This document shows, one piece after another, positions 1 through 64,000 of a stretch of 64,000 nt of DNA (within the stretch, counting starts at the first letter, position 1; each line of letters opens with the position of its first letter). Under the pieces are notes generated by a model. It was given only the letters and a program-made list of their open reading frames with translations. It was not told the DNA's origin and did no database searches. The position numbers were made by a program, and so were the translations under genes. The stretch is taken from contig NZ_CP113866.1 in NCBI RefSeq assembly GCF_026914305.1, positions 248,001-312,000 on the forward strand. Reading direction: 5' to 3'. Origin of the DNA: Caldicellulosiruptor acetigenus. Its GTDB lineage: Bacteria; Bacillota; Thermoanaerobacteria; Caldicellulosiruptorales; Caldicellulosiruptoraceae.

Positions 1-1
1 C

Positions 2-1969
2 AAAAACGAGGTTGTGCTGGCCAGCATTTTGCAAAGGCCTGGTCAGGAAAACATAAAAGGTGTAATATCCAAGATTGACCATAAAAAGACGACATTTTCA
101 CTAAAACTGCCGGATGGTAAAGTTTACAATCTTGTTTTGAATCCCAAAGCTACAATCTATGATGCAAACTCAGGAAAGAGTTTAAACTTTTCAGAATTGA
201 ATGTAGGAAATCTTGTACAGGTTAAGGTCCAAAAAGACAGGGCAGATGCCATAACTTTGCTTTCGCTTGACAGCCCTGAAATAACAAGAGTGCAGGGGAT
301 AATCTCAAGGATATCAAAGGACAAGATTGTCCTCAATCAAAACGGAGTGTTAACAGAGTATCTTCTTTCGCCGGACACAGTCTACATTGACAAAGGCGAT
401 TTTTCAAGAGTTCTTACAAAAAATGATTTTTATGAGGGAATGAAAGTTTTGGCAGGTACAGCTTGTGGGTATGTACAGTATCTCAGCACCACGTTTGATG
501 AGAAATCTGAAGATATAGTTTCCGGTATTTTGCACGAGGTAGATTCAAACTTGGGGTATCTTGAGATTTACAACCAGGAAGGCAACAAAAAGAGCTACAG
601 GTTTTCAAAAAAGCTTGGGCTAAAAGTTAAAAAGGATGGTCAAAATGCTTCTTTAGACAGCCTTTTGCCAGGCGATGTTGTTTTCCTATATTTTAGTGGC
701 GATTTTGTGCGCACAGTCACAGCAAGTTCAAACCTGCAGCAGAAGATTACAAAGATTGAAAATGTTGTAAGAAACCTTGCAACTGGTCTTCCGCAGAAGA
801 TAATTGTCAATATTGATGGGAGAATATACGGACCGTATGAAATAAATAGCGACGTTGAGATTATAAAAAACGGCATGCCAGCAGCTTTAAAGGATGTTGT
901 GCCAGGTCAGTATGTGAAGCTCACAGGAAGTTTTTATGGAAGCTCAGCGTACATCCGAAAGATAGAGATATCAGGAAATGAATATGTAAAAAATATCTAC
1001 ATCGCAAAAGGAACGGTCAATGGAGATGCTTTATATCTTTCTGACATCCAGATTTTAAGAAACAACGCATTTGAACCGCTATACACCTGGCTTTCTTTCA
1101 AGATTCCGTCTGATTTGACATTCATTTTAGATGGCAGTCCTCAATCACCACTTTCAAAGCTGCAAAACTTACCTGTTGTAGTTGTGACAAAAGAAAGGTT
1201 TTCACAGGAGGTTTTGGACACCGTTGTGGCAATATCAAGAGGGGCTTTTACCAAGATACAGGGCGAGGTGAGCATGACATCTTCAAATTCGGTAGTGGTA
1301 TCTGGAAATAGGTATTCAATAGGAAACAAAACGTACACCATTTCAAACGGGCTTTTGACCCCTGCAAACTTCAAGGTTGGAGATGAAATAATTGGTGTTG
1401 CAAGCCAAGACAGCCTTGTTGTTGCAAAGAAGCTACAAGGCATCTCAAAACCCATATTTGTTCGCGGGCAGGTGCTTGATGTTTCAGAGCTTGAATATAT
1501 CACTGTGAAAGACTATGTCTATTTAGATAGTCAGAGAGGATGGCAGTATGTTCCGAGCAAGCTAACTCTTCTTTACGATACACAGACAGTTTTGTGTGAT
1601 GTATATGGCCTTGGCAGTCCGAAAGACATATTGAACCTGAAAAACAATAGTGTGTATATCATTCACAATGGTAAGTACGCAAATGTTATAATTGATGCAA
1701 GCTTTGGTGGATACATTGTCACAGGTGTAGTTGGCAAGGATATGAAGATTCTAAATGTCCAGTACAACGATATGATGACCCAGACATGGAACAAAATTGA
1801 TAAAAGTTTTACCCTTGACACCACACAAGCAATTTTGCTGGATGCGAATGGAAATTTGAGAGCTGAAGCGCCCCAGTTTGGTGACAGGGTTTTGTTGCTT
1901 GTCCCTCAGAACAGTTTTGACCTGTCAAAGTCAAGTATTTCACCTACAGTTGTGCTTGTAAACTACTGA
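2..1969 (+). CDS. Modular beta-repeat envelope protein, 5' end outside window
   Basis: The frame is open to the first base of the window (codons readable from base 2), so the GTG at 14 is probably internal and the gene starts upstream. The visible 655 or so residues are a chain of similar modules of 60-80 residues, each starting with a V-x-G-x-I/V-S-x-I/V type strand and ending in a V-G-x-x-V-type strand (near residues 15, 95, 170, 250, 420). They resemble the OB-like DUF5666 repeats found in secreted bacterial proteins. No enzyme motif is seen. The next gene, 33 bases on, encodes an SLH protein, so an envelope or S-layer role is likely. The missing N-terminus could carry a signal peptide or SLH repeats; this cannot be judged here. 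Confidence 0.75.
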   Translation, partial: KNEVVLASILQRPGQENIKGVISKIDHKKTTFSLKLPDGKVYNLVLNPKATIYDANSGKSLNFSELNVGNLVQVKVQKDRADAITLLSLDSPEITRVQGIISRISKDKIVLNQNGVLTEYLLSPDTVYIDKGDFSRVLTKNDFYEGMKVLAGTACGYVQYLSTTFDEKSEDIVSGILHEVDSNLGYLEIYNQEGNKKSYRFSKKLGLKVKKDGQNASLDSLLPGDVVFLYFSGDFVRTVTASSNLQQKITKIENVVRNLATGLPQKIIVNIDGRIYGPYEINSDVEIIKNGMPAALKDVVPGQYVKLTGSFYGSSAYIRKIEISGNEYVKNIYIAKGTVNGDALYLSDIQILRNNAFEPLYTWLSFKIPSDLTFILDGSPQSPLSKLQNLPVVVVTKERFSQEVLDTVVAISRGAFTKIQGEVSMTSSNSVVVSGNRYSIGNKTYTISNGLLTPANFKVGDEIIGVASQDSLVVAKKLQGISKPIFVRGQVLDVSELEYITVKDYVYLDSQRGWQYVPSKLTLLYDTQTVLCDVYGLGSPKDILNLKNNSVYIIHNGKYANVIIDASFGGYIVTGVVGKDMKILNVQYNDMMTQTWNKIDKSFTLDTTQAILLDANGNLRAEAPQFGDRVLLLVPQNSFDLSKSSISPTVVLVNY

Positions 1970-2002
1970 AAGTTTTTGCTATAAAAGGGGGATGTTTAGA
2001 GG

Positions 2003-3457
2003 TTGTTTAAAAAATTTTTGATGGCAGCAGTACTGGTGCTGAGTATCGTTTTAATTATCAGCTGGCAGGTTGCTTTTTGTGAGGAAGGGTATTTAGGATA
2101 CGAAGGTGGAATTTCATCCTACAAAGACCCTGACCCGAAAAAGACCAAGATTGAATACTATGAATACACATTTGTAACAGGAAAACCTATTCTTCTTTCA
2201 GGTACTGTTGATGCCAAGATAAAAAGGGCGGCAAATAACGAGACTCTTTCTTACACTTATGACCTTAAGGATTCAACTGGAAAGGTGGCTATAAAAAGAA
2301 CTGTAAGTTTAAAAGGCAGCTTGACAAAGCTTCAAAATGGGAGTATAACAAAGGAGTATACACTTAACAGCTATAAGGAAACGCTAACTGTAGACAGCGC
2401 TACTTACAATCTTCAGAGTTATTCATTTTCAAAGTCTACAGCTGTTGACACAAACCCGGCGGTGAGCTTTTTCCAGGGAGAGTGGATGCTTGAAAAGATA
2501 TATGACAAGGGCTTGAAAATTACCATTGAAGGCAAAAACTACGGGTATGACGGGTACTGGGGAGCTGGCGAGTTTCAGAAGATAGCCCAGAGGATAGAAA
2601 CACCTTCATGGTTTGCAAATGTCAACTACAACATAGCTCTTGTGCAAAAGACCATTTTGGAGTTTCAACAGAACAATCTTCCATCCAGCATTCCAGGGAC
2701 ATATATACTGAAGTCCAAGGTTGAAGGAAATTTTGTTGCCATGTACGACCTTCCAACTTTTGCAAAGACCGGAGAAGTTCTGACAATAAGGCAGAGGGGT
2801 AAAGTGGCAAAAAATATTGAAAAAAACCCGATTATCAGAATGGCAATTGCACCTACTCTTCCAAAGGTGAAAGGGTATGAGTATGAAGATGCAGTGAACA
2901 CTTGCTTTGCGTTTGGCGGATTTGACAGCACAACTGACTTTAATCCCACAGAGTATATAACCCGTGCTCAGTTTGCCAAGCTATTGATGGATGCGCTCAA
3001 CATATATTCTAACTATTACAATCCCAGGACAGTGCAAAAAAAATCGATATACAAGGATGTGCCGCTCAATCACAAGTATTATGGCTACATATACGCAGTC
3101 ACAAAGGCAGGGCTGATGAGAGGCAAAAGTGCTGAGTATTTTAAGCCAGAGGATTATATAACCAGAGCAGAGGCAGCTGTTGTGATATCAAAGGTGCTCG
3201 GTTTTGACAAAAAGGTAACCCAGCCAATCACCCAGACAGACTACCTTGACGACGATAGTATTCCGGTGTGGGCAAAGGATGCTGTTAAGGTATTGAAGGA
3301 TGAAAAGATAATGGTTGGAACTGAGGATAACAACTTTTTGCCGCAGCAGTGGCTTACAAAAGGCAGTGCTGCAAACCTTGTTTATAACCTCATAAACTTT
3401 TTAAGAGACACGCTTGCAAGAAGATACCTTGACATGAGCCTCTTTAGCTCAGATTAA
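2003..3457 (+). CDS. S-layer homology (SLH) domain protein
   Basis: The 484-residue product has an N-terminal signal peptide (hydrophobic core at residues 5-24) and three C-terminal SLH motifs at about residues 295-345, 350-405 and 410-465, with TRAQFAKLL and TRAEAAVVI cores; the third is degenerate (TKGSAANLV). SLH triplets bind secondary wall polysaccharide, so the protein should be non-covalently anchored outside the cell. Residues 30-290 form a unique beta-rich region of unknown function. The start is a TTG; a GGGGG sequence at 1987-1991 is the likely ribosome binding site, and an in-frame ATG at 2021 would remove half the signal peptide. It follows the preceding envelope gene by 33 bases and probably shares its transcript. 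Confidence 0.85.
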   Translation: MFKKFLMAAVLVLSIVLIISWQVAFCEEGYLGYEGGISSYKDPDPKKTKIEYYEYTFVTGKPILLSGTVDAKIKRAANNETLSYTYDLKDSTGKVAIKRTVSLKGSLTKLQNGSITKEYTLNSYKETLTVDSATYNLQSYSFSKSTAVDTNPAVSFFQGEWMLEKIYDKGLKITIEGKNYGYDGYWGAGEFQKIAQRIETPSWFANVNYNIALVQKTILEFQQNNLPSSIPGTYILKSKVEGNFVAMYDLPTFAKTGEVLTIRQRGKVAKNIEKNPIIRMAIAPTLPKVKGYEYEDAVNTCFAFGGFDSTTDFNPTEYITRAQFAKLLMDALNIYSNYYNPRTVQKKSIYKDVPLNHKYYGYIYAVTKAGLMRGKSAEYFKPEDYITRAEAAVVISKVLGFDKKVTQPITQTDYLDDDSIPVWAKDAVKVLKDEKIMVGTEDNNFLPQQWLTKGSAANLVYNLINFLRDTLARRYLDMSLFSSD

Positions 3458-3531
3458 CGGTCAAATTAGAAAAGGTTTAAAGTAGCAGATTTTGAGCATA
3501 CAAAAAATCATGATGTGGAGGCAGGAGAGAG

Positions 3532-4950
3532 ATGAAAATTAACAAAAAGCTTTTGATAAAGATTGTAGCCATTGTGGTTGCACTTTCTATCTTTGTTGCG
3601 GTGCCTGTGTATTCCCAGTTTTTTATAATCTCAACTGATTTTCCTACAGACAAGCAGATGGATTATATCAAAAAGGTGTTGCAGGTTGCAAAGGTGTATC
3701 ACATAGGAAAATACAGCTATGACGAGCTAATTGACATGATGTTTACAGGGCTTTTCAAGAGCCTTGACAAGTATTCAGAGTACATGAAACCACAGCAGGC
3801 TCAGGACTTTACCCAGAGCGTGAGCGGAGAGTTTTCGGGCATAGGCATCCAGATAGAAAAACAGGAGGACTACATAGTTGTTGTTGGAGTTTTTGACGGA
3901 ACACCTGCAAAGGAAGCGGGCTTAAAGGTTGGCGACAAAATCATTGCAGCAGATGGAAAGTCCCTGGTTGGGAAGACAACAGATGATGCTGTTAAGCTCA
4001 TTCGCGGGCAGGAAGGCACAACTGTTGTGATTGACATCTTAAGAGATGGCAAGACTTACAGATTTTCTATTGTGAGAAGAAAGATAAAGATTCCTGTTGT
4101 GGAGTATAAGGTGCTTGATAATAACATTGGCTACATTAAACTTACGCAGTTCACACAAGGGTGTTCAAATGATGTCAAGAAAGCTCTTGATGAGTTTGAC
4201 AAAAAAGGTATCAAGAACATTATTTTTGATATTCGAAACAACCCCGGCGGACTTTTGGATGAGGTTGTAAAGATATGTGAATATTTTGTGCCAGAAGGAC
4301 CAATTGTAACAATTGAGTACAACACCTTTAAAGATGAGTACAAATCAAAGAACAAGAATGCAAAGTACAGACTTGCAGTTTTGACAAACGAATCGAGTGC
4401 TTCTGCGTCAGAGATTTTTGCCCAGGCTATAAAGGACAGAAAAGTAGGAGTTGTGATTGGTACAAAGACATATGGAAAAGGGACTGTGCAGACCTTGGTT
4501 AGTCTTCCTGAGACAGACACAAAAAAAGGGTATGTAGCGAAAGTGACGGTTGCAAAGTACAAGTCACCGTCTGGATATTATGTTGAAGGAAAAGGTGTTG
4601 TGCCAGACATAGAGGTAAAAGATGATTCACTTGCACAATTTGGACCAGACAAGATTTTACCACTCACTGCAACTAAGAGATATAAAAAAGGTGATATGGA
4701 TTTAGAAGTTTTAGCGGCACAACAAAGGCTTTATTATTTGGGTTATTTACAATTTTGGACAGGGAAAATGGATGATACTACAATTGAGGCAATCAAAAAG
4801 TTTCAAGGTGACAACAGGCTTTATCAATCAGGTGAGCTGAATATTATTACTCAAAAAAAGATTATAAGCAAATTTAATGAGTTTGTAAAATCCAAGTATG
4901 TAGACAAACAGCTTGAGCGGGCAATCCAGTATTTCAAAACTGGAAAATAA
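3532..4950 (+). CDS. ctpA: C-terminal processing protease, S41 family, with PDZ and peptidoglycan-binding domain
   Basis: The 472-residue protein has an N-terminal membrane anchor (residues 7-28), a PDZ domain (about 95-180, GLKVGDKI loop), an S41 protease domain (190-365) and a C-terminal PG_binding_1 domain (about 390-445). The catalytic serine lies in SSASASE (Ser291) and the general-base lysine in TYGKG (Lys316), 25 residues apart as in the Prc/CtpA family. Enzymes of this type cut non-polar C-termini of extracytoplasmic proteins. ATG start with a GGAG site just upstream. The gene follows the SLH gene by 74 bases and ends at a hairpin terminator, so it may process envelope proteins; the substrate is unknown. 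Confidence 0.93.
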   Translation: MKINKKLLIKIVAIVVALSIFVAVPVYSQFFIISTDFPTDKQMDYIKKVLQVAKVYHIGKYSYDELIDMMFTGLFKSLDKYSEYMKPQQAQDFTQSVSGEFSGIGIQIEKQEDYIVVVGVFDGTPAKEAGLKVGDKIIAADGKSLVGKTTDDAVKLIRGQEGTTVVIDILRDGKTYRFSIVRRKIKIPVVEYKVLDNNIGYIKLTQFTQGCSNDVKKALDEFDKKGIKNIIFDIRNNPGGLLDEVVKICEYFVPEGPIVTIEYNTFKDEYKSKNKNAKYRLAVLTNESSASASEIFAQAIKDRKVGVVIGTKTYGKGTVQTLVSLPETDTKKGYVAKVTVAKYKSPSGYYVEGKGVVPDIEVKDDSLAQFGPDKILPLTATKRYKKGDMDLEVLAAQQRLYYLGYLQFWTGKMDDTTIEAIKKFQGDNRLYQSGELNIITQKKIISKFNEFVKSKYVDKQLERAIQYFKTGK

Positions 4951-4958
4951 AAAATTGC

Positions 4959-5006
4959 AAGGCTTTTGCCGGCAGTTCAAAAGTGAGTGCGGCGAAAGCC
5001 TTTTTT
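4959..5006 (+). terminator. Rho-independent terminator after ctpA
   Basis: Arms AAGGCTTTTGCCG and CGGCGAAAGCCTT pair with one mismatch and are followed by TTTTTT. It separates the envelope genes from mbl. Confidence 0.85.
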
Positions 5007-5115
5007 ATTTTCTAAAAAATTGTATATAAAATTCATTGAAAATATGCAAATTAAAAATTAAAATATATTTAAGGTATATTTACAAAAAAGAAAAATAGAA
5101 AGGATAGGTCTCAAT

Positions 5116-6135
5116 ATGGCATTTGGAACAGATATAGGAATAGATTTGGGTACAGCAACAGTTTTAGTGTATGTGAAAGGGAAGGGTATAGTTTTAAGAG
5201 AACCATCAGTTGTTGCAATAGAGCAGACAAGAAAACAGATTTTAGCAGTTGGAGAAGAAGCAAGACGCATGATTGGAAGAACACCGGGCAATATCGTGGC
5301 GGTAAGACCTCTTCGCGACGGTGTCATTTCAGACTATGAGGTCACAGAGGCAATGCTAAAATATTTTTTGGGGAAGGTCCTTGGCAAGAGGGTATTTTTC
5401 AAGCCGAGGGTTGTTGTGTGCGTGCCATCCGGAGTTACAGAGGTTGAAAAAAGAGCAGTCTTAGATGCAACATACGAAGCAGGCGCAAAACAGACATTTT
5501 TAATAGAAGAACCTATTGCAGCTGCGATTGGAGCAGGACTTGACATATCAAAGCCGGTAGGATGTATGGTGATTGACATCGGTGGTGGAACAACAGACAT
5601 TGCGGTGATTTCTCTTGGCGGGGCGGTTGTCAGCGAATCTATTAAAGTTGCAGGTGATAAATTTGACGAAGCAATTATCCGATATATAAGAAAGAAGCAC
5701 AGTGTTGCAATTGGCGAAAGAACCGCAGAGGAATTAAAGATAAATATTGGATGTGCTTACAAAAAACCAAAGGTGGAATCTATGGAAGTGCGAGGAAGAA
5801 GTCTTCTGACAGGTCTTCCAAAGACAATAACTGTCACATCTGACGAGATGCTTCTGGCTTTAGAAGAGCCTGTGTCGGCTATAATTGAAGCTGTGCACAG
5901 GGTTTTGGAGAACACACCACCTGAACTTGCAGCAGACATTACCTCAACTGGTATTGTAATGACAGGCGGAGGAAGCCTTTTGTGGGGGCTTGACAAGCTT
6001 ATCTCTGAAAAGACAGGAATTCCAACAAGGATTGCAGATGACCCTGTGTCGTGCGTCGCACTTGGAACAGGAAAGGCGTTAGAAGCATTAGATGTTCTAG
6101 AAGCAAGTCTTATAAAAGACCCGAGAGTCAGGTAA
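5116..6135 (+). CDS. mbl: MreB-like rod-shape protein Mbl
   Basis: The 339-residue product is a bacterial actin of the MreB/Mbl family. The phosphate-1 loop (GIDLGTATV, residues 8-16) and phosphate-2 loop ([13 protein letters not shown], about 152-164) are intact, and the length is normal. These proteins polymerise under the membrane and guide side-wall peptidoglycan synthesis. I call Mbl rather than MreB because the gene is directly followed by flgF and flgG, the order mbl-flhO-flhP of Bacillus subtilis, and no mreC/mreD is nearby. ATG start with an AAAGGAT site upstream. Confidence 0.92.
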
Positions 6136-6152
6136 AAAAGGAGATTGTAAGA

Positions 6153-6920
6153 ATGATTAGAGGAATTTACACATCGGCATCGGGAATGATTTTAAATCAA
6201 AAACTTATGGATATAACAGCAAACAACGTGGCAAATGTGAGCACAACCGGATTTAAAAGAGATGTTGCGCAGGTTGAAAGCTTTAGAAACATGCTTGTCT
6301 ACAGGATATACGACAAAGTTTCTTCGCCTGACAATGCAATAGGGTATATGTCGTTAGGAAGTGATGTGTCAATGATTGTGAGTGATTTTTCCCAGGGACT
6401 TTACATAAAAACAGATGAGCCTTTGAACTTGGCGATAAGAGGAAATGGATTATTTGCCATTGAGGTGCCAGGAAGTCAAGGTGCTCAGCAAATCCTTTAT
6501 ACAAGAAACGGGGCATTTACTTTAAATTCGCGGGGAGAGCTTGTTACACTTGATGGTTTTTATGTCCTTGGACAGAACGGAAGGATTGTTCTTCAAAATG
6601 GTGGACAAGTAAGAATAGACGAGCAAGGGAATATCTACCAGGATGGAAGATTTGTTGATAGGCTCAGAATTGTTGATTTTCAGGACAAGCAATTGCTTCG
6701 CAAGCTTGGCAATAACCTGTTTGAAGCAGATGCGCAAGCTCAGCAAATTCCATTTTCAGGTAGGATTCTTCAGGGGTATTTGGAAGGTTCTAACGTAAAT
6801 TCTGTCCAAGAGATGGTCAACATGATAAGTGTGCTGCGGGCGTATGAAGCAAACCAGAAGGCGTTTACCATTCAGGATGAGACGTTGCAAAAGGCAGTAA
6901 ATGAGATTGCGAGAAAGTAA
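6153..6920 (+). CDS. flgF: Flagellar basal-body rod protein FlgF/FlhO
   Basis: The 255-residue protein has the N-terminal flagellar rod signature (ANNVANVSTTGFKRD, about residues 21-35) and the C-terminal FlgF/G helix ending in RAYEANQKAFTIQDE. It is a component of the rod that crosses the cell wall. The start at ATG 6153 is set by AAGGAG at 6138-6143; the open frame reaches into mbl, but that extension lacks the rod signature. It lies 17 bases after mbl, so both are probably co-transcribed as in Bacillus. The similar flgG follows. Confidence 0.92.
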   Translation: MIRGIYTSASGMILNQKLMDITANNVANVSTTGFKRDVAQVESFRNMLVYRIYDKVSSPDNAIGYMSLGSDVSMIVSDFSQGLYIKTDEPLNLAIRGNGLFAIEVPGSQGAQQILYTRNGAFTLNSRGELVTLDGFYVLGQNGRIVLQNGGQVRIDEQGNIYQDGRFVDRLRIVDFQDKQLLRKLGNNLFEADAQAQQIPFSGRILQGYLEGSNVNSVQEMVNMISVLRAYEANQKAFTIQDETLQKAVNEIARK

Positions 6921-6975
6921 TCGGGGTGTATCCTGGCGAGAAGATTTAGAAATGTAAAGGAGGAATGAGGAAAAA

Positions 6976-7779
6976 ATGATGAGAGCACTCTATTCTGCCG
7001 CTCTTGGTATGAAAGCGCAGCAGACAAATGTCGATATCATATCCAACAACCTTGCAAATGTGAATACAACAGCTTTCAAAAAAGACAAGGCTGAGTTTAA
7101 AGACCTTTTGTATGAGACCCTTTCTCGAGCAGATGTTGTTGCAGGTGATGGGAAGCCTGTAAGTCTTCAGATTGGTCATGGCGTCACAATCTCTGCTATA
7201 ACAAAAAGCTTTGCAGAAGGGAATTTGGAGAGGACTGAAAACCCGCTTGATTTAGCAATTCAGGGGGAAGGATTTTTTGTTGTATCAACTCCCAACGGCC
7301 CAAGATATACAAGGGATGGAAGTTTTAAAGTTTCCAATGTTGAAGGACAGATAAAACTTGTGACTTCAGATGGATATCCAGTTTTAGCAGAGGGCGACAC
7401 CGAAATTGTTCTTCCAGAGACTGCAATTTCAAGTATCACAATAGATGAAACAGGAAGGATCACTTACAAGGACGCAGAAGGCCAAATTCAGGATTCAGGT
7501 CTTAAAATCAAGATAGTAAGATTTATAAACCCTCAGGGACTTTTGGCAGAGGGTAAAAACCTGTATAATGTTTCTGCTGCATCCGGCGACCCTGTATCTG
7601 AAGAGGAGATGGAAGGTCAAAAGAGCAGGATTTTACAAGGTTTTTTGGAGATGTCAAACGTTCAAGTTGTTGATGAGATGGTAAAACTAATAATTGCTCA
7701 GAGGGCGTATGAGATAAATTCCAAGGCTATCCAAACAGCTGACGATATGCTTTCCATGGCAAACAACCTGAAGAGATAA
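6976..7779 (+). CDS. flgG: Flagellar basal-body rod protein FlgG/FlhP
   Basis: The 267-residue product carries the same architecture as FlgF: N-terminal ISNNLANVNTTAFKKD signature and C-terminal ILQGFLEMSNV...RAYEINSKAIQTADDM region, both needed for helical rod packing. It is the distal rod subunit. An AAAGGAGG site at 6956-6963 and a GAGG at 6967-6970 precede two adjacent ATGs (6976 and 6979); either could be used. A rod-binding gene follows by 24 bases. Confidence 0.93.
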   Translation: MMRALYSAALGMKAQQTNVDIISNNLANVNTTAFKKDKAEFKDLLYETLSRADVVAGDGKPVSLQIGHGVTISAITKSFAEGNLERTENPLDLAIQGEGFFVVSTPNGPRYTRDGSFKVSNVEGQIKLVTSDGYPVLAEGDTEIVLPETAISSITIDETGRITYKDAEGQIQDSGLKIKIVRFINPQGLLAEGKNLYNVSAASGDPVSEEEMEGQKSRILQGFLEMSNVQVVDEMVKLIIAQRAYEINSKAIQTADDMLSMANNLKR

Positions 7780-7803
7780 GTTTTATAAGGCAGGTAATTA
7801 TCA

Positions 7804-8154
7804 ATGAGTGATATCTCGGGCATAAAGATTCAGGCAGGTTATCAGGAGGGTATTGATAACTCTATCATAGACAAGCTTGAAAAAGCGTATTCTGAGAAAG
7901 ACAAACAAAAGCTAAAAGAAGCCTGTGAGGAATTTGAGGCTATCATGCTTTCTACCATTTTTAAACAGATGCAAAAGTCGATACCAAAAGGCGGGCTTTT
8001 TAAAGAGGGTATTGCAGATGATATCTTTAACGACATGTTTGTTGACGAGGTTTCAAAAAGTGCTTCAAAACAAGGTGGAATAGGTCTTTCCAAGCTTTTG
8101 TATGATTCTATGATAAAGAGAATTGAAAATGCATATAAATTCAAAGAGGAATAA
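7804..8154 (+). CDS. Rod-binding protein (FlgJ N-terminal domain type)
   Basis: The 116-residue protein matches the FlgJ rod-binding domain: an acidic helix ACEEFEAIMLSTIFKQM (residues 40-56) and a G-rich C-terminal region before KLLYDSM. Enterobacterial FlgJ has an added muramidase domain; that part is absent, as is usual in Firmicutes. It probably caps or chaperones rod assembly with the upstream FlgF and FlgG. ATG start, and the gene ends at a strong terminator that closes the mbl-flagellar operon. Confidence 0.85.
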   Translation: MSDISGIKIQAGYQEGIDNSIIDKLEKAYSEKDKQKLKEACEEFEAIMLSTIFKQMQKSIPKGGLFKEGIADDIFNDMFVDEVSKSASKQGGIGLSKLLYDSMIKRIENAYKFKEE

Positions 8155-8160
8155 AAAATG

Positions 8161-8190
8161 GCTGGCATAATTTTGCCAGCTAATTTTTTT
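8161..8190 (+). terminator. Rho-independent terminator of the mbl-flg operon
   Basis: Stem GCTGGCA/TGCCAGC with a six-base loop, followed by TAATTTTTTT. Confidence 0.9.
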
Positions 8191-8292
8191 GGTTTTATTG
8201 TTGAAAATGAAAAACAATAGGTGTAAAATATATTTAAAAACACATAAAAACAAAGAAATTTTCTTAATCCCAATTTTATAACCGTTTTCAAA

Positions 8293-8322
8293 TTGACTTT
8301 TTACTTTGGATTTGTGTAAAAT
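8293..8322 (+). promoter_or_regulatory. Sigma-A type promoter of the isomerase-dehydrogenase operon
   Basis: TTGACT at 8293-8298 and TAAAAT at 8317-8322 are separated by 18 bases, 31 bases before the start codon at 8353. Confidence 0.6.
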
Positions 8323-8352
8323 GGAATTTGAACAAGGAGGTATGGTGAGAAG

Positions 8353-9168
8353 ATGTATAAATTTATATTCTCAGCATTTGGAGATGAGATAGCAAGCAGG
8401 TTGGATGAACAGATAGAGGTTTTGAAAAAACATGGTATTGAATATTTAGAGTTTCGGTCTGCAAATGGTAAAAACATTGCTGACTATACTGAAAATGAAG
8501 CAAAGGAAGTTTTAAAAAAGTTAAAAGATAATGGTATAAAGGTTTCAGCAATAGGGTCTCCAATCGGCAAGGTTGATGTAAACTGCGACTTTGAAAAGTA
8601 TCTTGAGCTTTTCAAGCACGTCCTGCAGCTTGCGCACATCCTTGAGACAAAGTACATACGCATCTTTTCGTTTTATGTTCCAGAGAGTGAAGAAGAAAAG
8701 TACACAGATGTTGTCATAGAAAGGCTTTCAAAGTTTACTGAGATTGCTAAGAGAGAAAATCTTGTTCTTCTTCACGAGAACGAAAAGGAGATATATGGAA
8801 GCAACGCTGAAAGGTGTTTTAAAATCCTCTCTGCAATCAACTCACCCAATTTGAGAGCAACATTTGACCCGGCAAATTTTGTTCAGTGCAAGGTAGAGGT
8901 TTATCCACACGCATTTGAGCTTTTAAAGGATTACATTGAGTATGTGCACATAAAAGATGCAAAATTTTCAGATGGAAGTGTCACCGTTGCAGGTGAGGGT
9001 GATGGAAGGGTAAAAGATGTAATAGAAGCACTCAAAAAAATGGGCTTTTGTGGTTTTTTATCAATAGAGCCTCATCTTAACAATAACCTCCCTGGTGGCG
9101 GACCTGAAAACTTTGCAAAGGCTTATAGAGCAATAAAAAAGCTTATCGATGAGGAAGGAGAGATTTGA
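8353..9168 (+). CDS. Sugar phosphate isomerase/epimerase (TIM barrel)
   Basis: The 271-residue protein belongs to the xylose-isomerase-like TIM-barrel family (IolE/IolI type). Likely metal ligands are spread over the barrel ends: HENEKE (strand 5), FDPANF (strand 6), YVHIKD (strand 7) and SIEPH (strand 8). Members isomerise, epimerise or dehydrate sugars and polyols; the substrate cannot be told from sequence. Start ATG 8353 with AAGGAGG at 8334-8340 (spacing 12, rather long; an ATG at 8342 is out of frame). It nearly touches the following dehydrogenase, so the two should act in one pathway. Confidence 0.85.
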   Translation: MYKFIFSAFGDEIASRLDEQIEVLKKHGIEYLEFRSANGKNIADYTENEAKEVLKKLKDNGIKVSAIGSPIGKVDVNCDFEKYLELFKHVLQLAHILETKYIRIFSFYVPESEEEKYTDVVIERLSKFTEIAKRENLVLLHENEKEIYGSNAERCFKILSAINSPNLRATFDPANFVQCKVEVYPHAFELLKDYIEYVHIKDAKFSDGSVTVAGEGDGRVKDVIEALKKMGFCGFLSIEPHLNNNLPGGGPENFAKAYRAIKKLIDEEGEI

Positions 9169-9169
9169 A

Positions 9170-10270
9170 ATGTCAAAGCTTAAGTTTGGCATTGTTGGTT
9201 GTGGGGTTATATCAAAGACACACGCATCCGCTATCTCAGCTCTCTCGAGCGATGCGGAACTTGTTGCCGTGTGTGATGTTATAGAAGATAGAGCCAGAAA
9301 ACTTGCGCAGGATTTTGGTGTAAAAAAGATATATACTGACTATGAAAAGATGCTTCTTGATCCTGAGATTGATGTTGTCTCTATCTGCACACCTTCGGGT
9401 ATGCATGCTGACATGGCAGTTTTAGCAGCAGACGCGAAAAAACATGTCATTGTTGAAAAGCCAATGGATATAACATTGTCTAAGGCTGACAGAATAATAG
9501 AAGCTCAAAACAGGAACAATGTGGTGATTTCTATAATTTCACAGCACAGATACAGCGATTGTATGCAACTTTTAAAAAGGCTCATGAACGAAGGGAAGTT
9601 TGGCAACATAGTTTTAGCAACAAGCTACACTAAATGGTACAGGTCGCAGGAGTATTATGACAGCGGTAGCTGGCGAGGTACATGGAATTTGGACGGCGGC
9701 GGTGCGCTCATGAACCAATCTATACACTATATAGACATGATTCAGTGGATTGTTGGAAAGGTTGTGGAGGTGTATGCATACTGCACAACAAGAGCACATA
9801 AGCGAATAGAGGTTGAAGATGGTGCTGTTGCAGCAGTCAAGTTTGAAAATGGTGCAATTGGGCAAATACTTGGAACAACAAGTGCATATCCCGGTTTTGA
9901 AACGCGGCTTGAGATTTTTGGTGAAAATGGCTCTGCAATAGTTGTTAACACCCAGCTTGAAAGTCTTTACTTCAAAGATGGGTCTGAGAAGGAGTATTTG
10001 GAGAGTTACAAAAAGGAGGATAAAGGTACTGTTGGTGCGTCTTCTGCTGCCATCAAAGAAGAAGGACATGTAAGACAGTACAGGGATGTAATAAATGCTA
10101 TAAAAACCGGGACAAAACCACTTATCCCTGCTGAAGAAGGAAGACATCCTGTTGAAATTATACTTGCCATTTACCTCTCAAGCTTGACAGGAAAACCTAT
10201 AAAACTTCCACTTAGAAGTGATGAGGAGGTTTTAAAGGAGATTGAAAAAATAAAAGGCAAAGGCTTTTGA
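9170..10270 (+). CDS. Gfo/Idh/MocA family NAD(P)-dependent sugar dehydrogenase
   Basis: The 366-residue product has an N-terminal Rossmann fold (GIVGCGVISKTHA, residues 7-19), the diagnostic VEKPMD motif (Lys about residue 97) and a C-terminal alpha/beta domain with GGGALMNQSIHYIDM, whose histidine is in the usual catalytic place. It should oxidise a ring hydroxyl of a sugar, inositol or glycoside. Start ATG 9170 lies one base after the upstream stop, with GGAAGGAG inside that gene. Together with the TIM-barrel enzymes here it resembles inositol or keto-sugar catabolic modules. Confidence 0.88.
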   Translation: MSKLKFGIVGCGVISKTHASAISALSSDAELVAVCDVIEDRARKLAQDFGVKKIYTDYEKMLLDPEIDVVSICTPSGMHADMAVLAADAKKHVIVEKPMDITLSKADRIIEAQNRNNVVISIISQHRYSDCMQLLKRLMNEGKFGNIVLATSYTKWYRSQEYYDSGSWRGTWNLDGGGALMNQSIHYIDMIQWIVGKVVEVYAYCTTRAHKRIEVEDGAVAAVKFENGAIGQILGTTSAYPGFETRLEIFGENGSAIVVNTQLESLYFKDGSEKEYLESYKKEDKGTVGASSAAIKEEGHVRQYRDVINAIKTGTKPLIPAEEGRHPVEIILAIYLSSLTGKPIKLPLRSDEEVLKEIEKIKGKGF

Positions 10271-10304
10271 AATTTGTCATTACAAAATTGTCCATTGAAA
10301 AACA

Positions 10305-10346
10305 AATGGCTTGAGAATTTATTACAAATTCTCAAGCCATTATTTT
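10305..10346. terminator. Bidirectional terminator between convergent genes
   Basis: A perfect 16-bp stem (AATGGCTTGAGAATTT at 10305-10320 and its complement at 10326-10341) with loop ATTAC serves both the forward dehydrogenase and the reverse isomerase gene. Confidence 0.9.
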
Positions 10347-10360
10347 GCTTGTGAATAGAG

Positions 10361-11128
10361 TCAATCCAGATAATTTTTTGTGAGAAAATCAAAACTCATC
10401 TTAAGACTTTCAAAAGGTGAGCGCTGGCACACATCCTGCTCTATAATATACCATTCAACTCCTGCCTCATTGCAAGAAGCTATTATTCCGTCCCAGTCCA
10501 AGTTGCCATATCCGACTTCAAACATGGTTTGCTTAAAATCTTCTATCATTCCCATGTCTTTTAAATGGACAAGAGGGATTCTGCCTTCCAAGCTTCTTAT
10601 CCACTTTTCAGGGTTTGCCCCCGCAAACTGAACCCAGTACGTATCAATTTCAATCATAAGATATTCCGGGCTTGAATTTTCAATCAGTATCTCAAGCCAT
10701 GTCTTTCCACCATATTTTTTGAATTCAAAACTGTGGTTGTGATATGAAAGGGTAATTCCTTCCTCTTTCAGTTTTTTCCCGATCTCGTTACACTCCTGGG
10801 CAAATTTGATTGCTCCCTCTTCAGACCTGTACTCAGAAGGTGCAGAGGGTATTGCAATGTGAGAGCATCCCAGGATTTTGTGTTCTTCCACAACATTGTC
10901 AAGTTCGGTTTTGAGCCTTTCAAAAGGTATGTGGGTTGCGCAGACTTTAAGGTCAAACTCATCACAGATTTCTTTTAACCTTTTTGGTTCAATCTTTCCA
11001 ATACCCGAAATCTGGACAGCCTGAAACCCGATTTCACTTACCTTTTTGAGGCTGTAGAAAATGTCCTCTTCTGTCTTCAAAAATTCACGCAAAGTGTACA
11101 GCTGTGCTGCTATTTTATCTTTTTTCAT
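10361..11128 (-). CDS. Sugar phosphate isomerase/epimerase (TIM barrel), second copy
   Basis: The 255-residue protein is a second xylose-isomerase-like TIM-barrel enzyme, only distantly similar to the one at 8353. Ligand-type motifs are SYHNHSFEF, IEIDTYWV, LVHLKD and YIIEQD. The N-terminus MKKDKIAAQLYTLR is typical of the group found beside Gfo/Idh/MocA enzymes. It is the last gene of the reverse set behind the LplABC-type importer and probably works on the imported sugar. ATG start; the site upstream is weak on inspection. Substrate unknown. Confidence 0.85.
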   Translation of the reverse strand: MKKDKIAAQLYTLREFLKTEEDIFYSLKKVSEIGFQAVQISGIGKIEPKRLKEICDEFDLKVCATHIPFERLKTELDNVVEEHKILGCSHIAIPSAPSEYRSEEGAIKFAQECNEIGKKLKEEGITLSYHNHSFEFKKYGGKTWLEILIENSSPEYLMIEIDTYWVQFAGANPEKWIRSLEGRIPLVHLKDMGMIEDFKQTMFEVGYGNLDWDGIIASCNEAGVEWYIIEQDVCQRSPFESLKMSFDFLTKNYLD

Positions 11129-11184
11129 ATTGATTTTGCACCACTTTTCTTTTGTTTAAGTTTATTTAATTATACCACAAATTA

Positions 11185-12069
11185 TTACTCTTTAATAGCC
11201 CCAATCATGACACCTTTTACAAAGTACTTTTGCAAGAAGGGGTATATACAAAGTATCGGTACTGTTGATACCACAATTGCTGCGTATTTGATAAGCTCTG
11301 TCACTGCAAATCTGTCTGATGCATCTGAAATTCCTGTTGTCATGTTCTCTGTGCTGCTCATAATGAGTATTTCTCTTAAAACAAGCTGAAGTGGGTAAAG
11401 TTCTCTTGAGCGCAGGTATATAATCGCACTGAAAAATGCGTTCCAGTGACCTACCGCATAAAAGAGTATCATTACCGCTATCATCGGCATTGCAAGAGGT
11501 ATCATGATTCTAAAAAGTATTGTCCAGTCCCCTGCTCCATCTATTCTTGCAGACTCTTCCAAGCTGTCCGGTACAGCATGGAATCCTGTTCTCATTATAA
11601 TCAGGTTTGTTGTTGAGATAGCCCCTGGTATCATCATTGCCCAGATTGTGTCTATCATCCCAAGTGACTGAACAAGAAGGTAAGTTGGAATCATACCGCC
11701 GCTGAAATACATTGTAAATGCAATGAAGAACATGATTGGATTTTTTAATTTTAGATTTTTTCTTGATAATACATATCCACCTATTGTAGTAAGAAGAATG
11801 TTTATCGCTGTTCCTACAACCACGTATATAAGTGTATTTTTGTACCCTATCCATATCATTGGATAACTTAAAAGCAACTTATATGCCTCTGTCGAAAATT
11901 CAAGTGGCCGCCACAGCGGTCCTCTGTATGCCATGAGTTTTATAGGATTGCTAAACGATGCAAAAATGACATACAGCATGGGATACAGCATTGTAAAGCA
12001 AAGAAGGCCTAAGAATATATAGTTAAAGGTATCAAATATTATCTCACCTGGACTTTTTCTTATCTTCAT
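11185..12069 (-). CDS. Carbohydrate ABC transporter permease (LplC/YtcP type)
   Basis: The 294-residue membrane protein has six predicted membrane segments and the EAA loop ESARIDGAGDWTILFRIMIPLAMP, the contact for the ATPase. The N-terminal KIRKSPGEIIFDTFNYIFLGLL and C-terminal KYFVKGVMIGAIKE are typical of the permease partner of LplB in CUT1 importers for oligosaccharides. It lies 23 bases after the other permease. No ATPase gene is present, as usual where a shared MsmK-type ATPase serves several importers. Confidence 0.92.
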   Translation of the reverse strand: MKIRKSPGEIIFDTFNYIFLGLLCFTMLYPMLYVIFASFSNPIKLMAYRGPLWRPLEFSTEAYKLLLSYPMIWIGYKNTLIYVVVGTAINILLTTIGGYVLSRKNLKLKNPIMFFIAFTMYFSGGMIPTYLLVQSLGMIDTIWAMMIPGAISTTNLIIMRTGFHAVPDSLEESARIDGAGDWTILFRIMIPLAMPMIAVMILFYAVGHWNAFFSAIIYLRSRELYPLQLVLREILIMSSTENMTTGISDASDRFAVTELIKYAAIVVSTVPILCIYPFLQKYFVKGVMIGAIKE

Positions 12070-12092
12070 CTTGCAAACTCACCCCTTTTCTC

Positions 12093-13046
12093 TTACCACA
12101 GCGATGTCTCTGTGAGTTTTTTAGCAATCTTATTGGAGAATATGACCAGCAAGAAGTTGATGACAGAGTTAAATAGCCCAACTGCTGCACCGTAGCTGTA
12201 GTCCATCTCCAATAAACCTTTCCTGTATACATATGTTGAAATAACGTCAGCAGTTTCATAAGTAAGAGGATTGTACATCAAAAATACCTTTTCAAATCCG
12301 ACGTTCATCATGTGTCCAACTCTTAAGAGGAACATAATGACAATTGTCGGGAGTATTCCTGGTATTGTGACATAAAGTGCCTGTCTGAACCTTCCAGCGC
12401 CATCTATCAGCGCGGCTTCATATAGCTGTGGGTCAATGTTTGAGATTGCTGCCAAGTACACAATTGAACCCCAGCCGAGGTTTTGCCATATACCTGACCC
12501 AACATACAATGGTCTGAACCAGCCAGGTTCTGTCATGAAGGAGATTGGTTCTGATAAAATACCGAGAGATTTTAAAATCTGGTTTATAAGACCGTCTCTT
12601 GAGAAAAAGTCCATAATCATACCGACAATAACGACTGTTGATATAAAGTGTGGCATGTAGCTTACTGTCTGAAGAGTCCTTTTATATATGCTATTTTTGA
12701 TTTCATTTAAAAGTAGTGCAAATATTATTGGTGCAGGAAAACCGAATATGAGGTCATAGACGTTTATAAGTATTGTATTTCTGATTATTCTCCACACATA
12801 AAAGCTGTCATAAACAAAAAACTCTTTGAACTTTTCAAGTCCTACCCATGGGCTGCCCCAGATTCCTTTTGCTGGTGTAAAGTCTTTAAAAGCTATCTGA
12901 AGACCGTACATTGGGATGTAGTGGAATATAAAATAGTATGCAACAACAGGGATGAGCATTATATAAAGGCTTTTGTTTCGCATGAGGTCTTTTTTGAGTT
13001 CCTGCCATCTGTTTGGCTGATAAGATTTTACTGCAGCCTTTTCCAT
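12093..13046 (-). CDS. Carbohydrate ABC transporter permease (LplB type)
   Basis: The 317-residue product has six membrane segments, the LplB N-terminus (KKDLMRNKSLYIMLIPV then YYFIFHYIPMYGLQIAFKDF) and the EAA loop EAALIDGAGRFRQALYVTIPGILP. It pairs with the downstream permease to form the channel of a CUT1 oligosaccharide importer. A GAGG site precedes the ATG. A hairpin in the gap upstream probably lowers its expression relative to the binding protein. Confidence 0.92.
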   Translation of the reverse strand: MEKAAVKSYQPNRWQELKKDLMRNKSLYIMLIPVVAYYFIFHYIPMYGLQIAFKDFTPAKGIWGSPWVGLEKFKEFFVYDSFYVWRIIRNTILINVYDLIFGFPAPIIFALLLNEIKNSIYKRTLQTVSYMPHFISTVVIVGMIMDFFSRDGLINQILKSLGILSEPISFMTEPGWFRPLYVGSGIWQNLGWGSIVYLAAISNIDPQLYEAALIDGAGRFRQALYVTIPGILPTIVIMFLLRVGHMMNVGFEKVFLMYNPLTYETADVISTYVYRKGLLEMDYSYGAAVGLFNSVINFLLVIFSNKIAKKLTETSLW

Positions 13047-13120
13047 CTTGCTTTAAACCTCCTCATAAAAAGAATGCATCTTTGTGTCAAAAAAGGGTAA
13101 GCATAAAAAAGGTTTATAAA

Positions 13121-13188
13121 AAAGAGCCTTGCAATAAGGTGTGCTATCAAGGAAAGCAGTTGCCGTCAGCCTTGTTGCAAGGCTCTTT
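13121..13188 (-). terminator. Read-through terminator between binding protein and permeases
   Basis: Arms AAAGAGCCTTGCAA (13121-13134) and TTGCAAGGCTCTTT (13175-13188) are perfectly complementary with a 40-base loop; on the reverse strand the stem is followed by TTTTTT. It lies between the solute-binding gene and lplB in the direction of transcription, so it likely sets a high binding-protein to permease ratio. Confidence 0.7.
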
Positions 13189-13201
13189 ATCGAAAGGTTA
13201 A

Positions 13202-14800
13202 TTATTTTCTCTTCTTCCATCTATCATAAGCTTGCTGGTAAATCTTAATAGCCTCATCAATCTTCATCTGTTTGAGTGTCTTTACAAATGCATCGACATT
13301 TGTTGCTTTTCCTGTCATGAGTCTTAAGAACATCTCGTCATAGTATGTGTTGACAGTGTTCATGATATTTGCAAGCCTCTTTGACTCATCGTCTGTAAAC
13401 GACAGTGGTGGCAGGATTCTATCATTTTTAACCTGACCCCATTTTTCTACAGCATCTTTCTGCTGTGGGTACATCATCTGAATCTGATAGTAATACTCAT
13501 CAGCCTGAGCAAATGGACCACTTATAGATGCACGAGCATATTTTGCCAAAGCTTCAGCTGCAGATAACCCTTGCGGGTTTTTCAAGATTTCATCTGTGTA
13601 GTATACCTTGCCATCTTTCTTGACATAAGACTTTCCAAGCACACCATAGTTGAACGCTTCATACCCTTCTTTGCTGTATCCCCAGTCAAGAACCTTCATA
13701 GCAAGTGGGACATTTTTACATGCGGTTGTGATTGCTGCACTTGTTCGTGAGAACAGAAACTCTGCCTGGCCCAAAAGTGGGTATTCACCTTTCTTGAGCA
13801 CAGGGAACTTTGTTGCTATGATATCTTTCTTAAGATTCAGGAAAAATCCCATGTCACCAGAAAGAAGTCCTATCCATGCACCGATTACATCGTTTTGAAC
13901 GTTTGCCCTGATAACCTTCTGGTTCATTGTCAGGATGTCAGGGTCAATGAGGCCCTCTTTCCACCACTTCTGAAGTGTTGCTATAAACTGTTTGTATTGT
14001 GGTTCTAACGGACCATATTTAACCTTTCCGTTTACCTGGAAGAAATCTGTCTTGATTCCCCATGCACCTACCAAGAAAGAGGAGTAGTCAAATGCATACC
14101 TTGGGTTGGAGGCATTTCGCAGGATTGAAAATCCCCTTTCATCCTTTTTGCCATTGCCGTTTGGGTCTTTTGTTACAAATGCTTTCAATACCTTGTACCA
14201 GTCATCAACTGTCTCTGGCTCTTTTAGTCCCAGTTTTTTGAGCCAGTCGTTTCTTATCTGAGGACCATAGTATACACATGCAATCTTTGGATTATTTCCA
14301 CGAAGGGCAGGGAATCCGTAAATATCACCATCGTCTGTTACAATGAGCTTTTTGATATCTGGATGTTGCTGCAAGTATTTGTTGAGGTTTGGAGCATATT
14401 TTGGAAGATAGTCATTGAGTCTTATGATTATCTTGTCGAGCATCGCTTTTACAGGTCCGCCTGGGTAGTTGTCAATCCAGTTCCACTCAATAATGTCTGT
14501 CAGCTGTCTTGATGCAATCATTAAGTTGAACTGGTCTGTCTCACCACCGACCGGTGGGTGCTTGAACACAATCTTTACCCCAAGTTTTTTCTGCAAAAGC
14601 TGGTAAGCAGCAATTGAAGAGTAGCTGTTATAAGATGTGGCAACCTTGGGGTCAAGACGAACAAAATAGGTAAGTGTTGGTATTGATTTTGCATAAGCTG
14701 TTGACGATGACGAAACAAACGCTGGAATTACAAGTGATAAGGTAAACGCAATCACTAAAATTGTGCTTAAAACCTTTTTAGAAGATTTGAACCAGTCCAT
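13202..14800 (-). CDS. Extracellular solute-binding protein of LplA type
   Basis: The 532-residue protein has a signal peptide (hydrophobic residues 11-30, cleavage near AYA-KS) and a large two-lobed binding-protein fold of the LplA family, with the EF-hand-like calcium loop DPNGNGKKDERGF (about residue 200) typical of this family. No lipobox cysteine is present, so anchoring by lipid is not expected, which is unusual for a Gram-positive binding protein. It heads the importer operon, divergent from the AraC regulator, and presumably binds an oligosaccharide; the sugar is not known. Confidence 0.9.
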   Translation of the reverse strand: MDWFKSSKKVLSTILVIAFTLSLVIPAFVSSSSTAYAKSIPTLTYFVRLDPKVATSYNSYSSIAAYQLLQKKLGVKIVFKHPPVGGETDQFNLMIASRQLTDIIEWNWIDNYPGGPVKAMLDKIIIRLNDYLPKYAPNLNKYLQQHPDIKKLIVTDDGDIYGFPALRGNNPKIACVYYGPQIRNDWLKKLGLKEPETVDDWYKVLKAFVTKDPNGNGKKDERGFSILRNASNPRYAFDYSSFLVGAWGIKTDFFQVNGKVKYGPLEPQYKQFIATLQKWWKEGLIDPDILTMNQKVIRANVQNDVIGAWIGLLSGDMGFFLNLKKDIIATKFPVLKKGEYPLLGQAEFLFSRTSAAITTACKNVPLAMKVLDWGYSKEGYEAFNYGVLGKSYVKKDGKVYYTDEILKNPQGLSAAEALAKYARASISGPFAQADEYYYQIQMMYPQQKDAVEKWGQVKNDRILPPLSFTDDESKRLANIMNTVNTYYDEMFLRLMTGKATNVDAFVKTLKQMKIDEAIKIYQQAYDRWKKRK

Positions 14801-15106
14801 TTTGAAACCTCCTTGCTTTAAAAGTTTTTATTGATTTTTTCCAAATTACCCGCGACAAAGCTTTATTATTTTCAGCAACTTGTCAGCGGGCTTTACAGCT
14901 TTTATTATAAAGGGGAGATAAAGCTTTTAGAAAGAGGAAAATGTTAAGATTGAAAGGATAATATTAAGCATCTTAAAAATGTACTCATGATTTATATTTT
15001 CTTTGTAATTTGTTTCATTGCTTTTCTGTATTGCTTGTATTATAATTGAAATTGCCCAAAAAGAAAGGCTACAGAATTTATTTTTTTGAGGAGGATTTCT
15101 TTAAGG
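14801..15106. promoter_or_regulatory. Divergent promoter region of importer and AraC regulator
   Basis: About 300 non-coding bases. On the reverse strand a TATAAT (complement of 14904-14909) lies some 100 bases before the binding-protein gene, with a weak -35. On the forward strand TTGCTT (15018-15023), a 17-base spacer and TATAAT (15041-15046) precede the regulator. Short complementary AAGCTTT/AAAGCTT-like words around 14860-14930 could be regulator sites; I cannot define them further. Confidence 0.5.
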
Positions 15107-17428
15107 ATGTTTAAGAAAATCTTGTGGCGGTTTGTCTTTTCATATCTTGTTATTTTTATCATTCCTCTTTTTATAGGAATAGGGGCATATTTTAGCGTAA
15201 AAGAAATTATGATGAGCAGTTTATATAGATACAACAAGACAACTCTCACCCAGCTTGAAGACAAGGTTGAGAACGAGGTTGTAAAGTCGGTGGAATCTCT
15301 TGCAGACTGGATAAACTTAAACCCGTACTATTTTATTTTTTTACCGGAGGCAAAAGAGGCGCTTGACAGCAGTGACAGGCTCCTTAATATCAGAAACCTT
15401 TGCAGGGAGATATATTCACAGACATATAAAAATTCTTACATTTTGGATGCTTTTATATACATTCCTTCTGAGAACCTCATTATAGGTCCATCGTATACAA
15501 CAACACCTTATAACTACTATACATACATAAACAGGCCACTTGATATGAGCTATGAAAAATGGCTAAAATTTTTAAACGGCGAGTACAAGATGAAGTACAT
15601 ACCTTCTTTTGAGATAAAAGCTGATTATAAAAAGCTTTCCACAATAATGTTTGCAAATACTCTTTCAAGGTGGATTATTGATGGTAAAAACGCAAATGTG
15701 TTTGTCATCATTGATCAGAGCAAGATTGTAGACCTCATGAAAGAGATTATAAGCTATCCTAAAGGTATCATGTGGATTTTGGACAGGAACAATAATCAAG
15801 TTCTCAAAGTCTCAGCAGAAAAAGAGAATGTATCTTTGCCTAAAATTAGCTTTTCTATTTATGATAACTTTGGAATAAAAGAGTTGAGCTTGAAAGGACA
15901 GCGATGGATTTTATACTATACAATCTCACCGCTATATGGCTGGAAATACATATCGATGGTTCCTGTTGACAGTTTCTTTGAAGAGATTCGAAAAGTGCGA
16001 AATTTGAGCCTGCTTCTTCTCGGGCTTATGAGCGTTATTAGTAGCATACTTATATTCTTCTTCAGCATGCAAAATTACAGACCTCTGAGTGAAATAAAAA
16101 GTCTTTTACAATCAAATAGTGAAAACAAAGAACTCAAGAGTACAAAAAGCGAGTTTGATGTGATAAGAGACCTTGTTGTCCACACCCTTTCAAAGGAAGA
16201 AGAGATGAAAAGACAAATTATGCGGTTTACACCTATCATAAAGAACAATCTTTTATACCAGCTTTTGGTGGGCGGGATTTTGCCCGAAAGTATAGGAGAG
16301 CTGGAGCTAAAAACCTTGGGTATGGAAAAACAAAGTGACAAATTTGTAGTGTGTTTAGTTGAGATTGACGACTGTTCTGGGTTTATAAAAGGTGAGAGTG
16401 ACAGTGAATATTCTCTTGTAACCCTTATTGTTACAAATGTTTTGGATGAACTTTTGGATACAAATAACTTTAAACATTGGGATGTTCTATTTTCAAGGAC
16501 AAAGCTCAGCGTAATTGTGGAGATTAAAGATAGCTTTGAAGAAAGCTTGTCAAAACTTTCAAGCCTTTTTGACAACATGATTGAGTTTCTGGAGAAGAAC
16601 TTTACAATATTTGTGTCTGTGGGTATAAGTGGGGAGGTTTCGGGTATAATAAATTTAAAGTTTGCATATGAGCAGGCAGAAAAGGTTCTCGGCTTGAAAT
16701 TTGTAAAGCCTAACATGAAGATTTTCAAGTTTTCTGAGCTCTCTCAAGATATAACTTCAGAAAAAGAATTTTTGCCCAAGGACATTGAAAACAGGATTAT
16801 AAACTCTGTGAAAGAAGGAAAAGTAGAAGGGATTTATGAGGTGTTTGAAAATATCCGCAGCCATATCACAGCTGCGAATTCTCCTCACATGGCAAAGATG
16901 ATACTTATATATCTTTACGGCTTATATTATCAACTTTTAAATAGCATTCCAAACACGGTCGGCGAGAAGCAAAAACCTGAGCCAGAGAAAGTAATGAGAT
17001 TAATCATTGACGAGAAAAATCCTAAAAAGGTTCTTCAGGCATTGCAAGAAGACTACAAAATTTTAGCTGAAAGTGTAATAGTAAATAAACAGAAAATGGG
17101 CAATGACTTGATTTCAAATATTTTGGAGTATATCCACCAGCAATATTCAAGCTCAGAGATATCACTTTCAACAATTGCAGATAAGTTCAATATAACTCCA
17201 CAGTATCTTTCAGCAATATTCAAAGAAAAGACAGGGCAGAACATAAGCGATTATATCCAGAACCTGAGAATGAACAGAGCCAAAGAACTTCTTTTGACAA
17301 CCGACTATTCTGTCTCTCAGATTGCCAAGATGATAGGATACACAGAGGTAAGTGGGTTTACCAAGGCTTTCAAGAAGTTTGAAGGTGTGTCTCCAAACAA
17401 GTTCAGAGAGCTTAACAAATCACAATAA
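15107..17428 (+). CDS. Membrane-bound AraC family regulator (YesN/cache type)
   Basis: The 773-residue protein has a membrane segment at residues 5-30, an extracellular sensor region (about 30-298), a second membrane segment (300-325), a coiled/GGDEF-remnant-like middle part and a C-terminal AraC-type double helix-turn-helix (about 670-770, with LSTIADKFNITPQYLSAIF and VSQIAKMIGYTEVSGFTKAF). Such proteins sense sugars outside the cell and switch on neighbouring importer genes. Start ATG 15107 behind GAGGAGG at 15088-15094; a longer reading from 15086 would overlap that site. It is divergent from the LplABC-type operon, its likely target. Confidence 0.9.
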   Translation: MFKKILWRFVFSYLVIFIIPLFIGIGAYFSVKEIMMSSLYRYNKTTLTQLEDKVENEVVKSVESLADWINLNPYYFIFLPEAKEALDSSDRLLNIRNLCREIYSQTYKNSYILDAFIYIPSENLIIGPSYTTTPYNYYTYINRPLDMSYEKWLKFLNGEYKMKYIPSFEIKADYKKLSTIMFANTLSRWIIDGKNANVFVIIDQSKIVDLMKEIISYPKGIMWILDRNNNQVLKVSAEKENVSLPKISFSIYDNFGIKELSLKGQRWILYYTISPLYGWKYISMVPVDSFFEEIRKVRNLSLLLLGLMSVISSILIFFFSMQNYRPLSEIKSLLQSNSENKELKSTKSEFDVIRDLVVHTLSKEEEMKRQIMRFTPIIKNNLLYQLLVGGILPESIGELELKTLGMEKQSDKFVVCLVEIDDCSGFIKGESDSEYSLVTLIVTNVLDELLDTNNFKHWDVLFSRTKLSVIVEIKDSFEESLSKLSSLFDNMIEFLEKNFTIFVSVGISGEVSGIINLKFAYEQAEKVLGLKFVKPNMKIFKFSELSQDITSEKEFLPKDIENRIINSVKEGKVEGIYEVFENIRSHITAANSPHMAKMILIYLYGLYYQLLNSIPNTVGEKQKPEPEKVMRLIIDEKNPKKVLQALQEDYKILAESVIVNKQKMGNDLISNILEYIHQQYSSSEISLSTIADKFNITPQYLSAIFKEKTGQNISDYIQNLRMNRAKELLLTTDYSVSQIAKMIGYTEVSGFTKAFKKFEGVSPNKFRELNKSQ

Positions 17429-17433
17429 AAAAA

Positions 17434-17484
17434 GAGCGGGAGGGAGAAGATTAAGATTTCTTCTCATCCCGCTCAAAATTTTTT
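17434..17484. terminator. Bidirectional terminator between araC-type and transketolase genes
   Basis: Near-perfect stem beginning GAGCGGGA (17434) and ending TCCCGCTC (17474), with A-tract before and TTTTTT at 17479-17484. Confidence 0.85.
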
Positions 17485-17509
17485 CGCAGAAGCAAAATTT
17501 GCTGGGGGT

Positions 17510-19795
17510 TTATAAAATACTTTTTAGCTTTGCAAGTCTTTTTTCTCTGTCTCTCACAAACCTTTCAATGCCACTGTAAATGCTGTCGCAATCAAGGTGC
17601 GCTTCTTTTAATATCTCATCAACTGTTCCACCTGTTCGCCACTGATTATCCCAGTCGCTTGAAAGTGAGTACTCTTCAGACACTTTTGAAAATATCCAGT
17701 CATGCATGAGCTTTTTGCTCTCGTTTGTGATTACCATGGAGTCCATCCAGTCTTCAAGCGGCAGCACCTTATTTCTGTACTCATCTTCCTGCATCATGAA
17801 AAGTTCAAAGCTGGGTGCAGCAATTATCTTGAGGTTAAAATCTTTTCTAAGCTGTGGCAAAAGCTTTATTAAATTGTAAGTTGTGCTTGTACCCCTTACT
17901 ATTATCGTTCCATCCTTTCTTCTATTCGGGTCAAAATCATTTATGATGTAAGCTCCTTTTGCAGCTTCAAAATGAGATGGAAAGCCAAGAGCGTTTCTAT
18001 CCGGTATTTCAATTGGTGGTCTTGTAAGGTGCAATGCAATGTTGTTTATGTCAGTTGCAAGTGCAGCAGCAAGCAAAACCGGCACTTCATTGTGTTCCCA
18101 CGGGTAAAGATTTATAATCTTTCCTTTCGGTAAAAGCTGCAAAACTCCAGGTTCAAAAATCCCAAAATGTGTCCTTGAATCTTCAGCAGTCTCTGGCCCA
18201 GAGTGACCGGCAACCCAGATAACTTTGCCAAACTTTATTGGAGAGTCTTGTGTCATCTGGGAGAAAAGCCTTATTGCACCGTATTTGAGATACATAAACG
18301 ACCCATATGTTGATGTTATAGCCCAAAAACCGTTAAAATCTTCATATGGATTTTCGCTCAAATTTACAGTAGCTAAACCCGCACACACACCGGCGTTCAA
18401 AAACTCTGTGATTGCAGATGGCAAAATTGCTCCATTTCTATTTTTTTCTCTGTCATAAACTCCAAATCCGGCAAAGTCGTCTTTTCCAAGTCCAAATCCG
18501 TGAAGATTTGTAGACTCTGTAAGGTCGGCAGATGTTGCAATGATAAGAGGTCTTCCATACTTTCTGCCGATTACACCGTTTATATACATTCCCCATTTTG
18601 CTAAAGCTGCTCTGTTTGGAACATTTTCGCCCGGCTTTGCAAAAAGCCAGTCAGGATAGTTTTTGTAATCATAGATGGCTGGGTCTTTATATGGATTTTG
18701 GTTTAGAACAAATGTCGAAGGAGCATCTTTTGGCAGAGCTTCTGCAATCTCAACAAGCGTGTCTGTGATATACTTTAAAAGCTCTTCATCTGATGTAAGC
18801 ACTCTGTTTATGATCTTAAGGTTTTCTTCCCATTGTTTTCTCTCTTCATCCGGGTTAGATGGTGCTGGTTTTCCAAAACCTACAAACTCAACTCCGTACT
18901 TTTCCATGAAAGGTTTTCTTGTCTCCCAGAAAATCTCTGAGTTTTTCTTGTGCGGCACACCGTGAGATTTGTTGTCATATACGCCATATTCATATCCTTT
19001 TTTGGTCTTAAACCACATGAGATTAGGAGTATTCTCATTTGCTTCTTCAACTGCTTTTTTGATTGTGCTATAGACATCCTGCCAGCTGTGACCATTCATT
19101 GTTCCATGAACCTTCCAGCCATGGGCAGAAAACCATTCATCAGGTGTGCCGTACACAACAGAAGAAAAAGGTCTGTCATCTATTCCAAAATCGTTCCAGT
19201 CCAAAAGCCAGAACAGGTTGCCAAGTCCGTATGCCCATGCACCGTTTTGAGACTCATGAGTAGCGCCGGCTGTCAGCGCACCTTCGCCTTCAATCAAGAA
19301 CACCTTTACATTTTGAAGTCCCGCCTTTTTGAGCGCTAAAGCTTGCCCTACAGATGCAGGAAGGCCATGGGCAGAAGGGCCTGTGTTGAATTTCAAAAGC
19401 AGTGTCTTTCCGCTTGACTCAGCATGACCGGGTAAGCCTTTGTTGTGTCTAAAGGTTAATAAATCATAATATCTTACAAGTTTATCTTCATCAATTAAAT
19501 ATTTTGCATCTTTTGTTTGCCTATATATCTCATCAAAAGCATCGCCAATAACAGCAAATAGTGAGTAGATTATTGGTATGGTGTGCCCAGCAGAAAGAAT
19601 TAGTCTGTCGTTGAACCTATATTCTGGTTTTCTAATATCATATGTCATCTTTTTTCCAAACAAAAGGCTGATTAACATATGAGCCTTTGAGTGAGAACCG
19701 CCAGGATGCCCGCTTTGCCTGTAATTCAGGGTAAAATCAAGATACTGATAGGTTATGTCTTTTATCTTTTCCCAGAGCTGAAATTCCTTTTCCAT
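17510..19795 (-). CDS. Transketolase-family thiamine diphosphate enzyme, long form
   Basis: The 761-residue protein has the transketolase layout: N-terminal ThDP pyrophosphate domain (QSGHPGGSHS at 27-36, SAGH around 70, GEG at 170-172 and Asn201 completing the GDG-N type motif), a pyrimidine domain with AEDSRTH equivalent to the GEDGPTH motif, and a C-terminal transketolase_C domain. It should move two-carbon units between sugar phosphates. It is about 100 residues longer than E. coli TktA and lacks the phosphoketolase hallmarks I would look for, so I prefer transketolase-like but cannot exclude a different acceptor. Single-gene unit, convergent with the AraC regulator. Confidence 0.75.
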   Translation of the reverse strand: MEKEFQLWEKIKDITYQYLDFTLNYRQSGHPGGSHSKAHMLISLLFGKKMTYDIRKPEYRFNDRLILSAGHTIPIIYSLFAVIGDAFDEIYRQTKDAKYLIDEDKLVRYYDLLTFRHNKGLPGHAESSGKTLLLKFNTGPSAHGLPASVGQALALKKAGLQNVKVFLIEGEGALTAGATHESQNGAWAYGLGNLFWLLDWNDFGIDDRPFSSVVYGTPDEWFSAHGWKVHGTMNGHSWQDVYSTIKKAVEEANENTPNLMWFKTKKGYEYGVYDNKSHGVPHKKNSEIFWETRKPFMEKYGVEFVGFGKPAPSNPDEERKQWEENLKIINRVLTSDEELLKYITDTLVEIAEALPKDAPSTFVLNQNPYKDPAIYDYKNYPDWLFAKPGENVPNRAALAKWGMYINGVIGRKYGRPLIIATSADLTESTNLHGFGLGKDDFAGFGVYDREKNRNGAILPSAITEFLNAGVCAGLATVNLSENPYEDFNGFWAITSTYGSFMYLKYGAIRLFSQMTQDSPIKFGKVIWVAGHSGPETAEDSRTHFGIFEPGVLQLLPKGKIINLYPWEHNEVPVLLAAALATDINNIALHLTRPPIEIPDRNALGFPSHFEAAKGAYIINDFDPNRRKDGTIIVRGTSTTYNLIKLLPQLRKDFNLKIIAAPSFELFMMQEDEYRNKVLPLEDWMDSMVITNESKKLMHDWIFSKVSEEYSLSSDWDNQWRTGGTVDEILKEAHLDCDSIYSGIERFVRDREKRLAKLKSIL

Positions 19796-20131
19796 CTTAA
19801 ACCTCCCACAAAATTGTTCATTATTTCTACACTTTGACCTTAATTATAACAGCAAAACGTAATAAATTAAAGTGGATTATTTTAAGTTTTAAGCGAAAAT
19901 TTTAAGACAATTGTTTAACAAAATGTTGACATTTTGAACGAGTATATATTTGAAAACCATAAGAAATATTCAAAAATCCTAATACAGAATATTGGAGTTT
20001 TATTTAATTATGTTGACTTTTTAATCTTGAGCATTTACAATTAATATTGTCCACAAAATAAGATTTTTGATGGTATAATAGTTTGAAAACCGCACTATTT
20101 TTTGAGCGACTTTTTGAAGGGGGTTAAAATC
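19796..20131. other. AT-rich divergent intergenic region
   Basis: About 335 bases without a gene. A reverse-strand TATAAT (complement of 19843-19848) probably serves the transketolase gene; an extended -10 (TG-G-TATAAT, 20071-20079) serves the AEC transporter. Nothing else is recognised. Confidence 0.5.
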
Positions 20132-21082
20132 TTGCTTCATTCATTTGTCAATGCCATTCAGGGAGTACTTGTGATTTTATTTGTTCTCATGCTTGGGTAT
20201 TTTCTTGCAAAGTACAGGTGGTTTGACTCAAAAGTATCAGACCTTTTTGCAAAGGTTGTTGTAAATGTATCGCTGCCGCTTTATATGATAGCAAATCTCA
20301 CCTCAACCTTTACAAAAAGTGAGCTTGAACATTCAGCACGAGGGCTTTTAATTCCATTTTTGTCAATTTTGCTTTCTTACAGCGTGGCTGTGATTCTTGC
20401 AAGGATTGCAAATGTAAAGATTCACAGGAGAGGCCTTTTTGCAGCAATATTCTCGCTTTCGAATTCAATTTTTGTGGGACTTCCTATGTCTCTTGCGCTT
20501 TTTGGAGATGTTGCAACACCTTATACACTGCTTTATTACATGGCAAATACTACAATATGGTGGACGTTAGGTGTCTATGGGATTATCAGGGATAACAGAG
20601 AAGAAAACCAGAATGTTTTGAGCATAGATACTGTAAAGCGTATATTTAACCCGCCTTTGATTGGGTTTTTGATAGGAGTTGTGCTTGTGCTTTTGCAGAT
20701 AAAACTTCCAAAGTTTATATTTGACAGTTTTAAAATGGTAGGAGGGCTTACAACCCCCCTTTCCATCTTCTGTGTTGGAATAACAATGTATGAGATGGGA
20801 TTTAAAAATTTCAAGTTGGACAAAGATAGCATTTTAGTATTTGCAGGCAGATTCCTTGTCACGCCTTTTATCACATGGCTTTTGGCTCATTTTATACCTG
20901 TTCCTAAACTTATGCGCGATGTGTTTATCATAATGTCTGCTATGCCTGTGATGGTAAATTCGGCTATAATTTCAAGGGTATATAATGGCGACTATGAATT
21001 TGCAACTGCTATGATTACATATTCCACCGTGTTTTCGGTTGTAATAATGCCGTTTTTGATGGTGCTGATTAAGATTATTTAG
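20132..21082 (+). CDS. AEC family (auxin efflux carrier-like) transporter
   Basis: The 316-residue membrane protein has about ten membrane segments in two inverted halves, with the family motif around SLPLYMIANLTSTFTKSELE (N-half) and the conserved MVNSAIISRVYNGD region near the end. Bacterial AEC members export or import organic acids such as malate; the substrate here is unknown. I place the start at TTG 20132, eight bases after AAGGGGGT (20118-20124); a longer frame from 20102 includes that site and is less likely. Its 3' end overlaps the convergent MFS gene by eight bases. Confidence 0.85.
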   Translation: MLHSFVNAIQGVLVILFVLMLGYFLAKYRWFDSKVSDLFAKVVVNVSLPLYMIANLTSTFTKSELEHSARGLLIPFLSILLSYSVAVILARIANVKIHRRGLFAAIFSLSNSIFVGLPMSLALFGDVATPYTLLYYMANTTIWWTLGVYGIIRDNREENQNVLSIDTVKRIFNPPLIGFLIGVVLVLLQIKLPKFIFDSFKMVGGLTTPLSIFCVGITMYEMGFKNFKLDKDSILVFAGRFLVTPFITWLLAHFIPVPKLMRDVFIIMSAMPVMVNSAIISRVYNGDYEFATAMITYSTVFSVVIMPFLMVLIKII

Positions 21083-22307
21083 TTTTCTCACGATTCCTTT
21101 TCTTAAAGGTGGTGATAAAAACCATTGTGGTCAAAGCTATAGTAACCAGGCCGGATATATAAAACCCAGCCCAGGGAGAGATTTTTTGTGAAATTGTGCC
21201 TGTAAATAGATTGCCAATCGGTGTTGTTCCAGCATTGCAAAGAAAGTAGATACTCAAAACCCTTGCTCTGAAGTCATCGCTTGATGCAAGCTGCAAAAGA
21301 GCGTTTGCACTTGTATTAAAGCTTATTGCAAGAAGCCCTACAAGTACAAATAACATGCACGCAACTGTATAACTTTTGTTCAGACCCAGAAGAATGTAAA
21401 CTATTGACACAGAAAGAATGAACTTGAAAAGAAGATTTAAATTAATCTTTTCTTTTTTTCTTATAGCTGTCAAAAATGCGCCCATCAATGAGCCAATTCC
21501 CATCGATGACATCAAAAGTCCAAAACCTGTTTCATTTCTGCCCAGCGCAAGTTTTGCGTACACAGGAATCAACACGTTAAAATTGAGTATGAATGTGCCC
21601 ATGATTAAAACAAGCGATATTGCTCTCAGCAACACTTTGGTCTTATATACATACCTGAGCCCTTCCACCACCTCTGCAAAAACGCTTTTACCATTTTCCT
21701 CTTTCTGAGGTTCTTTGGCGTCAATCATAAATACGCCTATAATGACCGGCACAAAACTTATAGCATTTGCCAAAAAACACATTTCAATACCAACTGTTGA
21801 GATTACTAAACTTGCAATAACAGGGCCTATAATTCTTGCAAGGTTGAAAATCATAGAGTTAAGACCAACAGCGTTCGGCAGGTCATCTTTTCCAACAAGA
21901 GTTATCATGTAAGACTGCCTGGCAGGATTATCAAATGTTGTAACAAGACCTCTCATAAGAGCTAATATAACTAAGTGCCAGTACCGAACAACATGTGTGT
22001 ATGTAATCAAAAACAAAAGAAAAGCAAAGAATAAAAGAAGGCTTTGAGTAATTAAAATTACCCTTTTTTTCTGCTTTCTGTCCAAGATTGCACCGGCAAA
22101 AAGGGAAAGAATCATAACAGGGACCTGTTCACATGCTGTGACAATACTAAGAAGCAGTGCTGAATTTGTAAGCTCTAAAGCCAGCCATTGCATTGCCATG
22201 TTCTGCATCCAAGAACCAATCACCGAGATAGCCTGGCCAAACCAGTAATACCTGTAGTTTCTGTGGCGCAGAGCTCTAAAAGGTCCTGATGTTAGAACAA
22301 GTTGCAT
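21075..22307 (-). CDS. MFS transporter (MFS_3/enterobactin-exporter-like)
   Basis: The 410-residue product has twelve membrane segments and the N-terminal pattern FRALRHRNYRYYWFGQAIS...GSWMQNMAMQWLALELTNS typical of the MFS_3 exporters. The loop 2-3 motif reads GAILDRKQKKRVI. Such proteins export drugs or siderophores; substrate unknown. It stands alone, convergent with the AEC gene with an eight-base overlap. Confidence 0.85.
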   Translation of the reverse strand: MQLVLTSGPFRALRHRNYRYYWFGQAISVIGSWMQNMAMQWLALELTNSALLLSIVTACEQVPVMILSLFAGAILDRKQKKRVILITQSLLLFFAFLLFLITYTHVVRYWHLVILALMRGLVTTFDNPARQSYMITLVGKDDLPNAVGLNSMIFNLARIIGPVIASLVISTVGIEMCFLANAISFVPVIIGVFMIDAKEPQKEENGKSVFAEVVEGLRYVYKTKVLLRAISLVLIMGTFILNFNVLIPVYAKLALGRNETGFGLLMSSMGIGSLMGAFLTAIRKKEKINLNLLFKFILSVSIVYILLGLNKSYTVACMLFVLVGLLAISFNTSANALLQLASSDDFRARVLSIYFLCNAGTTPIGNLFTGTISQKISPWAGFYISGLVTIALTTMVFITTFKKRNREKTK

Positions 22308-22786
22308 TCTTTTCCACCTTCTTGTAGATATTGTGAGGAATATATTTGATTCTTGTGGATAAGGCTATCACGCTCCTTTTAATATTGAATTTTGATATAA
22401 TACCTCTCAAGACTATTATAACATCTGAACTAATCACAATCAAATCAGCGTTTTGAAAATAGTTGATATGCACAAATTTAATTGGATATTGTGCACAAAG
22501 GTATGTTTTTTTGAAAAATATGAAGAATTCAATAGCAATATATGTAGAAATATTGTGTTATTATGTTGAATAGTTTTGTGTGAGAGATAGAATAAATGTA
22601 AAAGAAAATTTTAAGAAGCGAGGGAGAGTTTTTAATAACACACACTTTAACATTTATGGGGCATATGAGATTGCAAAGCTTGCAGCTTTTTTTGTCTTTA
22701 AAATAAATGTTCACATTGTTATTTTTCAAACATAGGTATATAATAGATAAAGTAATAAATCATTCTTCTGTGAAAGGGGGACGAGA
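22308..22786. other. Intergenic region with hairpins and glmM promoter
   Basis: About 480 non-coding bases. On the reverse strand an extended -10 (TG-T-TATAAT, complement near 22415-22420) should serve the MFS gene. An inverted repeat TGCACAA (22469-22475)/TTGTGCA (22489-22495) and a small terminator-like hairpin AAGCT-TGC-AGCTT with a T-tract (about 22677-22693) are present, so a short forward transcript may end there. The glmM promoter follows. Confidence 0.45.
22716..22744 (+). promoter_or_regulatory. glmM promoter
   Basis: TTGTTA (22716-22721), 17-base spacer, TATAAT (22739-22744), 42 bases before the start codon. Confidence 0.65.
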
Positions 22787-24136
22787 ATGGGAAGACTTTT
22801 TGGAACAGATGGTGTTAGAGGTATCGCAAATAAAGAACTTACATGTGAACTTGCGTTTGACTTAGGAAGAGCTGGGGCGTATGTGCTCACTGAAACTAAG
22901 CAAAAGCCCAAAATTTTGATTGGCAAGGACACAAGAATCTCATGCGATATGCTGGAGGCTGCCCTTTGTGCAGGACTTACCTCGGTAGGAGCAGATGTGT
23001 ACTTAGCAGGAGTTGTCACAACACCTGCAATAGCTCACTTGGTAAAATCTCACGGGTTTGATGCAGGTGTGATGATATCTGCCTCACACAATCCTTATGA
23101 ATTTAACGGTATCAAATTTTTTAATTCCCAGGGTTTTAAGCTTTCTGACCAGATTGAAGAAAAAATTGAAGACATTATTTTGAATAAGAAATGGGATGAG
23201 GTTCCACACGCTCAATTTGATGCGATAGGAAGGGTAAATAGAGTTGACCTTAAAAAAGACTATCAAGAATTCTTGAAGTCAACATTAAATGGTGCAAACT
23301 TCAAAGGGCTTAAAATTGTCATTGACTGTGCAAATGGTGCAGCATATAAAATAGCTCCAGAGGTTTTTGAAGATCTTGGAGCAGAGGTTGTGGTAATAAA
23401 CAACCAGCCAGATGGTACAAACATTAACAAAAACTGCGGGTCTACTCATCTTAAAGCTTTGCAAGAGGAAGTTGTTAAAAACAAAGCTGACTTTGGCATT
23501 GCGTATGATGGTGATGCAGACAGAACGCTTTTTGTTGATGAAGTGGGCAGTATTGTTGATGGCGATAAAATAATGCTTCTTTTGGCACAAAACTTAAAAC
23601 AACAGAGAAGGCTTAAGAACGACACCTTGGTTGTGACAGTCATGAGCAACATGGGGCTTTTTGTCGCGGCAAAAGAGTTTGGAATAGAGCTTGAAGTTAC
23701 AAAAGTTGGTGACAGGTATGTTCTTGAAAAGATGCTTGAAGGCGGCTATAGTATTGGCGGCGAACAGTCAGGGCATATAATCCTTTTGGACTTTGCAACA
23801 ACAGGCGACGGAATCTTAACAAGCCTTCAGCTGACAAAGCTAATTAAAGAAAGCGGAAAGAAGCTCTCTGAACTTGCAAAGATAATGAAGGTATATCCTC
23901 AGGTGCTTATAAACGCCAAGGTTGAAAATGGCAAAAAAGACCTTTATTCAAAAGACCCTGTAATTTTAGAGGCAATCAAAAAGGTTGAAGAAAAACTAAA
24001 CGGCAAAGGAAGGATTTTGATAAGACCATCTGGCACAGAGCCTCTTGTGAGGGTCATGATTGAAGGGGAAGACTATGAAGAGATCAAAAAAGATGCAAGT
24101 TACATTGCAAGCTTGATTGAGTCAAGGCTTTCTTAA
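22787..24136 (+). CDS. glmM: Phosphoglucosamine mutase
   Basis: The 449-residue enzyme converts glucosamine-6-phosphate to glucosamine-1-phosphate for UDP-GlcNAc and cell wall synthesis. All four domains are present: FGTDGVRG at 5-12, the phosphoserine loop ISASHNP with Ser100, the magnesium loop YDGDADR (about 243-249), the sugar loop GGEQSGH and the C-terminal phosphate loop RPSGTEPLVRV. Full length for the family. ATG start after AAAGGGGG. It is followed by glmS, the preceding step in the pathway, with a terminator and ribozyme between them. Confidence 0.97.
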   Translation: MGRLFGTDGVRGIANKELTCELAFDLGRAGAYVLTETKQKPKILIGKDTRISCDMLEAALCAGLTSVGADVYLAGVVTTPAIAHLVKSHGFDAGVMISASHNPYEFNGIKFFNSQGFKLSDQIEEKIEDIILNKKWDEVPHAQFDAIGRVNRVDLKKDYQEFLKSTLNGANFKGLKIVIDCANGAAYKIAPEVFEDLGAEVVVINNQPDGTNINKNCGSTHLKALQEEVVKNKADFGIAYDGDADRTLFVDEVGSIVDGDKIMLLLAQNLKQQRRLKNDTLVVTVMSNMGLFVAAKEFGIELEVTKVGDRYVLEKMLEGGYSIGGEQSGHIILLDFATTGDGILTSLQLTKLIKESGKKLSELAKIMKVYPQVLINAKVENGKKDLYSKDPVILEAIKKVEEKLNGKGRILIRPSGTEPLVRVMIEGEDYEEIKKDASYIASLIESRLS

Positions 24137-24147
24137 GAAAGATTTTC

Positions 24148-24178
24148 AAAAAAGCCTTTTACAAATGAGGCTTTTTTT
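24148..24178 (+). terminator. Terminator between glmM and the glmS leader
   Basis: Stem AAAAAAGCC/GGCTTTTTT with a 12-base loop and T-tract, so glmS is probably controlled mainly from its own leader or by read-through. Confidence 0.7.
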
Positions 24179-24183
24179 CAGAA

Positions 24184-24332
24184 GCGCCAGGACCCTTGAT
24201 AAGGATCAAGGGTTGACGAGGACTGGGGAGAATCGAGGTTTTCGGCGGATGCCCCAGCGGGGTTTGGTCTTTTTCCCTCGTAACTTTCTGCTACAAACCC
24301 CGGAAGGCAACTTCTGGGACAAAAGCAGGAAG
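24184..24332 (+). ncRNA. glmS ribozyme (GlcN6P-activated self-cleaving riboswitch)
   Basis: The leader of glmS carries the conserved ribozyme elements in order: GCGCCAGGAC right after the cleavage point (predicted between A24183 and G24184), a P1-type hairpin ACCCTTGAT/ATCAAGGGT, GTTGACGAGG, GGGGAGAATCGAGG, TTTTCGGCGGATGCCCC and a 3' part ending near AAAAGCAGGAAG. Glucosamine-6-phosphate, the GlmS product, acts as cofactor for cleavage and so lowers glmS mRNA. The following gene is glmS, 81 bases on. Confidence 0.96.
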
Positions 24333-24413
24333 AAAAAAGGCTTGTGTTTCGTGATTGCTATGGAAAAATAGCAGCTTGGAAATTAAATATAAAGCTCAAG
24401 GAGGACAAAAATA

Positions 24414-26249
24414 ATGTGCGGAATTGTTGGCTATGTTGGCACAAAAAACTGTGTTCCTATTTTGCTCTCTGGACTTAAAAGACTTGAGTACAGAGGATAC
24501 GACTCTGCCGGCGTGGCAGTTATCGATATAGATAAATCAAAGATTGACATAGTCAAGACAAAAGGAAGGCTTACCATTTTAGAAGAAAAGCTAAATCAAA
24601 ATCCCATTGAAGGTTATGTTGGGATTGGTCATACAAGATGGGCAACACACGGAGAGCCGTCTGATGAGAATTCGCATCCGCATGTGAGTCAAAACGGCAA
24701 GATTGCAATTGTCCACAACGGAATCATAGAAAACTATTTGAAGCTGAAAGAATTTCTCATAAAAAAAGGCTACACCTTTGCATCAGATACAGACACAGAG
24801 GTTGTTGCTCATCTTATAGAATATTACTATGACGGTGACATTTTGGATGCATTTATAAAGACCCTTGAAAAGATCCAGGGATCATATGCGCTTGGCGTTC
24901 TTTGTCTTGACAGACCAGATATGTTACTTGCAGCAAGAAAAGACAGTCCCCTGATTGTCGGTTTAGGGCAGGGCGAAAACTTCATAGCATCAGACATCCC
25001 AGCTATATTGGAATATACAAGGGATACCTACATTCTTGAGGAAAACGAGATTGCCATTGTGACAAAAGATAAGGTAGAGATTGTCAATACAGAAAAAGAG
25101 CCTATTTCCAAAGAAGTATTTCATGTTACATGGGATGTAGCCAGCGCAGAAAAAGGCGGCTATGAACATTTCATGATAAAAGAGATAATGGAGCAGCCCA
25201 AGGCTATCAGGGATACCTTGACAGGAAGGCTTCCAGACGATGGTTTTGAAGTGAACCTTGATGGAATTAAGATTACCAAAGAAGATTTGCAAAGACTAAA
25301 TAAAATATTTATTGTGGCATGCGGCACAGCATACCATGCAGGGATTGTCGGGAAACATGTCATTGAAAAGCTTACAAGAATTCCTGTTGAGGTTGACATT
25401 GCAAGTGAGTTTAGATACAGAGACCCAATTATAGATGAAAATACATTGACAATTGTGATTTCTCAGTCTGGGGAGACAATTGACACACTTGTTGCAATGA
25501 GAGAAGCAAAAGCAAAAGGTTCAAGAACGCTTGGGATTGTCAATGTTGTTGGGTCATCAATTGCAAGAGAGGTAGATGACTGTCTTTATACATGGGCAGG
25601 ACCTGAGATTGCGGTTGCATCAACCAAGGCTTATACAACACAGCTAATATGCCTCTATCTTATTGCACTTGACTTTGCAACAAAGCTTGGAACAATTTCC
25701 TATGAAGAGTTTGCCAAGATCAGAGATGAAATAAAAAGACTTCCTGAAAAGGTTGAGTATGTACTGACACACAGGGAAAATATTCAAAAGTATGCGTCTG
25801 AGCATTTCAATGCAAAAGACATCTTCTATTTAGGAAGAGGCTTGGACTTTGCAGTTGCAATGGAAGGGTCTTTAAAACTCAAGGAAATTTCGTACATTCA
25901 CTCAGAAGCATATGCAGCAGGTGAGCTAAAACACGGAACCATTGCCCTAATTGAAGATGGGACATTTGTAATTGCACTTGCAACCCAGGAAAAGCTTTTT
26001 GAAAAGATGGTGAGCAACATAAAAGAGGTAAAATCCCGTGGTGCTGTTGTTCTTTCTGTTGCGCAGGAAGGAAATACCGACATAGAAAATGTATCAGACC
26101 ATGTTTTGTATATTCCAAGGACACTTGACATTTTAGCACCAGTTTTGACAGTTGTGCCTTTGCAGCTTTTTGCATACTACACAGCAGTCCAAAGAGGCTG
26201 CGATGTAGACAAACCAAGGAATTTAGCAAAGAGCGTGACTGTGGAGTGA
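24414..26249 (+). CDS. glmS: Glutamine-fructose-6-phosphate aminotransferase (isomerising)
   Basis: The 611-residue enzyme makes glucosamine-6-phosphate from fructose-6-phosphate and glutamine. The class II amidotransferase domain begins with the catalytic Cys2 (MCGIVGYVG), with HTRWATHG about residue 74; two SIS sugar-isomerase domains follow (SQSGETIDT and STKAYTTQ motifs) and the C-terminus is the usual KSVTVE. ATG start after AAGGAGG (24398-24404). Expression is governed by the self-cleaving ribozyme in the leader. Confidence 0.98.
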   Translation: MCGIVGYVGTKNCVPILLSGLKRLEYRGYDSAGVAVIDIDKSKIDIVKTKGRLTILEEKLNQNPIEGYVGIGHTRWATHGEPSDENSHPHVSQNGKIAIVHNGIIENYLKLKEFLIKKGYTFASDTDTEVVAHLIEYYYDGDILDAFIKTLEKIQGSYALGVLCLDRPDMLLAARKDSPLIVGLGQGENFIASDIPAILEYTRDTYILEENEIAIVTKDKVEIVNTEKEPISKEVFHVTWDVASAEKGGYEHFMIKEIMEQPKAIRDTLTGRLPDDGFEVNLDGIKITKEDLQRLNKIFIVACGTAYHAGIVGKHVIEKLTRIPVEVDIASEFRYRDPIIDENTLTIVISQSGETIDTLVAMREAKAKGSRTLGIVNVVGSSIAREVDDCLYTWAGPEIAVASTKAYTTQLICLYLIALDFATKLGTISYEEFAKIRDEIKRLPEKVEYVLTHRENIQKYASEHFNAKDIFYLGRGLDFAVAMEGSLKLKEISYIHSEAYAAGELKHGTIALIEDGTFVIALATQEKLFEKMVSNIKEVKSRGAVVLSVAQEGNTDIENVSDHVLYIPRTLDILAPVLTVVPLQLFAYYTAVQRGCDVDKPRNLAKSVTVE

Positions 26250-26270
26250 TTTGAAAGGATTTTTATCAAA

Positions 26271-26504
26271 TTACCCCAATTCCACAAACCACCTATTCTC
26301 ATCACAAAAAAGGTACAGCATTTTTGAGCGGACAAGGATTTTATATCTTATGCCTTGTCCGCCTACTTTTAAAGAGGCAGCAGGCCTTTTTTCTATGATC
26401 TTATCAATCTCATATGTTTTCCCATCAAGCCAGACAAACGAAATCGGAGTTATTTCTCCTTCCTTTGAAAAGTGAGCATAAACCTCTACAAATATTTTCC
26501 TCAT
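26271..26504 (-). CDS. Small conserved protein beside dinB, function unknown
   Basis: The 77-residue product is basic and beta-rich, with the sequence features DGKTYEIDKI, RPAASLKVGGQGIRY and a closing NRWFVE. It resembles a small family I associate with clostridial genomes near dinB, but no function is established. It lies 45 bases downstream of dinB on the same strand and probably shares its transcript. ATG start; no clear strong ribosome binding site. Not a shadow frame: it does not overlap another gene and its composition is protein-like. Confidence 0.65.
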   Translation of the reverse strand: MRKIFVEVYAHFSKEGEITPISFVWLDGKTYEIDKIIEKRPAASLKVGGQGIRYKILVRSKMLYLFCDENRWFVELG

Positions 26505-26549
26505 TTTAAAAACCTCACCCTTTCATTTTTGTTTTGAAAAAGCAAAATT

Positions 26550-27785
26550 TTATTTAAAAAATGCAACAGGGTGGATTTTATTGTGCAAAGCAATCTCGCA
26601 AGGCAAATCTGGCTTTGTTAAAAGCACTGCGGGCAGTACTGACGTGTGCCCAAATCTTTTTCTTATTCTATCAATTGTTTTTTCAAGCTGTTCTAATTTG
26701 AATTTTTTCAAGCTGTCAAACTCAAGCTGGTAAAAAGAGTTTGCACAAACAAGATCTAAGCCTCTGACTCCAAGTGAACGGATATTACTTTTAAAGCTCC
26801 AATTTTTTTTGAATATCTCAAAAGCTTTTTGAGCTATCTCTCTTGCTAAAAAAGTGGGGGTTTGGAGTTTTTCCTGCCTTGTGATTGCAAAAAGAGAGTT
26901 ATCTCTTATCCAAACTTGAATGGTAAAACATTTTAAACACTGCTGACGAAGCCTCTGCGCAACAGACTCAGAAAGCATTCGAATAACATATTCTGCGTCT
27001 TCATAGGAAGTCAAATCTCTCGGTAGCGTTATACTGTTGCCAATTCCTTTGATGTTGTCTTCAAAAAGTGGGGGAATAACTGGGGTTGTGTCAAGCCCGT
27101 TTGCAAATATCCAGAGCACCTCACCCCATTTGCCAAGGATTCTTTTAAGATATTCAGGTGAGCTTTTGGCTATATCACCTATTGTGTAAATTGCTCTTGA
27201 GCTTAACTTTTTTTCTGTTGCGCTACCGACATACAAAAGGTCTTTTGCAGGCAGTGGCCAGACAATTTGTTTAAAGTTTTCTTTTGTGATAACTGTTACA
27301 GCATCGGGCTTTTTATAGTCGCTTCCAAGCTTTGCAAACACCTTGTTAAAGGATACTCCAACAGATACCGTCAAACCAAGCTCACTTTTTATTCTTTCTT
27401 TGATTTCATAAGCAATCTTTCTGCCACTTCCTAAAATACCTGTAGATTGAGTTACATCAAGCCAACACTCATCAATCCCAAATGGTTCTATCAAATCTGT
27501 ATACTCAGAGTATATTCTTTGTGCAAGTTTTGAAAAACGTATATAAAGAGGGAAATTGGGTTTTAGGATAACAAGGTTTGGACATTTTTTAAGTGCCTGC
27601 CATATAACTTCACCTGTTTGAATACCGTATGATTTTGCAATCTGTTTTTTTGCAAGAACTATCCCATGCCGAAGCTCACTTTCACCGCAAACAGCAACAG
27701 GCTTGTTTCTCAGCTCAGGACGATAAAGACACTCAACAGACGCATAGAAGTTATTAAGGTCACAGTGCAAAATCACCCTGCCCAC
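26550..27785 (-). CDS. dinB: DNA polymerase IV, Y family
   Basis: The 411-residue enzyme performs translesion synthesis. Palm motifs CDLNNFYASVE (Asp9) and FGIDECWLD (Asp105, Glu106) supply the metal ligands; the fingers, the thumb with GIGNSITLPRD, and the little-finger domain to about residue 370 are present. The final LPAVLLTKPD... stretch lacks an obvious beta-clamp motif. Full length. The small conserved gene downstream may belong to the same unit. Confidence 0.93.
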   Translation of the reverse strand: MGRVILHCDLNNFYASVECLYRPELRNKPVAVCGESELRHGIVLAKKQIAKSYGIQTGEVIWQALKKCPNLVILKPNFPLYIRFSKLAQRIYSEYTDLIEPFGIDECWLDVTQSTGILGSGRKIAYEIKERIKSELGLTVSVGVSFNKVFAKLGSDYKKPDAVTVITKENFKQIVWPLPAKDLLYVGSATEKKLSSRAIYTIGDIAKSSPEYLKRILGKWGEVLWIFANGLDTTPVIPPLFEDNIKGIGNSITLPRDLTSYEDAEYVIRMLSESVAQRLRQQCLKCFTIQVWIRDNSLFAITRQEKLQTPTFLAREIAQKAFEIFKKNWSFKSNIRSLGVRGLDLVCANSFYQLEFDSLKKFKLEQLEKTIDRIRKRFGHTSVLPAVLLTKPDLPCEIALHNKIHPVAFFK

Positions 27786-27993
27786 TTTTTCTCACCTATA
27801 GAACATAAGTTTGTATATACATATTATATCACCGAAAATTTGTTTGGTAAATAGAAATATTAGGTAGAGATTCTGTGCTACTAAGAATTGATAAAAAGAA
27901 AAAGCTGAAATAATTATATTGTAATTGGCAACATATAATTGATATAATTAAAATGCAAAAGAAAATAATTAGTGGAAAAAAGGGGGATTATTT

Positions 27994-28314
27994 ATGGCAA
28001 AGAAGTTATTGTTATTTTTATTAATAACCTTACTTAGTGTTACACTGGTTGTTGTTTTTGGAATAAAGTTATTTAGAACGTATCATTCAACTCCAGAAAA
28101 AGCCATTAAGTTTTACATCTCAATAAGAAATGGGCCTTGGGCTGCAAATAGAGTAACTATCACAGAAGGGAGCTATTATGACAAAAAATATGGGCAGCAG
28201 TATGTGGTTGAAGGATACAAAGATAGGCAGACAGGAATGGAAGTAAGGTTTTTCTATCTCAAAAAAAATGAAAATGGCTTGTGGGAAGTGACTTCAGCCG
28301 GGACAGGGCCATAA
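27994..28314 (+). CDS. Small exported or membrane-anchored protein, unknown
   Basis: The 106-residue protein has one N-terminal hydrophobic segment (residues 4-24) and a mixed alpha/beta remainder with STPEKAIKFY and a C-terminal EVTSAG. It resembles short lipoprotein-like or DUF4829-type secreted proteins but has no cysteine lipobox, and I do not recognise it with confidence. ATG start after AGGGGG. TTGTAA (27919-27924) and TATAAT (27943-27948) with 18 bases between make a likely promoter. Separate from the export operon downstream by 200 bases. Confidence 0.7.
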   Translation: MAKKLLLFLLITLLSVTLVVVFGIKLFRTYHSTPEKAIKFYISIRNGPWAANRVTITEGSYYDKKYGQQYVVEGYKDRQTGMEVRFFYLKKNENGLWEVTSAGTGP

Positions 28315-28393
28315 ATAAAATCAAGGTAGGAGCAAATAAGGCAAGTTTAAATCCAAAATAATTCCTAAGTAGAGGCTATATTACAAAAATTTC

Positions 28394-28422
28394 TTGCCAC
28401 AAACAAAAACTTAAAGTATAAT
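28394..28422 (+). promoter_or_regulatory. Promoter of the Yip1-adaptor-permease operon
   Basis: TTGCCA (28394-28399), 17-base spacer, TATAAT (28417-28422). Confidence 0.6.
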
Positions 28423-28520
28423 ATTTACAGTAAGTTTATGATTGCTCAGAGATGGAATTGGTGCGAGGGTGTAAGGTTTTTATTGTGTATCAAAAAAATC
28501 TCAAGGGGGAGCTTTGAAAG

Positions 28521-29183
28521 ATGGAATACTTAAAACCTTCAAATCTTCTAAATCTTATCGTATCACCAACAAAAGTGTTTCGGAAGGTAAAAGAAAAGCC
28601 GGATTTCTTAATTTTAGTATTTTTGATACCGGTGATAGCAGCACTTACTACCTTGTTTATGCCAAAAGTGTCCGAAGAAGCTTTGTTAGAGTATGTGAAA
28701 AGAACAGTTGAAGACCCTCAAGTACAAGAGGCGACCTTAAAAACTTTAAAACTTACAAAATCGCCTATCTTTTTGGCAGGGACTGCGTTTGTAAATACCC
28801 TTATTTCGTTTTTTGTTGCTTCGTTTGTCTTGCTCATAATTGTAAGGCTTGCAGGCGGTGAGATTGACTACAAAAGAGCACTTACAATTGTAGCAGTTGC
28901 AAACCTTGTGATGATTCCATATTACATCTTCTATGTAATATATGCCAGGGTTACAAATTTAAACATTTTGGACATTCACATGGACTTCAAGTATTTTATA
29001 AGAACATACCTGCATGTGTTTGCTATCTGGCGGTATGTACTAATTGGTGTTGGAGTGTTTGCTGCCTGTGAACTTAACAAAGCAAAAAGTGCAATTGTTA
29101 CAGCTGTCTATACTCTAATTACACTTATAATGCCAATTATTTCAATGTTTACACAAAACTTTATGAAGTTTGGTGGTAGATAG
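28521..29183 (+). CDS. Yip1 domain membrane protein (YknW-like)
   Basis: The 220-residue protein has five or six membrane segments and the Yip1 family start (LLNLIVSPTKVFRKVKEKP, residues 9-27). In Bacillus subtilis YknW is a Yip1 protein encoded with the YknXYZ exporter that protects against the SdpC killing factor. Here too it heads an operon with an adaptor and a MacB-type permease, so a YknW-like assembly role is likely (inference from context). ATG start after AAGGGGGAG. Confidence 0.8.
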   Translation: MEYLKPSNLLNLIVSPTKVFRKVKEKPDFLILVFLIPVIAALTTLFMPKVSEEALLEYVKRTVEDPQVQEATLKTLKLTKSPIFLAGTAFVNTLISFFVASFVLLIIVRLAGGEIDYKRALTIVAVANLVMIPYYIFYVIYARVTNLNILDIHMDFKYFIRTYLHVFAIWRYVLIGVGVFAACELNKAKSAIVTAVYTLITLIMPIISMFTQNFMKFGGR

Positions 29184-29202
29184 AAAAGGAGAGTATTTTC
29201 AC

Positions 29203-30849
29203 ATGCAAGATGCTGCAAAAGGTCTAAAAAACTGGCAAAAAGCAGTAATTATAGTTTTACTTATCTCAGTGGGCTTTATTTTAACATTTGTTTTAACAAT
29301 GCCATCTGGAAGCAAAAAGAACATTTCATCTAAGCCAAAGACTGCAAAGGTACAAAAGATTTCTTTAAAGCAAACACTTTTGGTATCTGGTACTGTGCAA
29401 AGCAGCAGCACAAGAAATGTTATATCAAAGACAAATGGCACTTTAGAAAAAGTTTTTGTCAAAAACGGGCAGTATGTCAAAAAAGGCGATGTAATTGCCA
29501 AGGTAGATGAAACTCAGGCAGCTTATAAGATAGAGTCTTTGAAAAGACAGCTTTCAGAACTTGAACTTCAAAGGGAAAGTTTAGAAAGGCAGCTTCAAAA
29601 CTTTACTTTAAAATCTCCGCAGGAGGGGTTTGTACAAAACCTTGCAACAAGTGAAGGTGTGCTTGTCAGTCAAGGAATGCAGATAATGACTATTGTTGAC
29701 GACTCAAGGATGAAGCTTACTGTGCAGCTTCCTGCCTGGTGTTATGAAAAAGTAAAAAAGGGGCAGAAGGCAGAGGTTGTGGTATCTGACCTTATGGACA
29801 AGGTCGATGGTGTTGTTCAGAGCATCGGCAGCAAAATATACAAAAATCAGGATGGAGCAATGGTGTTTGATGCAAAGGTGGTAGTTTCAAACAAAAACGG
29901 AAGCTTGGCTGAAGGTATGAGGGCAAGTGTAAGCTTTCTGCTTTCAAACGGTGAGAAAGTAACATCGCTTAGCGAAGGCATTTTAGAAGTATTTTCAAAA
30001 AAGAGCATTGTAAGCCCTGTTTCTGGCAGAATAGAAAAGGTTTTTGTTGAAAATGGGCAGAAGGTAAAAACTGGTGATTTGCTTTTGAAATTTTCGGTAG
30101 ATGATATTGAGATGCAGATAAAGCAGGTTGATTTGAAGATAGAAGATATAAAATCCCAGATAAAAGCAGCCGAAGAGGATTTGAAAAACTACAAAGTTTT
30201 AGCACCGATTGATGGCAAAATAGCTGATTTGAATCTGCAAGAAGGAGATGTAGTTGCACCTGGTCAGATGATATGTTCAGTGTATGACCCGAAACACCTT
30301 GTGCTAAGTGCTCAGGTGGAAGAGCTTGACATTTTGAAGGTAAAGCCAGGACAGAAGGTTAACATAAAGCTTGATGCAGTGGGAAGCACAAAAGATAAGC
30401 CCATAGAAGGGTATGTTACGGAAATTTCTGAAAAGGCTCAGCCAGAGGGCAGCAGCATCTCAAAGTTTGTTGTTAAGATAGAATTTGAAAATAACAATAG
30501 TATAAAAATTGGGATGCATGCGGAGGCAGAGATTATCTTAAAGTCCAAGAAAGCTGCACTGGTTGTGCCGGTTGAAGCAGTTCACAAAGAAGATGGAAAA
30601 TATTATGTGTATGTTTATACACAACAAAAGTCTAAAACTTCTGAGAAAAACAAAGAACAAAAAACCAGTCAGAAAACAGACGAATACGGGCTTGACAGCT
30701 CTTACTATAAAGATTCTGAAAAAAGACAGGTCAAACTTGGCATGACAACTGAGAAGTACGCAGAAATCTTAGATGGTCTCAAAGAAGGCGAAGAAGTGGT
30801 ACTTCCAAAGTTTGATAGTGAAAAACAGGGTCAAAGTCTTTTCTATTAA
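29203..30849 (+). CDS. Efflux adaptor (HlyD/MFP family) with duplicated lipoyl-barrel modules
   Basis: The 548-residue membrane-fusion protein has an N-terminal anchor (about residues 12-36) and then two successive hairpin/lipoyl units: residues 60-170 ([20 protein letters not shown] ... [12 protein letters not shown]) and 260-370 ([20 protein letters not shown] ... [12 protein letters not shown]), each with a coiled-coil segment. Beta-barrel and membrane-proximal domains follow. One unit is the norm for YknX-like proteins, so this is a tandem duplication. Start ATG 29203 after AAAGGAGAG; an earlier start at 29170 lacks a site. It should bridge the permease to the outside. Confidence 0.88.
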
Positions 30850-30868
30850 AAGGGGAAGATGTTGCGAA

Positions 30869-32056
30869 ATGGAGAAATTTCTGCTTTCTTGCAAGATGGC
30901 AATCCAGAGCATTTTTCTAAACAGGCTGAGGTCATTTCTAACGCTTCTTGGTGTTGTCATAGGAGTTGGAGCGGTGGTTGCAGCTGTGGGGCTTGCTGAG
31001 GGCACCACAGCTGGTATTACAAAAGAGATAGAAAAGCTTGGTACAAACCTTGTGTATGTTCTTATAAATCCAGCTTCAAAGAGCGAAGATGTGTCGGTTG
31101 ACGAATTTTTAGAGTTTGCAAGGAAAAATAACGATGTTATTTTAGGTGTGAGCCCCTTTGTCCAGTATCCTGCCGAAGCACTTTTCAGAGGTAAAAAAGA
31201 GGAGTGCCAGATTATTGGTGCAACAGCAGAGTACATGATGATAGAAAACCTTGCGCTTTCAAAAGGAAGGTTCATAAGTCCTGTAGACAGTGATTTTAGA
31301 CAAAAGGTGGCAGTGATAGGTTCAAGGATACAAAAAAAGCTCTTTGATAGTCAAAATCCTGTGGAGCAAGAGATAAACGTAAATGGTCAGGTTTTCAAGG
31401 TGGTTGGAGTTTTAAAAGAAAAACAGGGCGGAAGGGACAACACGGTCGACGACAGCGTCATAGTGCCCTTATTTGCCTTAAACAGCATATCCACAGGCGA
31501 GCATGCGTTTGTAAAAAATTTTTTGGTGCGCACAGTTTCTGCTGATAAGAACAATGAAGTTAAAAAGAGAATAAAAGGGTATTTGAGCAATATTGTAAAA
31601 AAGGAAGAAAACTACTCAGTCTATGATATGTCTGAGCTTATGTCAACGCTCAATCAAATAACATATCTTTTGATGATAATACTTGGCGGTATTGCTACAA
31701 TCTCTCTTGTAGTTGGTGGTATTGGAATTATGAATATTATGCTTGTGTCTGTAACAGAAAGAACAAGAGAGATTGGGATTAGAAAGGCAATTGGTGCAAA
31801 GAGAAGTGATATCAGAGTACAGTTTCTCATAGAGTCGATGGTCATAACAGGTGTTGGTGGCATAATTGGGATTTTGCTTGGATTTTTTATAATTGCAGTG
31901 GGGATTTCAAGAATTCCTGGAGTTGAGGCTGTGTATTCGCTAAAGTGGGCTTTTATGGCTTTTGGAATTTCAGTTTTGATAGGAGTTATTTTTGGGATGC
32001 TTCCAGCTGAAAAGGCAGCGCGTTTAAATCCTATTGAGGCGCTAAGATATGAATAA
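30869..32056 (+). CDS. MacB/YknZ type ABC transporter permease
   Basis: The 395-residue protein has the MacB layout: N-terminal membrane helix (about residues 18-40) after [20 protein letters not shown], an extracytoplasmic MacB_PCD domain (about 45-240) and a three-helix FtsX domain with [19 protein letters not shown], the cytosolic coupling segment. Such permeases act with a LolD/YknY-type ATPase, but none is encoded next to it. Start ATG 30869, 13 bases after an AGGGG site; the longer frame reaches into the adaptor gene and is rejected. Confidence 0.88.
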
Positions 32057-32076
32057 AGAGTTGGAGGCAGATAAAA

Positions 32077-32769
32077 ATGAAAAGAAGTAAAATTTTGATT
32101 GCAGGGATATGTAGCCTGGCAGTTTTGATTGGCATTGTAGTAGTAGGGTGGTCTTTGGCGTCCAAAAAAGAGCTGCCAAAAGATGTTGTGGCAGTTGTAA
32201 ATGGTCACAAGATTTACAAAAAGGATTTGGATATGGCATATAGTCTTGAAGAGCTAAGATATGAAAATGCAAAAGTATCCTTTGAAGAGCTAAAAAAGAA
32301 GTATGGAGCTGATGCGGCAAAAGAGCTTGAAGGAAGCTTGCGCAAAAAGACCAGGCAGGAGATATTAGACGAGATGATAGAATGGCTTGTTTTGTACGAT
32401 GAGGCAAAGAAGGAAGGATGTGAAGTTTCACTTGATGAGGCAAAAGCTTACTATAATAAAACTCAAAAAATGATACAGGATGTTCTTTCTGGCAAGTTAT
32501 CAACAGGTGAGATGAATAATACACAAAGAGCAATAGAGCTGATAAATTCTTTTGTAAAAAAACAGGGAATATCAGAAAAAGAGCATGAAGAAATGGTAAT
32601 AAAAGAGTGTCAAATGCTACTTTCAATCCAAAAATACCTGCAAGAAAAAGAGAAACAATACAAGAATAAGCATCCTAATGCGACTTTAGTAGAGGTTGAA
32701 GATTATCTTAAAAGTTTGAGAGTTAATCTAAAAAAGAAGGCAGAGATTATAGTTAATAAGAACATCTAA
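32077..32769 (+). CDS. SurA N-terminal-like membrane-anchored chaperone
   Basis: The 230-residue protein has an N-terminal membrane segment (7-28), then VAVVNGHKIYKKDLDMAYS, the start of the SurA_N/PrsA chaperone fold, and long charged helices. No parvulin rotamase domain is present. It could help fold or deliver a secreted substrate for the export operon it closes (20 bases after the permease); this is inference. ATG start after a GGAGG site. Confidence 0.75.
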   Translation: MKRSKILIAGICSLAVLIGIVVVGWSLASKKELPKDVVAVVNGHKIYKKDLDMAYSLEELRYENAKVSFEELKKKYGADAAKELEGSLRKKTRQEILDEMIEWLVLYDEAKKEGCEVSLDEAKAYYNKTQKMIQDVLSGKLSTGEMNNTQRAIELINSFVKKQGISEKEHEEMVIKECQMLLSIQKYLQEKEKQYKNKHPNATLVEVEDYLKSLRVNLKKKAEIIVNKNI

Positions 32770-32790
32770 TAAATAAGAGCAAAAAATAAT

Positions 32791-32848
32791 AGAGGCAAGG
32801 CAGCAAACTGGGAGACTCCCAATTTAAGAAGCCTTGCCTCTTTATTTT
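32791..32848. terminator. Bidirectional terminator between export operon and sufCB
   Basis: AGAGGCAAGGC (32791-32801) pairs perfectly with GCCTTGCCTCT (32831-32841), enclosing a small TGGGAGACTCCCA hairpin; T-rich on both sides. Confidence 0.85.
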
Positions 32849-34098
32849 TACATATTCTCCTCCTGCGTCTGCAAAATAAGCTCCTGAATATAATTTTCAA
32901 GCTGTTTTGGAAGCCCAAGTATTTTTACATCCATAAACCCTTGGGTTATAAGAGATATCGCCTCGTCTTTTGAAAGTCCTCTGCTCATTAGGTATTCTAT
33001 CTCTTCTTCGGCAATAGGACCGATTGCAGCTTCATGTGAAAGATGGCTTTGCGGTGCGCCTTGGGAAAGTAGCTCCGGTACAGCATACATCATGCCATCA
33101 CTTGATAAAAGTATTCCGCGGCAGTCAAGGTGCGCTTTTGAGAGGTTCTGACGAGCCTCTAAAATTCCGCGCGAGTATATCTTTGCACTGTCCTTTACAA
33201 TTGCTCTTGATATTGCCTGGCCGCTTGAGTTTTCACCTTCCAATATTATATGTGAGCCCATGTCAATCTCAGAGTCTTTTAGCCCATACAAAAGTGAGTT
33301 GAACGATGCAACCGAGTTTTTACCTTTCAAGATTGCAATGGGAAACGACTGTATGGATTTCACAGGTTTTAAAAGGACATAGTTTGAAACAAACACAGCA
33401 TCATCCTCAACAACCGTCACCCCGCGGGGTCTGACATAAAAATCTTCTGCCCAGTTGTGAACCATTGTAAAGGTGAGCCTGCTTCCCTTTTCAAGGTAAA
33501 ACTCAGAAATTCCAATGTGAAGCCCTTCCTTTACCTTTGGTGCTGTTGCACATCCGTTTATAATCTGAACCTCTGCACCTTCTTCCAAGATGACAATATT
33601 GTGCACGTTTTGTATCCTTGCATTTTCCTGCAAAAGCAAGCATGCCTGTATTGGCTTTTCAACCTTCTGTCCTTTGAACACTCTTATAAAATACCCGTGG
33701 GCAGGGTGTGTTGCAGAAAATGCTGTGTATTTGTCTCTGTCAGGTTTTACTGCTTTCCAGAAATACTTTTCGCAAACCTCTGGATACTTTTCCAAAGCTT
33801 CATTTATATCCAGAATCTCAAGCTGGCCCTGGTACCTTTGCTGGAGCCGTCTGTATACAACAGAGTGGTCAAGCTGCAAGAAACTTCCCGAGCGACCTTC
33901 TTCTGATACCTCTATTCCAGCATTTAGGATTGTCTTTTGAATCTCTTCTGGAAGTTTAGAGAGCTCTGAAATCTGGTCTTTTTCCTCTGCCTCTTCAAAC
34001 TGGGAAAGGTCAATGTCTGTACCATAAGCTGCTTTTTTATTTAAAGCTGACTTTGCAAGCTCCAAAATCTTTTCATCTATATAGTGTCTTGCAGACAA
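32848..34098 (-). CDS. sufB: SufB/SufD-type iron-sulfur scaffold protein
   Basis: The 416-residue protein has the SufB/D beta-helix core, with SRGILEARQNLSKAHLDCRGILLS placing a cysteine where SufB scaffolds have their functional one, and the C-terminal helical motif LSHEAAIGPIAEEEIEYLMSRG. It builds Fe-S clusters with SufC. Only sufC and this gene are present, with no sufS, sufU or second SufB/D paralogue. This is the two-gene form described as the minimal SUF-like (SMS) system in anaerobes. The start overlaps sufC by 22 bases, indicating translational coupling. Confidence 0.88.
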   Translation of the reverse strand: MSARHYIDEKILELAKSALNKKAAYGTDIDLSQFEEAEEKDQISELSKLPEEIQKTILNAGIEVSEEGRSGSFLQLDHSVVYRRLQQRYQGQLEILDINEALEKYPEVCEKYFWKAVKPDRDKYTAFSATHPAHGYFIRVFKGQKVEKPIQACLLLQENARIQNVHNIVILEEGAEVQIINGCATAPKVKEGLHIGISEFYLEKGSRLTFTMVHNWAEDFYVRPRGVTVVEDDAVFVSNYVLLKPVKSIQSFPIAILKGKNSVASFNSLLYGLKDSEIDMGSHIILEGENSSGQAISRAIVKDSAKIYSRGILEARQNLSKAHLDCRGILLSSDGMMYAVPELLSQGAPQSHLSHEAAIGPIAEEEIEYLMSRGLSKDEAISLITQGFMDVKILGLPKQLENYIQELILQTQEENM

Positions 34099-34817
34099 TT
34101 TTCACACCTCCCAAACCCGTTTTGTCTAATCTCTTCAAAGAGGTCTTCTGCAGAACCTGAGCATACAAGCTTTCCATCCATCAGAATGTGCCCTTTGTCT
34201 GCATTGACATACTCCAAAATATACCCGGTGTGTGTGACAATCAGGCCGGAGGTGTGTCGCTTCCTTACCTTTTCGCCTTTTAAAAGCTTTTTTATTACAT
34301 TTCCCAAAAGGGTTATGTTGTCAAGGTCAACACCAGACTCTGGTTCATCTAAAAGCACAAGGCTTGGTTTTTGACACAAAAGCTGCAAAAGCTCGGATCT
34401 TTTCATCTCGCCGCCAGAAAAACCATAGTTTACTTCCCTTGATAGATGCTCCTCTAAATTTAAAATTCTTGCATACTCTTGTATGTCAGCATCGGTATTT
34501 CTTATAGACTTTATTATCTCAGAAAGTTTTTGAAGCTCAACGCCTCTTATTGCCGGTGGTTTTTGGAACATCATTCCAATCCCAAGCTTTGCTCTCTCAT
34601 GCGTTGGCATGTATGTGATGTCGATGCCATTGAAAATTATCTTGCCTGACGTTATTTTGTATTTTGGAAGACCCATTATGCTCATCATGAGGGTTGTCTT
34701 TCCGCTTCCGTTCGGACCAAACAGAATGTGCGTCTCTCCATCCGGGATTGTGAGAGAGACGCCTTTTAAAATCTCTTTTGAGCCAACCTCAACGTGAAGG
34801 TCAATGATTTCAAGCAT
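34077..34817 (-). CDS. sufC: SufC ATPase of Fe-S cluster assembly
   Basis: The 246-residue ABC ATPase has Walker A GPNGSGKTT (residues 34-42), signature FSGGEMKRSELLQ, and Walker B LVLLDEPESGVD with the SufC-type DEPESG sequence. SufC dimerises and opens the SufB scaffold during cluster assembly. ATG start after AAGGAG. First gene of the sufCB pair; a reverse TATAAT near 34868-34873 is a plausible -10. Confidence 0.93.
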   Translation of the reverse strand: MLEIIDLHVEVGSKEILKGVSLTIPDGETHILFGPNGSGKTTLMMSIMGLPKYKITSGKIIFNGIDITYMPTHERAKLGIGMMFQKPPAIRGVELQKLSEIIKSIRNTDADIQEYARILNLEEHLSREVNYGFSGGEMKRSELLQLLCQKPSLVLLDEPESGVDLDNITLLGNVIKKLLKGEKVRKRHTSGLIVTHTGYILEYVNADKGHILMDGKLVCSGSAEDLFEEIRQNGFGRCENCLQDTI

Positions 34818-34988
34818 TTTTGCGACATCTCCTTGTCAAAATGGATTTGAAATCTTCTAACTTATTTATTATACCACCAAAATTGCATTTGCTAACAACA
34901 AAGATTTTACATAAAATTTAAATCAACTTAAGAAAATTGTGGTAAAATAATATCATAATTGATTTTTAAAAAGGGTGAATGTAAAAAA

Positions 34989-35315
34989 ATGAAATTAATT
35001 TTGGCCATTGTATCAGAAGTGGATAAAAACAAGGTAAACCTTGCACTTATTGAAAATGGCGTCCCTGCAACAATTATCTATTCAACAGGCGGATTTTTGA
35101 ACAGGGGCACTGTTACATTTATGATAGGTGCTGAAGATGACAAGCTTGACGAGGTAATTGATCTTATAAAAAAGAACGTGTCAGAAAGGAAAGAGGTTTC
35201 AAAATCTACTTTGCCAGCTGCTCTGCAGAGTCTGTTTTTTGTGAGCAAACAAAAGATTGAACAGGGCGGAGCGGTGATTTTTGTTTTGGACATTGAAAAC
35301 TTCTTGAAAGTTTGA
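34989..35315 (+). CDS. darA: Cyclic-di-AMP receptor DarA (PII-like)
   Basis: The 108-residue protein matches the DarA/YaaQ family: MKLILAIVSEVD at the start, the ligand-loop pattern STGGFLNRGTVTFMIGAEDD (residues 33-52) and the C-terminal GGAVIFVLDIENF. DarA trimers bind c-di-AMP, the osmolyte and wall-stress messenger, but no output partner is firmly known. Start ATG 34989 after AAGGGTG; the longer frame from 34959 includes that site. The flavoprotein that follows 58 bases later may share the transcript. Confidence 0.9.
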   Translation: MKLILAIVSEVDKNKVNLALIENGVPATIIYSTGGFLNRGTVTFMIGAEDDKLDEVIDLIKKNVSERKEVSKSTLPAALQSLFFVSKQKIEQGGAVIFVLDIENFLKV

Positions 35316-35373
35316 AATGATAGTTTTAAAATATACCCTGTATGGGTATAATAATATAGGGGTGAAGTTAAGG

Positions 35374-36246
35374 ATGATTTATGATTGTGCGGTGATTGGG
35401 GCAGGACCAGCAGGGCTATCTGCTGCTATAAATCTTGCTCAGACAAACAGAAGTGTTGTTGTGTTTACAACAAAAGAAGAAGATTCGAGTATCTACAGGG
35501 CACCTGAAGTGAACAACTATCTTGGGTTTCATGGTGTGTCCGGAAAAGAGCTTTTGCAGGCGTTTTATGATCATGCCAAAAAGATGGGTATTGAGATTGT
35601 GCACAAGAAGGTTATAAACTTCTACAAATCAGGTGACATTTTTACCATAAACGCAAACAACGAATTTTATGAGGCGTATTCTGTCATTTTAGCAATTGGC
35701 ACACCAAAGAAGACTTTGTTGGAAAATGAAGCTGAGTTTGTAGGTCGGGGAATTTCTTACTGTGCTGTTTGTGATGGGATGCTGTACAAGGGAAGAACCA
35801 TCGCGGTTATTGGAGAAGCTATTGAAGCTGAAGAAGAGGCTGAGTACTTGTCTGAGCTTGCAAAAAAACTGTACTATGTTCCACTTTATAAGAAGAATGA
35901 GTTTCATTTCAAAGACAATGTTGAGGTTATTTTGTCACGCCCAAAAAGTGTGTATGGGGAAGACTTTGTAAATGCATTAGAGCTTGAAGACAGAATATTG
36001 AATGTTGATGGAATATTTATAATAAGAAAGACAATGCCAGCAGACCAGCTAATTTACGGGCTTGAATTTACAGAAGACGGACACATAAAAGTTGACAGCA
36101 AGATGCAAACATCAATTGAAGGGCTTTTTGCAGCAGGAGACTGTACAGGACGTCCTTATCAGGTTGCAAAGGCTGTCGGTGAGGGTCAGATTGCCGGGCT
36201 TTCAGCCTCAACGTATGTGAAGATGGTAAAAGAAAAGCAAAAGTAA
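35374..36246 (+). CDS. Thioredoxin-reductase-like flavoprotein lacking NADPH motifs
   Basis: The 290-residue protein has the FAD motif GAGPAG (9-14), the redox pair CAVC (Cys130, Cys133) and the C-terminal FAD contact GLFAAGDC. The NADPH-binding loop, normally GGGDSA, reads GEAIEAEEEAEYL, and the HRRxxxR phosphate clamp reads PLYKKNEF. Both loss points match ferredoxin-dependent (FFTR) or donor-unknown (DDOR-type) thioredoxin reductases of clostridia, so ferredoxin may be the electron donor (inference). Start ATG 35374 after AGGGGTG; the 19-residue upstream extension is unlikely. No thioredoxin gene is adjacent. Confidence 0.8.
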   Translation: MIYDCAVIGAGPAGLSAAINLAQTNRSVVVFTTKEEDSSIYRAPEVNNYLGFHGVSGKELLQAFYDHAKKMGIEIVHKKVINFYKSGDIFTINANNEFYEAYSVILAIGTPKKTLLENEAEFVGRGISYCAVCDGMLYKGRTIAVIGEAIEAEEEAEYLSELAKKLYYVPLYKKNEFHFKDNVEVILSRPKSVYGEDFVNALELEDRILNVDGIFIIRKTMPADQLIYGLEFTEDGHIKVDSKMQTSIEGLFAAGDCTGRPYQVAKAVGEGQIAGLSASTYVKMVKEKQK

Positions 36247-36290
36247 AAAGGACTGATTCGGCGTTTGCCGATGAGGTCCTTTTTATCTTT
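36246..36290 (+). terminator. Terminator after the flavoprotein gene
   Basis: AAAAGGAC...GTCCTTTTT outer stem around a TTCGGC-GTTT-GCCGAT inner stem, followed by T-rich sequence. Confidence 0.75.
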
Positions 36291-36524
36291 TTATTCCCAG
36301 TACAACAGGCTAAAAAACATATTTGCAAGCTTTGCCTGCTCTTCAAGAATGTTTTGAGGTGTTGTACCAAAACAAATAGGCACAATTTCTCTTGACTCCA
36401 AAGTTCACAAATCTGTAATTAGCTCAAACACCTTTGCAATCTTGTATCTGAATTCATCTTGTGCACAACTATTTTCAAAGCTTTTGCAAAAGTTCTGGTA
36501 GCTTTCACAAAATATCCTATACAT
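36291..36524 (-). pseudogene. Small conserved-looking gene with in-frame TGA
   Basis: Reverse-strand frame of 78 codons starting at an ATG (36524) behind a GGTGAGG site and ending at TAA (36291-36293), but broken by TGA at codon 40 (36405-36407). The first part begins MYRIFCESYQNFC and ends KVFELITDL; the second runs from TLESREIVP to FFSLLYWE. Both halves read as natural protein in the same frame, so this is a single gene with a nonsense change or an internal deletion that left a stop. No selenocysteine gene context is seen. Function unknown. Confidence 0.65.
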
Positions 36525-36598
36525 TGTACCTCACCTTGAAGATTTGCAGGTTTTAAAAACTATTATACACTAGTTGATAAAGAAATAAAAAAAATAAA

Positions 36599-36636
36599 AG
36601 GGCAGCTGAAAATTGCAATATTTCAAGCCGCCCTCT
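36599..36636 (-). terminator. Terminator of the FmdB-type gene
   Basis: On the reverse strand GGGCGGCTTGAAA pairs imperfectly with TTTTCAGCTGCCC and is followed by TTTTATTTTTTTTATTT. Confidence 0.75.
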
Positions 36637-36638
36637 TA

Positions 36639-36857
36639 TTAAAACCCACAAGACCCGCCGCAGCATCCGCTTGAGCATGAATATCCGCCGCTGTCTGAAC
36701 GCGAAGATGAGATTATATTGACGCTTTTGAAAACTGCCTCAAGCTCATGACTGTGGCAGTTTGGACATTCAATCTCTTTGTTTTCCCTCTCTTTAATAGA
36801 TGCTCTAACATTGAACTCCTCACCGCATTCTTTGCATCTCAAATCATAGAATGGCAT
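36639..36857 (-). CDS. FmdB-type zinc ribbon regulator-like small protein
   Basis: The 72-residue protein begins MPFYDLRCKECGEEF and has the paired CxxC motifs (CKEC and CPNC) of the FmdB/CxxC_CXXC_SSSS zinc ribbon, followed by a Ser/Gly/Cys-rich tail (SCSSGCCGGSCGF). The family is common in anaerobes; FmdB was proposed as a regulator of formamidase, but the general function is unsettled. Start ATG 36857, eight bases after AAAGGAG; an ATG six bases earlier sits too close to that site. Confidence 0.88.
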   Translation of the reverse strand: MPFYDLRCKECGEEFNVRASIKERENKEIECPNCHSHELEAVFKSVNIISSSRSDSGGYSCSSGCCGGSCGF

Positions 36858-37032
36858 ACCCATCACTCCTTTTATTTTGTTTGCTAAATATATTATAGCT
36901 TCTAATCCGGCAAAGGTCAATATACATATTAGGGGTATAAGGTAATATTTCTTCACGATCAATTAAATTTACAAAAGTCCGCAGATAGATAATAGGATAA
37001 CAAATAATAACCAAGTATTTATATAGAAATAC

Positions 37033-37076
37033 TTGACATTCTCATCACATTGCTTTATAATTGAAAATGAAAATCA
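37033..37076 (+). promoter_or_regulatory. FTR1 promoter with Fur-like box
   Basis: Consensus TTGACA (37033-37038), 17-base spacer, TATAAT (37056-37061). Directly after the -10 lies TGAAAATGAAAATCA (37062-37076), matching 11 of 14 fixed positions of the 7-1-7 Fur box TGATAATNATTATCA. Repression by Fur when iron is sufficient is expected. Confidence 0.7.
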
Positions 37077-37106
37077 ATTTCAAAAACACAGAAAGGAGTT
37101 TTTGGT

Positions 37107-37826
37107 ATGGTTCAGGGATTTGTAATTGCTTTTAGAGAGGTTTTTGAGATAATTCTTGTAGTTGCTGTGATGATTGGGGTTATTCAAAAGCTTAACCAAA
37201 AGGATTTACTAAAGAGTTTGAATATTGGGCTGGTATTAGGGATTGTTTTGAGTGCATTGCTTGGTATTATTGTATTTGCCTTTTATGAGAGCTTGGAAGA
37301 GTCCTTTGAGGGAGTTGAGATAGCATTAAAAGCTTTACTGGTGATTCTTATTACATGGTTTTTAGTTTTAGCTATTAAATATCAGAAAAGAGATTTAAAA
37401 CAGCAGACTTATGAAAAGGTTGTTAATTTCCAAAAATATTCATATGGAATTTTTCTCCTATCTCTTGTAAATGTTCTGCGAGAAGGAGCGGAACTAGTAA
37501 TATTTTCATTGGCTTCATTTTCCAAGGATAAATCCTTAACTTTATTCTACGGGATTGGTTTGGGGATATTTGCAGCTGTGCTTTTGGGCTACTTTGTATT
37601 TAAGCTTTCTAATAGAATAAATATAAGACTCTTTTTCATTGCCACAGCATTAATCTTGGTGATTGTTTCGTCTGAAGTTTTAAAAGACTTGGTTGAAGAG
37701 ATTCTTAAAGAAGGGTTAAAAACTCAAAATGAGGTTATTCCTACTGCTCTGAGCTTTGTATATATTTTGGTATTCTTAGTCTTGATGGTAAGGTCAAATA
37801 TCATTTCAAGGCAGAAAACAGAGTAA
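37107..37826 (+). CDS. FTR1 family iron permease
   Basis: The 239-residue protein has seven membrane segments and two REXXE iron-binding motifs: REVFE (10-14) and REGAE (125-129), the hallmarks of FTR1/EfeU permeases. It lacks the long N-terminal domain of FtrA-type versions and no EfeO/EfeB partner is nearby. It likely moves iron across the membrane; the direction and oxidation state are not shown by sequence. ATG start after AAAGGAG. The Fur-like box supports iron control. Confidence 0.88.
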   Translation: MVQGFVIAFREVFEIILVVAVMIGVIQKLNQKDLLKSLNIGLVLGIVLSALLGIIVFAFYESLEESFEGVEIALKALLVILITWFLVLAIKYQKRDLKQQTYEKVVNFQKYSYGIFLLSLVNVLREGAELVIFSLASFSKDKSLTLFYGIGLGIFAAVLLGYFVFKLSNRINIRLFFIATALILVIVSSEVLKDLVEEILKEGLKTQNEVIPTALSFVYILVFLVLMVRSNIISRQKTE

Positions 37827-37915
37827 AGGTTAAATCTTGTAATATTTCCCCCGCAACAAAAATATATTTTTACTGACAAGTCCATTTGAAATTGCATAGG
37901 GGGAAAGATGTTTTG

Positions 37916-39391
37916 ATGGATGCTGATATCTACAGAGAAATAGCCAAAAGGACAAACGGTGACATTTACATTGGTGTGGTTGGACCTGTCAGAACAGGAA
38001 AGTCCACCTTCATAAAAAGATTCATGGACCTTTTTGTAATTCCAAACATTGAAGATGAGTATAAAAAAGAGAGAACAAAGGATGAACTTCCGCAAAGTGC
38101 GCAGGGCAAAACCATAATGACAACAGAACCCAAGTTTGTTCCTAATGAAGCTGTTGAGATAGTGCTATCAAGTGGTGCAAGGCTGAAGGTACGGCTTGTT
38201 GACTGCGTTGGATACCTTGTTGAAGGTGCAATGGGACACTTGGAAGAAAACCATCCGCGCATGGTCACAACACCGTGGTTTGAAAAGCCAATCCCGTTTG
38301 AAGAGGCAGCAGAGATTGGCACTAAAAAGGTCATCCAGGACCACTCAACGATTGGGATAGTTATCACAACAGATGGCACAATTACTGATATACCACGAGA
38401 AAACTACATAAAGGCAGAAGAGAGAGTGATTGAAGAATTAAAACAAATCAACAAACCATTTGTGATTGTTCTCAACACCGCAAAACCCTACTCACCCGAC
38501 ACACAAGAGCTCAAAAAAGATCTTGAAGAGAAGTACAAAATGCCAGTTTTGATTGTCAACTGTCTTCAGATGCAGATTGAGGATGTAAAGAGGATTTTAG
38601 AGACAGTACTGTTTGAGTTTCCTATTGTTGAAGTAAAGATTAACCTGCCCAGATGGTTTGACGAGCTGGAAGATGAGTCGTGGCTCAAAAAAGAGATTTA
38701 TGAAAAGATAAAAGAATATGCAGAAAAACTTAACAAAATCAGAGATATAACAGACCAGCTTGAAGTTTTAAAACAACATCCCCAGATTGACAGGTGTGAG
38801 GTTGTAGGAATAAATTTGGGAGATGGGAAGAGCGAGCTTTCAATTTACTTCAAAGAAGGGCTTTTGTTCAAGATCATTGAAGAGGCAACCGGGTTTGAAA
38901 TAAAAGGCGAGCATCATCTTGTAAGACTTCTTTGCGATCTTTCGCAAATAAAGAAAGAGTATGATAAGCTAAAAGATGCTCTTAATGAAGCAAAAGAAAA
39001 GGGATACGGTATTGTTGCACCTGCTTTGGATGAGCTCAAGCTTGAAACACCTGAAATAGTAAAAAGAGGAAACAGCTTTGGTGTAAGACTCAAGGCCTCT
39101 GCACCATCTTTGCACATCATAAGAGTGGAAGTTGAGACAGAGGTGTCACCAATTGTTGGAACAGAGAAACAGAGCGAAGAACTTGTGAACTTTTTGATGA
39201 AAGAGTTTGAAGACGACCCAAAAAAGATTTGGGAGTCAAACATATTCGGAAAATCGCTTCATGAGCTTGTAAAAGAAGGGCTTCAAAATAAGCTTCTAAG
39301 GGTTCCAGAAGATAGCCAAGAAAAGCTCAGAGAGACTTTGCAGAGGATTATAAACGAAGGAAGTGGAGGGCTTATTTGCATAATCCTTTAA
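37916..39391 (+). CDS. spoIVA: Stage IV sporulation protein A
   Basis: The 491-residue protein matches SpoIVA in length and layout: an N-terminal ATPase domain with Walker A GPVRTGKS (23-30), a DCVGY switch-like motif, a helical middle and a C-terminal self-assembly region ending in GGLICIIL. SpoIVA polymerises on the forespore surface as the base of the spore coat, using ATP. ATG at 37916 with AGGGGGA about 12 bases upstream; a TTG at 37913 is equally placed. Its presence suggests sporulation or a retained remnant of it. Confidence 0.95.
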   Translation: MDADIYREIAKRTNGDIYIGVVGPVRTGKSTFIKRFMDLFVIPNIEDEYKKERTKDELPQSAQGKTIMTTEPKFVPNEAVEIVLSSGARLKVRLVDCVGYLVEGAMGHLEENHPRMVTTPWFEKPIPFEEAAEIGTKKVIQDHSTIGIVITTDGTITDIPRENYIKAEERVIEELKQINKPFVIVLNTAKPYSPDTQELKKDLEEKYKMPVLIVNCLQMQIEDVKRILETVLFEFPIVEVKINLPRWFDELEDESWLKKEIYEKIKEYAEKLNKIRDITDQLEVLKQHPQIDRCEVVGINLGDGKSELSIYFKEGLLFKIIEEATGFEIKGEHHLVRLLCDLSQIKKEYDKLKDALNEAKEKGYGIVAPALDELKLETPEIVKRGNSFGVRLKASAPSLHIIRVEVETEVSPIVGTEKQSEELVNFLMKEFEDDPKKIWESNIFGKSLHELVKEGLQNKLLRVPEDSQEKLRETLQRIINEGSGGLICIIL

Positions 39392-39393
39392 AA

Positions 39394-39430
39394 CAAAAAG
39401 GTCCAAACGCTTTGTCTGGACCTTTTTGTG
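39394..39430. terminator. Bidirectional terminator between spoIVA and glycosidase genes
   Basis: AAAAAGGTCCA pairs with TGGACCTTTTT around a 12-base loop. Confidence 0.85.
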
Positions 39431-39432
39431 TT

Positions 39433-42072
39433 TTAATACCCTCTTGCAAGATAAATATACCCTTTTTCAACATCACATGCAAGGTTTATACTTTTTGTGC
39501 TTGATTTTGAAAGTAAATTATTTGATGATGCATATCCGATGTAAAGAGTATCGTATCTTTCTACACGGGTGTAATCGCTTGTGGGGCAGATGATCATTGA
39601 AGGTGCTTTTCTTGATTTTGAAAGTCTTATGAGTATATCCTTTTCATGTTGCCTGAGACTTTCAAAGGGGATGTCCAAAACAACAATCAGTGGTTTTTTC
39701 TCAGCTGATAGATTTTTAATCCTAATCCACTGATAGAACGAAAAGTCCAAAATTGAACCACTTTTGGTTCTTAAAAATACTATGTTGAACTTTTCATTCT
39801 TTTCGTATGGTGGGTTGTCCTTTTCAAGACTGTAGCATTTCAAATAGCTGCCAAGATTTGACTCTACCTTTTTCTTAATATCACTTGGCAAACTTTCAAA
39901 ACTCTTTGTCAGGAAAATTACAGATGATTTTGCAAGCTTCTCATCAAACTTTGCAACATACTGATTTATACTTTCAACAGGTGGTGTATTTACAATATCG
40001 CCTGTGAGATTGTCAATCCAGATGTAGCCTTGCGTCTTTTGCGGAATGAGAAGAATATAGTCTAAGGTTTTGTAACTCTCTACATTTAAGGAATAGCTTT
40101 TGAAATTGTCGCTTTTAAGCTGCGCAATCTCAACCTCTTTTTGCGTGCCATTTAGCATTTTAAAGCCAAGGTAGACTTTGACGTTTTTTGCACAAAGGTC
40201 AAATGAAATTTTACTTATATTTGTAAGATCAACAGGAGTTTTAAAATCAAGCTTGAAACTTTTGCCTTTTATTGAAGAGATGCTAAAGTATATCTTGTTT
40301 GAATATTTTCCCTGTGTCTTGTTCTTAGATGAAAGAAACATCGAAACACCTTTTGGCCAGCTCAAGGCAAAGTAGTCAAACGACCTTAGAAGCTGTGTAG
40401 TTTGACCTATCCCAACGGGTATACTGCATTTTAAATCTTTGTAAGTAAATGTTATAAAGCCTCGGAAGTCAGATTTTGCTCTAAAAACTCCGTCTTTGAA
40501 CTCAAAAGCTGGATTTTCTTCTACTTGAACTTTTCTTGGGTCTATCTCTTTAAAGTGACCAACCTTATCTTTTATATAAAACCTCAGCGCTGCAGACTCA
40601 CCGGGCAAAAGATTAATCTGCTTTTTGCTTGTGGTCAAAATCTCTGGCTTGTACACCGAAATCTTTTTTTGTGCAAAAGCTTTTTGGTACACATCTTCAT
40701 ACACACAAGATATTGTAACAACACCATCTTTGTAAGGAGTAAATATGCCATCTTTTATGTCTATCTCATAAGCATCCTGGTACACCTTCAAATATACAGC
40801 ATCGTATGTGATTGTGTTGTAGAACCTGTCCTTTGCAAAAACCTTTATAGGATACTCTTCGCCTGCAAAAATCTTGTCAGGACAGTCTATATAAAATGTG
40901 GCAATTTTATCATCTCTGTATTTGTAAAAAGCTGCTATGCTGTCAAATACCTTTCTGGTCTCACCTGTGTTGTAAAAGGCTTTGAGGTTTCCATCGTTGT
41001 CCTTTGCAATAAGCTGTGTGGAATACCCGCCATCAAGGTTTATGGCTGTCCACACTCCAATTGACTGCAAAAACATTGCAAGCTCACCTTGTGATAGGCC
41101 AATGCTCTTTCCATTTCGGCCGTCAACTGCAACAAGATAGAGGTATCGACCGGTTTTGTCAATGCCAATTGCAGAGCGCGGATGCCTTCCTGCAATCTCA
41201 TGTGTAAAAGTTAGTATTTTGCCATCTTTTAACAAAAAGGTATTACCGGATGCCGCAGCTTTTATTCTCTCAAGTGGAATGGAAAGGTCTATCTTTAAAC
41301 TTACTTTGTCGCCTACTTTGAAGTTTGTTTTTAGGTTTTTTGCATAGTTTCCTGTTGCTGCTAAAAGATATTCATCCTTATCCAAGGCTACAGCTGGAGC
41401 TTCTTCTCTGATATCCGTGATGATACCATCTTTTATGATGATCTCCACAATTCCCTTGTACTTGTTTCCGATGGTTTTTCGAACATAGTCGCCTGTGAAC
41501 AAAATAGGGTATGTCAAATCGCCTGTGAACTTGTTTATGTGTGCAATCTTGAATTCATAGCCAGAATCTATATTTACAAGCTTGTATGAAAGACCGTTTA
41601 TATAGTCAAAAAGAATTTCATTTGAGTTTGTGTACACAAAAGCCGGGAAGGTATTTTGCTTATTATTTGGTGAAGATAGAATCTTGCCACCTGATACAGA
41701 AATTCCAATTGGCCAGATTTTATTGTAGTCTGTCTTAGTGTTTGTGTAAAAGAAGTTTGCGTTTATTGCGGCAACGGGATTTTTGTCGATTTGGTTGTAG
41801 ACCATGTTATAGACAAAATCACCGGTGTTTGCAACGCTTGACTTTAGCACATCAAAGTCAAATCCGCCATCTATAAGGTCAAGCTTTATGCAGTTTATAT
41901 CCACAAACCCCTCATCTGTCAAAAGTTCGTATTTTTCATAATACGTGCGAGGAGCAATCTGCTGTGTTGTTTTAAATCTCAAGATTTCTGTATACGGCTT
42001 TGCAAATGCTGATAGAACGAGCGACAAAATTGTCGCAAATGACACAAAGCTTAAAAACTTTTTCATCTTCAT
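39433..42072 (-). CDS. Secreted phosphodiester glycosidase (NAGPA) family protein
   Basis: The 879-residue protein has a signal peptide (cleaved near AFA-K, residue 25) and an N-terminal NAGPA-type domain (about 60-380): AAINANFF, RHPRSAIGID, LYLVAVDGR, GLSQGELA and AINLDGGYSTQL follow the family order. NAGPA domains remove terminal sugars from phosphodiesters or act on wall and exopolysaccharides. Residues 400-530 look like Ig-like modules and 550-700 like a carbohydrate-binding beta-sandwich; the last 150 residues are unassigned. Single gene with ATG start (KM repeated at residues 2-4). Substrate unknown. Confidence 0.82.
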   Translation of the reverse strand: MKMKKFLSFVSFATILSLVLSAFAKPYTEILRFKTTQQIAPRTYYEKYELLTDEGFVDINCIKLDLIDGGFDFDVLKSSVANTGDFVYNMVYNQIDKNPVAAINANFFYTNTKTDYNKIWPIGISVSGGKILSSPNNKQNTFPAFVYTNSNEILFDYINGLSYKLVNIDSGYEFKIAHINKFTGDLTYPILFTGDYVRKTIGNKYKGIVEIIIKDGIITDIREEAPAVALDKDEYLLAATGNYAKNLKTNFKVGDKVSLKIDLSIPLERIKAAASGNTFLLKDGKILTFTHEIAGRHPRSAIGIDKTGRYLYLVAVDGRNGKSIGLSQGELAMFLQSIGVWTAINLDGGYSTQLIAKDNDGNLKAFYNTGETRKVFDSIAAFYKYRDDKIATFYIDCPDKIFAGEEYPIKVFAKDRFYNTITYDAVYLKVYQDAYEIDIKDGIFTPYKDGVVTISCVYEDVYQKAFAQKKISVYKPEILTTSKKQINLLPGESAALRFYIKDKVGHFKEIDPRKVQVEENPAFEFKDGVFRAKSDFRGFITFTYKDLKCSIPVGIGQTTQLLRSFDYFALSWPKGVSMFLSSKNKTQGKYSNKIYFSISSIKGKSFKLDFKTPVDLTNISKISFDLCAKNVKVYLGFKMLNGTQKEVEIAQLKSDNFKSYSLNVESYKTLDYILLIPQKTQGYIWIDNLTGDIVNTPPVESINQYVAKFDEKLAKSSVIFLTKSFESLPSDIKKKVESNLGSYLKCYSLEKDNPPYEKNEKFNIVFLRTKSGSILDFSFYQWIRIKNLSAEKKPLIVVLDIPFESLRQHEKDILIRLSKSRKAPSMIICPTSDYTRVERYDTLYIGYASSNNLLSKSSTKSINLACDVEKGYIYLARGY

Positions 42073-42111
42073 GCTTGCCTCCAGTCTTTTGTTATGAAAA
42101 ATCGCAAGAGT

Positions 42112-42819
42112 TTAGTCTTTTAACCCCCATATATTTCTCTTTATAGCATTAAAGACCAAATCCTTGGTTGCAGGGTGAAACTGTTTTAAGCTTTTTACAA
42201 ACTCTTTCATTCTTTGCCTGTTAGTTTTTCCATTTGCAGGGCATGGATTTGTGATTACAGGAAGTTCGAGCTTTTTTGCAGCAGACCTCAGGTCATGCTC
42301 TTTTAAATAAATCATGGGTCTTATCGTTGTTATCTGGGTTCTGTCAAGGTATGTCTTTGGCGAAAAACAGTAGATTCTTCCTTCAAAAAACAAGCTCAGG
42401 AAAAATGTTTCAACCACATCATCTAAGTGATGTCCGAGCGCAACCTTGTTGCAACCCAGACTTTTTGCTGTGGAGTTGAGTATTCCACGGCGAAGGTTTG
42501 CGCAAAGCGAGCAAGGGTTTTCTTCTTTTCTGATATCAAACACAATCTGTTTTATTTGCGATGGAACAAGATGAAATTCAACATCTATTTTATCACAAAA
42601 TTCTTTGATTGGCAAAAAATCCATTCCTTCAAATCCCATATCAACTGTGATGGCAACAACATCAAACTTTTTGGGGTAAAATCGTCTCATAAAGCTCAAA
42701 GTGTAGAGCATGGTAAGACTATCTTTTCCGGCAGACACACCAACCGCAATTTTGTCGCCATCTTCTATCATCTCAAAATCTTCTACCGCTTTTCTGACTT
42801 TGCTAAAGATATGCTGCAT
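42112..42819 (-). CDS. TtcA-family tRNA thiolation ATPase
   Basis: The 235-residue PP-loop protein has the nucleotide motif GVSAGKDSLTML (27-38; SGGKDS-type with Ala replacing one Gly), a NPCSLCANLRRG motif with the CxxC that holds a Fe-S cluster in TtcA, and a closing NPCPANGKTNRQRM. TtcA makes 2-thiocytidine at position 32 of tRNA, but relatives modify other positions or use other sulfur carriers. It lies just before a tRNA cluster on the other strand. ATG start. Confidence 0.82.
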   Translation of the reverse strand: MQHIFSKVRKAVEDFEMIEDGDKIAVGVSAGKDSLTMLYTLSFMRRFYPKKFDVVAITVDMGFEGMDFLPIKEFCDKIDVEFHLVPSQIKQIVFDIRKEENPCSLCANLRRGILNSTAKSLGCNKVALGHHLDDVVETFFLSLFFEGRIYCFSPKTYLDRTQITTIRPMIYLKEHDLRSAAKKLELPVITNPCPANGKTNRQRMKEFVKSLKQFHPATKDLVFNAIKRNIWGLKD

Positions 42820-42928
42820 TTTCTTTCTTCCTCCAAATACTATTATTTTGATTTACATTGTAGGCATTATTAATTATACCATGCATAGCACAGAACAAAG
42901 AAGTTAAAAATTTCCTGTGTTTAACCTC

Positions 42929-42957
42929 TTGACGAAAACAAAAAATGATGTTATCAT
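42929..42957 (+). promoter_or_regulatory. tRNA cluster promoter
   Basis: TTGACG (42929-42934), 17 bases, TATCAT (42952-42957), 14 bases before tRNA-Pro. Confidence 0.65.
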
Positions 42958-42971
42958 ATAAATGCTGATGG

Positions 42972-43048
42972 CGGGGTGTAGCTCAGCTTGGTAGAGCACG
43001 TGGTTTGGGACCATGGGGCCGGAGGTTCAAGTCCTCTCACCCCGACCA
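42972..43048 (+). tRNA. tRNA-Pro (TGG)
   Basis: Cloverleaf with acceptor CGGGGTG/CACCCCG, discriminator A, encoded CCA, anticodon TGG in GGTTTGGGACC. Confidence 0.95.
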
Positions 43049-43065
43049 TGAGAAGAAAATAGGTA

Positions 43066-43095
43066 TTGACAAAGAAGAGTAGTGTGTGCTAAAAT
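43066..43095 (+). promoter_or_regulatory. Second tRNA promoter, upstream of tRNA-Tyr
   Basis: TTGACA (43066-43071), 18 bases, extended -10 TG-C-TAAAAT (43087-43095). It allows transcription of Tyr-Thr-Lys-Arg apart from tRNA-Pro. Confidence 0.65.
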
Positions 43096-43135
43096 ACAGA
43101 AGCGTCGGTTTTGAAGTTGTCTGGAAGTTAAACAT

Positions 43136-43220
43136 GGAGGGGTACCCAAGTGGTCAAAGGGGGCAGACTGTAAATCTGTTGCCGCAGGCTTCGTTGGTTC
43201 GAATCCAACCCCCTCCACCA
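43136..43220 (+). tRNA. tRNA-Tyr (GTA)
   Basis: 85 bases with long variable arm, acceptor GGAGGGG/CCCCTCC, encoded CCA, anticodon GTA in GACTGTAAATC. Confidence 0.95.
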
Positions 43221-43237
43221 TCTTGAGAAAAAATGGT

Positions 43238-43313
43238 GCTGGCGTAGCTCAATCGGTAGAGCAGCCGACTTGTAATCGGCAGGTTGCGGGTTCGAGTCCC
43301 ATCGCCAGCTCCA
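43238..43313 (+). tRNA. tRNA-Thr (TGT)
   Basis: Acceptor GCTGGCG/CGCCAGC, discriminator T, encoded CCA, anticodon TGT in GACTTGTAATC. Confidence 0.95.
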
Positions 43314-43341
43314 TTTAATTTAATAAAGCTAAATAAGAGGT

Positions 43342-43417
<76 letters not shown>

Positions 43418-43426
43418 TTTAAATGC

Positions 43427-43506
<80 letters not shown>

Positions 43507-43553
43507 GTTTTCAAGGGATTTGAGACTTGGAATAATATTACAAATTCATTTTT

Positions 43554-43575
43554 TACAGCTACCCTACAGCTACCC
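43554..43575 (+). repeat. Arm-type direct repeats near attL
   Basis: TACAGCTACCC occurs twice in tandem (43554-43564, 43565-43575). The 8-mer ACAGCTAC recurs three times near the other end. Probable binding sites for the integrase N-terminal arm domain. Confidence 0.7.
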
Positions 43576-43594
43576 GAGAAACTGTAAAAAATTA

Positions 43595-43629
43595 GGGTAA
43601 CTACTCCACCTCAGGAGTGGTTACCCTTT
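43595..43629 (-). terminator. Integrase gene terminator at the left end
   Basis: GGGTAACTACTCC (43595-43607) pairs with GGAGTGGTTACCC (43614-43626) with one wobble; on the reverse strand it is followed by TAATTTTTT. It overlaps the last codons of the integrase gene. Confidence 0.8.
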
Positions 43630-44711
43630 ATGTTTATCTGCTCAAATAGATGATTTAACTTCATTGCTGCAGCTTTCTTTATCTCTGGCATGACGTGAGA
43701 ATAGATATTAAGAGTTGTTGAGATGTCATTATGACCTAAGAGCTCTTGTACAACCTTTGGATGTTCATTGGCTTCTAACAATCTTGTTGCGTACGTGTGT
43801 CTTAAAGCATGAAAGTTTATATCAAGATTTGCCTTTTCAATTATGCGATAAAATACTCTTAAAAAATTTCTTGGTTCAATCGGAGTGCCAAGCTCTGTTG
43901 CAAAGACTAAATTGTTGTCTTCATATAAGCTTCCAGCTTGGAGCCTTTCTTCAAGTTGTCTTTTGCGATGTTCTTTTAACTCTTCTAAAATAACAGGTGG
44001 TACAGGAATTGTTCTTATACCTGCTGCTGTTTTGGGTTCTTGGAATGCTAACATCGTTTTTGTTGGCAGGTTCTTGTCGTATGTTTTTATTCTTCTGAGT
44101 GACCTTTTAATGGTTATTGTTCCCTCTTTAAGATTTACACAATCCCACTTTAAAGCAAGAAGCTCACCAAGCCTAACTCCACTTGCAAGAGCCAGCAAGA
44201 AGGCTGGTCTTAGTCTTTCACCTTCCAAGGCAGCTATAAACCTTTGCTGCTCTTGCAAGGTCAAGACTCTTATTTCATTTTTGGTCTTTGTTTTTGGCAG
44301 TGTTGTTGCTTCACTTACATTCCTTACTACTAACCCATTTTTTAAAGCCTGGTCTAAGGCTGAGTGCAATATAACGTGAATGTGTTTTATAGTAGACAAA
44401 GAAAGTCCATTTCCATATTTGGAGTTGTACAATGCTTGCAAGTGTTCAGGTCTTAAATCCTTGAGTTTATAATGTCCAATAGCTGGGACTATATGATTGT
44501 TGATAAGGCTTTCATACACTCCACTTTTTAAATCGTTCAATGCTTTTGCTATCTTGTCGGCAACTTCCTGTCTTGTCTTGCCATAAAAATACTGTCGCTT
44601 TTGCTTGCCGCTTTCATCTCTTCCTATGGTGATTTGACCGCACCAAAGCCCATCCTTCCTTCTGTATATACTGCCTTCATTATTCCCTCTCTTTTTGCTC
44701 TTGGCAGGCAT
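43611..44711 (-). CDS. int: Tyrosine recombinase integrase with shortened core-binding domain
   Basis: The 366-residue protein has an N-terminal arm-binding (AP2-like) region, GSIYRRKDGLWCGQITIG, and a full catalytic domain: Arg in ASGVRLGELLAL, HxLRHTYATR, LGHNDISTT and the tyrosine in NIYSHV. Between KSGVY and ESLINNHIVPAIG about 30-35 residues usual for the first helices of the core-binding domain are missing, so activity may be impaired. Start ATG 44711 after AAAGAGGTG; that site lies in the Uma2 gene, whose stop is one base upstream (coupled translation). It sits next to attL as expected. Confidence 0.9.
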   Translation of the reverse strand: MPAKSKKRGNNEGSIYRRKDGLWCGQITIGRDESGKQKRQYFYGKTRQEVADKIAKALNDLKSGVYESLINNHIVPAIGHYKLKDLRPEHLQALYNSKYGNGLSLSTIKHIHVILHSALDQALKNGLVVRNVSEATTLPKTKTKNEIRVLTLQEQQRFIAALEGERLRPAFLLALASGVRLGELLALKWDCVNLKEGTITIKRSLRRIKTYDKNLPTKTMLAFQEPKTAAGIRTIPVPPVILEELKEHRKRQLEERLQAGSLYEDNNLVFATELGTPIEPRNFLRVFYRIIEKANLDINFHALRHTYATRLLEANEHPKVVQELLGHNDISTTLNIYSHVMPEIKKAAAMKLNHLFEQINIKGNHS

Positions 44712-44712
44712 T

Positions 44713-45294
44713 TTATAACACCTCTTTGATTGGCGCAAAGTCTATAACAAGGTCTTCAAAGATACTAACTTTGACCTTGTCATTGAATGTGTAAACTTCT
44801 GGCGGCAAGTAATCTTCATTGTTTTTGAGTCTGTATACAAAGATTGTTTGGTTGTTAGGGTTGACAATCCAATACTCTTTGACTTTAAACTGATTATACA
44901 GGTTTAGCTTTCTTACGTAGTCGTGAGATGGATTATATTCTGACACAACCTCAATTATCATCTCAGGAGCTCCAAAACAACCTCTTTCAGTAAGTTTTCT
45001 CTTATCACATATGATTGAAATATCAGGCTGAACAACGTTTTTTGCTTGCTTTTCATCCTGCCCTTCTTCAACAAGAACAACATCAAATGGAGCTGTATAA
45101 ACTTTGCAGGGCTTGTTGTTTTGCTTAATATAATTACCAATACTTAGTGTAAGTTCAAAAATAATTTCTTGGTGCACTCTTGAAGGTGCAGGGCTCATAT
45201 CATAAATAACACCATCAATGAGCTCAACCCTTGCGTCTTCTGGAAATTCAAGATAGTCTGCATATGTGTAAATCTTAGGCATTCTTGCTTCCAT
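44713..45294 (-). CDS. Uma2 family (DUF820) nuclease-like protein
   Basis: The 193-residue protein has the PD-(D/E)XK fold of Uma2: VELIDGVIYDM, VVQPDISIICD (metal Asp) and IEVVSEYNPSHDYVRKLNLYNQFKVKEYWIV (Glu and Lys). The family is abundant in cyanobacteria and thermophiles; its role is unsettled. ATG 45294 overlaps the end of the Xre gene by 20 bases, and the stop is next to the integrase start, so the three genes form one transcript. A second intact copy and a fragment lie outside the element. Confidence 0.85.
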   Translation of the reverse strand: MEARMPKIYTYADYLEFPEDARVELIDGVIYDMSPAPSRVHQEIIFELTLSIGNYIKQNNKPCKVYTAPFDVVLVEEGQDEKQAKNVVQPDISIICDKRKLTERGCFGAPEMIIEVVSEYNPSHDYVRKLNLYNQFKVKEYWIVNPNNQTIFVYRLKNNEDYLPPEVYTFNDKVKVSIFEDLVIDFAPIKEVL

Positions 45295-46138
45295 CTAAAT
45301 CACCTTCTTTGACTTTATTTTCTATGTTGTTATCATTTTCTATTAACTCTATTAAATCTTGTGGCATTTCTAAGAATTTTAAAATTCGGCTAAAATTCTC
45401 TTTCAAATTTTTTGTGTAGAATTCTTCAATATATCTCAAAGAAGACAAGATTTCTCCATGCTGCTTTAATAAATCGGTAAGTCCGAAATAAACATCATAA
45501 ACTTCAGAAATAATTTTTCTTATAATTTCATCATCAATTTCTTTTTCAATCGCATATAAATTTCCTCTGCTATCAGATACTACTTTAATATATTTGTGGT
45601 TCTCCAAAAGCCATCTAAACACATCTATAGGTTCATAATCATTTTTTAAAGCTATAAAATACGCTGATCTTTGCGAATAGTTCAACAAAAAATTAAAATA
45701 AGAGTTTAAACTCTCTAACAAATTTTTTAATAAAACAAGAATTTCCTTTTTGTTATCCCCAAAAAGATGTTGATATAAAACACCAGATATATTTTTTATA
45801 AGCGGTTCAACATTATTTATTAGAATATTTCCTAAGATTGCTTTACTTTCTGAATCCATTAAATCATCAATTACCTCATCAAGCTTATATTTCTCATAGA
45901 AATTTCTTCCTTTGAATTCTTCTTCTCTGGTTCTAAAGTCGCTGTTACCTATCAAATAGTCCACAGTAACATCAAAATACTCTGCAATTTTGAGTAAGGT
46001 ATCAAAATTAGGCTCCCTATGCCCATTTTCATAATTTGCTATGGTTTGTGTAGAAACTCCTAAAATTTCTGCTAAATCACTTCTTGAAATATTTTTTTCT
46101 TCTCTAAGCTCTTTAAGCCTAAATCTAAATAAATTCAC
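45275..46138 (-). CDS. Xre family transcriptional regulator with long C-terminal domain
   Basis: The 287-residue protein has an N-terminal helix-turn-helix (residues 4-60: RLKELREEKNISRSDLAEILGVSTQTIANYENG) and a C-terminal helical region of about 220 residues without a recognised domain. GTG start at 46138, preceded by GGTGGTGG. It is divergent from the excisionase-like gene across a region with nested inverted repeats, the usual layout of an element's repressor. It leads the xre-uma2-int transcript, so it may control integration. Confidence 0.85.
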   Translation of the reverse strand: MNLFRFRLKELREEKNISRSDLAEILGVSTQTIANYENGHREPNFDTLLKIAEYFDVTVDYLIGNSDFRTREEEFKGRNFYEKYKLDEVIDDLMDSESKAILGNILINNVEPLIKNISGVLYQHLFGDNKKEILVLLKNLLESLNSYFNFLLNYSQRSAYFIALKNDYEPIDVFRWLLENHKYIKVVSDSRGNLYAIEKEIDDEIIRKIISEVYDVYFGLTDLLKQHGEILSSLRYIEEFYTKNLKENFSRILKFLEMPQDLIELIENDNNIENKVKEGDLDGSKNA

Positions 46139-46157
46139 ACAACCACCACCAAAAACT

Positions 46158-46290
46158 ATTCGTTTAATTTTCATTATAAAACAAACTTAGAGAATTAACA
46201 ATATCAAACCAAATGAATTTATCAGTAAATATTTAAAACTATATGTTGACATATACGTTTTGTTTGATATAATAATATTAGAAAACGAAT
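46158..46290. promoter_or_regulatory. Divergent promoters with nested inverted repeats
   Basis: Reverse promoter: TTGTTA (complement of 46196-46201), 17 bases, TATAAT (complement of 46173-46178). Forward promoter: TTGACA (46246-46251), 16 bases, TATAAT (46268-46273). ATATCAAAC (46201-46209) is the exact inverse of GTTTGATAT (46262-46270), and ATTCGTTT (46158-46165) of AAACGAAT (46283-46290). The pairs cover equivalent parts of both promoters, so they are likely operators for the Xre protein. Confidence 0.7.
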
Positions 46291-46343
46291 TGAATATAGC
46301 AAAATAAAGTCACCCAATAAAACATTAAAAGGGGTGTTAAGAG

Positions 46344-46562
46344 ATGGAGCTTTACAACCCACAACCACAAAGAGAAAAAATTGAAAAACTCACAATCAGC
46401 ATAAAGGAAGCTGCCCAGATGCTGGGTATATCTTACAATGTCATGCTTACTTTGGTACACAGGAGGGACTTTCCAAAAATCTTGGCTGGGCAGCGACGTA
46501 TCCTCATACCCAAAGAAGCTTTTATCCGCTGGGTAAATGAACAGGCTTGCCAGAATAAATAA
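46344..46562 (+). CDS. xis: Excisionase-like helix-turn-helix protein
   Basis: The 72-residue protein contains one winged helix of the excisionase/MerR type (SIKEAAQMLGISYNVMLTLVHRRDFPKILAGQRRILIPKEAFIRWV). Such proteins bend DNA near att sites or regulate early genes. ATG start after AAAGGGGTG. First gene on the forward arm of the element, divergent from the repressor. Confidence 0.8.
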   Translation: MELYNPQPQREKIEKLTISIKEAAQMLGISYNVMLTLVHRRDFPKILAGQRRILIPKEAFIRWVNEQACQNK

Positions 46563-46698
46563 GGTGCTTACTTACTTTTGTTAGGTGTCCATGTTCAAGC
46601 TATCCCCTTTCTTCCTTCTGTTCGTTGCCCTGTTCGGTAACCGACAGAGCGGCTTTTTGATAGCTGGTTGTTGTTGCTATACAGAAGAGTGGTTATAA

Positions 46699-48618
46699 AT
46701 GGAAGAAATATCTAATATGCCAAATTCAAGCTTGTATTCCTTAGAAGCAGAAGAAGCAGTTGTCGGTGCAATGATAATCAATCAAGATATAATTCAGGAA
46801 GTTGAAGAAGTCCTATGCAAGGAAGATTTTTACAATGCTAATCTAAGTATAATTTTTAAAATAATTTTAAGCCTTTACAAAAACAAGTATCCTGTAGATA
46901 TTATCACAGTTACAGATGAACTAAAAAAGAGGAATTTTTTAGAAGGTGTTGGTGGGCAGGAGTATTTAACTAATCTTATATTTAGTGTACCTACAACAGC
47001 TAACGTTATGTATTACGCAGAGATTGTGAAACAAAAATCAATCTTAAGAAAAGTGACAAAGAAAAGTGAACTTCTTTTGAACACCTTACAAACAGGCGAC
47101 ATCCAGCAAGCAAAACATCTTATAGAAGATTTGGCGAATGAAACGAATTTTATTGAAAGCAGAAACTTTGAAGATGTCAAGGTAATGAGCATTTCTGAAG
47201 CTGCAGAAAATGATAGGCGACAAGGAACACATCTATGGCTTGTACAAAATTTCATACCCGAAAAAGGCCTTGTAATTTTCTCTGGAAGACCCAAACATGG
47301 CAAAACTACAGTGCTGTACAAGATTATTTCTGATGTTGTGTCAGGTAGACCTTGTTTTGGACGAGCTACTAGAAATGCCAGAGTTTTATGGCTGACTTTC
47401 GAAAATTCTTATTCTGCAGTTGAAGAAGGACTTTTGAAACATAATTGCACAAACCTTGACAATATTCTCACAATTGAACTATCAGAACAAAAAACAATGT
47501 TGAACGTTGAAATGCTGGTAAGAACAGCCAAAAAACATGGCTGCAACTTGATTATTTTAGAACCAATGACGGTTTTGAACGAATTAGCTAAACTTGGGCA
47601 AACAAACAAACTCTCTTATGAAGCTATCTATGCTACATTAATTCCAATCATGCAGACTATGAAAAAGGAAGGGCTTTGCTTTATTGGGGTAAGACACAGC
47701 AGTAAGGGGAAAGGAACATTGAACGATATTACGGATGTTATTGACGCACCGATGGGCTCCACAGCTTTTTCAGCAGCTGCTGACGCGCTAATTGGTTTTG
47801 GTTTACCGCCAAACGCTGAAAAAAGTACACAGCGTAGGATAATGGCTATTGGTCGAGATGTCCAACTTGATTATTTGTTGGAGTTTGATACTGAAAAAGG
47901 CTGCTATATAGAGTTGGGAGAGGTATCTATTGAAAAACAATTATCAGAACTTGAAAGCAGGGTTTATAAATATGTAAAAAACAATACAGCAGTTACTCCA
48001 AAGGAGATTGCTAAGAATACAGGATTAAAAGAAGGAAGTGTTAGAAGCGCTTTACATCGATTAGTCGAAAAAGGATTAGTTATAAAAATCTCAAGCTATT
48101 ATTCATTGCCAGCTAATAATAACCACGAAAATAATAATAATTCTGCAACACTTGCAACGAATGCAACACTTGCAACGTTTGCAACATTTGCAACAGATAC
48201 AACAGTGGTAAAAGAAAGTAACCTGTTGCAAGGCGTTGCAGACAGTTTGCAACGCACAGAAAACGAGATTTTACTAGAATTTGAGGAGGATAAAACATAT
48301 AGCGTTGCAACTGTTGCAAAAGACGAATTACAAAATAGTTTCTTTACATTATCAAAAGTTGACTTTTCCCTACCACAGATGGAGGTGGATAAGATTAATA
48401 GAAGAATTTACATTGACTCATTCAAGAACCTAACAACAAGGGTTTACAAAGATGTTCTCAAAAATTTTTCATGTGAAAAATGCCAGCAACCTTTAGAGTA
48501 CTCAGAATCCATTCACATGGGAGTCTGTCCTAAGTGTCATCAACTTTATTCCCTCATTCCAAGAAAGGCAGCTGATGTTGAAGGGGGACGCTTTTTTGTA
48601 GAACTTAAAGAACAATAA
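46699..48618 (+). CDS. DnaB-N/RepA-like replicative helicase with zinc ribbon
   Basis: The 639-residue protein joins a DnaB N-terminal domain (about 12-115: EAEEAVVGAMIINQD), a RecA-like AAA_25 ATPase (Walker A SGRPKHGKTT at 195-204; Walker B NLIILEP near 284), a winged helix (about 418-465), a low-complexity linker of Ala-Thr repeats (about 482-505) and a C-terminal four-cysteine zinc ribbon (Cys592, 595, 610, 613). It likely loads at or unwinds the element's origin. The linker is encoded by a nine-base DNA repeat that looks like iterons. ATG start; no strong ribosome binding site is evident. Confidence 0.85.
   Translation: MEEISNMPNSSLYSLEAEEAVVGAMIINQDIIQEVEEVLCKEDFYNANLSIIFKIILSLYKNKYPVDIITVTDELKKRNFLEGVGGQEYLTNLIFSVPTTANVMYYAEIVKQKSILRKVTKKSELLLNTLQTGDIQQAKHLIEDLANETNFIESRNFEDVKVMSISEAAENDRRQGTHLWLVQNFIPEKGLVIFSGRPKHGKTTVLYKIISDVVSGRPCFGRATRNARVLWLTFENSYSAVEEGLLKHNCTNLDNILTIELSEQKTMLNVEMLVRTAKKHGCNLIILEPMTVLNELAKLGQTNKLSYEAIYATLIPIMQTMKKEGLCFIGVRHSSKGKGTLNDITDVIDAPMGSTAFSAAADALIGFGLPPNAEKSTQRRIMAIGRDVQLDYLLEFDTEKGCYIELGEVSIEKQLSELESRVYKYVKNNTAVTPKEIAKNTGLKEGSVRSALHRLVEKGLVIKISSYYSLPANNNHENNNNSATLATNATLATFATFATDTTVVKESNLLQGVADSLQRTENEILLEFEEDKTYSVATVAKDELQNSFFTLSKVDFSLPQMEVDKINRRIYIDSFKNLTTRVYKDVLKNFSCEKCQQPLEYSESIHMGVCPKCHQLYSLIPRKAADVEGGRFFVELKEQ
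48144..48206 (+). repeat. Iteron-like array TGCAACNNN in the helicase gene
   Basis: Six exact TGCAAC words start at 48144, 48153, 48162, 48171, 48180 and 48189, each nine bases apart; a seventh unit (48198) is degenerate. Further TTGCAA-type words occur at about 48225-48320 without regular spacing. See findings for the origin hypothesis. Confidence 0.85.
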
Positions 48619-48659
48619 ATAAAAACTAATTTAAATCCTAATGAAAGGAGATGTTTTCA

Positions 48660-48833
48660 ATGTCCAAGAAAGTTGTCATTGACCTTGAAGAACTTGAAAG
48701 GTTTTTGGATTACTTGAACGACAAAGTTTTTGATGGTTACAAGAGAGAGACAACAAGAGCGGTTAAAGACTTTCTTGAAGACCTCAAAAAGCGTAACAGA
48801 CTTGCAACAGACAAACATAATTCAAGATATTAA
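48660..48833 (+). CDS. Small helical protein, unknown
   Basis: A 57-residue charged protein (MSKKVVIDLEELERFLDYL...), predicted mostly helical. Start ATG 48660, nine bases after AAAGGAG (48644-48650); an ATG at 48651 abuts that site. It lies between the helicase and a hypothetical gene in one forward operon. No family recognised. Confidence 0.7.
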   Translation: MSKKVVIDLEELERFLDYLNDKVFDGYKRETTRAVKDFLEDLKKRNRLATDKHNSRY

Positions 48834-48854
48834 GCGAAAGGAGTTGAATTTAAA

Positions 48855-49337
48855 ATGCCAAAGGTAACAGTAAACATACCCAAGCCAGTTTACGACAAGC
48901 TTTGCAAACTTGCAGTTGAGGGCAGGACTATTGATGAGATTATAACCCATGCAAGTGGAATTTTGATTGACACCATAAGAAGAGCTACCAAAAGAAAGTT
49001 AGAGACAGCTCACTGGTTTACAATTGCCTCTGCCATTGATATGGACTATAGAAAGCTGCTCATTGCATTTCTTGACCAAGGTACAGACTTATTTTCTTCT
49101 CTTTTTGCAAAGTACCACAGGGAAAATAACACCAGAGAGATGGCGCAAGTTTTGAGGGTGATAATCTTTCTGGAGTACCTAAAAGAGTGTATTCACAATG
49201 AAGGTATTGACAATCTGGTAGAACTCAGATACTCACCTTTGGAAGAAGAACTCAAGTTTTGGCAGGACAAAGGATTTACAATTCCAAAGAACCTATTTCT
49301 AAAAACCAAGTCAGAAAGGGAGGCGATTTATCAATGA
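48855..49337 (+). CDS. Hypothetical protein with ribbon-helix-helix-like start
   Basis: The 160-residue protein begins PKVTVNIPKPVYDKLCKLA, a pattern like ribbon-helix-helix DNA-binding proteins, followed by helices without a known domain. ATG start after AAAGGAG (48837-48843). Its stop overlaps the next gene's start (ATGA at 49334-49337), so the two are translationally coupled. Function unknown; DNA binding is a guess. Confidence 0.7.
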   Translation: MPKVTVNIPKPVYDKLCKLAVEGRTIDEIITHASGILIDTIRRATKRKLETAHWFTIASAIDMDYRKLLIAFLDQGTDLFSSLFAKYHRENNTREMAQVLRVIIFLEYLKECIHNEGIDNLVELRYSPLEEELKFWQDKGFTIPKNLFLKTKSEREAIYQ

Positions 49338-49636
49338 TAACAATTGAGAAAGCTCAGACAAATGATGTGTTTGAAAGGGTATTCTCACAGTTAACAATGG
49401 AGCTTGTAAGTTACAGGTCAAATGAGATTCTAAAAGACCCAGAGTATTTAAAAATTACAGAAAAAATTGAAATTCTTGAAACAAAGCTAAAGGAACTAAT
49501 GAGTAAAGAAGCTTTAAAAATTTACACAGAGCTTGAAGAGCTCCAGAGCTATTTATGTGCTATCTATGAACTTCACGGTTACAAGCAGGGTCTCAAAGAT
49601 GGTGCAAAGCTGACAGCAAAGCTTTTGGCAGAGTAA
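49334..49636 (+). CDS. Small helical protein, DUF6809-like
   Basis: The 100-residue protein has a coiled-coil-like middle (KITEKIEILETKLKELMSKEA) and ends GYKQGLKDGAKLTAKLLAE, resembling the DUF6809 group found in phage and element genes. Start ATG 49334, preceded by AAAGGGAGG (49315-49323); a longer frame from 49259 lies inside the upstream gene. Function unknown. Confidence 0.7.
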   Translation: MITIEKAQTNDVFERVFSQLTMELVSYRSNEILKDPEYLKITEKIEILETKLKELMSKEALKIYTELEELQSYLCAIYELHGYKQGLKDGAKLTAKLLAE

Positions 49637-50005
49637 AAATTTAACCTGAGCCGATGGGATAAAATTCTGTCGGCTCCTCAATTAGGTTATATCAAGACAG
49701 CCAGAGCAAAAAGTTTTTGTTTGATGAGGAAACAGGAAAGACCATAAGAGTTAAAGAAATACCAAAGCATTTGAAAGTAATAAAAAGCAGAGGGAAGGGG
49801 GGAGTCAAAAATTTTGACAAATCTTAACGGACCGCGCGGGGCAGGTCAGCGTGAACAAAATTCGTTTTATTTTACAAAAGGGGTATCCCATTTTGGGGGT
49901 ACTTTTTTTTATTGCAAACCTATAGCAAGCTTATGACAAAATTCGACATGACAGCTTTGTAGGTGGTATAATCAAAGTAGAACATAGGTTTGAGGTGATT
50001 ATAAA
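49637..50005 (+). other. Intergenic region of the element, possible gene remnant
   Basis: Starts with a GAGCCGA/TCGGCTC hairpin (about 49648-49677). A start-less forward frame follows to a TAA at 49825-49827 and contains FLFDEETGKTIRVKEIPKH, protein-like but unrecognised; it may be a gene remnant. A GC-rich patch (49828-49853) and a terminator (49876-49910) come next. Confidence 0.4.
49876..49910 (+). terminator. Terminator within the element
   Basis: Imperfect stem GTATCCC/GGGGGTAC with loop ATTTT, followed by eight T residues. Confidence 0.65.
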
Positions 50006-50169
50006 ATGCCTTACTATGACTGGGAAAGCTTGAAACGTGAGTTTATGCTTGGGAATTTCAAGACTCTTAAGACGATAAAAAAGACGACCACAGCGAGGAA
50101 ATTCTCCAGAGAATGAGGGAAATTGTCCAAGCACTCCATGAACCAGACGAGACTTCTGTCGTAAACTAA
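50006..50169 (+). pseudogene. Two-frame small ORF with a slippery A AAA AAG site
   Basis: An ATG at 50006 behind GAGGTGATT opens a 36-codon frame beginning MPYYDWESLKREFMLGNFKT, similar in style to small phage terminase N-termini. Protein-like sequence then continues in the -1 frame (DDHSEEILQRMREIVQALHE) to TAA 50167-50169. The junction is A-AAA-AAG (50077-50083) in correct phase for -1 slippage. It is either a frameshifted remnant or a recoded 54-residue protein. Confidence 0.5.
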
Positions 50170-50198
50170 GCTTGCAAACAAAGGAGTGTTAATAACAA

Positions 50199-51134
50199 AT
50201 GGAACAGACAGTTACTGCACAGCTTGACAAGGCACAAAGGCAGCTTCTAATTGCCGACAACCTAAAGCTTGTGTATCATATAGCGAATAAGTTTATGCCA
50301 TGTCCTAAGGGTTACATGTATGAAGTTGATGACCTAATTAGTGAGGGTTACTTTGGTTTGATTGTGGCAGCTCAGAATTACAAACCAGTGCTTGGAACAC
50401 CATTTGTAAGTTATGCGTGCAAGGTGATTGAAAGCAGAATAAAAAGAAGCTTGCCAAAGTACAAATTATCTTCTTCCATTTCTTTGGACAGTCCAGTATC
50501 AAAAGAACCAGAAGAAGATACATCAACAATTGGAGATGTAGTCTCAGATGGTTATTCAGTCGAAAGAGAAGTAATCAGAAAGGATACTCTACAAAAGCTT
50601 CAAAGGTATTTTGATACCTTGACCGATGAGGAAAAAGAGAGGGTTTTATACTACATCTCCACAGGAAAAAATCCACCTGCCAGCGATAAGGTGTTCAGAA
50701 AAGCAAGAAGGAAGATAATAGCTAAGATGAGACAAGAACAGTTTGAGGCGGACCTTGACGATTTGACAGTATTCATATCCTGCCCAGCGGTGCATGTAGC
50801 AACTGGCAATGGTTACTTTTCATCTCCAGTTGAAACTGCAGTTATTGCAAGAGAGGAGAAAAGAAAACAGCTTGAAGTTTTGTCTTATATTCCACAATTG
50901 GACAAGCTAAGAATGTTAAAACAGCAAGGCGAACAGGATAGAATGAGACTTCTTGCTGCTAAATGGGAAGTGGAAGAGTTTATTGAAAGGCACTGGGATA
51001 ACCTTACAGTCTACAATGTTAGACTTCTCAAAGACTATTTTGTTTTTTGTCTTTCCCATCTGTCCATGGTGCAAAAGTATGGCAGCAAGTACAGAGAAAC
51101 TGTCAAAAGAATTGTAAAAAAGCTAATGGAATAA
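50199..51134 (+). CDS. Sigma-70-like protein with region 2 only
   Basis: The 311-residue protein has a sigma-70 region 2 (about residues 15-90: NLKLVYHIANKF ... EVDDLISEGYFGLIVAAQNY ... FVSYACKVIESRIKRSL), the core-binding and -10 recognising part. A region 4 for -35 recognition is not apparent; a KVFRKARRKIIAKM basic segment near 170 is the only candidate. It could be an element-specific sigma factor, a late-gene regulator or an anti-host factor. ATG start after AAAGGAG. No anti-sigma gene nearby. Confidence 0.7.
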   Translation: MEQTVTAQLDKAQRQLLIADNLKLVYHIANKFMPCPKGYMYEVDDLISEGYFGLIVAAQNYKPVLGTPFVSYACKVIESRIKRSLPKYKLSSSISLDSPVSKEPEEDTSTIGDVVSDGYSVEREVIRKDTLQKLQRYFDTLTDEEKERVLYYISTGKNPPASDKVFRKARRKIIAKMRQEQFEADLDDLTVFISCPAVHVATGNGYFSSPVETAVIAREEKRKQLEVLSYIPQLDKLRMLKQQGEQDRMRLLAAKWEVEEFIERHWDNLTVYNVRLLKDYFVFCLSHLSMVQKYGSKYRETVKRIVKKLME

Positions 51135-51228
51135 TATCCCCCCACCTTAAAATTACAAGACAACTTTTGGCGACCAGCGGGCGGGGCTCCAAAAACCTGT
51201 ACGTGGGAGTTTACACGAGGAGGGTTGA

Positions 51229-51312
51229 TAAAATTGTCTAAAAGCAAGCAAAGTTTTGCATTTTTACTTAGAAACTTAGAAAAGCTTTTAAAATTGTCCA
51301 AAAACAAGCAAA
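51229..51312 (+). repeat. 24-bp direct repeat pair
   Basis: Copies at 51229-51252 and 51289-51312 differ at two positions and are exactly 60 bases apart; both begin TAAAATTGTC and end CAAGCAAA. Confidence 0.75.
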
Positions 51313-51362
51313 TTTTTAGGTTGTCAAGTGTGACAAAAGCAAAGTTTAGTTTGGCACGTTGA
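51234..51362 (+). CDS. Possible 42-residue basic peptide
   Basis: TTG start at 51234, ten bases after GAGGAGG (51217-51223), gives a lysine-rich peptide containing LSKSKQ and LSKNKQ, encoded by the 24-bp repeats, and ending KFSLAR. The good ribosome binding site argues for translation; the repeated DNA could instead be a protein-binding site. No homologue recognised. Confidence 0.4.
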   Translation: MSKSKQSFAFLLRNLEKLLKLSKNKQIFRLSSVTKAKFSLAR

Positions 51363-51644
51363 CAGCCTGTTACTGACAAGGGGAACAAAACGCAAAGATG
51401 GAGTAACAGAAGTAACAACTTTTGAAGTGTCGAAAAATGTCGAAGGCTATAACTTTTTGCGAAGGGTACAAGGATGTTCCAAGTTAGAACGTACTATGGG
51501 CGTGTTAAGAAATGTTAAGGAATGTTGCAGCCTTGACCATTCTTGAAAGCTTGTCGCAGCTTATAAATCCCTATGTGGCAGCATTTCAAATTTAACACAT
51601 GCTAAGAAATGCTAAGGTCTGATTTGACTTAAGGAAACTTAAGG
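51266..51644 (+). repeat. Six tandem word doublets
   Basis: Each is a 7-8 base word repeated once with 8-10 base offset: ACTTAGAA (51266, 51274), AGTAACA (51402, 51411), TGTCGAA (51428, 51438), TGTTAAG (51503, 51513), ATGCTAAG (51599, 51609) and ACTTAAGG (51627, 51637). The last three share a YTAAG core. Confidence 0.75.
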
Positions 51645-51851
51645 TTTACAAACCAGTGCAAAGTTAGAAGCCAAGCGTCCATTATTAAACATTTTTGCTA
51701 ATTCTACCGTCGCTTATGAGGCATACCTAAAAAGCAGGGTGATTATTTATATGTGCAAATCATTTTGAAGTGTTTTAGAGACTTTTTTATAAGGTTTGCA
51801 ATTGCATTCAAGGTTGAGATGTTAAAGACAAATAAGCATATTAAAAATTAT

Positions 51852-51880
51852 TTGATGTATTTTAGTATTTGAGCTATAAT
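51852..51880 (+). promoter_or_regulatory. Toxin-antitoxin promoter
   Basis: TTGATG (51852-51857), 17 bases, TATAAT (51875-51880). Confidence 0.6.
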
Positions 51881-51953
51881 AAATAAAAACATATCAAAAA
51901 ATCTTTACCTCTCAGGTTAATAAAAATTGACTTTTAGGAGGACATATTATATA

Positions 51954-52301
51954 ATGGAAGTGAGGTATAAAACAAAAAAGCTTAAAAAGATTTGTGAAAA
52001 TTTTCAGCTGGCACAAAAAGAGTTTGGGCAAGATATAGCTAAAAAGCTTTTTCAAAGGTTAAATGAGCTAAAGGCTGCCAAATCTCTTTACGACATATCA
52101 CGTCTGCCAGCTACAGGTTTTCATAAATTAGAAGGTTCCCGAAAAGGACAATATGCTGTGTATTTAGTACATCCATTTAGGTTAGTTTTCAAACCAATTA
52201 CAATTTCCGAAAATCAAACACAAGATGAAATAGATTTATCGAAAATAGTCATAATTCAGATTGAAGAGGTGATAGATTATCATGGGAAGGAAAAGAGATA
52301 A
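51954..52301 (+). CDS. higB: HigB/RelE-type toxin
   Basis: The 115-residue protein resembles RelE-superfamily HigB toxins: KKICENFQLAQKEFGQDIAKKLFQRLNELKAA (helices), then beta strands with GFHKLEGSRKGQYAVYLVHPFRLVF. Such toxins cut mRNA on the ribosome. Start ATG 51954 after TAGGAGG (51935-51941); a longer frame from 51927 includes that site. It overlaps the antitoxin gene by 20 bases, toxin first, the usual higBA order. Confidence 0.82.
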   Translation: MEVRYKTKKLKKICENFQLAQKEFGQDIAKKLFQRLNELKAAKSLYDISRLPATGFHKLEGSRKGQYAVYLVHPFRLVFKPITISENQTQDEIDLSKIVIIQIEEVIDYHGKEKR

Positions 52302-53367
52302 AAAATTAGAAGAATGGATAGTTATTCCACCTGGTGAAACCATAAAAGAAAATCTTGAATACTTAGGTATGACACAAGCTGAGTTTGCTCAGAGGATGGG
52401 GCTTTCAGAAAAAACGGTAAGTGAAATAATTAATGGGATTGCTCCAATCACTTACGAAACTGCTCTTAAGTTAGAAAATGTAATAGGTGCTTCTGCAGAG
52501 TTTTGGATGAACTTAGAAGCTAATTACCAACTTGCTAAAGCAAGAATAGCTGAAAAACAAAAATTAAAGGATGAAGAAAAAGTATTAAATCAAATCCCTT
52601 ACAATGAAATGTCAAAATACAGATGGGTACCAGAGACGAAAAACAAAGAAGAAAGAATAAAAAATCTTAGAAACTTTTTTGGTGTATCGTCTTTAAACTT
52701 TATCCCTCAAACTTTGGAAGTTTGTTTTCGAAAAACCAATAACGAAAAAACTTCATGTTACGCTTTAGCAGCATGGATTAGGAAAGCTGAAATAGAAGCA
52801 TACAAAATAGAAACAAAACCTTTTGATAAAGAGAAAATTTATCAATTCATACCTGTTATTAAAGAACTCACAAAACATACTTGGGAAGAAATTTACCCAA
52901 AGCTTATAAATATTTGTTCAGAATGTGGAATTGCTCTGGTAACACTTCCACATTTGAAAGGTACGTATGTAAATGGTGCTACAAAGTGGCTTAAAAAAGA
53001 TAAGGTGTTGTTAGCCTTAAGTTATAGATACAAGTTTGCTGATGTTTACTGGTTTTCATTTTTTCACGAATTGGGGCATATATTAAAACATGGTAGAAAA
53101 GAGGTTTTTATTGAAGGTGATGATGAAATTTCAAAAAACGAATTAGAAGAAGAAGCAGATAATTTTGCTGCAAATACACTTATACCTTATAAAGATTATA
53201 AAAAGTTTATTACTGAAAATAAGTTTTTCACAAAAGACAATATAATTGCTTTTGCTAATTCTCTCAATATTCATCCCTGCATTGTAGTAGGAAGATTAAT
53301 GCATGATAAATTGATTAGTTATTCAGACTTTAATGAACTGAGACCAAGAATCAATTTTAAGAGTTAA
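52282..53367 (+). CDS. higA: HigA antitoxin fused to ImmA/IrrE metallopeptidase domain
   Basis: The 361-residue protein has an N-terminal HigA-type helix-turn-helix (about 14-75: PPGETIKENLEYLGMTQAEFAQRMGLSEKTVSEIINGIAP) and a C-terminal ImmA/IrrE domain (about 200-340) with HELGH (262-266) followed by a Glu-rich EEEADNFAANTLIP, the third zinc ligand region. ImmA-type peptidases cleave repressors; fused forms may control their own stability. ATG start after GAAGAGGTG. It neutralises the upstream toxin by analogy with HigBA; this is inferred. Confidence 0.85.
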   Translation: MGRKRDKKLEEWIVIPPGETIKENLEYLGMTQAEFAQRMGLSEKTVSEIINGIAPITYETALKLENVIGASAEFWMNLEANYQLAKARIAEKQKLKDEEKVLNQIPYNEMSKYRWVPETKNKEERIKNLRNFFGVSSLNFIPQTLEVCFRKTNNEKTSCYALAAWIRKAEIEAYKIETKPFDKEKIYQFIPVIKELTKHTWEEIYPKLINICSECGIALVTLPHLKGTYVNGATKWLKKDKVLLALSYRYKFADVYWFSFFHELGHILKHGRKEVFIEGDDEISKNELEEEADNFAANTLIPYKDYKKFITENKFFTKDNIIAFANSLNIHPCIVVGRLMHDKLISYSDFNELRPRINFKS

Positions 53368-53415
53368 AGAAAAAATTAGGAATATATGACTATAACCACA
53401 GCCAAAAATTTTTAT

Positions 53416-53443
53416 ACAGCTACTACAGCTACACTACAGCTAC
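53416..53443 (+). repeat. Arm-type direct repeats near attR
   Basis: ACAGCTAC occurs at 53416-53423, 53425-53432 and 53436-53443, in the same orientation as the pair near attL. Confidence 0.7.
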
Positions 53444-53558
53444 CGAAATAAAAAAATGTGCTTTTTATTGAGCTGGAATAAATTTTCAAAGTCTTATAAT
53501 TAAGATGTATCAAGTTGTTTGTGGTTTGTTAAAGTTTGTAAAATGGTATCCCGTCAAT

Positions 53559-53606
53559 CTTCTAATCCGTAGGTCAGGGGTTCGAATCCTCTTGGGCGCG
53601 CCATTT
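53559..53606 (+). repeat. attR, 48-bp direct repeat
   Basis: Exact copy of the tRNA-Arg 3' end including CCA; the 5' half of the tRNA is absent, so no tRNA is made here. Confidence 0.93.
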
Positions 53607-53636
53607 ATTTTCAAGGAATTTGGGGATAATGCAAAG

Positions 53637-53675
53637 AAGGGTATAGCGGCAAAAACCGTTATACCCTTTTTTATT
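53637..53675 (+). terminator. Original tRNA operon terminator, now right of the element
   Basis: AAGGGTATAGCGG pairs with CCGTTATACCCTT (one wobble) followed by TTTTTTATTTT. It lies 30 bases after attR, where the tRNA-Arg transcript would have ended before insertion. Confidence 0.8.
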
Positions 53676-53700
53676 TTGGTTCTACAGAGCTTTACTCATT

Positions 53701-54303
53701 TTACAAATATTCCTTTATTTTTGCAAAGTCAATCTCTAAATCATCAAACAAGTTAACTTTTATTTTATCCTTGAAGCTGTACACAGCTGGTGGCAAGTAG
53801 CCCATTGGTTCTTTATAAAGATAAATCAAGATGTATTCTTGATATGGATTTACAATCCAGTATTCTTTAACTTTAAAGCTATTGTAGAGATTCAATTTTC
53901 TAACATAATCATGACAAGGATCATCATCAGATACAATTTCTATTATCGTATCTGGTGCCCCAATAATGCATGCAGGATCTGAAAGTTTTTCCTTATCACA
54001 TACAACCATTATATCAGGTTGGACAACGTTTGTTGAACATTTTAACTCTTGCCCTTCTTTTACAAATACTACATCAACAGGTCCCATGTAAAGGTGACAG
54101 CACTTGTTTTTTGCTTTGAAGTAAGGATGCAGTTGCATCATAATTTCTAAAAGGAGCTTCTGATGAATAGGAGGATTTCCTGAATACTTTATATACACTT
54201 TGCCGTCAATTATCTCAGCTCTTATGTCGTCAGGGAAGTTAAGGTAATCGCCGTAAGTGTAGCAGTTATTTTGATCGAATTTCATGGTTATCGCTTTATG
54301 CAT
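53701..54303 (-). CDS. Uma2 family (DUF820) nuclease-like protein, chromosomal copy
   Basis: About 200 residues with the Uma2 motifs AEIIDGKVYI, VVQPDIMVVCD and IEIVSDDDPCHDYVRKLNLYNSFKVKEYWIV, clearly homologous to the element's Uma2 protein. The start is uncertain: ATGs lie at 54321, 54303 and 54285. A -10-like TATAAT (complement of 54326-54331) sits just before 54321, so 54303 or 54285 is more likely. It stands immediately outside attR, with the old tRNA terminator between them. Confidence 0.8.
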   Translation of the reverse strand: MHKAITMKFDQNNCYTYGDYLNFPDDIRAEIIDGKVYIKYSGNPPIHQKLLLEIMMQLHPYFKAKNKCCHLYMGPVDVVFVKEGQELKCSTNVVQPDIMVVCDKEKLSDPACIIGAPDTIIEIVSDDDPCHDYVRKLNLYNSFKVKEYWIVNPYQEYILIYLYKEPMGYLPPAVYSFKDKIKVNLFDDLEIDFAKIKEYL

Positions 54304-54507
54304 ATTTGGACTTCTTAACATTAATTATACTCTATTTTTCTTAATTTTTATGAAATATTTCCAAAGTTTATGGATTCAAAAATAAATACACCTTTTGACT
54401 TAAAAATTGTATAAATAAGCCTGAAATTAGGCTTCCTATTAGGGTTGTGCCAGCGAAAACCAAGGTATATAAGCTCATCACTTACTTTTTGCACTCACTT
54501 TTCGATT

Positions 54508-55335
54508 TCAACTATTTAGAGTTTTCTTATATAAATTTGGTGTAACTCCAAATTTGTTTTTGAATTCTTTAATAAAATGAGAAATATTTTCATATCCTAC
54601 ATCATAACATACATTTGTAACATTTTCATATTTTAGCAACTCTTTTGCTGTATTAAGTTTTAAATCTTTAATATATTCTTTTGGAGATTTTCCTATAAAC
54701 TTTTTGAAATACTTAGTGAATTCATACTCTTTCATGTTAAATTCTTTAGCAATATCTGAGATCTTTAATCTATGCAAATAATTATTATTTATGTAGTCCA
54801 AGATGTTATAAATTTCCAAATTTTTATCGTTTATTATTTTCTCAGATCCTCTGTATTTGAATATATCATAAACGAACTTTTGAGAGTATAAATCAATAAG
54901 AAACTCTCTATTGACTTTTCTGTTGAAAAACACATCAACAATTCTTTGGTATGTTTCGGCTAAATCTGTGCTATATTTCCCCACAAAAAACTCCTCATTA
55001 ATGTTGTCAAGTTCACAAGATTCAAATTCCATTTTTATCTTGTTCAAGACATAATTTACTAAATAGCTGTCTATTTCTATAACTAATGCTTTAGTTTTTT
55101 CTTTAATTTCTAACTTAACTCTTGAATAAGGTGGCAAAATCACAAAACTATTACTATCATACTCCAATTTCTGCAATTCATTTATTTCTACATATTTATT
55201 TCCTTGCAAGATGCTACAAAATCTTAGATAGTTCTTTGATGAATAACTTGCTTTTATATAATCATCAAAATCATAGTAAAGTGTTCTAACATGATCTGAT
55301 TCCAAGGTAGATATTGGTGTTAAGTCACTTGCCAT
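54508..55335 (-). CDS. AraC family regulator
   Basis: The 275-residue protein has an N-terminal region like a degenerate cupin (LQGNKYVEINELQKLEYDSNSFVILPPYSRV) and a C-terminal AraC DNA-binding domain (about 170-270: LKISDIAKEFNMKEYEFTKYF and NVCYDVGYENISHFIKEF). ATG start after GGAGGGA. It is divergent from an iron alcohol dehydrogenase gene 112 bases away, its probable target. Effector unknown. Confidence 0.87.
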   Translation of the reverse strand: MASDLTPISTLESDHVRTLYYDFDDYIKASYSSKNYLRFCSILQGNKYVEINELQKLEYDSNSFVILPPYSRVKLEIKEKTKALVIEIDSYLVNYVLNKIKMEFESCELDNINEEFFVGKYSTDLAETYQRIVDVFFNRKVNREFLIDLYSQKFVYDIFKYRGSEKIINDKNLEIYNILDYINNNYLHRLKISDIAKEFNMKEYEFTKYFKKFIGKSPKEYIKDLKLNTAKELLKYENVTNVCYDVGYENISHFIKEFKNKFGVTPNLYKKTLNS

Positions 55336-55447
55336 CTTCTATCCCTCCGGCAAAAATGGAGTATTATTTGCAAAAAAGAATTAGAAGAAGAAAAATGGTG
55401 CATGTTAAAATTATAACAACATCTACAACCAAAGTGGAGGGGTAAAT

Positions 55448-56599
55448 ATGAAAACGTATAGATTTTACATGCCACCTATTAGCTTGATGGGAAGAGGATG
55501 TTTAAAAGATGTTGGAGAAGAAATCAAGGCTTTAGGTTATAAAAAAGCACTAATTGTAACAGATAAAATATTAGTAAAGATTGGTTTAGTTAAAAAAGCC
55601 ACTGGCATATTAGATGATGCAAATATAAGTTATGTAATATTCGATGAAACAAAACCCAATCCAACAGTGAAAAATGTTGAAGACGGCTTAAAAATGTTAA
55701 AAGACAATAATTGCGACTTTATAATATCAATCGGAGGCGGCTCACCACATGATTGTGCCAAAGGTATAGGACTTGTTGCAACTAACGGAGGTTCAATAAA
55801 GGACTATGAAGGTGTAAACAAAGCACGCAAACCAATGCTTCCTCTTGTTGCTATCAATACAACCGCAGGAACGGGTAGTGAAGTTACAAGATTTGCAATT
55901 ATCACTGATGAGGATCGACATGTAAAGATGGCAATAGTTGACTGGCATGTGACACCGCTAATTGCTGTAAATGACCCAGAGCTTATGATTGAAATGCCAA
56001 AGTCGCTGACTGCTGCGACTGGAATGGATGCGTTAACACATGCAATCGAAGCATATCTATCTACAGATGCAACACCGGTTACAGATGCTTCAGCCTTGAT
56101 GGCAATCGAGTTGATTTTCAAATATCTAAAGAAAGCTGTTGAAAATGGTAATGATATTGAAGCGCGAGAAAAAATGGCCTATGCTGAGTATTTAGCAGGA
56201 GTTGCATTTAACAATGCAGGTTTGGGTTATGTTCATGCAATGGCACATCAGTTAGGCGGGTTTTATGATTTACCGCATGGAGTATGTAATGCAGTATTAT
56301 TACCACATGTTTTGTCTTACAATTTAAAGGTGGTTCCTCACAGATTTATTGATATTGCAAAAGCAATGGGGATTGATGTGCAAGGAGTTTCGGCTGAGAA
56401 AGCCGGTGAAATGGTAATTGAGAGCATTAAGGCTTTGTCAAAAGAAATAGGTATACCATCAGGTTTGAAGGAATTAGGTGTAAAAGAGGAAGACATAAGA
56501 ACTTTGGCTGAAAATGCTCTAAAAGATGCTTGTGGTTTGACAAATCCAAAACAAGCTACTGTAGAAGAGATAATGGAAATTTACAAATCGGCATTTTAA
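55448..56599 (+). CDS. Iron-containing alcohol dehydrogenase
   Basis: The 383-residue enzyme belongs to the group III (iron-dependent) alcohol dehydrogenases. GGGSPHD binds NAD(P); the metal ligands come from [12 protein letters not shown] (Asp and His) and from [19 protein letters not shown] (two His). Close relatives reduce aldehydes or oxidise 1,3-propanediol, butanol or lactaldehyde; the substrate is not determined. ATG start after GTGGAGGGG. It ends at a strong terminator and is divergent from the AraC gene. Confidence 0.93.
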
Positions 56600-56610
56600 A
56601 AAATTTTGTA

Positions 56611-56657
56611 AAAACTAAAGGCGGGTGATTCCTCAGAATTGCCCGCCTTTAGTTTTT
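56611..56657. terminator. Bidirectional terminator after the alcohol dehydrogenase
   Basis: ACTAAAGGCGGG and CCCGCCTTTAGT pair perfectly, with A-tract before and TTTTT after. Confidence 0.9.
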
Positions 56658-56688
56658 CTATTGAGATGAAATTTGACGTTTCTGGCTT

Positions 56689-58233
56689 TTAATTTATGAT
56701 GATAAAGGAATAAGGTTTTATTGAGAAAGAAAGTTTTCCATTTTTTAAAGACAAGATTTTGCCAGATCCTTTACCTATTTTGCCAGTGATATTTATATTA
56801 GATGGCAGGTTTATAGTCTTTGATAATTCCTTCCCCGTGAAATTAAAAATTACAACCATCTTCTGATTTTTGTAAACTCTTACAAAACTAAGTATATCGG
56901 AAGAGGTTTTAATTAGCTGGAAGTCTCCTTTTAGTAATGGTAAGTTCTTTTTCCGGAAACTAATCATGTCTCTGTAGAAATTGAGCAAGGAATTTTTATC
57001 TTTTTCTTGTTTTTCAACCGAGACAACGTCAGGGCCGCTATTGTAAAGACTCATCTCCCAGTTTGTTTGTCCTTTTTTCCATGTCTCATACCATTTGAAT
57101 GGCTCTCTTATATATTCATCTGGCTTTTGCCCTTTCATGCCAATTTCTTCACCATAGTAAATAAAAGGATTGCCAGGTAGTGTTAATAATAATGCTGCAG
57201 CTAATTTCATTTTGTTGCTTGACCCAATTTCACTATAAGCCCTGTTCATATCATGGTTTGTCAAAAATGGGGCATCAACAAATTGAGGATTAACATTTTT
57301 GTAGAGATTATATATTGAAGGAAGGTTGTTTTGCAAAGTTTGAGTATTTTCATATGTTACTCCTTCAATGATGTTTTGAGCAATAGTAAAATTAAAGCAA
57401 GAATCAAAAATCTTTGCATATTGCGCTATTCTTTGAGGGCTGTCCCACACTTCTGCTATAAGGTATACATCTTTTTTAATGCTTCGACAGAATTTTGCAT
57501 ATTCTTCCCACCACGCAATAGTATCTTTTTCTCTGCTTGAGGGGTAGATATGCTTTGCAGCATCAAGCCTAAATCCATCTACTCCTTTTTCTAACCAGAA
57601 CTTGGCAATTTTCTTCATCTCTTCTCTCACAGCTTTATTGTCGAAATTGAGATCGGGCATCTCAGACCAAAATATAGCATTGTAGTAACTATCACCCTTT
57701 TTGTACCATTGCCTTGTGCCAAGTTCTGATGGTTCATCAATGTTTGTGGATGGGCTTGCCCAGATATAATAATTTCTGTACTTGCTATTTTTATTACTTG
57801 ATGCCTCTATAAACCAAGGGTGTTTGCTGCTTGTGTGATTTATCATCATATCTATAATTACTTTGATACCCATCTTGTGAGCCTTTTTTATAAAGTTAAC
57901 AAAATCCTCATTTGTGCCGTAATCGGGATTAATTTTGTAATAGTTAGTCACATCATATCCGTGATAGCTTGGAGATTCAAATATTGGCATAAGCCATATG
58001 GCATTTACCCCTAAGGATTTGATATATGGAAGTTTTTCAGCCAAGCCATTTATGTCTCCTATACCGTCGCCATCACTATCATAAAATGACCTGACAAAAA
58101 CTTCGTAGAAAATCAGACCATCTTTTTTAGTTTGAGTTGAACTTTGGGAATTAGAAAAACCTGCCAAAAATGAACTGAGTCCAATTACGAAAACGATAGC
58201 AAATATAAGTATGTACCTTAAGATTCTCTTCAT
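56689..58233 (-). CDS. Exported GH13 alpha-amylase
   Basis: The 514-residue protein has an N-terminal signal or anchor segment (8-26) and a full GH13 barrel: calcium loop DSDGDGIGD, IDMMINHT (region I), GFRLDAAKH with nucleophile Asp224, IAEVW with acid/base Glu261, FLTNHD with Asp328, and a C-terminal beta domain. It hydrolyses alpha-1,4 glucans outside the cell or at the membrane, similar in layout to Thermotoga AmyA; no lipobox cysteine is seen. Start ATG 58233, ten bases after AAAGGGG. Its promoter carries a consensus cre operator. Confidence 0.92.
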   Translation of the reverse strand: MKRILRYILIFAIVFVIGLSSFLAGFSNSQSSTQTKKDGLIFYEVFVRSFYDSDGDGIGDINGLAEKLPYIKSLGVNAIWLMPIFESPSYHGYDVTNYYKINPDYGTNEDFVNFIKKAHKMGIKVIIDMMINHTSSKHPWFIEASSNKNSKYRNYYIWASPSTNIDEPSELGTRQWYKKGDSYYNAIFWSEMPDLNFDNKAVREEMKKIAKFWLEKGVDGFRLDAAKHIYPSSREKDTIAWWEEYAKFCRSIKKDVYLIAEVWDSPQRIAQYAKIFDSCFNFTIAQNIIEGVTYENTQTLQNNLPSIYNLYKNVNPQFVDAPFLTNHDMNRAYSEIGSSNKMKLAAALLLTLPGNPFIYYGEEIGMKGQKPDEYIREPFKWYETWKKGQTNWEMSLYNSGPDVVSVEKQEKDKNSLLNFYRDMISFRKKNLPLLKGDFQLIKTSSDILSFVRVYKNQKMVVIFNFTGKELSKTINLPSNINITGKIGKGSGKILSLKNGKLSFSIKPYSFIIIN

Positions 58234-58255
58234 TGAAATATTCCCCTTTCTCAAA

Positions 58256-58300
58256 TGATATCGTTTGCATTATTATATACCATTTACACCTTTTTGTCTA
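58256..58300 (-). promoter_or_regulatory. Amylase promoter with cre operator
   Basis: Reverse strand: TAGACA (complement of 58295-58300), 17 bases, TATAAT (complement of 58272-58277), then ATGCAAACGATATCA (complement of 58256-58270). The last matches every fixed position of the CcpA cre consensus WTGNAANCGNWNNCW and sits at the transcription start, so CcpA or a LacI-family maltose regulator should repress initiation. Confidence 0.8.
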
Positions 58301-58325
58301 TATTCTCCAATTTGATGTGATAAAA

Positions 58326-58350
58326 CAAAAAAAAGAGGGATAATCCCTCT
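58326..58350 (-). terminator. Terminator after the His-rich gene
   Basis: Perfect stem AGAGGGA/TCCCTCT (58334-58350), followed on the reverse strand by eight or more T residues. Confidence 0.85.
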
Positions 58351-58573
58351 ATTTATTTTCTTCACTTTTGGATGGTTTATCCAATGCAACTAATTCTTCG
58401 CTGTGGTGATGTTGATGAATCTGGTGGCCTTTGAAGTCAGATACTTTTTGGGTTTCATTGCTGTGGTGGTGATCATGGCCGTGGCAACCTTTTCCCATCA
58501 TTGCTTTGTGCATGAAAATGTGTGCTAGCAAACACCCACTCATTGCAAGAAGTATAAGCAGTGCTTCTTTCAT
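58349..58573 (-). CDS. Histidine-rich small membrane protein
   Basis: The 74-residue protein has an N-terminal membrane helix with a cysteine (residues 3-21) and 12 histidines, most in two clusters (CHGHDHHH and HQIHQHHH). Such clusters bind Ni, Cu, Zn or Co. It is the last gene of the set with CcdA and a membrane spermidine-synthase-like protein, 29 bases behind the latter. ATG start after GGAGAG. A metal-storage or relay role is inferred only from composition. Confidence 0.75.
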   Translation of the reverse strand: MKEALLILLAMSGCLLAHIFMHKAMMGKGCHGHDHHHSNETQKVSDFKGHQIHQHHHSEELVALDKPSKSEENK

Positions 58574-58602
58574 TACTTATCTCTCCTTTCAATTTTGATT
58601 TT

Positions 58603-60873
58603 TTATTTAGCAATTACTAAATTTTTACTCTGCAAACTTATAAGCCCATATAAAAGAGCTCCTGCAAGCATAGCAATGGTAAATCCAAATTCCATGGAAA
58701 GCATAATTGATAAAACTGAACCCACAACTGACATTGCACCATTGAGTCCCCACATCACAGGAATTATCTTGCTTTTCTTTTTGTTTTCACTTAGTATCTT
58801 TATACCTCTTGGAAATGGCATCCCCATAAAAAAGCCTTGAATCATAACCAGGATGGCTGCAATTAGTATTTTACTTACCAAGCTAAAATCAGAGGTCATT
58901 TTGAATATTAGGTTCAAAGAGAGTATTAGCCCAATGTTTATTACCATGACCAAAATAGCAGGCAAATATATTTTATTTGACAGATTATTAAACGCCTTTG
59001 CATTGCTAAAGTATGCACCTATTCCGCTGCCAATTAAAAGGCCGGCAAGTACATAATTAAAAGCAAGTACTGGATGACCCAAGTATAGAATAAACTTTTG
59101 AATAAGCGGAATCTCAATTAGCATGTAGCCTATTCCTAAGCTGCTAAAATACAAAGAAGGTTTGAACGCTTTTTCTTGAGAAATAATTGGTGTAAACAAT
59201 ATCACGCTTCCCAGGAGTATGAAAAAGAAGATAAATACCAACACAGGTGAAACCCCTTTGCTAAAGTCATAAAAGTATGGCTTGTCGTCGGTTGCAGGCG
59301 TTGCACTGAATGAAAATCCGTTTTCGAACTGTACTAAAGTTAAATGGCCTTCCTTTATATGGTAAAGCGGCCCCGTGTCATTAACATAAGGGATATAAAG
59401 CGGAATAATCTTCCCTTTGTCTGCAGTCTCTTTTAATTTCTTGCTCTCAAGTTGAGAAAAAGGTTTGTTTTTTACAATGATCAATGGATAGTGAATATGT
59501 TCTTTGCCATGCATTAGTTGAACCTCTTTAGCAAAAATAGCCATATATTTTGGAGTATCTTTAATTGCTATACCCTTTTTATTCAGCTGACGCAGAATGG
59601 TTGCTATCAATTTGCTCATATCCTCTTCATCATGAGCTAAAAAGGCAAGTTTACCGTTATCTGTTAAGTGATTCATATAATCCTCAATAGCTTCAACTGT
59701 AAACAGATAGTTTTCTGAGAGTGCATATCCTATGTTTTGCGATGCATTTGTCATAACCAACGATAATAATATCACATCATATTTTTCCTTAGATTTTTTT
59801 ACAAAATTTCTGCCATCTTCCCCATAGATTTTTACTTCTGGTCTGTTATAGATGTCTCCATTAAACTCTTTAAAGTGCCTTACTGCGTCAATGCTTGATG
59901 TGTTTATTTCGACTCCAGTTATTTCTTTGCTATTCCCAGCTAAGGCATAGAGAATATCCCTACCCCCACCAGGACCAATTATCAATGTTTTATGATTGTT
60001 TCCAAAGGAAAAAGGCAAATATTCAATGTCATCTTTGTATTTGCTCAAACTGCTTTTTTTACCATCAAATCTATACATAGGTGCGTTCGCTGTTCCGTCA
60101 ATTGTGACTATCATTTCATCGTTATCACCTTCTACTTTAATAACATCTGTTCGTGAAAATGCATTCCATTTGGTATATACAATCTTAGCTTTTTGGTTTG
60201 ATTTTGCAATACTGCCAAGTGTTTTTGTTTTGTTTGTAATAAATCCGATAAAATTCTGTTCAATTGAATAAACGTACTTGTTTGGGATAAAAAGCCCAAG
60301 TAAGAAAACAGCTAAAACTCCAATACTAAGTAATATTTTCTTTTTAAACTGGGCATTTAGGAGCAGCCAAGCTATGACTGAAATAATACAAATCAAAATC
60401 ACAGTTCTATATATTCCAAGATTGTTTAAAGAAAGTAACACAATTATGCTGCCAAATCCTGAACCTATGAGATCGGCAAAATATAGCTTGTTGCTTATTT
60501 TCCCAAACTGCTCAAATACGGTGGAGAAAAAGTAACCACCTATTATAAAAGGTAATGTAGCCAGAATTAAGTAAATCAATACATTGTTTTGAAACGGCAG
60601 TATATATATAATTCCAAGCGAAAATATGTACGAGATAGAAAGAAGAAAGATGGCTTTATACAGGGAGTGAGTTTTAAAATCTTCACTTTTTTGACGTTGA
60701 TTGTAAGCTATTATTCCACCTATTCCAAGTCCAAATATAGCAAATGATGTAATCAAGAAAGTATAATGATACCAAAATAAGGCAGAGTATATTCGATTTA
60801 ATATAACTTGATATATAAACAATGAAACTGATACTAAGCTTATACTAACCAAAATCACTTTCATTTCCTCCAT
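58603..60873 (-). CDS. Membrane protein with spermidine-synthase-like domain
   Basis: The 756-residue protein has seven or eight N-terminal membrane segments (1-210), a soluble Rossmann domain (about 220-490) with the SAM-type glycine loop LIIGPGGGRDILYAL and an acidic GVEINTSSID, and about six further membrane segments to the end. True aminopropyltransferases have a D-x-x-D-P motif after the fourth strand; here the sequence is DVILLSLVMTNASQ, so spermidine synthesis is doubtful. Start uncertain: ATG 60873, ATG 60864 or GTG 60858, the last best spaced to GGAGG. Co-directional with ccdA. Confidence 0.75.
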   Translation of the reverse strand: MEEMKVILVSISLVSVSLFIYQVILNRIYSALFWYHYTFLITSFAIFGLGIGGIIAYNQRQKSEDFKTHSLYKAIFLLSISYIFSLGIIYILPFQNNVLIYLILATLPFIIGGYFFSTVFEQFGKISNKLYFADLIGSGFGSIIVLLSLNNLGIYRTVILICIISVIAWLLLNAQFKKKILLSIGVLAVFLLGLFIPNKYVYSIEQNFIGFITNKTKTLGSIAKSNQKAKIVYTKWNAFSRTDVIKVEGDNDEMIVTIDGTANAPMYRFDGKKSSLSKYKDDIEYLPFSFGNNHKTLIIGPGGGRDILYALAGNSKEITGVEINTSSIDAVRHFKEFNGDIYNRPEVKIYGEDGRNFVKKSKEKYDVILLSLVMTNASQNIGYALSENYLFTVEAIEDYMNHLTDNGKLAFLAHDEEDMSKLIATILRQLNKKGIAIKDTPKYMAIFAKEVQLMHGKEHIHYPLIIVKNKPFSQLESKKLKETADKGKIIPLYIPYVNDTGPLYHIKEGHLTLVQFENGFSFSATPATDDKPYFYDFSKGVSPVLVFIFFFILLGSVILFTPIISQEKAFKPSLYFSSLGIGYMLIEIPLIQKFILYLGHPVLAFNYVLAGLLIGSGIGAYFSNAKAFNNLSNKIYLPAILVMVINIGLILSLNLIFKMTSDFSLVSKILIAAILVMIQGFFMGMPFPRGIKILSENKKKSKIIPVMWGLNGAMSVVGSVLSIMLSMEFGFTIAMLAGALLYGLISLQSKNLVIAK

Positions 60874-60894
60874 TATTATAATTTTCTTTATTTA

Positions 60895-61626
60895 TTACAT
60901 TCCAAATGGCAATTTATAAGGTAGCAGTCTGCTAAGAATTGCTGTTAAGTCCTGAAGCTTATTTAAAAACATTACAATACCAAGGAAAATGAGACTGATT
61001 CCTGCAACTACTGAGATAGCATTTTGGAATTTCTTTACTCTTTTTATAGCGTTAATTGCGAGGGGGAGATAATAACCCACCAGCAAATATGGTATTGCAA
61101 GACCTAAGGAAAACAAGAACATAATCGTCATACCTACTGAGGCACTTTTGGTTGTTGTTGTGTATATCAACATGGAGTATAAAATTGGCCCAATGCAATG
61201 GGAACATACTATAGCAAAAAACAGACCTATTAAAAAAGTGGTAAGATATCTGGAAGTTGTTTTAATGTTATCTGCACTGTATTTGTTCAAAAACGCAAAG
61301 TTCAAATTTAGCAGACCAATCAGATTCAATCCCATTATTATGGTTATTGCGCCACCTATTTTATTCATTATCTTGGTGTAACCACTTAACCATCTGCCAA
61401 CACTTCCTCCTAAAGCCCCTGCAATTGTAAAAACAAGTGTAAAAGCGGATACAAATATAAATGTATTGATGAGTATAAATTTCCTCATTTTTTTGTGAAG
61501 TTCTATATCCTTCAAATCTCTAATTGAAACACCTGTGATTAGTGAAAAATATACACTTATCATAGGTATTATGCATGGTGAGAAGAAAGATGTTAGGCCT
61601 GCTGCAAAAGGTAGTAAATAAACCAC
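60895..61626 (-). CDS. ccdA: CcdA-type thiol-electron transporter
   Basis: The 243-residue protein has six membrane segments and the CcdA cysteine pair: FFSPCIIPMI (Cys18) and CSHCIGPIL (Cys144, with a further Cys141). CcdA carries electrons from cytoplasmic thioredoxin to extracytoplasmic thiol proteins. GTG start at 61626, eight bases after GGAGGG. No cytochrome c maturation genes are nearby, so it probably serves another thiol or metal protein of this cassette. Confidence 0.9.
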   Translation of the reverse strand: MVYLLPFAAGLTSFFSPCIIPMISVYFSLITGVSIRDLKDIELHKKMRKFILINTFIFVSAFTLVFTIAGALGGSVGRWLSGYTKIMNKIGGAITIIMGLNLIGLLNLNFAFLNKYSADNIKTTSRYLTTFLIGLFFAIVCSHCIGPILYSMLIYTTTTKSASVGMTIMFLFSLGLAIPYLLVGYYLPLAINAIKRVKKFQNAISVVAGISLIFLGIVMFLNKLQDLTAILSRLLPYKLPFGM

Positions 61627-61639
61627 TTCGTGGACCCTC

Positions 61640-62176
61640 CTAATTTAAAAACTTTTTATCCCACCTATAAATTCTCGATTTGACCCCACCAATATTTTGC
61701 AACTCTAATTGAATATATTTGGTTTTAGGGGTAATAAGACTTTTACCGTTTATTTTTTTTGGTATTTTGATAAATGCCATCACATGATGGCCTGAACCTT
61801 CAATCCACCATTTTGCATTATTGACTTTTATACCTTCACTTGTGCTAAACAATACCTTCCCATTAAAATTGAGTGTAGACAAATCAATCTGATGATTGTC
61901 CAAAAACACCTCAAACACCAGATTATCTTTGTCATCTTTTATAGGGTTTAGATACCTCACTCCAATGGTGATGAAGCCTTCACTATTTATTATCAGAGGG
62001 TCCGGGAAATTGTTTTTGGAACTTGTACTTTGTTTTGAATCCTGCCGATAAATGGTTTTGGTCTGCGTATTACTTTGTTTCTTTTGTTGGGAGATTATAG
62101 CCTCAACATACAACGAAGATACTACAAATGCAAAAAGTACAACAATCACAATTATTCTTTTTGTCTTCTTGCTCAT
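61640..62176 (-). CDS. Exported GHH-motif protein, partner of CcdA
   Basis: The 178-residue protein has an N-terminal signal or anchor (about 8-28), a Ser/Thr/Gln linker and a C-terminal beta domain (about 70-178): VFEVFLDNHQIDL ... WWIEGSGHHVMAF ... QLELQNIGG...YRW. I recognise this GHH pattern from uncharacterised secreted domains, not from a functional family. It has no cysteine, so it is not itself a thiol carrier. Start ATG 62176 after AAAGGGGG; 13 bases separate it from ccdA. Confidence 0.72.
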   Translation of the reverse strand: MSKKTKRIIVIVVLFAFVVSSLYVEAIISQQKKQSNTQTKTIYRQDSKQSTSSKNNFPDPLIINSEGFITIGVRYLNPIKDDKDNLVFEVFLDNHQIDLSTLNFNGKVLFSTSEGIKVNNAKWWIEGSGHHVMAFIKIPKKINGKSLITPKTKYIQLELQNIGGVKSRIYRWDKKFLN

Positions 62177-62197
62177 CAAAACATTCCCCCTTTGCAT

Positions 62198-62481
62198 TCT
62201 AACTTAGGATCAAAGAACATTTTTAAAGAGACAACTTTTCTCATTAAATTTAAAGTAAACCTATTTATTTACTCGGAATTATTATATAAATTATTTTATC
62301 AGAGGTGATTTAAAAGTCAATTGACTTAACAGATTTTTTACAAATTCTTTGCAATTTATTTACAGCTTTAGCTGAAGGAATATTGAACTTAAATGTTTGT
62401 AAAGTGGTAAAATAATTTAAGGAATAATTTCAGCAGCTTGAAAAGAATGGTAAACATAGTGAAAGGAAAGGAGAGAATATT
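62198..62481. promoter_or_regulatory. Divergent intergenic region with methyltransferase promoter
   Basis: Forward: TTGAAC (62383-62388), 19 bases, extended -10 TG-G-TAAAAT (62405-62413). Reverse: a TATAAT (complement of 62281-62286) without a good -35 is a weak candidate for the ccdA set. Nothing else is recognised. Confidence 0.5.
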
Positions 62482-63105
62482 ATGAGGGATAAAACAGAGA
62501 TAATCAGGAAAAGATATGATAGAGCTGCTAAATACTATGATGCAGTTGAAAATATGATGGAGAAAAAATGGTTTTCCCGGTGGAGGAAGTTATTATTTAG
62601 CTTTGTCAAGGGACCTAAGGTTTTAGAAGTAGGTGTTGGAACAGGTAAAAATATGCCTTACTATAGTCAAGATTGGGAGATAGTTGCAATAGATTTTAGT
62701 CCAAAGATGCTTGAGATAGCAAAAGAAAGATCTGCAAAATTAAACTTGCAAGTAGACTTAAGACTTATGGATGTTCAGCATTTGGAATTTAGTGATAACT
62801 CTTTTGATACAGTTGTGACTGCCTGTGTATTTTGTTCGGTGCCAGATCCAATTTTGGGGTTGAAAGAAATTCGTAGGGTATTAAAAGATGATGGAGTGCT
62901 GGTAATGCTTGAACATGTTCGAAGCAAAAAAGAGCCAATAGGCAAAATAATGGATATATTAAACCCCTTGGTTGTTGGCATTTATGGAGCTAATATAAAT
63001 CGCAATACAGTGGAGAATGTTAAAAAAGCTGGGTTTGAAATAGTTGAGGAAAAGGACTTGCTATCTGATATTGTAAAACTGATTATTGCAAAGCCTATAA
63101 AATAA
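62482..63105 (+). CDS. Class I SAM-dependent methyltransferase (UbiE-like)
   Basis: The 207-residue protein has the SAM loop VLEVGVGTGKNMPYY (about 47-61), acidic AIDFSPKMLE, and motif III/post motifs DNSFDTVVTACVFCSVPDP and VLKDDGVLVMLEHVRS. It resembles UbiE/PhcM-type enzymes acting on lipids, quinones or metal(loid)s; no quinone pathway gene is near. ATG start after AAAGGAG. Divergent from the ccdA cassette. The cysteine in CVFC is notable but not diagnostic. Confidence 0.85.
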   Translation: MRDKTEIIRKRYDRAAKYYDAVENMMEKKWFSRWRKLLFSFVKGPKVLEVGVGTGKNMPYYSQDWEIVAIDFSPKMLEIAKERSAKLNLQVDLRLMDVQHLEFSDNSFDTVVTACVFCSVPDPILGLKEIRRVLKDDGVLVMLEHVRSKKEPIGKIMDILNPLVVGIYGANINRNTVENVKKAGFEIVEEKDLLSDIVKLIIAKPIK

Positions 63106-63184
63106 GGTGTTTCGTTGGTTTTCCAACCTCCAAAGATGGAATTGACCATGTTTTGAATATTATTTTTGTTCTTGGTGGCACTCA

Positions 63185-63688
63185 TTAAAGATTATATCTT
63201 GCCATTATATATTCATCTGCATATTTACCATTCTTTATTACAGCATATTTCTTGATTCCCTCTATTTTAAATCCTAAAGACTCATAGAGTTTTATAGCCT
63301 TTTCATTATCTACTAAAACAGTAAGTTCAACCCTAACAAGTTTGAGCCAGTTATCTGCAAGGTCTAACACAGTATTAAGTAGTGCTCTGCCTATACCCTT
63401 TCCTTGATAATCTCTATGTACCATTATTCCAACTTTTGCCGAATGTCTTAGTCTTGGACTACTATTTACGTGAAGCCCTACTATTCCAACCACTTTTTTT
63501 ACACCGTTTTCTGTAACTTCTGCCACAAATACATGGTCGTTAGGGCCTAATCTTTTAATAAAATCCTCAGTGTCAGCTATTCTCTCACTTGTAATAGACA
63601 GTATTGTTTCTCTAACCCCATCCATTCTTCTCATTTCATTTATATCTTCTGCATCCTCAAATTTTACTGGCCTTATAATAAAATCCAT
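63185..63688 (-). CDS. GNAT family N-acetyltransferase
   Basis: The 167-residue protein has the acetyl-CoA motif A IMVHRDYQGKGIGRALL (about 90-106) and C-terminal VDNEKAIKLYESLGF of the GNAT fold. It resembles RimI/PaiA/phosphinothricin-type enzymes; the acceptor is unknown. ATG start after GAGGGGGCG. A good promoter lies upstream: TTGAAT (complement of 63762-63767), 17 bases, TATAAT (complement of 63739-63744). Single-gene unit. Confidence 0.88.
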   Translation of the reverse strand: MDFIIRPVKFEDAEDINEMRRMDGVRETILSITSERIADTEDFIKRLGPNDHVFVAEVTENGVKKVVGIVGLHVNSSPRLRHSAKVGIMVHRDYQGKGIGRALLNTVLDLADNWLKLVRVELTVLVDNEKAIKLYESLGFKIEGIKKYAVIKNGKYADEYIMARYNL

Positions 63689-63785
63689 AAAAACGCCCCC
63701 TCGTATCTACTTTCTCCTTTTGTTTAACTATTCCTTTCATTATAACCGAAAAACAGAATCTATTCAACTGACTTCAGAAAGAACC

Positions 63786-63863
63786 AAGCTTTTTCTTGTC
63801 GCATATGATTGATATATCAGGCTGAACAACATTTTTTGCTTGCATATCAATCTGTCCTTCCTC
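63786..63863 (-). pseudogene. Uma2 gene fragment
   Basis: Reverse frame reads EEGQIDMQAKNVVQPD then ISIICDKKKL, nearly identical to the matching part of the element's Uma2 protein (EEGQDEKQAKNVVQPD). About 26 codons only, without start or end: a remnant of a third copy. The surrounding 63689-64000 holds no other gene; the last 130 bases are very AT-rich with nothing recognised. Confidence 0.75.
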
Positions 63864-64000
63864 TAAAGTTCATCTATTCTTGATTTTTAATTTTACACAA
63901 TTTTACTTTTTATAAAATAATTTTAAATGATTAACAACAAACAAGAACTTATGACTACATTTTGTAATAAGTGCTGCTTTTTTAATATTACAATCTATAT

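Follow-up and report, generated by a model that had tools for sequence, protein, structure and literature searches.

A candidate replication origin within the putative initiator-helicase gene of an integrated Caldicellulosiruptor element

RESULTS AND DISCUSSION

An integrated element and its helicase-like gene

The stretch of DNA analyzed here (64 kb; hereafter, the window) contains an element of 10,100 bp between two copies of a 48-bp repeat, integrated in a tRNA-Arg gene of Caldicellulosiruptor. The main features are the following, in window coordinates.

43459 to 43506, no strand: left attachment repeat (48 bp), at the tRNA-Arg 3' end
43611 to 44738, minus strand: tyrosine integrase gene, at one element end (PF00589, 4.3e-29)
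46699 to 48618, plus strand: putative initiator-helicase gene (DnaB N-terminal domain, AAA_25, winged helix, array-coded linker, C-terminal CxxC/CxxC)
47941 to 48096, plus strand: winged-helix codons (amino acids 415 to 466), proposed reader of the array (Pfam TrmB, 9.8e-08; model)
48081 to 48143, no strand: AT-rich stretch adjoining the array, a candidate unwinding region by its composition
48144 to 48194, plus strand: direct cluster, six TGCAAC words at a 9-bp step, from the repeat search
48225 to 48253, no strand: second cluster, two inverted copies (48225 and 48235) and one direct copy (48247)
48304 to 48319, no strand: third cluster, GTTGCAAC, where a direct and an inverted copy overlap, with a further inverted copy at 48313
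48472 to 48537, plus strand: two CxxC pairs in the C-terminal domain, identified from the sequence itself
53559 to 53606, no strand: right attachment repeat (48 bp)

Pfam matched the product of the 46699-48618 gene to the DnaB N-terminal domain (PF00772, 1.5e-30), to the AAA_25 ATPase domain (PF13481, 6.9e-15) and, after it, to the winged helix, in agreement with an earlier description of this gene as helicase-like made from the letters alone (here, the sequence-only reading). The N-terminal domain is held in common with chromosomal DnaB, whereas the DnaB_C domain scored 16.4 bits in Pfam, under the cut-off of 27; all the NCBIfam DnaB models listed scored under their own cut-offs for this protein. 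The best 50 Foldseek matches listed were all DnaB helicase structures. The AlphaFold model (mean pLDDT of 67.5, pTM of 0.43) is usable at the domain level only; in it the winged helix is formed, with helices and strands, and the array-coded residues 472 to 559 have a pLDDT below 50. From their sequence, the CxxC pairs are possibly a zinc ribbon.

A repeat array in both orientations

TGCAAC occurs on the plus strand at 48144, 48153, 48162, 48171, 48180, and 48189, i.e., six copies at an exact step of 9 bp, just as the sequence-only reading had it. The further, irregular TTGCAA words that it had also noticed were recovered as copies reaching 48319, many of them inverted, an orientation left unmentioned there. 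Inverted copies lie at 48225 to 48231, 48235 to 48240 (six bases), 48304 to 48310, and 48313 to 48319, with later direct copies at 48247 to 48253 and 48305 to 48311. Counted as TTGCAAC/GTTGCAA, nine exact sites, two of them overlapping, fall within 48152 to 48319, where about 0.05 would be expected per 168 bp by simple division of the shuffle mean; the 64 kb as a whole hold 41 such sites versus a shuffle mean of 17.73. The array stretch reaches a both-orientation 7-mer count of 8 (GTTGCAA/TTGCAAC), compared to at most 4 in the other 480-nt windows of the 64 kb (taken at 120-nt steps, those overlapping the array excluded), which makes it the strongest both-orientation repeat within the window. 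In the 2.74-Mb genome, TGCAACNNNTGCAACNNNTGCAAC is found only in the array, with four overlapping matches. The repeats are real and beyond chance. The AT content of 48081 to 48143 is 76%, versus 64% in the preceding part of the gene, while that of the array itself (0.60) is lower than that of the gene (0.64).

When the codons of the array were redrawn from the remainder of the same gene with the peptide kept, none of 200 and none of 300 resamplings reached eight copies, the largest count being 5 in both. All nine alanine codons of the array are GCA, versus 11 of 31 in the rest of the gene, and the array copies occupy three reading phases. That the constraint on the array acts at the DNA level is well supported.

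Survey of AAA_25-winged-helix genes

A hidden Markov model (HMM) of the AAA_25-winged-helix core was built from seven seeds and run on the open reading frames (ORFs) of fetched loci. For each locus we scored a 480-nt segment whose first base lay 30 nt upstream of where the winged-helix match ends, with a threshold of five copies of one 7-mer. Set 1 comprised the distinct proteins with an HMM end of at least 250 among the matches listed (n = 61, the seven seeds included). Set 2 was fetched later with six family seeds and filtered against set 1, leaving HMM and threshold unchanged; requiring an HMM end of at least 295, 450 nt downstream and <90% identity in a 60-nt key retained 121 of 152 (the survey scans covered the best 80 of 189 and the best 80 of 415 matches). 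Neither set is a random sample, since both were drawn from best-scoring or listed matches.

Counting both orientations, at least five copies were present in 35 of the 61 set 1 loci among the matches listed (26 had fewer), compared to 5 of 1,717 control windows from the same loci. Scored in any orientation, at least five copies were present in 36 of 61 among the matches listed, and for none of these 36 did more than 1 of 200 resamplings score as high. A separate control from 24 loci with dnaB-type matches gave 0 of 312 windows at threshold. Set 2, within the best 80 of 189 and best 80 of 415 matches, had 63 of 121 loci at threshold and 58 below it, compared to 48 of 2,735 controls; codon resampling gave 0 of 200 for 62 of these 63 arrays and stood at 5 for the other (L218). 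Under the same scoring, the window gene has a bidirectional 7-mer array in the 450 nt that follow the winged-helix codons (score of 8, 0 of 200 resamplings), and in the array-bearing relatives the array is located directly 3' of these codons. By record title, the array loci include Bacillota relatives, Synergistaceae, Chloroflexi, Spirochaetae, Deltaproteobacteria, Poribacteria, and Vampirovibrio, and, within the Actinomycetota, Kribbella, Nonomuraea, and Pseudonocardia.

In a scan with wider limits, running from where the HMM match ends to 300 nt beyond the ORF, 1 of 7 AAA_25 genes without a winged helix had at least five copies, versus 99 of 184 with one, a comparison suggestive of a tie between array and winged helix, although the seven (nonredundant, several of them fragments) are too few. 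Among six named records, the score was 5 for L329, 4 for both L330 and the Tsukamurella plasmid L334, and 2 for the phages Neferthena (L331), Casserole (L332), and Tolls (L333), in which the HMM match stops before the winged helix; the best window elsewhere in each of the six was 3. One array of the survey has a different appearance: L114 carries, at 4914 to 5064, 13 exact copies of CAGTCGC in a single orientation at 9-bp steps, coding and minisatellite-like, without exact inverted copies.

Step, orientation, and translation

Two loci were excluded from the spacing, hairpin, and orientation counts: L114, whose words share one orientation, and L091, whose palindromic word occurs in overlapping copies. 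Among the matches listed, the 34 scored arrays of set 1 comprised 12 that were entirely coding, 14 entirely noncoding, and 8 mixed; the 62 of set 2 (best 80 of 189 and best 80 of 415 matches) comprised 30 coding, 17 noncoding, and 15 mixed. Between same-orientation neighbors up to 30 bp apart, the 9-bp step accounted for 36 of 62 steps in coding and 37 of 72 in noncoding arrays of set 1 (among the matches listed), and for 84 of 129 and 47 of 103, respectively, in set 2 (best 80 of 189 and best 80 of 415). It is the commonest step in coding and noncoding arrays alike, somewhat sharper where translated. A codon origin of the step is thus disfavored: because 9 bp is commonest in untranslated arrays too, it appears to be a property of the DNA sites and not of codons. 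At least two copies per orientation were found in 28 of 34 arrays of set 1 (among the matches listed) and 52 of 62 of set 2 (best 80 of 189 and best 80 of 415).

These data bear on the simplest alternative, that the array is simply low-complexity coding DNA, with a tripeptide in tandem that slippage has expanded or that selection maintains in the protein. Nine base pairs are three codons, and the L114 array does look like such a repeat. However, the inverted copies lie in other frames, codon resampling never matched the array (0 of 200), untranslated arrays share the step, and the word varies while place and geometry persist. With these points disfavoring a peptide-driven or slippage repeat, we give this alternative hardly any credence.

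Near relatives and the plasmid pATHE01

In another species, a copy with 75% identity (L036) has the same word and the same arrangement of clusters and has gained some words; its array alanine codons are GCA in 11 of 12 cases versus 13 of 29 elsewhere in the gene. Shortly past this array there is an in-frame TAG (8236 to 8238), beyond which the sequence still reads as a CxxC stretch like that of L035; the TAG may represent either decay or a dispensable C terminus. A second copy in the genome of the window (L031, 42% identity) has the word TTGAAAC/GTTTCAA and the peptide ETFETVETYET, L035 has the word TGAACTC/GAGTTCA, and pATHE01 (L032) has TTCACTC/GAGTGAA and the peptide SIHSIHSIH. Among the near relatives, therefore, word and peptide differ while place, step, and double orientation are constant. 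The sequence-only reading had proposed asking whether homologues keep the nine-base period while the peptide varies. They do: the 9-bp DNA repeat is kept while word and peptide vary (ATLATN, ETFETV, SIHSIH, and SVKSVN), and the arrays of many relatives are entirely untranslated, an outcome that speaks for the origin proposed in that reading, which is supported in part. In a codon test restricted to coding sequence, five of the seven seeds stood at 0 of 300. The result was weak for L034 (1 of 300 resamplings as high, and 3 of 200 in the survey resampling) and negative for L037 (297 of 300 as high), in which the array lies mostly beyond the stop codon. In a frameshifted copy (L038) the array is still visible.

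pATHE01 is a natural 8.3-kb plasmid of Caldicellulosiruptor bescii (NC_012036) with its array within a Prim-Pol/AAA_25/winged-helix gene. This is the one of its seven annotated coding sequences (CDSs) with a recognized replication domain (Prim-Pol and AAA_25), in a gene table that may be incomplete; Pfam found no replication domain in the other six annotated CDSs. It resembles the window gene, from the same genus, in having AAA_25, a winged helix, a translated bidirectional array, and a C-terminal CxxC stretch; it differs in its Prim-Pol rather than DnaB N terminus, in its word, and in being a free plasmid. The N-terminal module thus varies: it is the DnaB N-terminal domain in the window (46699 to 47150) and Prim-Pol in pATHE01. 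The AAA_25 domain, the winged helix, and the array are constant. We found no mapped origin for pATHE01 in the literature, with most subscription journals and preprints outside the coverage of the search.

Word, winged helix, and folding

To compare words with protein domains we used loci scoring at least 4, leaving out L114, L091, and L098; 3 of 41 were dropped for too little winged helix, giving 38. In set 1 (38 loci, among the matches listed), word similarity followed winged-helix similarity beyond that of the helicase (partial correlation of 0.17; 1 of 2,000 permutations), and helicase similarity added nothing to word similarity (0.03; 611 of 2,000 permutations as high). In set 2 (62 loci; best 80 of 189 and best 80 of 415 matches), the winged-helix term was 0.16 (1 of 1,000 permutations) and the helicase term was larger (0.33; 0 of 1,000); with the set thinned to 47 loci from the same best 80 of 189 and best 80 of 415 matches, the winged-helix term became marginal (0.085; 50 of 1,000). 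Specificity for the winged helix is therefore not claimed, as it appears in set 1 only and in set 2 the word tracks the helicase more. The covariation agrees with the winged helix as the reader of the word, short of proof.

The spacers of the family are only slightly richer in AT than the gene (mean of +0.05; 21 of 32 loci, among the matches listed). Folding compared with shuffles of the nonword bases gave a mean z of −2.5 across 34 loci among the matches listed, 20 of them below −2, values that are inflated because masking did not extend to words of more than 7 bp or to copies with one mismatch. The same shuffle gave −0.56 for the window array. If the signal were not linear iterons but a stem-loop or cruciform between opposed clusters, like the one suggested for pRN1, it would draw on the extra pairing at those 20 of 34 family loci and on the stem-loop that pRN1 requires 3' of orf904 (PMC4234260, in its accessible text). 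Nevertheless, such a signal is unsupported for the window, where z is only −0.56, its family values carry the inflation just described, and the clusters are tandem repeats at a fixed step, so that we consider it very unlikely as the main signal of the window array; at the family loci with extra pairing, a stem-loop may play a role.

Comparison with known systems

Two points of background frame the comparison: the lambda O protein is not known to be a helicase or to have a helicase domain, and the SaPI Rep/Cch2 helicases are of the AAA+ family. The window helicase, in turn, is an AAA_25 protein in Pfam with DnaB structures among the best 50 Foldseek matches listed, and its likeness to Rep/Cch2 is by description only. 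The analogy with lambda, drawn by the sequence-only reading, is fair for an origin within the initiator gene, as the accessible part of PMC7157519 describes for the iterons in gene O, but the window protein has an AAA_25 helicase domain, and pSK41 and SaPI/SCCmec are closer. As far as the accessible text of PMC5703833 describes pSK41, its origin is inside rep, in the linker-coding region, the Rep winged helix-turn-helix (HTH) binds it, and the linker peptide is dispensable. In the window gene, repeats are seen in the linker-coding part, where binding of the kind described for pSK41 and other RepA_N plasmids is predicted; in contrast, the pSK41 winged HTH is N terminal, the Rep described in that text is without a helicase domain, and RepA_N (PF06970) is absent from the 14 Pfam families matched here at an E value of ≤0.01. 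In SaPI Rep/ori and SCCmec Cch2, the C-terminal domain of the helicase binds short iterons 3' of the gene (PMC7581432, accessible part), which is akin to the C-terminal domain of DNA-binding type and the iteron-like repeats at the 3' side of the window gene, where binding is again predicted; the difference is that the origin described in that part of the source is downstream of the gene and untranslated. In pRN1, orf904 combines an SF3 helicase with a C-terminal winged helix and needs the region 3' of the gene as the origin, according to the accessible text of PMC4234260. This arrangement recalls the window, except that the helicase is SF3 and the origin is a 100-nt stem-loop in which its authors, in that text, found no iterons. 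Modules called Prim-Pol/RepPP appear in a survey of elements from actinomycetes, whose accessible text does not contain the word "iterons" (PMC3218068). By analogy, the window system would work like pSK41 and SaPI/SCCmec, yet we assign it to neither class because it is without a RepA_N domain and SaPI Rep was compared by description only.

The array as a probable origin

Our preferred reading, to which we assign a probability of roughly 0.78, is that 48144 to 48319 is the iteron array of the replication origin of the element, located inside its own initiator-helicase gene and bound by the winged helix. Binding and origin activity are inferred from location, geometry, the natural plasmid relative, and the published analogues. 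The element would excise, and the winged helix, C terminal to the RecA-type helicase domain, would bind the 7-bp words; the direct and inverted clusters could position helicase assemblies in opposed orientations, suggesting a bidirectional start. The AT-rich stretch at 48081 to 48143, or the spacer between clusters, could then melt, and the ATPase ring could be loaded on the opened DNA. Because the ORF runs past the winged helix into the CxxC/CxxC domain, the array would be translated as a disordered linker with a largely incidental peptide.

The array could instead be bound by protein for control (autorepression, copy number, or handcuffing) or partition, with the origin elsewhere in the element. 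Iterons often have a control role too, a site within or past the gene could be a roadblock, and small HTH/RHH proteins of pATHE01 and the element could be regulators. However, in the scored relatives the array lies on the gene's 3' side, far from the promoter, and a Pfam scan of 9 window ORFs and 7 pATHE01 CDSs detected neither ParA nor ParB nor a relaxase family. We consider this alternative unlikely.

For the family as a whole we lean, with less assurance than for the window, toward replicons of many phyla and phage-like contigs that have their origin fixed directly past the winged-helix codons of an AAA_25 helicase, with 9-bp, mostly bidirectional iterons, a word proper to each lineage read by the attached winged helix, and an exchangeable N terminus (DnaB N-terminal domain or Prim-Pol). 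As the array slides into and out of frame, repetitive linkers would be translated origins, and since each lineage has its own word and an attached reader, helicase, specificity domain, and origin would form one traveling cassette. No description of AAA_25-winged-helix genes with such arrays was found in the literature (most subscription journals and preprints being outside coverage), nor one of a family-wide array rule or of an origin sliding through the frame (most subscription journals being outside coverage). If this reading is true, the 3' end of a single gene could be enough to locate the origins of many uncharacterized plasmids, integrative elements, and phage-like contigs. Peptide repeats such as ATLATN, SIHSIH, and SVKSVN would then be explained as DNA sites. 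The survey would also provide about 100 natural winged helices, each paired with a candidate word (35 and 63 scored), for studying a recognition code and incompatibility, as well as possible thermophile origins for vectors. It also advises caution, as low-complexity linkers may not be protein features.

Other features of the element

Short direct repeats based on CTACAGCTAC are found near both attachment sites (43554 to 43575 and 53415 to 53443) and could be integrase arm sites. A protein with a sigma-70 region 2 is common to the element (50199 to 51134) and pATHE01 (L328, 3117 to 4049), with visibly similar translations; from its sequence, the element-borne copy is probably a sigma-like factor, to which we assign no role. 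The element also carries a HigB-like toxin gene (51927 to 52301) beside an HTH/M78-peptidase gene (52282 to 53367), and a Uma2-type nuclease gene (44713 to 45294). Just beyond its right end, the ORF at 53701 to 54321 resembles, by eye, the Uma2 ORF in sequence.

Follow-up and report, generated by a model that had tools for sequence, protein, structure and literature searches.

Organization of the locus

The genome of the thermophile Caldicellulosiruptor acetigenus is represented by a single 2.74 Mb contig, of which positions 248001–312000 form the window analysed here, a stretch of 64,000 nucleotides. An original prediction from this DNA had described four tightly ordered genes on the reverse strand, divergent from a SAM methyltransferase gene, and the open reading frames are indeed found where it had placed them. 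The features, in coordinates of the window, are as follows.

58272–58300, minus strand: separate promoter-like site of the downstream amylase gene
58334–58350, minus strand: hairpin resembling a terminator, AGAGGGATTATCCCTCT and then TTTTTTT, which overlaps the end of the His-rich peptide gene
58349–58573, minus strand: His-rich peptide gene (74 aa, 12 His)
58603–60873, minus strand: SpeE-like membrane protein gene (756 aa)
60895–61626, minus strand: CcdA gene (243 aa, GTG start)
61640–62197 (61640–62176 from the likely start), minus strand: ORF of the GHH protein
62293–62320, minus strand: conserved sigma-A-like promoter-like site of the cassette, TTGACT-16-TAAAAT
62337–62364, plus strand: three direct repeats with an 11-bp period, TTTACA-N5-TTTGCA-N5-TTTACA, a candidate OmpR-type response-regulator box
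62482–63105, plus strand: SAM methyltransferase gene (207 aa), divergent from the cassette

The four minus-strand genes are separated by only 13, 21 and 29 bp. The promoter-like site ahead of the GHH gene, which lies immediately downstream of the TTTACA repeat box, and the hairpin with its T-run at the end of the last gene fit a single cassette transcript, each of these consensus matches being weak when taken singly because shuffled sequence yields equal numbers. The cassette is recognizable in six further genomes of the genus, in two of which stops or an internal deletion disrupt it, and it is found with variations in other genera too; because of this recurrence the gene order is not ascribed to chance. 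Translation of the GHH gene likely starts at an internal ATG at 62176 rather than at 62197, because the former is directly preceded by a strong ribosome-binding sequence, AAAGGGGGAATGTTTTG, and because relatives begin there. Residues of this protein are numbered below from the upstream ATG at 62197.

The GHH protein

The GHH protein matches no Pfam or NCBIfam family above cut-off. A profile search of 398 genomes sampled from the phylum detects relatives in 54 of them, spread over 41 of 266 genera, and a further one is encoded on a Fusobacteria plasmid beside genes for a CsoR-family regulator, CopA, Lgt and a methyltransferase. The protein consists of a signal or anchor segment and a predicted exported Ig-like β-sandwich. 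Among 36 aligned homologues, only three histidines (His102, His137 and His138) and one tryptophan are invariant, and the protein of the window has no cysteine and no histidine other than these three. In many of the aligned relatives a lipoprotein-type cysteine closes the signal, and in several relatives the domain is fused to a YncE-type β-propeller. Presence of this lipobox and of an Lgt paralogue, compared by eye, did not track each other.

The β-sandwich is predicted with confidence (pLDDT >90 for most of residues 71–185). Its best match among solved folds is the H. pylori copper-resistance protein CrdA, in the apo form (9ll2_A; Z 9.2, rmsd 3.1 over 100 residues) and then in the Ag-bound form (9ll4; Z 9.0), a score modestly above the background of about 7.8 given by antibody Ig domains and nearly equalled by the DUF4426 protein 3uc2 (Z 8.8). 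A profile of the 36 proteins matched neither CrdA nor CopC chains at E-values of up to 10, and no sequence link to any PDB chain was found. The GHH protein and CrdA would thus have at most the fold in common, and not the binding site, since the CrdA site is built of methionines without histidine, the profiles are unlinked, 3uc2 scores nearly as well and the Z-score is modest. His102 is located where strand B ends and His138 where strand E begins. As these two places adjoin each other in an Ig topology, the three invariant histidines could plausibly come together in space.

The other proteins of the cassette

CcdA, matching DsbD_TM (PF02683; 1.4e-20, 74 bits against a cut-off of 27.1), is by its sequence a clear member of this family of thiol-electron transporters. 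Its conserved cysteines are Cys18 (SPC) in TM1 and Cys141 and Cys144 (CSHCIGP) in TM4; among 30 relatives, Cys144 is invariant (100%) and Cys18 nearly so (97%).

Pfam assigns the SpeE-like protein to Spermine_synth with a weak score that nevertheless exceeds the cut-off (1.3e-9). Seven predicted transmembrane helices precede, and seven follow, an inserted domain (around residues 217–540) in which the SpeE fold, defined as an N-terminal β-domain plus a Rossmann domain, is present in the model (3anx_A; Z 21.2, rmsd 3.4 over 255 residues, model 217–540). The membrane part aligns with the MFS protein SV2A (9okg; Z 29.0 over 362 residues), but loosely (rmsd 17.9), and as modelled the whole resembles an MFS-type protein of 14 helices into which a SpeE domain is inserted. 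In spermidine synthases, the GGDGG and DSTDP segments serve amine binding and activation. Across a set of 14 homologues, the others being 31–83% identical to the protein of the window, the common motifs are GPGGG, VEIN-type and GEDG-type. Both GGDGG and the catalytic Asp loop DSTDP are missing in all 14, replaced by GPGGG-type and by LSLVMT-type sequences around an invariant VMT, respectively. The protein also falls below the cut-offs of the speE equivalog model (37.6 bits against 249.55) and of the fused MFS/spermidine synthase model NF037959 (12.8 against 40). Positively charged residues average 19.3 on the predicted inside and 4.8 on the outside, an orientation in which the soluble domain probably faces the cell exterior. 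A SAM enzyme would be without substrate there, which favours a role in binding or as a scaffold. Among relatives from named genomes, several are encoded beside DUF2933-type, ICMT-type, Lgt or CopA genes.

The His-rich peptide of the window, which matches no family model above cut-off, has one transmembrane segment followed by GKGCHGHDHHH...HQIHQHHH, with 12 histidines and with cysteines at positions 14 and 30. A short peptide is present at 16 GHH loci, and in most of these a single transmembrane segment leads into GGCCGGH, or a sequence close to it, and a His-rich stretch; the peptide of the window, with GKGCHGHDHHH, retains this layout. Some relatives share a chain with a copper chaperone domain of the CopZ type (loci L077 and L106) or with a YHS domain (L034, L080 and L082). 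The divergently encoded methyltransferase is a class I SAM enzyme (Methyltransf_11, 3e-24), whose nearest sequence in the PDB is a phospholipid N-methyltransferase.

Gene neighbourhoods across genera

The genes within 7 kb of GHH genes were surveyed in 41 genera belonging to 31 families. An Lgt paralogue is found in 17 of these genera, a Cu-type P-ATPase in 16, CcdA in 15 (touching GHH on the same strand in 12), a SpeE-like membrane protein in 13, a methyltransferase in 12 and YHS proteins in seven. By our estimate, a genome of 3 Mb with one to three such genes would place one there by chance in about 1% of cases. With 3% assumed, binomial probabilities range from 2e-9 to 1e-15 for the Cu-ATPase, Lgt, CcdA, the SpeE-like protein and the methyltransferase, and reach 2e-4 for YHS, values that are indicative because the genera are not fully independent. 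Two-component genes, near GHH in 12–13 genera, were left out of this calculation because they are common. In about a quarter of the genera (some 10 of 41), no core neighbour lies within 7 kb. Other recurrent neighbours of GHH are small membrane proteins of the DUF2933 and ICMT-like types. Both of the two neighbouring ATPases that were checked score above the copper-translocating cut-off of TIGR01511. For the CsoR-family neighbours, the top-scoring model is the copper repressor RicR, whose cut-off they do not reach. P1B ATPases in such neighbourhoods could equally serve silver or mercury. The survey had been proposed along with the original prediction, which would be undermined by families that rarely co-occur; instead, the partners of GHH are enriched across the 41 genera, and the methyltransferase behaves as a member of the system.

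A shared repeat box and a two-component system

The repeat box of the divergent promoter is kept across the genus, and a second genus has it as TTTACA-N5-TTTACA-N5-TTTACA. In the whole genome, the perfect triple repeat occurs only at the cassette promoter and at C1:1103549, and sites with two or fewer mismatches number 14, against one for a reversed control pattern. The weaker sites are mostly inside genes. One of them is flanked on one side by the genes for an OmpR-type response regulator (C1:315126–315791) and its kinase, 4 kb away, and on the other by the gene for a DUF2680 protein that is exported and has a tail rich in Met and His; a two-repeat core is kept at this promoter across the genus. 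The TTTACA repeats common to both promoters suggest that the cassette and this two-component system, which is located beyond the window, form one regulon, and the latter is on these motifs the likely regulator of the cassette. No clear repeat box was found at the CopA locus of the genome.

In a comparison of 12 genomes, every genome with the SpeE-like gene or a remnant of it also has the kinase, and those lacking it lack the kinase too. In G002 and G008, a single deletion joins remnants of the SpeE-like and kinase genes; joint loss of the two-component system and the cassette was considered as evidence of linkage and discounted, as one contiguous deletion explains both genomes. In G011, stops are found in the GHH, SpeE-like and kinase genes together, which hints at a linked function of cassette and kinase.

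A proposed role in copper stress

We consider that the cassette is an accessory module for copper (Cu+/Ag+) stress that works at the outer face of the cytoplasmic membrane, with a probability of about 60%. Copper (or silver) is the most likely metal, because of the Cu-ATPase and other neighbours and because of the CopZ and YHS fusions in the group of the His-rich peptide. Gene neighbourhoods, domain fusions and the predicted fold give good support to the undescribed extracytoplasmic metal or redox system that had been predicted at first, and point more narrowly to copper or silver.

A possible course of events is as follows. The two-component system would sense metal in the envelope, and its OmpR-type regulator would bind the TTTACA repeats, thereby turning on the cassette and the divergent methyltransferase, as the common motifs suggest. 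The exported GHH domain, with its conserved residues and predicted fold, may bind copper via the three invariant histidines. CcdA would send cytoplasmic reducing power outward, so that cysteine ligands in the envelope stay reduced and copper stays as Cu(I), while the membrane-anchored His/Cys peptide, whose relatives carry CopZ or YHS domains, might buffer copper at the membrane. The MFS/SpeE-like protein may carry copper or a copper ligand across the membrane, its probably external and catalytically altered SpeE domain presumably serving as the binding module. ATP-driven export would be left to CopA, encoded elsewhere: the strongest CopA match in the genome is at C1:503958, and CsoR-family genes are at C1:1013949 and 1134885. 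Neither CopA nor a CsoR/MerR sensor is encoded beside the cassette in this genome, CopA being adjacent in the 16 GHH genera counted above, and we therefore infer the coupling to these genes. It is conceivable, though less likely than not, that the three-His sandwich, CcdA, the CCGGH-type peptide and the MFS protein with an extracellular non-catalytic SpeE-fold domain make up a dedicated, CopA-coupled unit for extracytoplasmic Cu(I) reduction and sequestration, widespread in the Bacillota, which would be a hitherto undescribed form of copper defence.

The cassette might instead serve another soft metal, chiefly mercury, its association with copper being a matter of family resemblance. P1B ATPases, CcdA and YHS domains are not confined strictly to copper, and the islands include HMA domains with additional scores against MerP and MerTP models, as well as a DF-family (seleno)protein. 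Nevertheless, the neighbouring ATPases score higher with copper than with cadmium models, the CsoR-family neighbours score best with RicR, the best fold match of the GHH protein is a copper protein, and no mercuric reductase was recognized among the recurrent neighbour clusters, so that a mercury system seems unlikely.

Less probable again is an envelope system for thiol redox or protein maturation, driven by CcdA and related to cytochromes or lipoproteins, in which metals are incidental. CcdA is certainly the closest partner of GHH, adjacent in 12 genera, Lgt paralogues recur, and CcmF or cysteine-synthesis genes are found at a few loci, but a GHH protein devoid of cysteine, with invariant histidines as its only ones, does not suit such a system, which also leaves the associations with Cu-ATPase, CsoR, YHS and the CopZ fusion unexplained. 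The least probable reading is that of a fused synthase and exporter, in which a small SAM-derived metal ligand arises through group transfer by the SpeE-like domain, is completed by the methyltransferase and leaves the cell through the MFS part. The conserved GPGGG, VEIN and GEDG motifs of the SpeE fold, the MFS-like membrane part and the recurrence of the methyltransferase near GHH agree with this, whereas the replacement of the active-site segments GGDGG and DSTDP by GPGGG and LSLVMT-type sequences in homologues, and the predicted location of the domain outside, where SAM should be absent, argue against it.

Relation to known systems

CrdA, which is under two-component control, and the CopC/PcoC proteins are periplasmic copper proteins that resemble the GHH protein in being exported Ig-like β-sandwiches in a copper context. 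CrdA of H. pylori handles copper via a Met-rich site and has no histidine (PMC9182242), unlike the GHH protein with its three invariant histidines, and a sequence link between them was not found. The marine Alteromonas carries copper islands with merR, copA, cupredoxin, DUF2933 and ICMT-like genes (PMC8478169). Cu-ATPases, DUF2933-type peptides, membrane methyltransferases and an exported β-sandwich, which is copper-binding in Alteromonas, are common to these and the GHH islands. The islands of the Bacillota differ by the GHH domain and by CcdA, the Lgt paralogue and the MFS/SpeE-like protein; in the window, moreover, the cassette lacks a DUF2933 or ICMT gene, and CopA is not adjacent. ScsABCD (Scs, suppressor of copper sensitivity), like the cassette, includes a membrane electron carrier of the DsbD/CcdA family, in its case one tied to copper tolerance. 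Scs works with thioredoxin-fold partners such as ScsC (PMC8900818), and no thioredoxin-fold gene, ScsC-like or other, is found among the ORFs of the cassette. Fused MFS/spermidine synthase proteins (NF037959, PRK03612) likewise combine membrane helices and a SpeE fold in one chain, but the SpeE-like protein scores far under their cut-offs, has seven plus seven helices around the domain and has lost the catalytic loop.

The cassette would thus resemble the CrdA/CopC systems, Scs and the CopA islands in its working without being a member of any of them. No paper describing this gene set was found in the literature searched, most subscription journals being outside its reach. It would represent a known theme, copper homeostasis, partly built from undescribed families.

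Copper homeostasis outside the cell is known mainly from Gram-negative bacteria. The cassette would be a pointer to extracellular copper handling in anaerobic Gram-positive bacteria, and it offers an example of a SpeE fold without the known catalytic residues, probably outward-facing. For the GHH family, which is without a Pfam or NCBIfam model and yet is present in about one-seventh of the sampled genomes of the phylum, it provides a testable function.

Genes and repeats around the cassette and its relatives

The OmpR-type response regulator and kinase genes, 4 kb from the cassette, are divergent from a gene for an exported DUF2680 protein. Met, Gly and His residues abound in the C-terminal tail of this protein (GGMMGFGHGSGMMGLGHSNMMG), which is a candidate additional copper-binding protein. 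The features considered here are as follows.

genome 314420-314974 (fetched locus L041:8421-8975), beyond the window: exported DUF2680 protein
genome 1103538-1103576 (L144:5539-5577): second perfect triple repeat, TTTGCA-N5-TTTACA-N5-TTTGCA
L034:3350-3664, one related genus: DF-family (seleno)protein, adjoining a copper ATPase
window 42972-43503, plus strand: tRNA gene array with five members (Pro, Tyr, Thr, Lys, Arg)

The second triple repeat is apparently intergenic, lying 5' of a gene for a 549-aa protein of unknown role. At locus L024 of genome G006, an exact 11-bp duplication has produced a third TTTACA repeat between the response regulator gene and a DUF2680-type gene; one species thus carries a naturally varied form of the proposed box for the regulator.

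Two loci, L150 (G002) and L151 (G008), are remnants in which the His-peptide gene is retained and the C-terminal part of the SpeE-like gene abuts a broken kinase gene, the intervening DNA having been deleted. A beta-propeller of the YncE/YVTN type is fused to the GHH domain at L094, L096, L078, L112 and L115, the last of which ends C-terminally in a GHH-like domain. In several families, genes whose products resemble cysteine synthase or enzymes of the cystathionine type adjoin GHH islands (L080-L084, L091, L097, L103, L104), which hints at a link to thiol supply.
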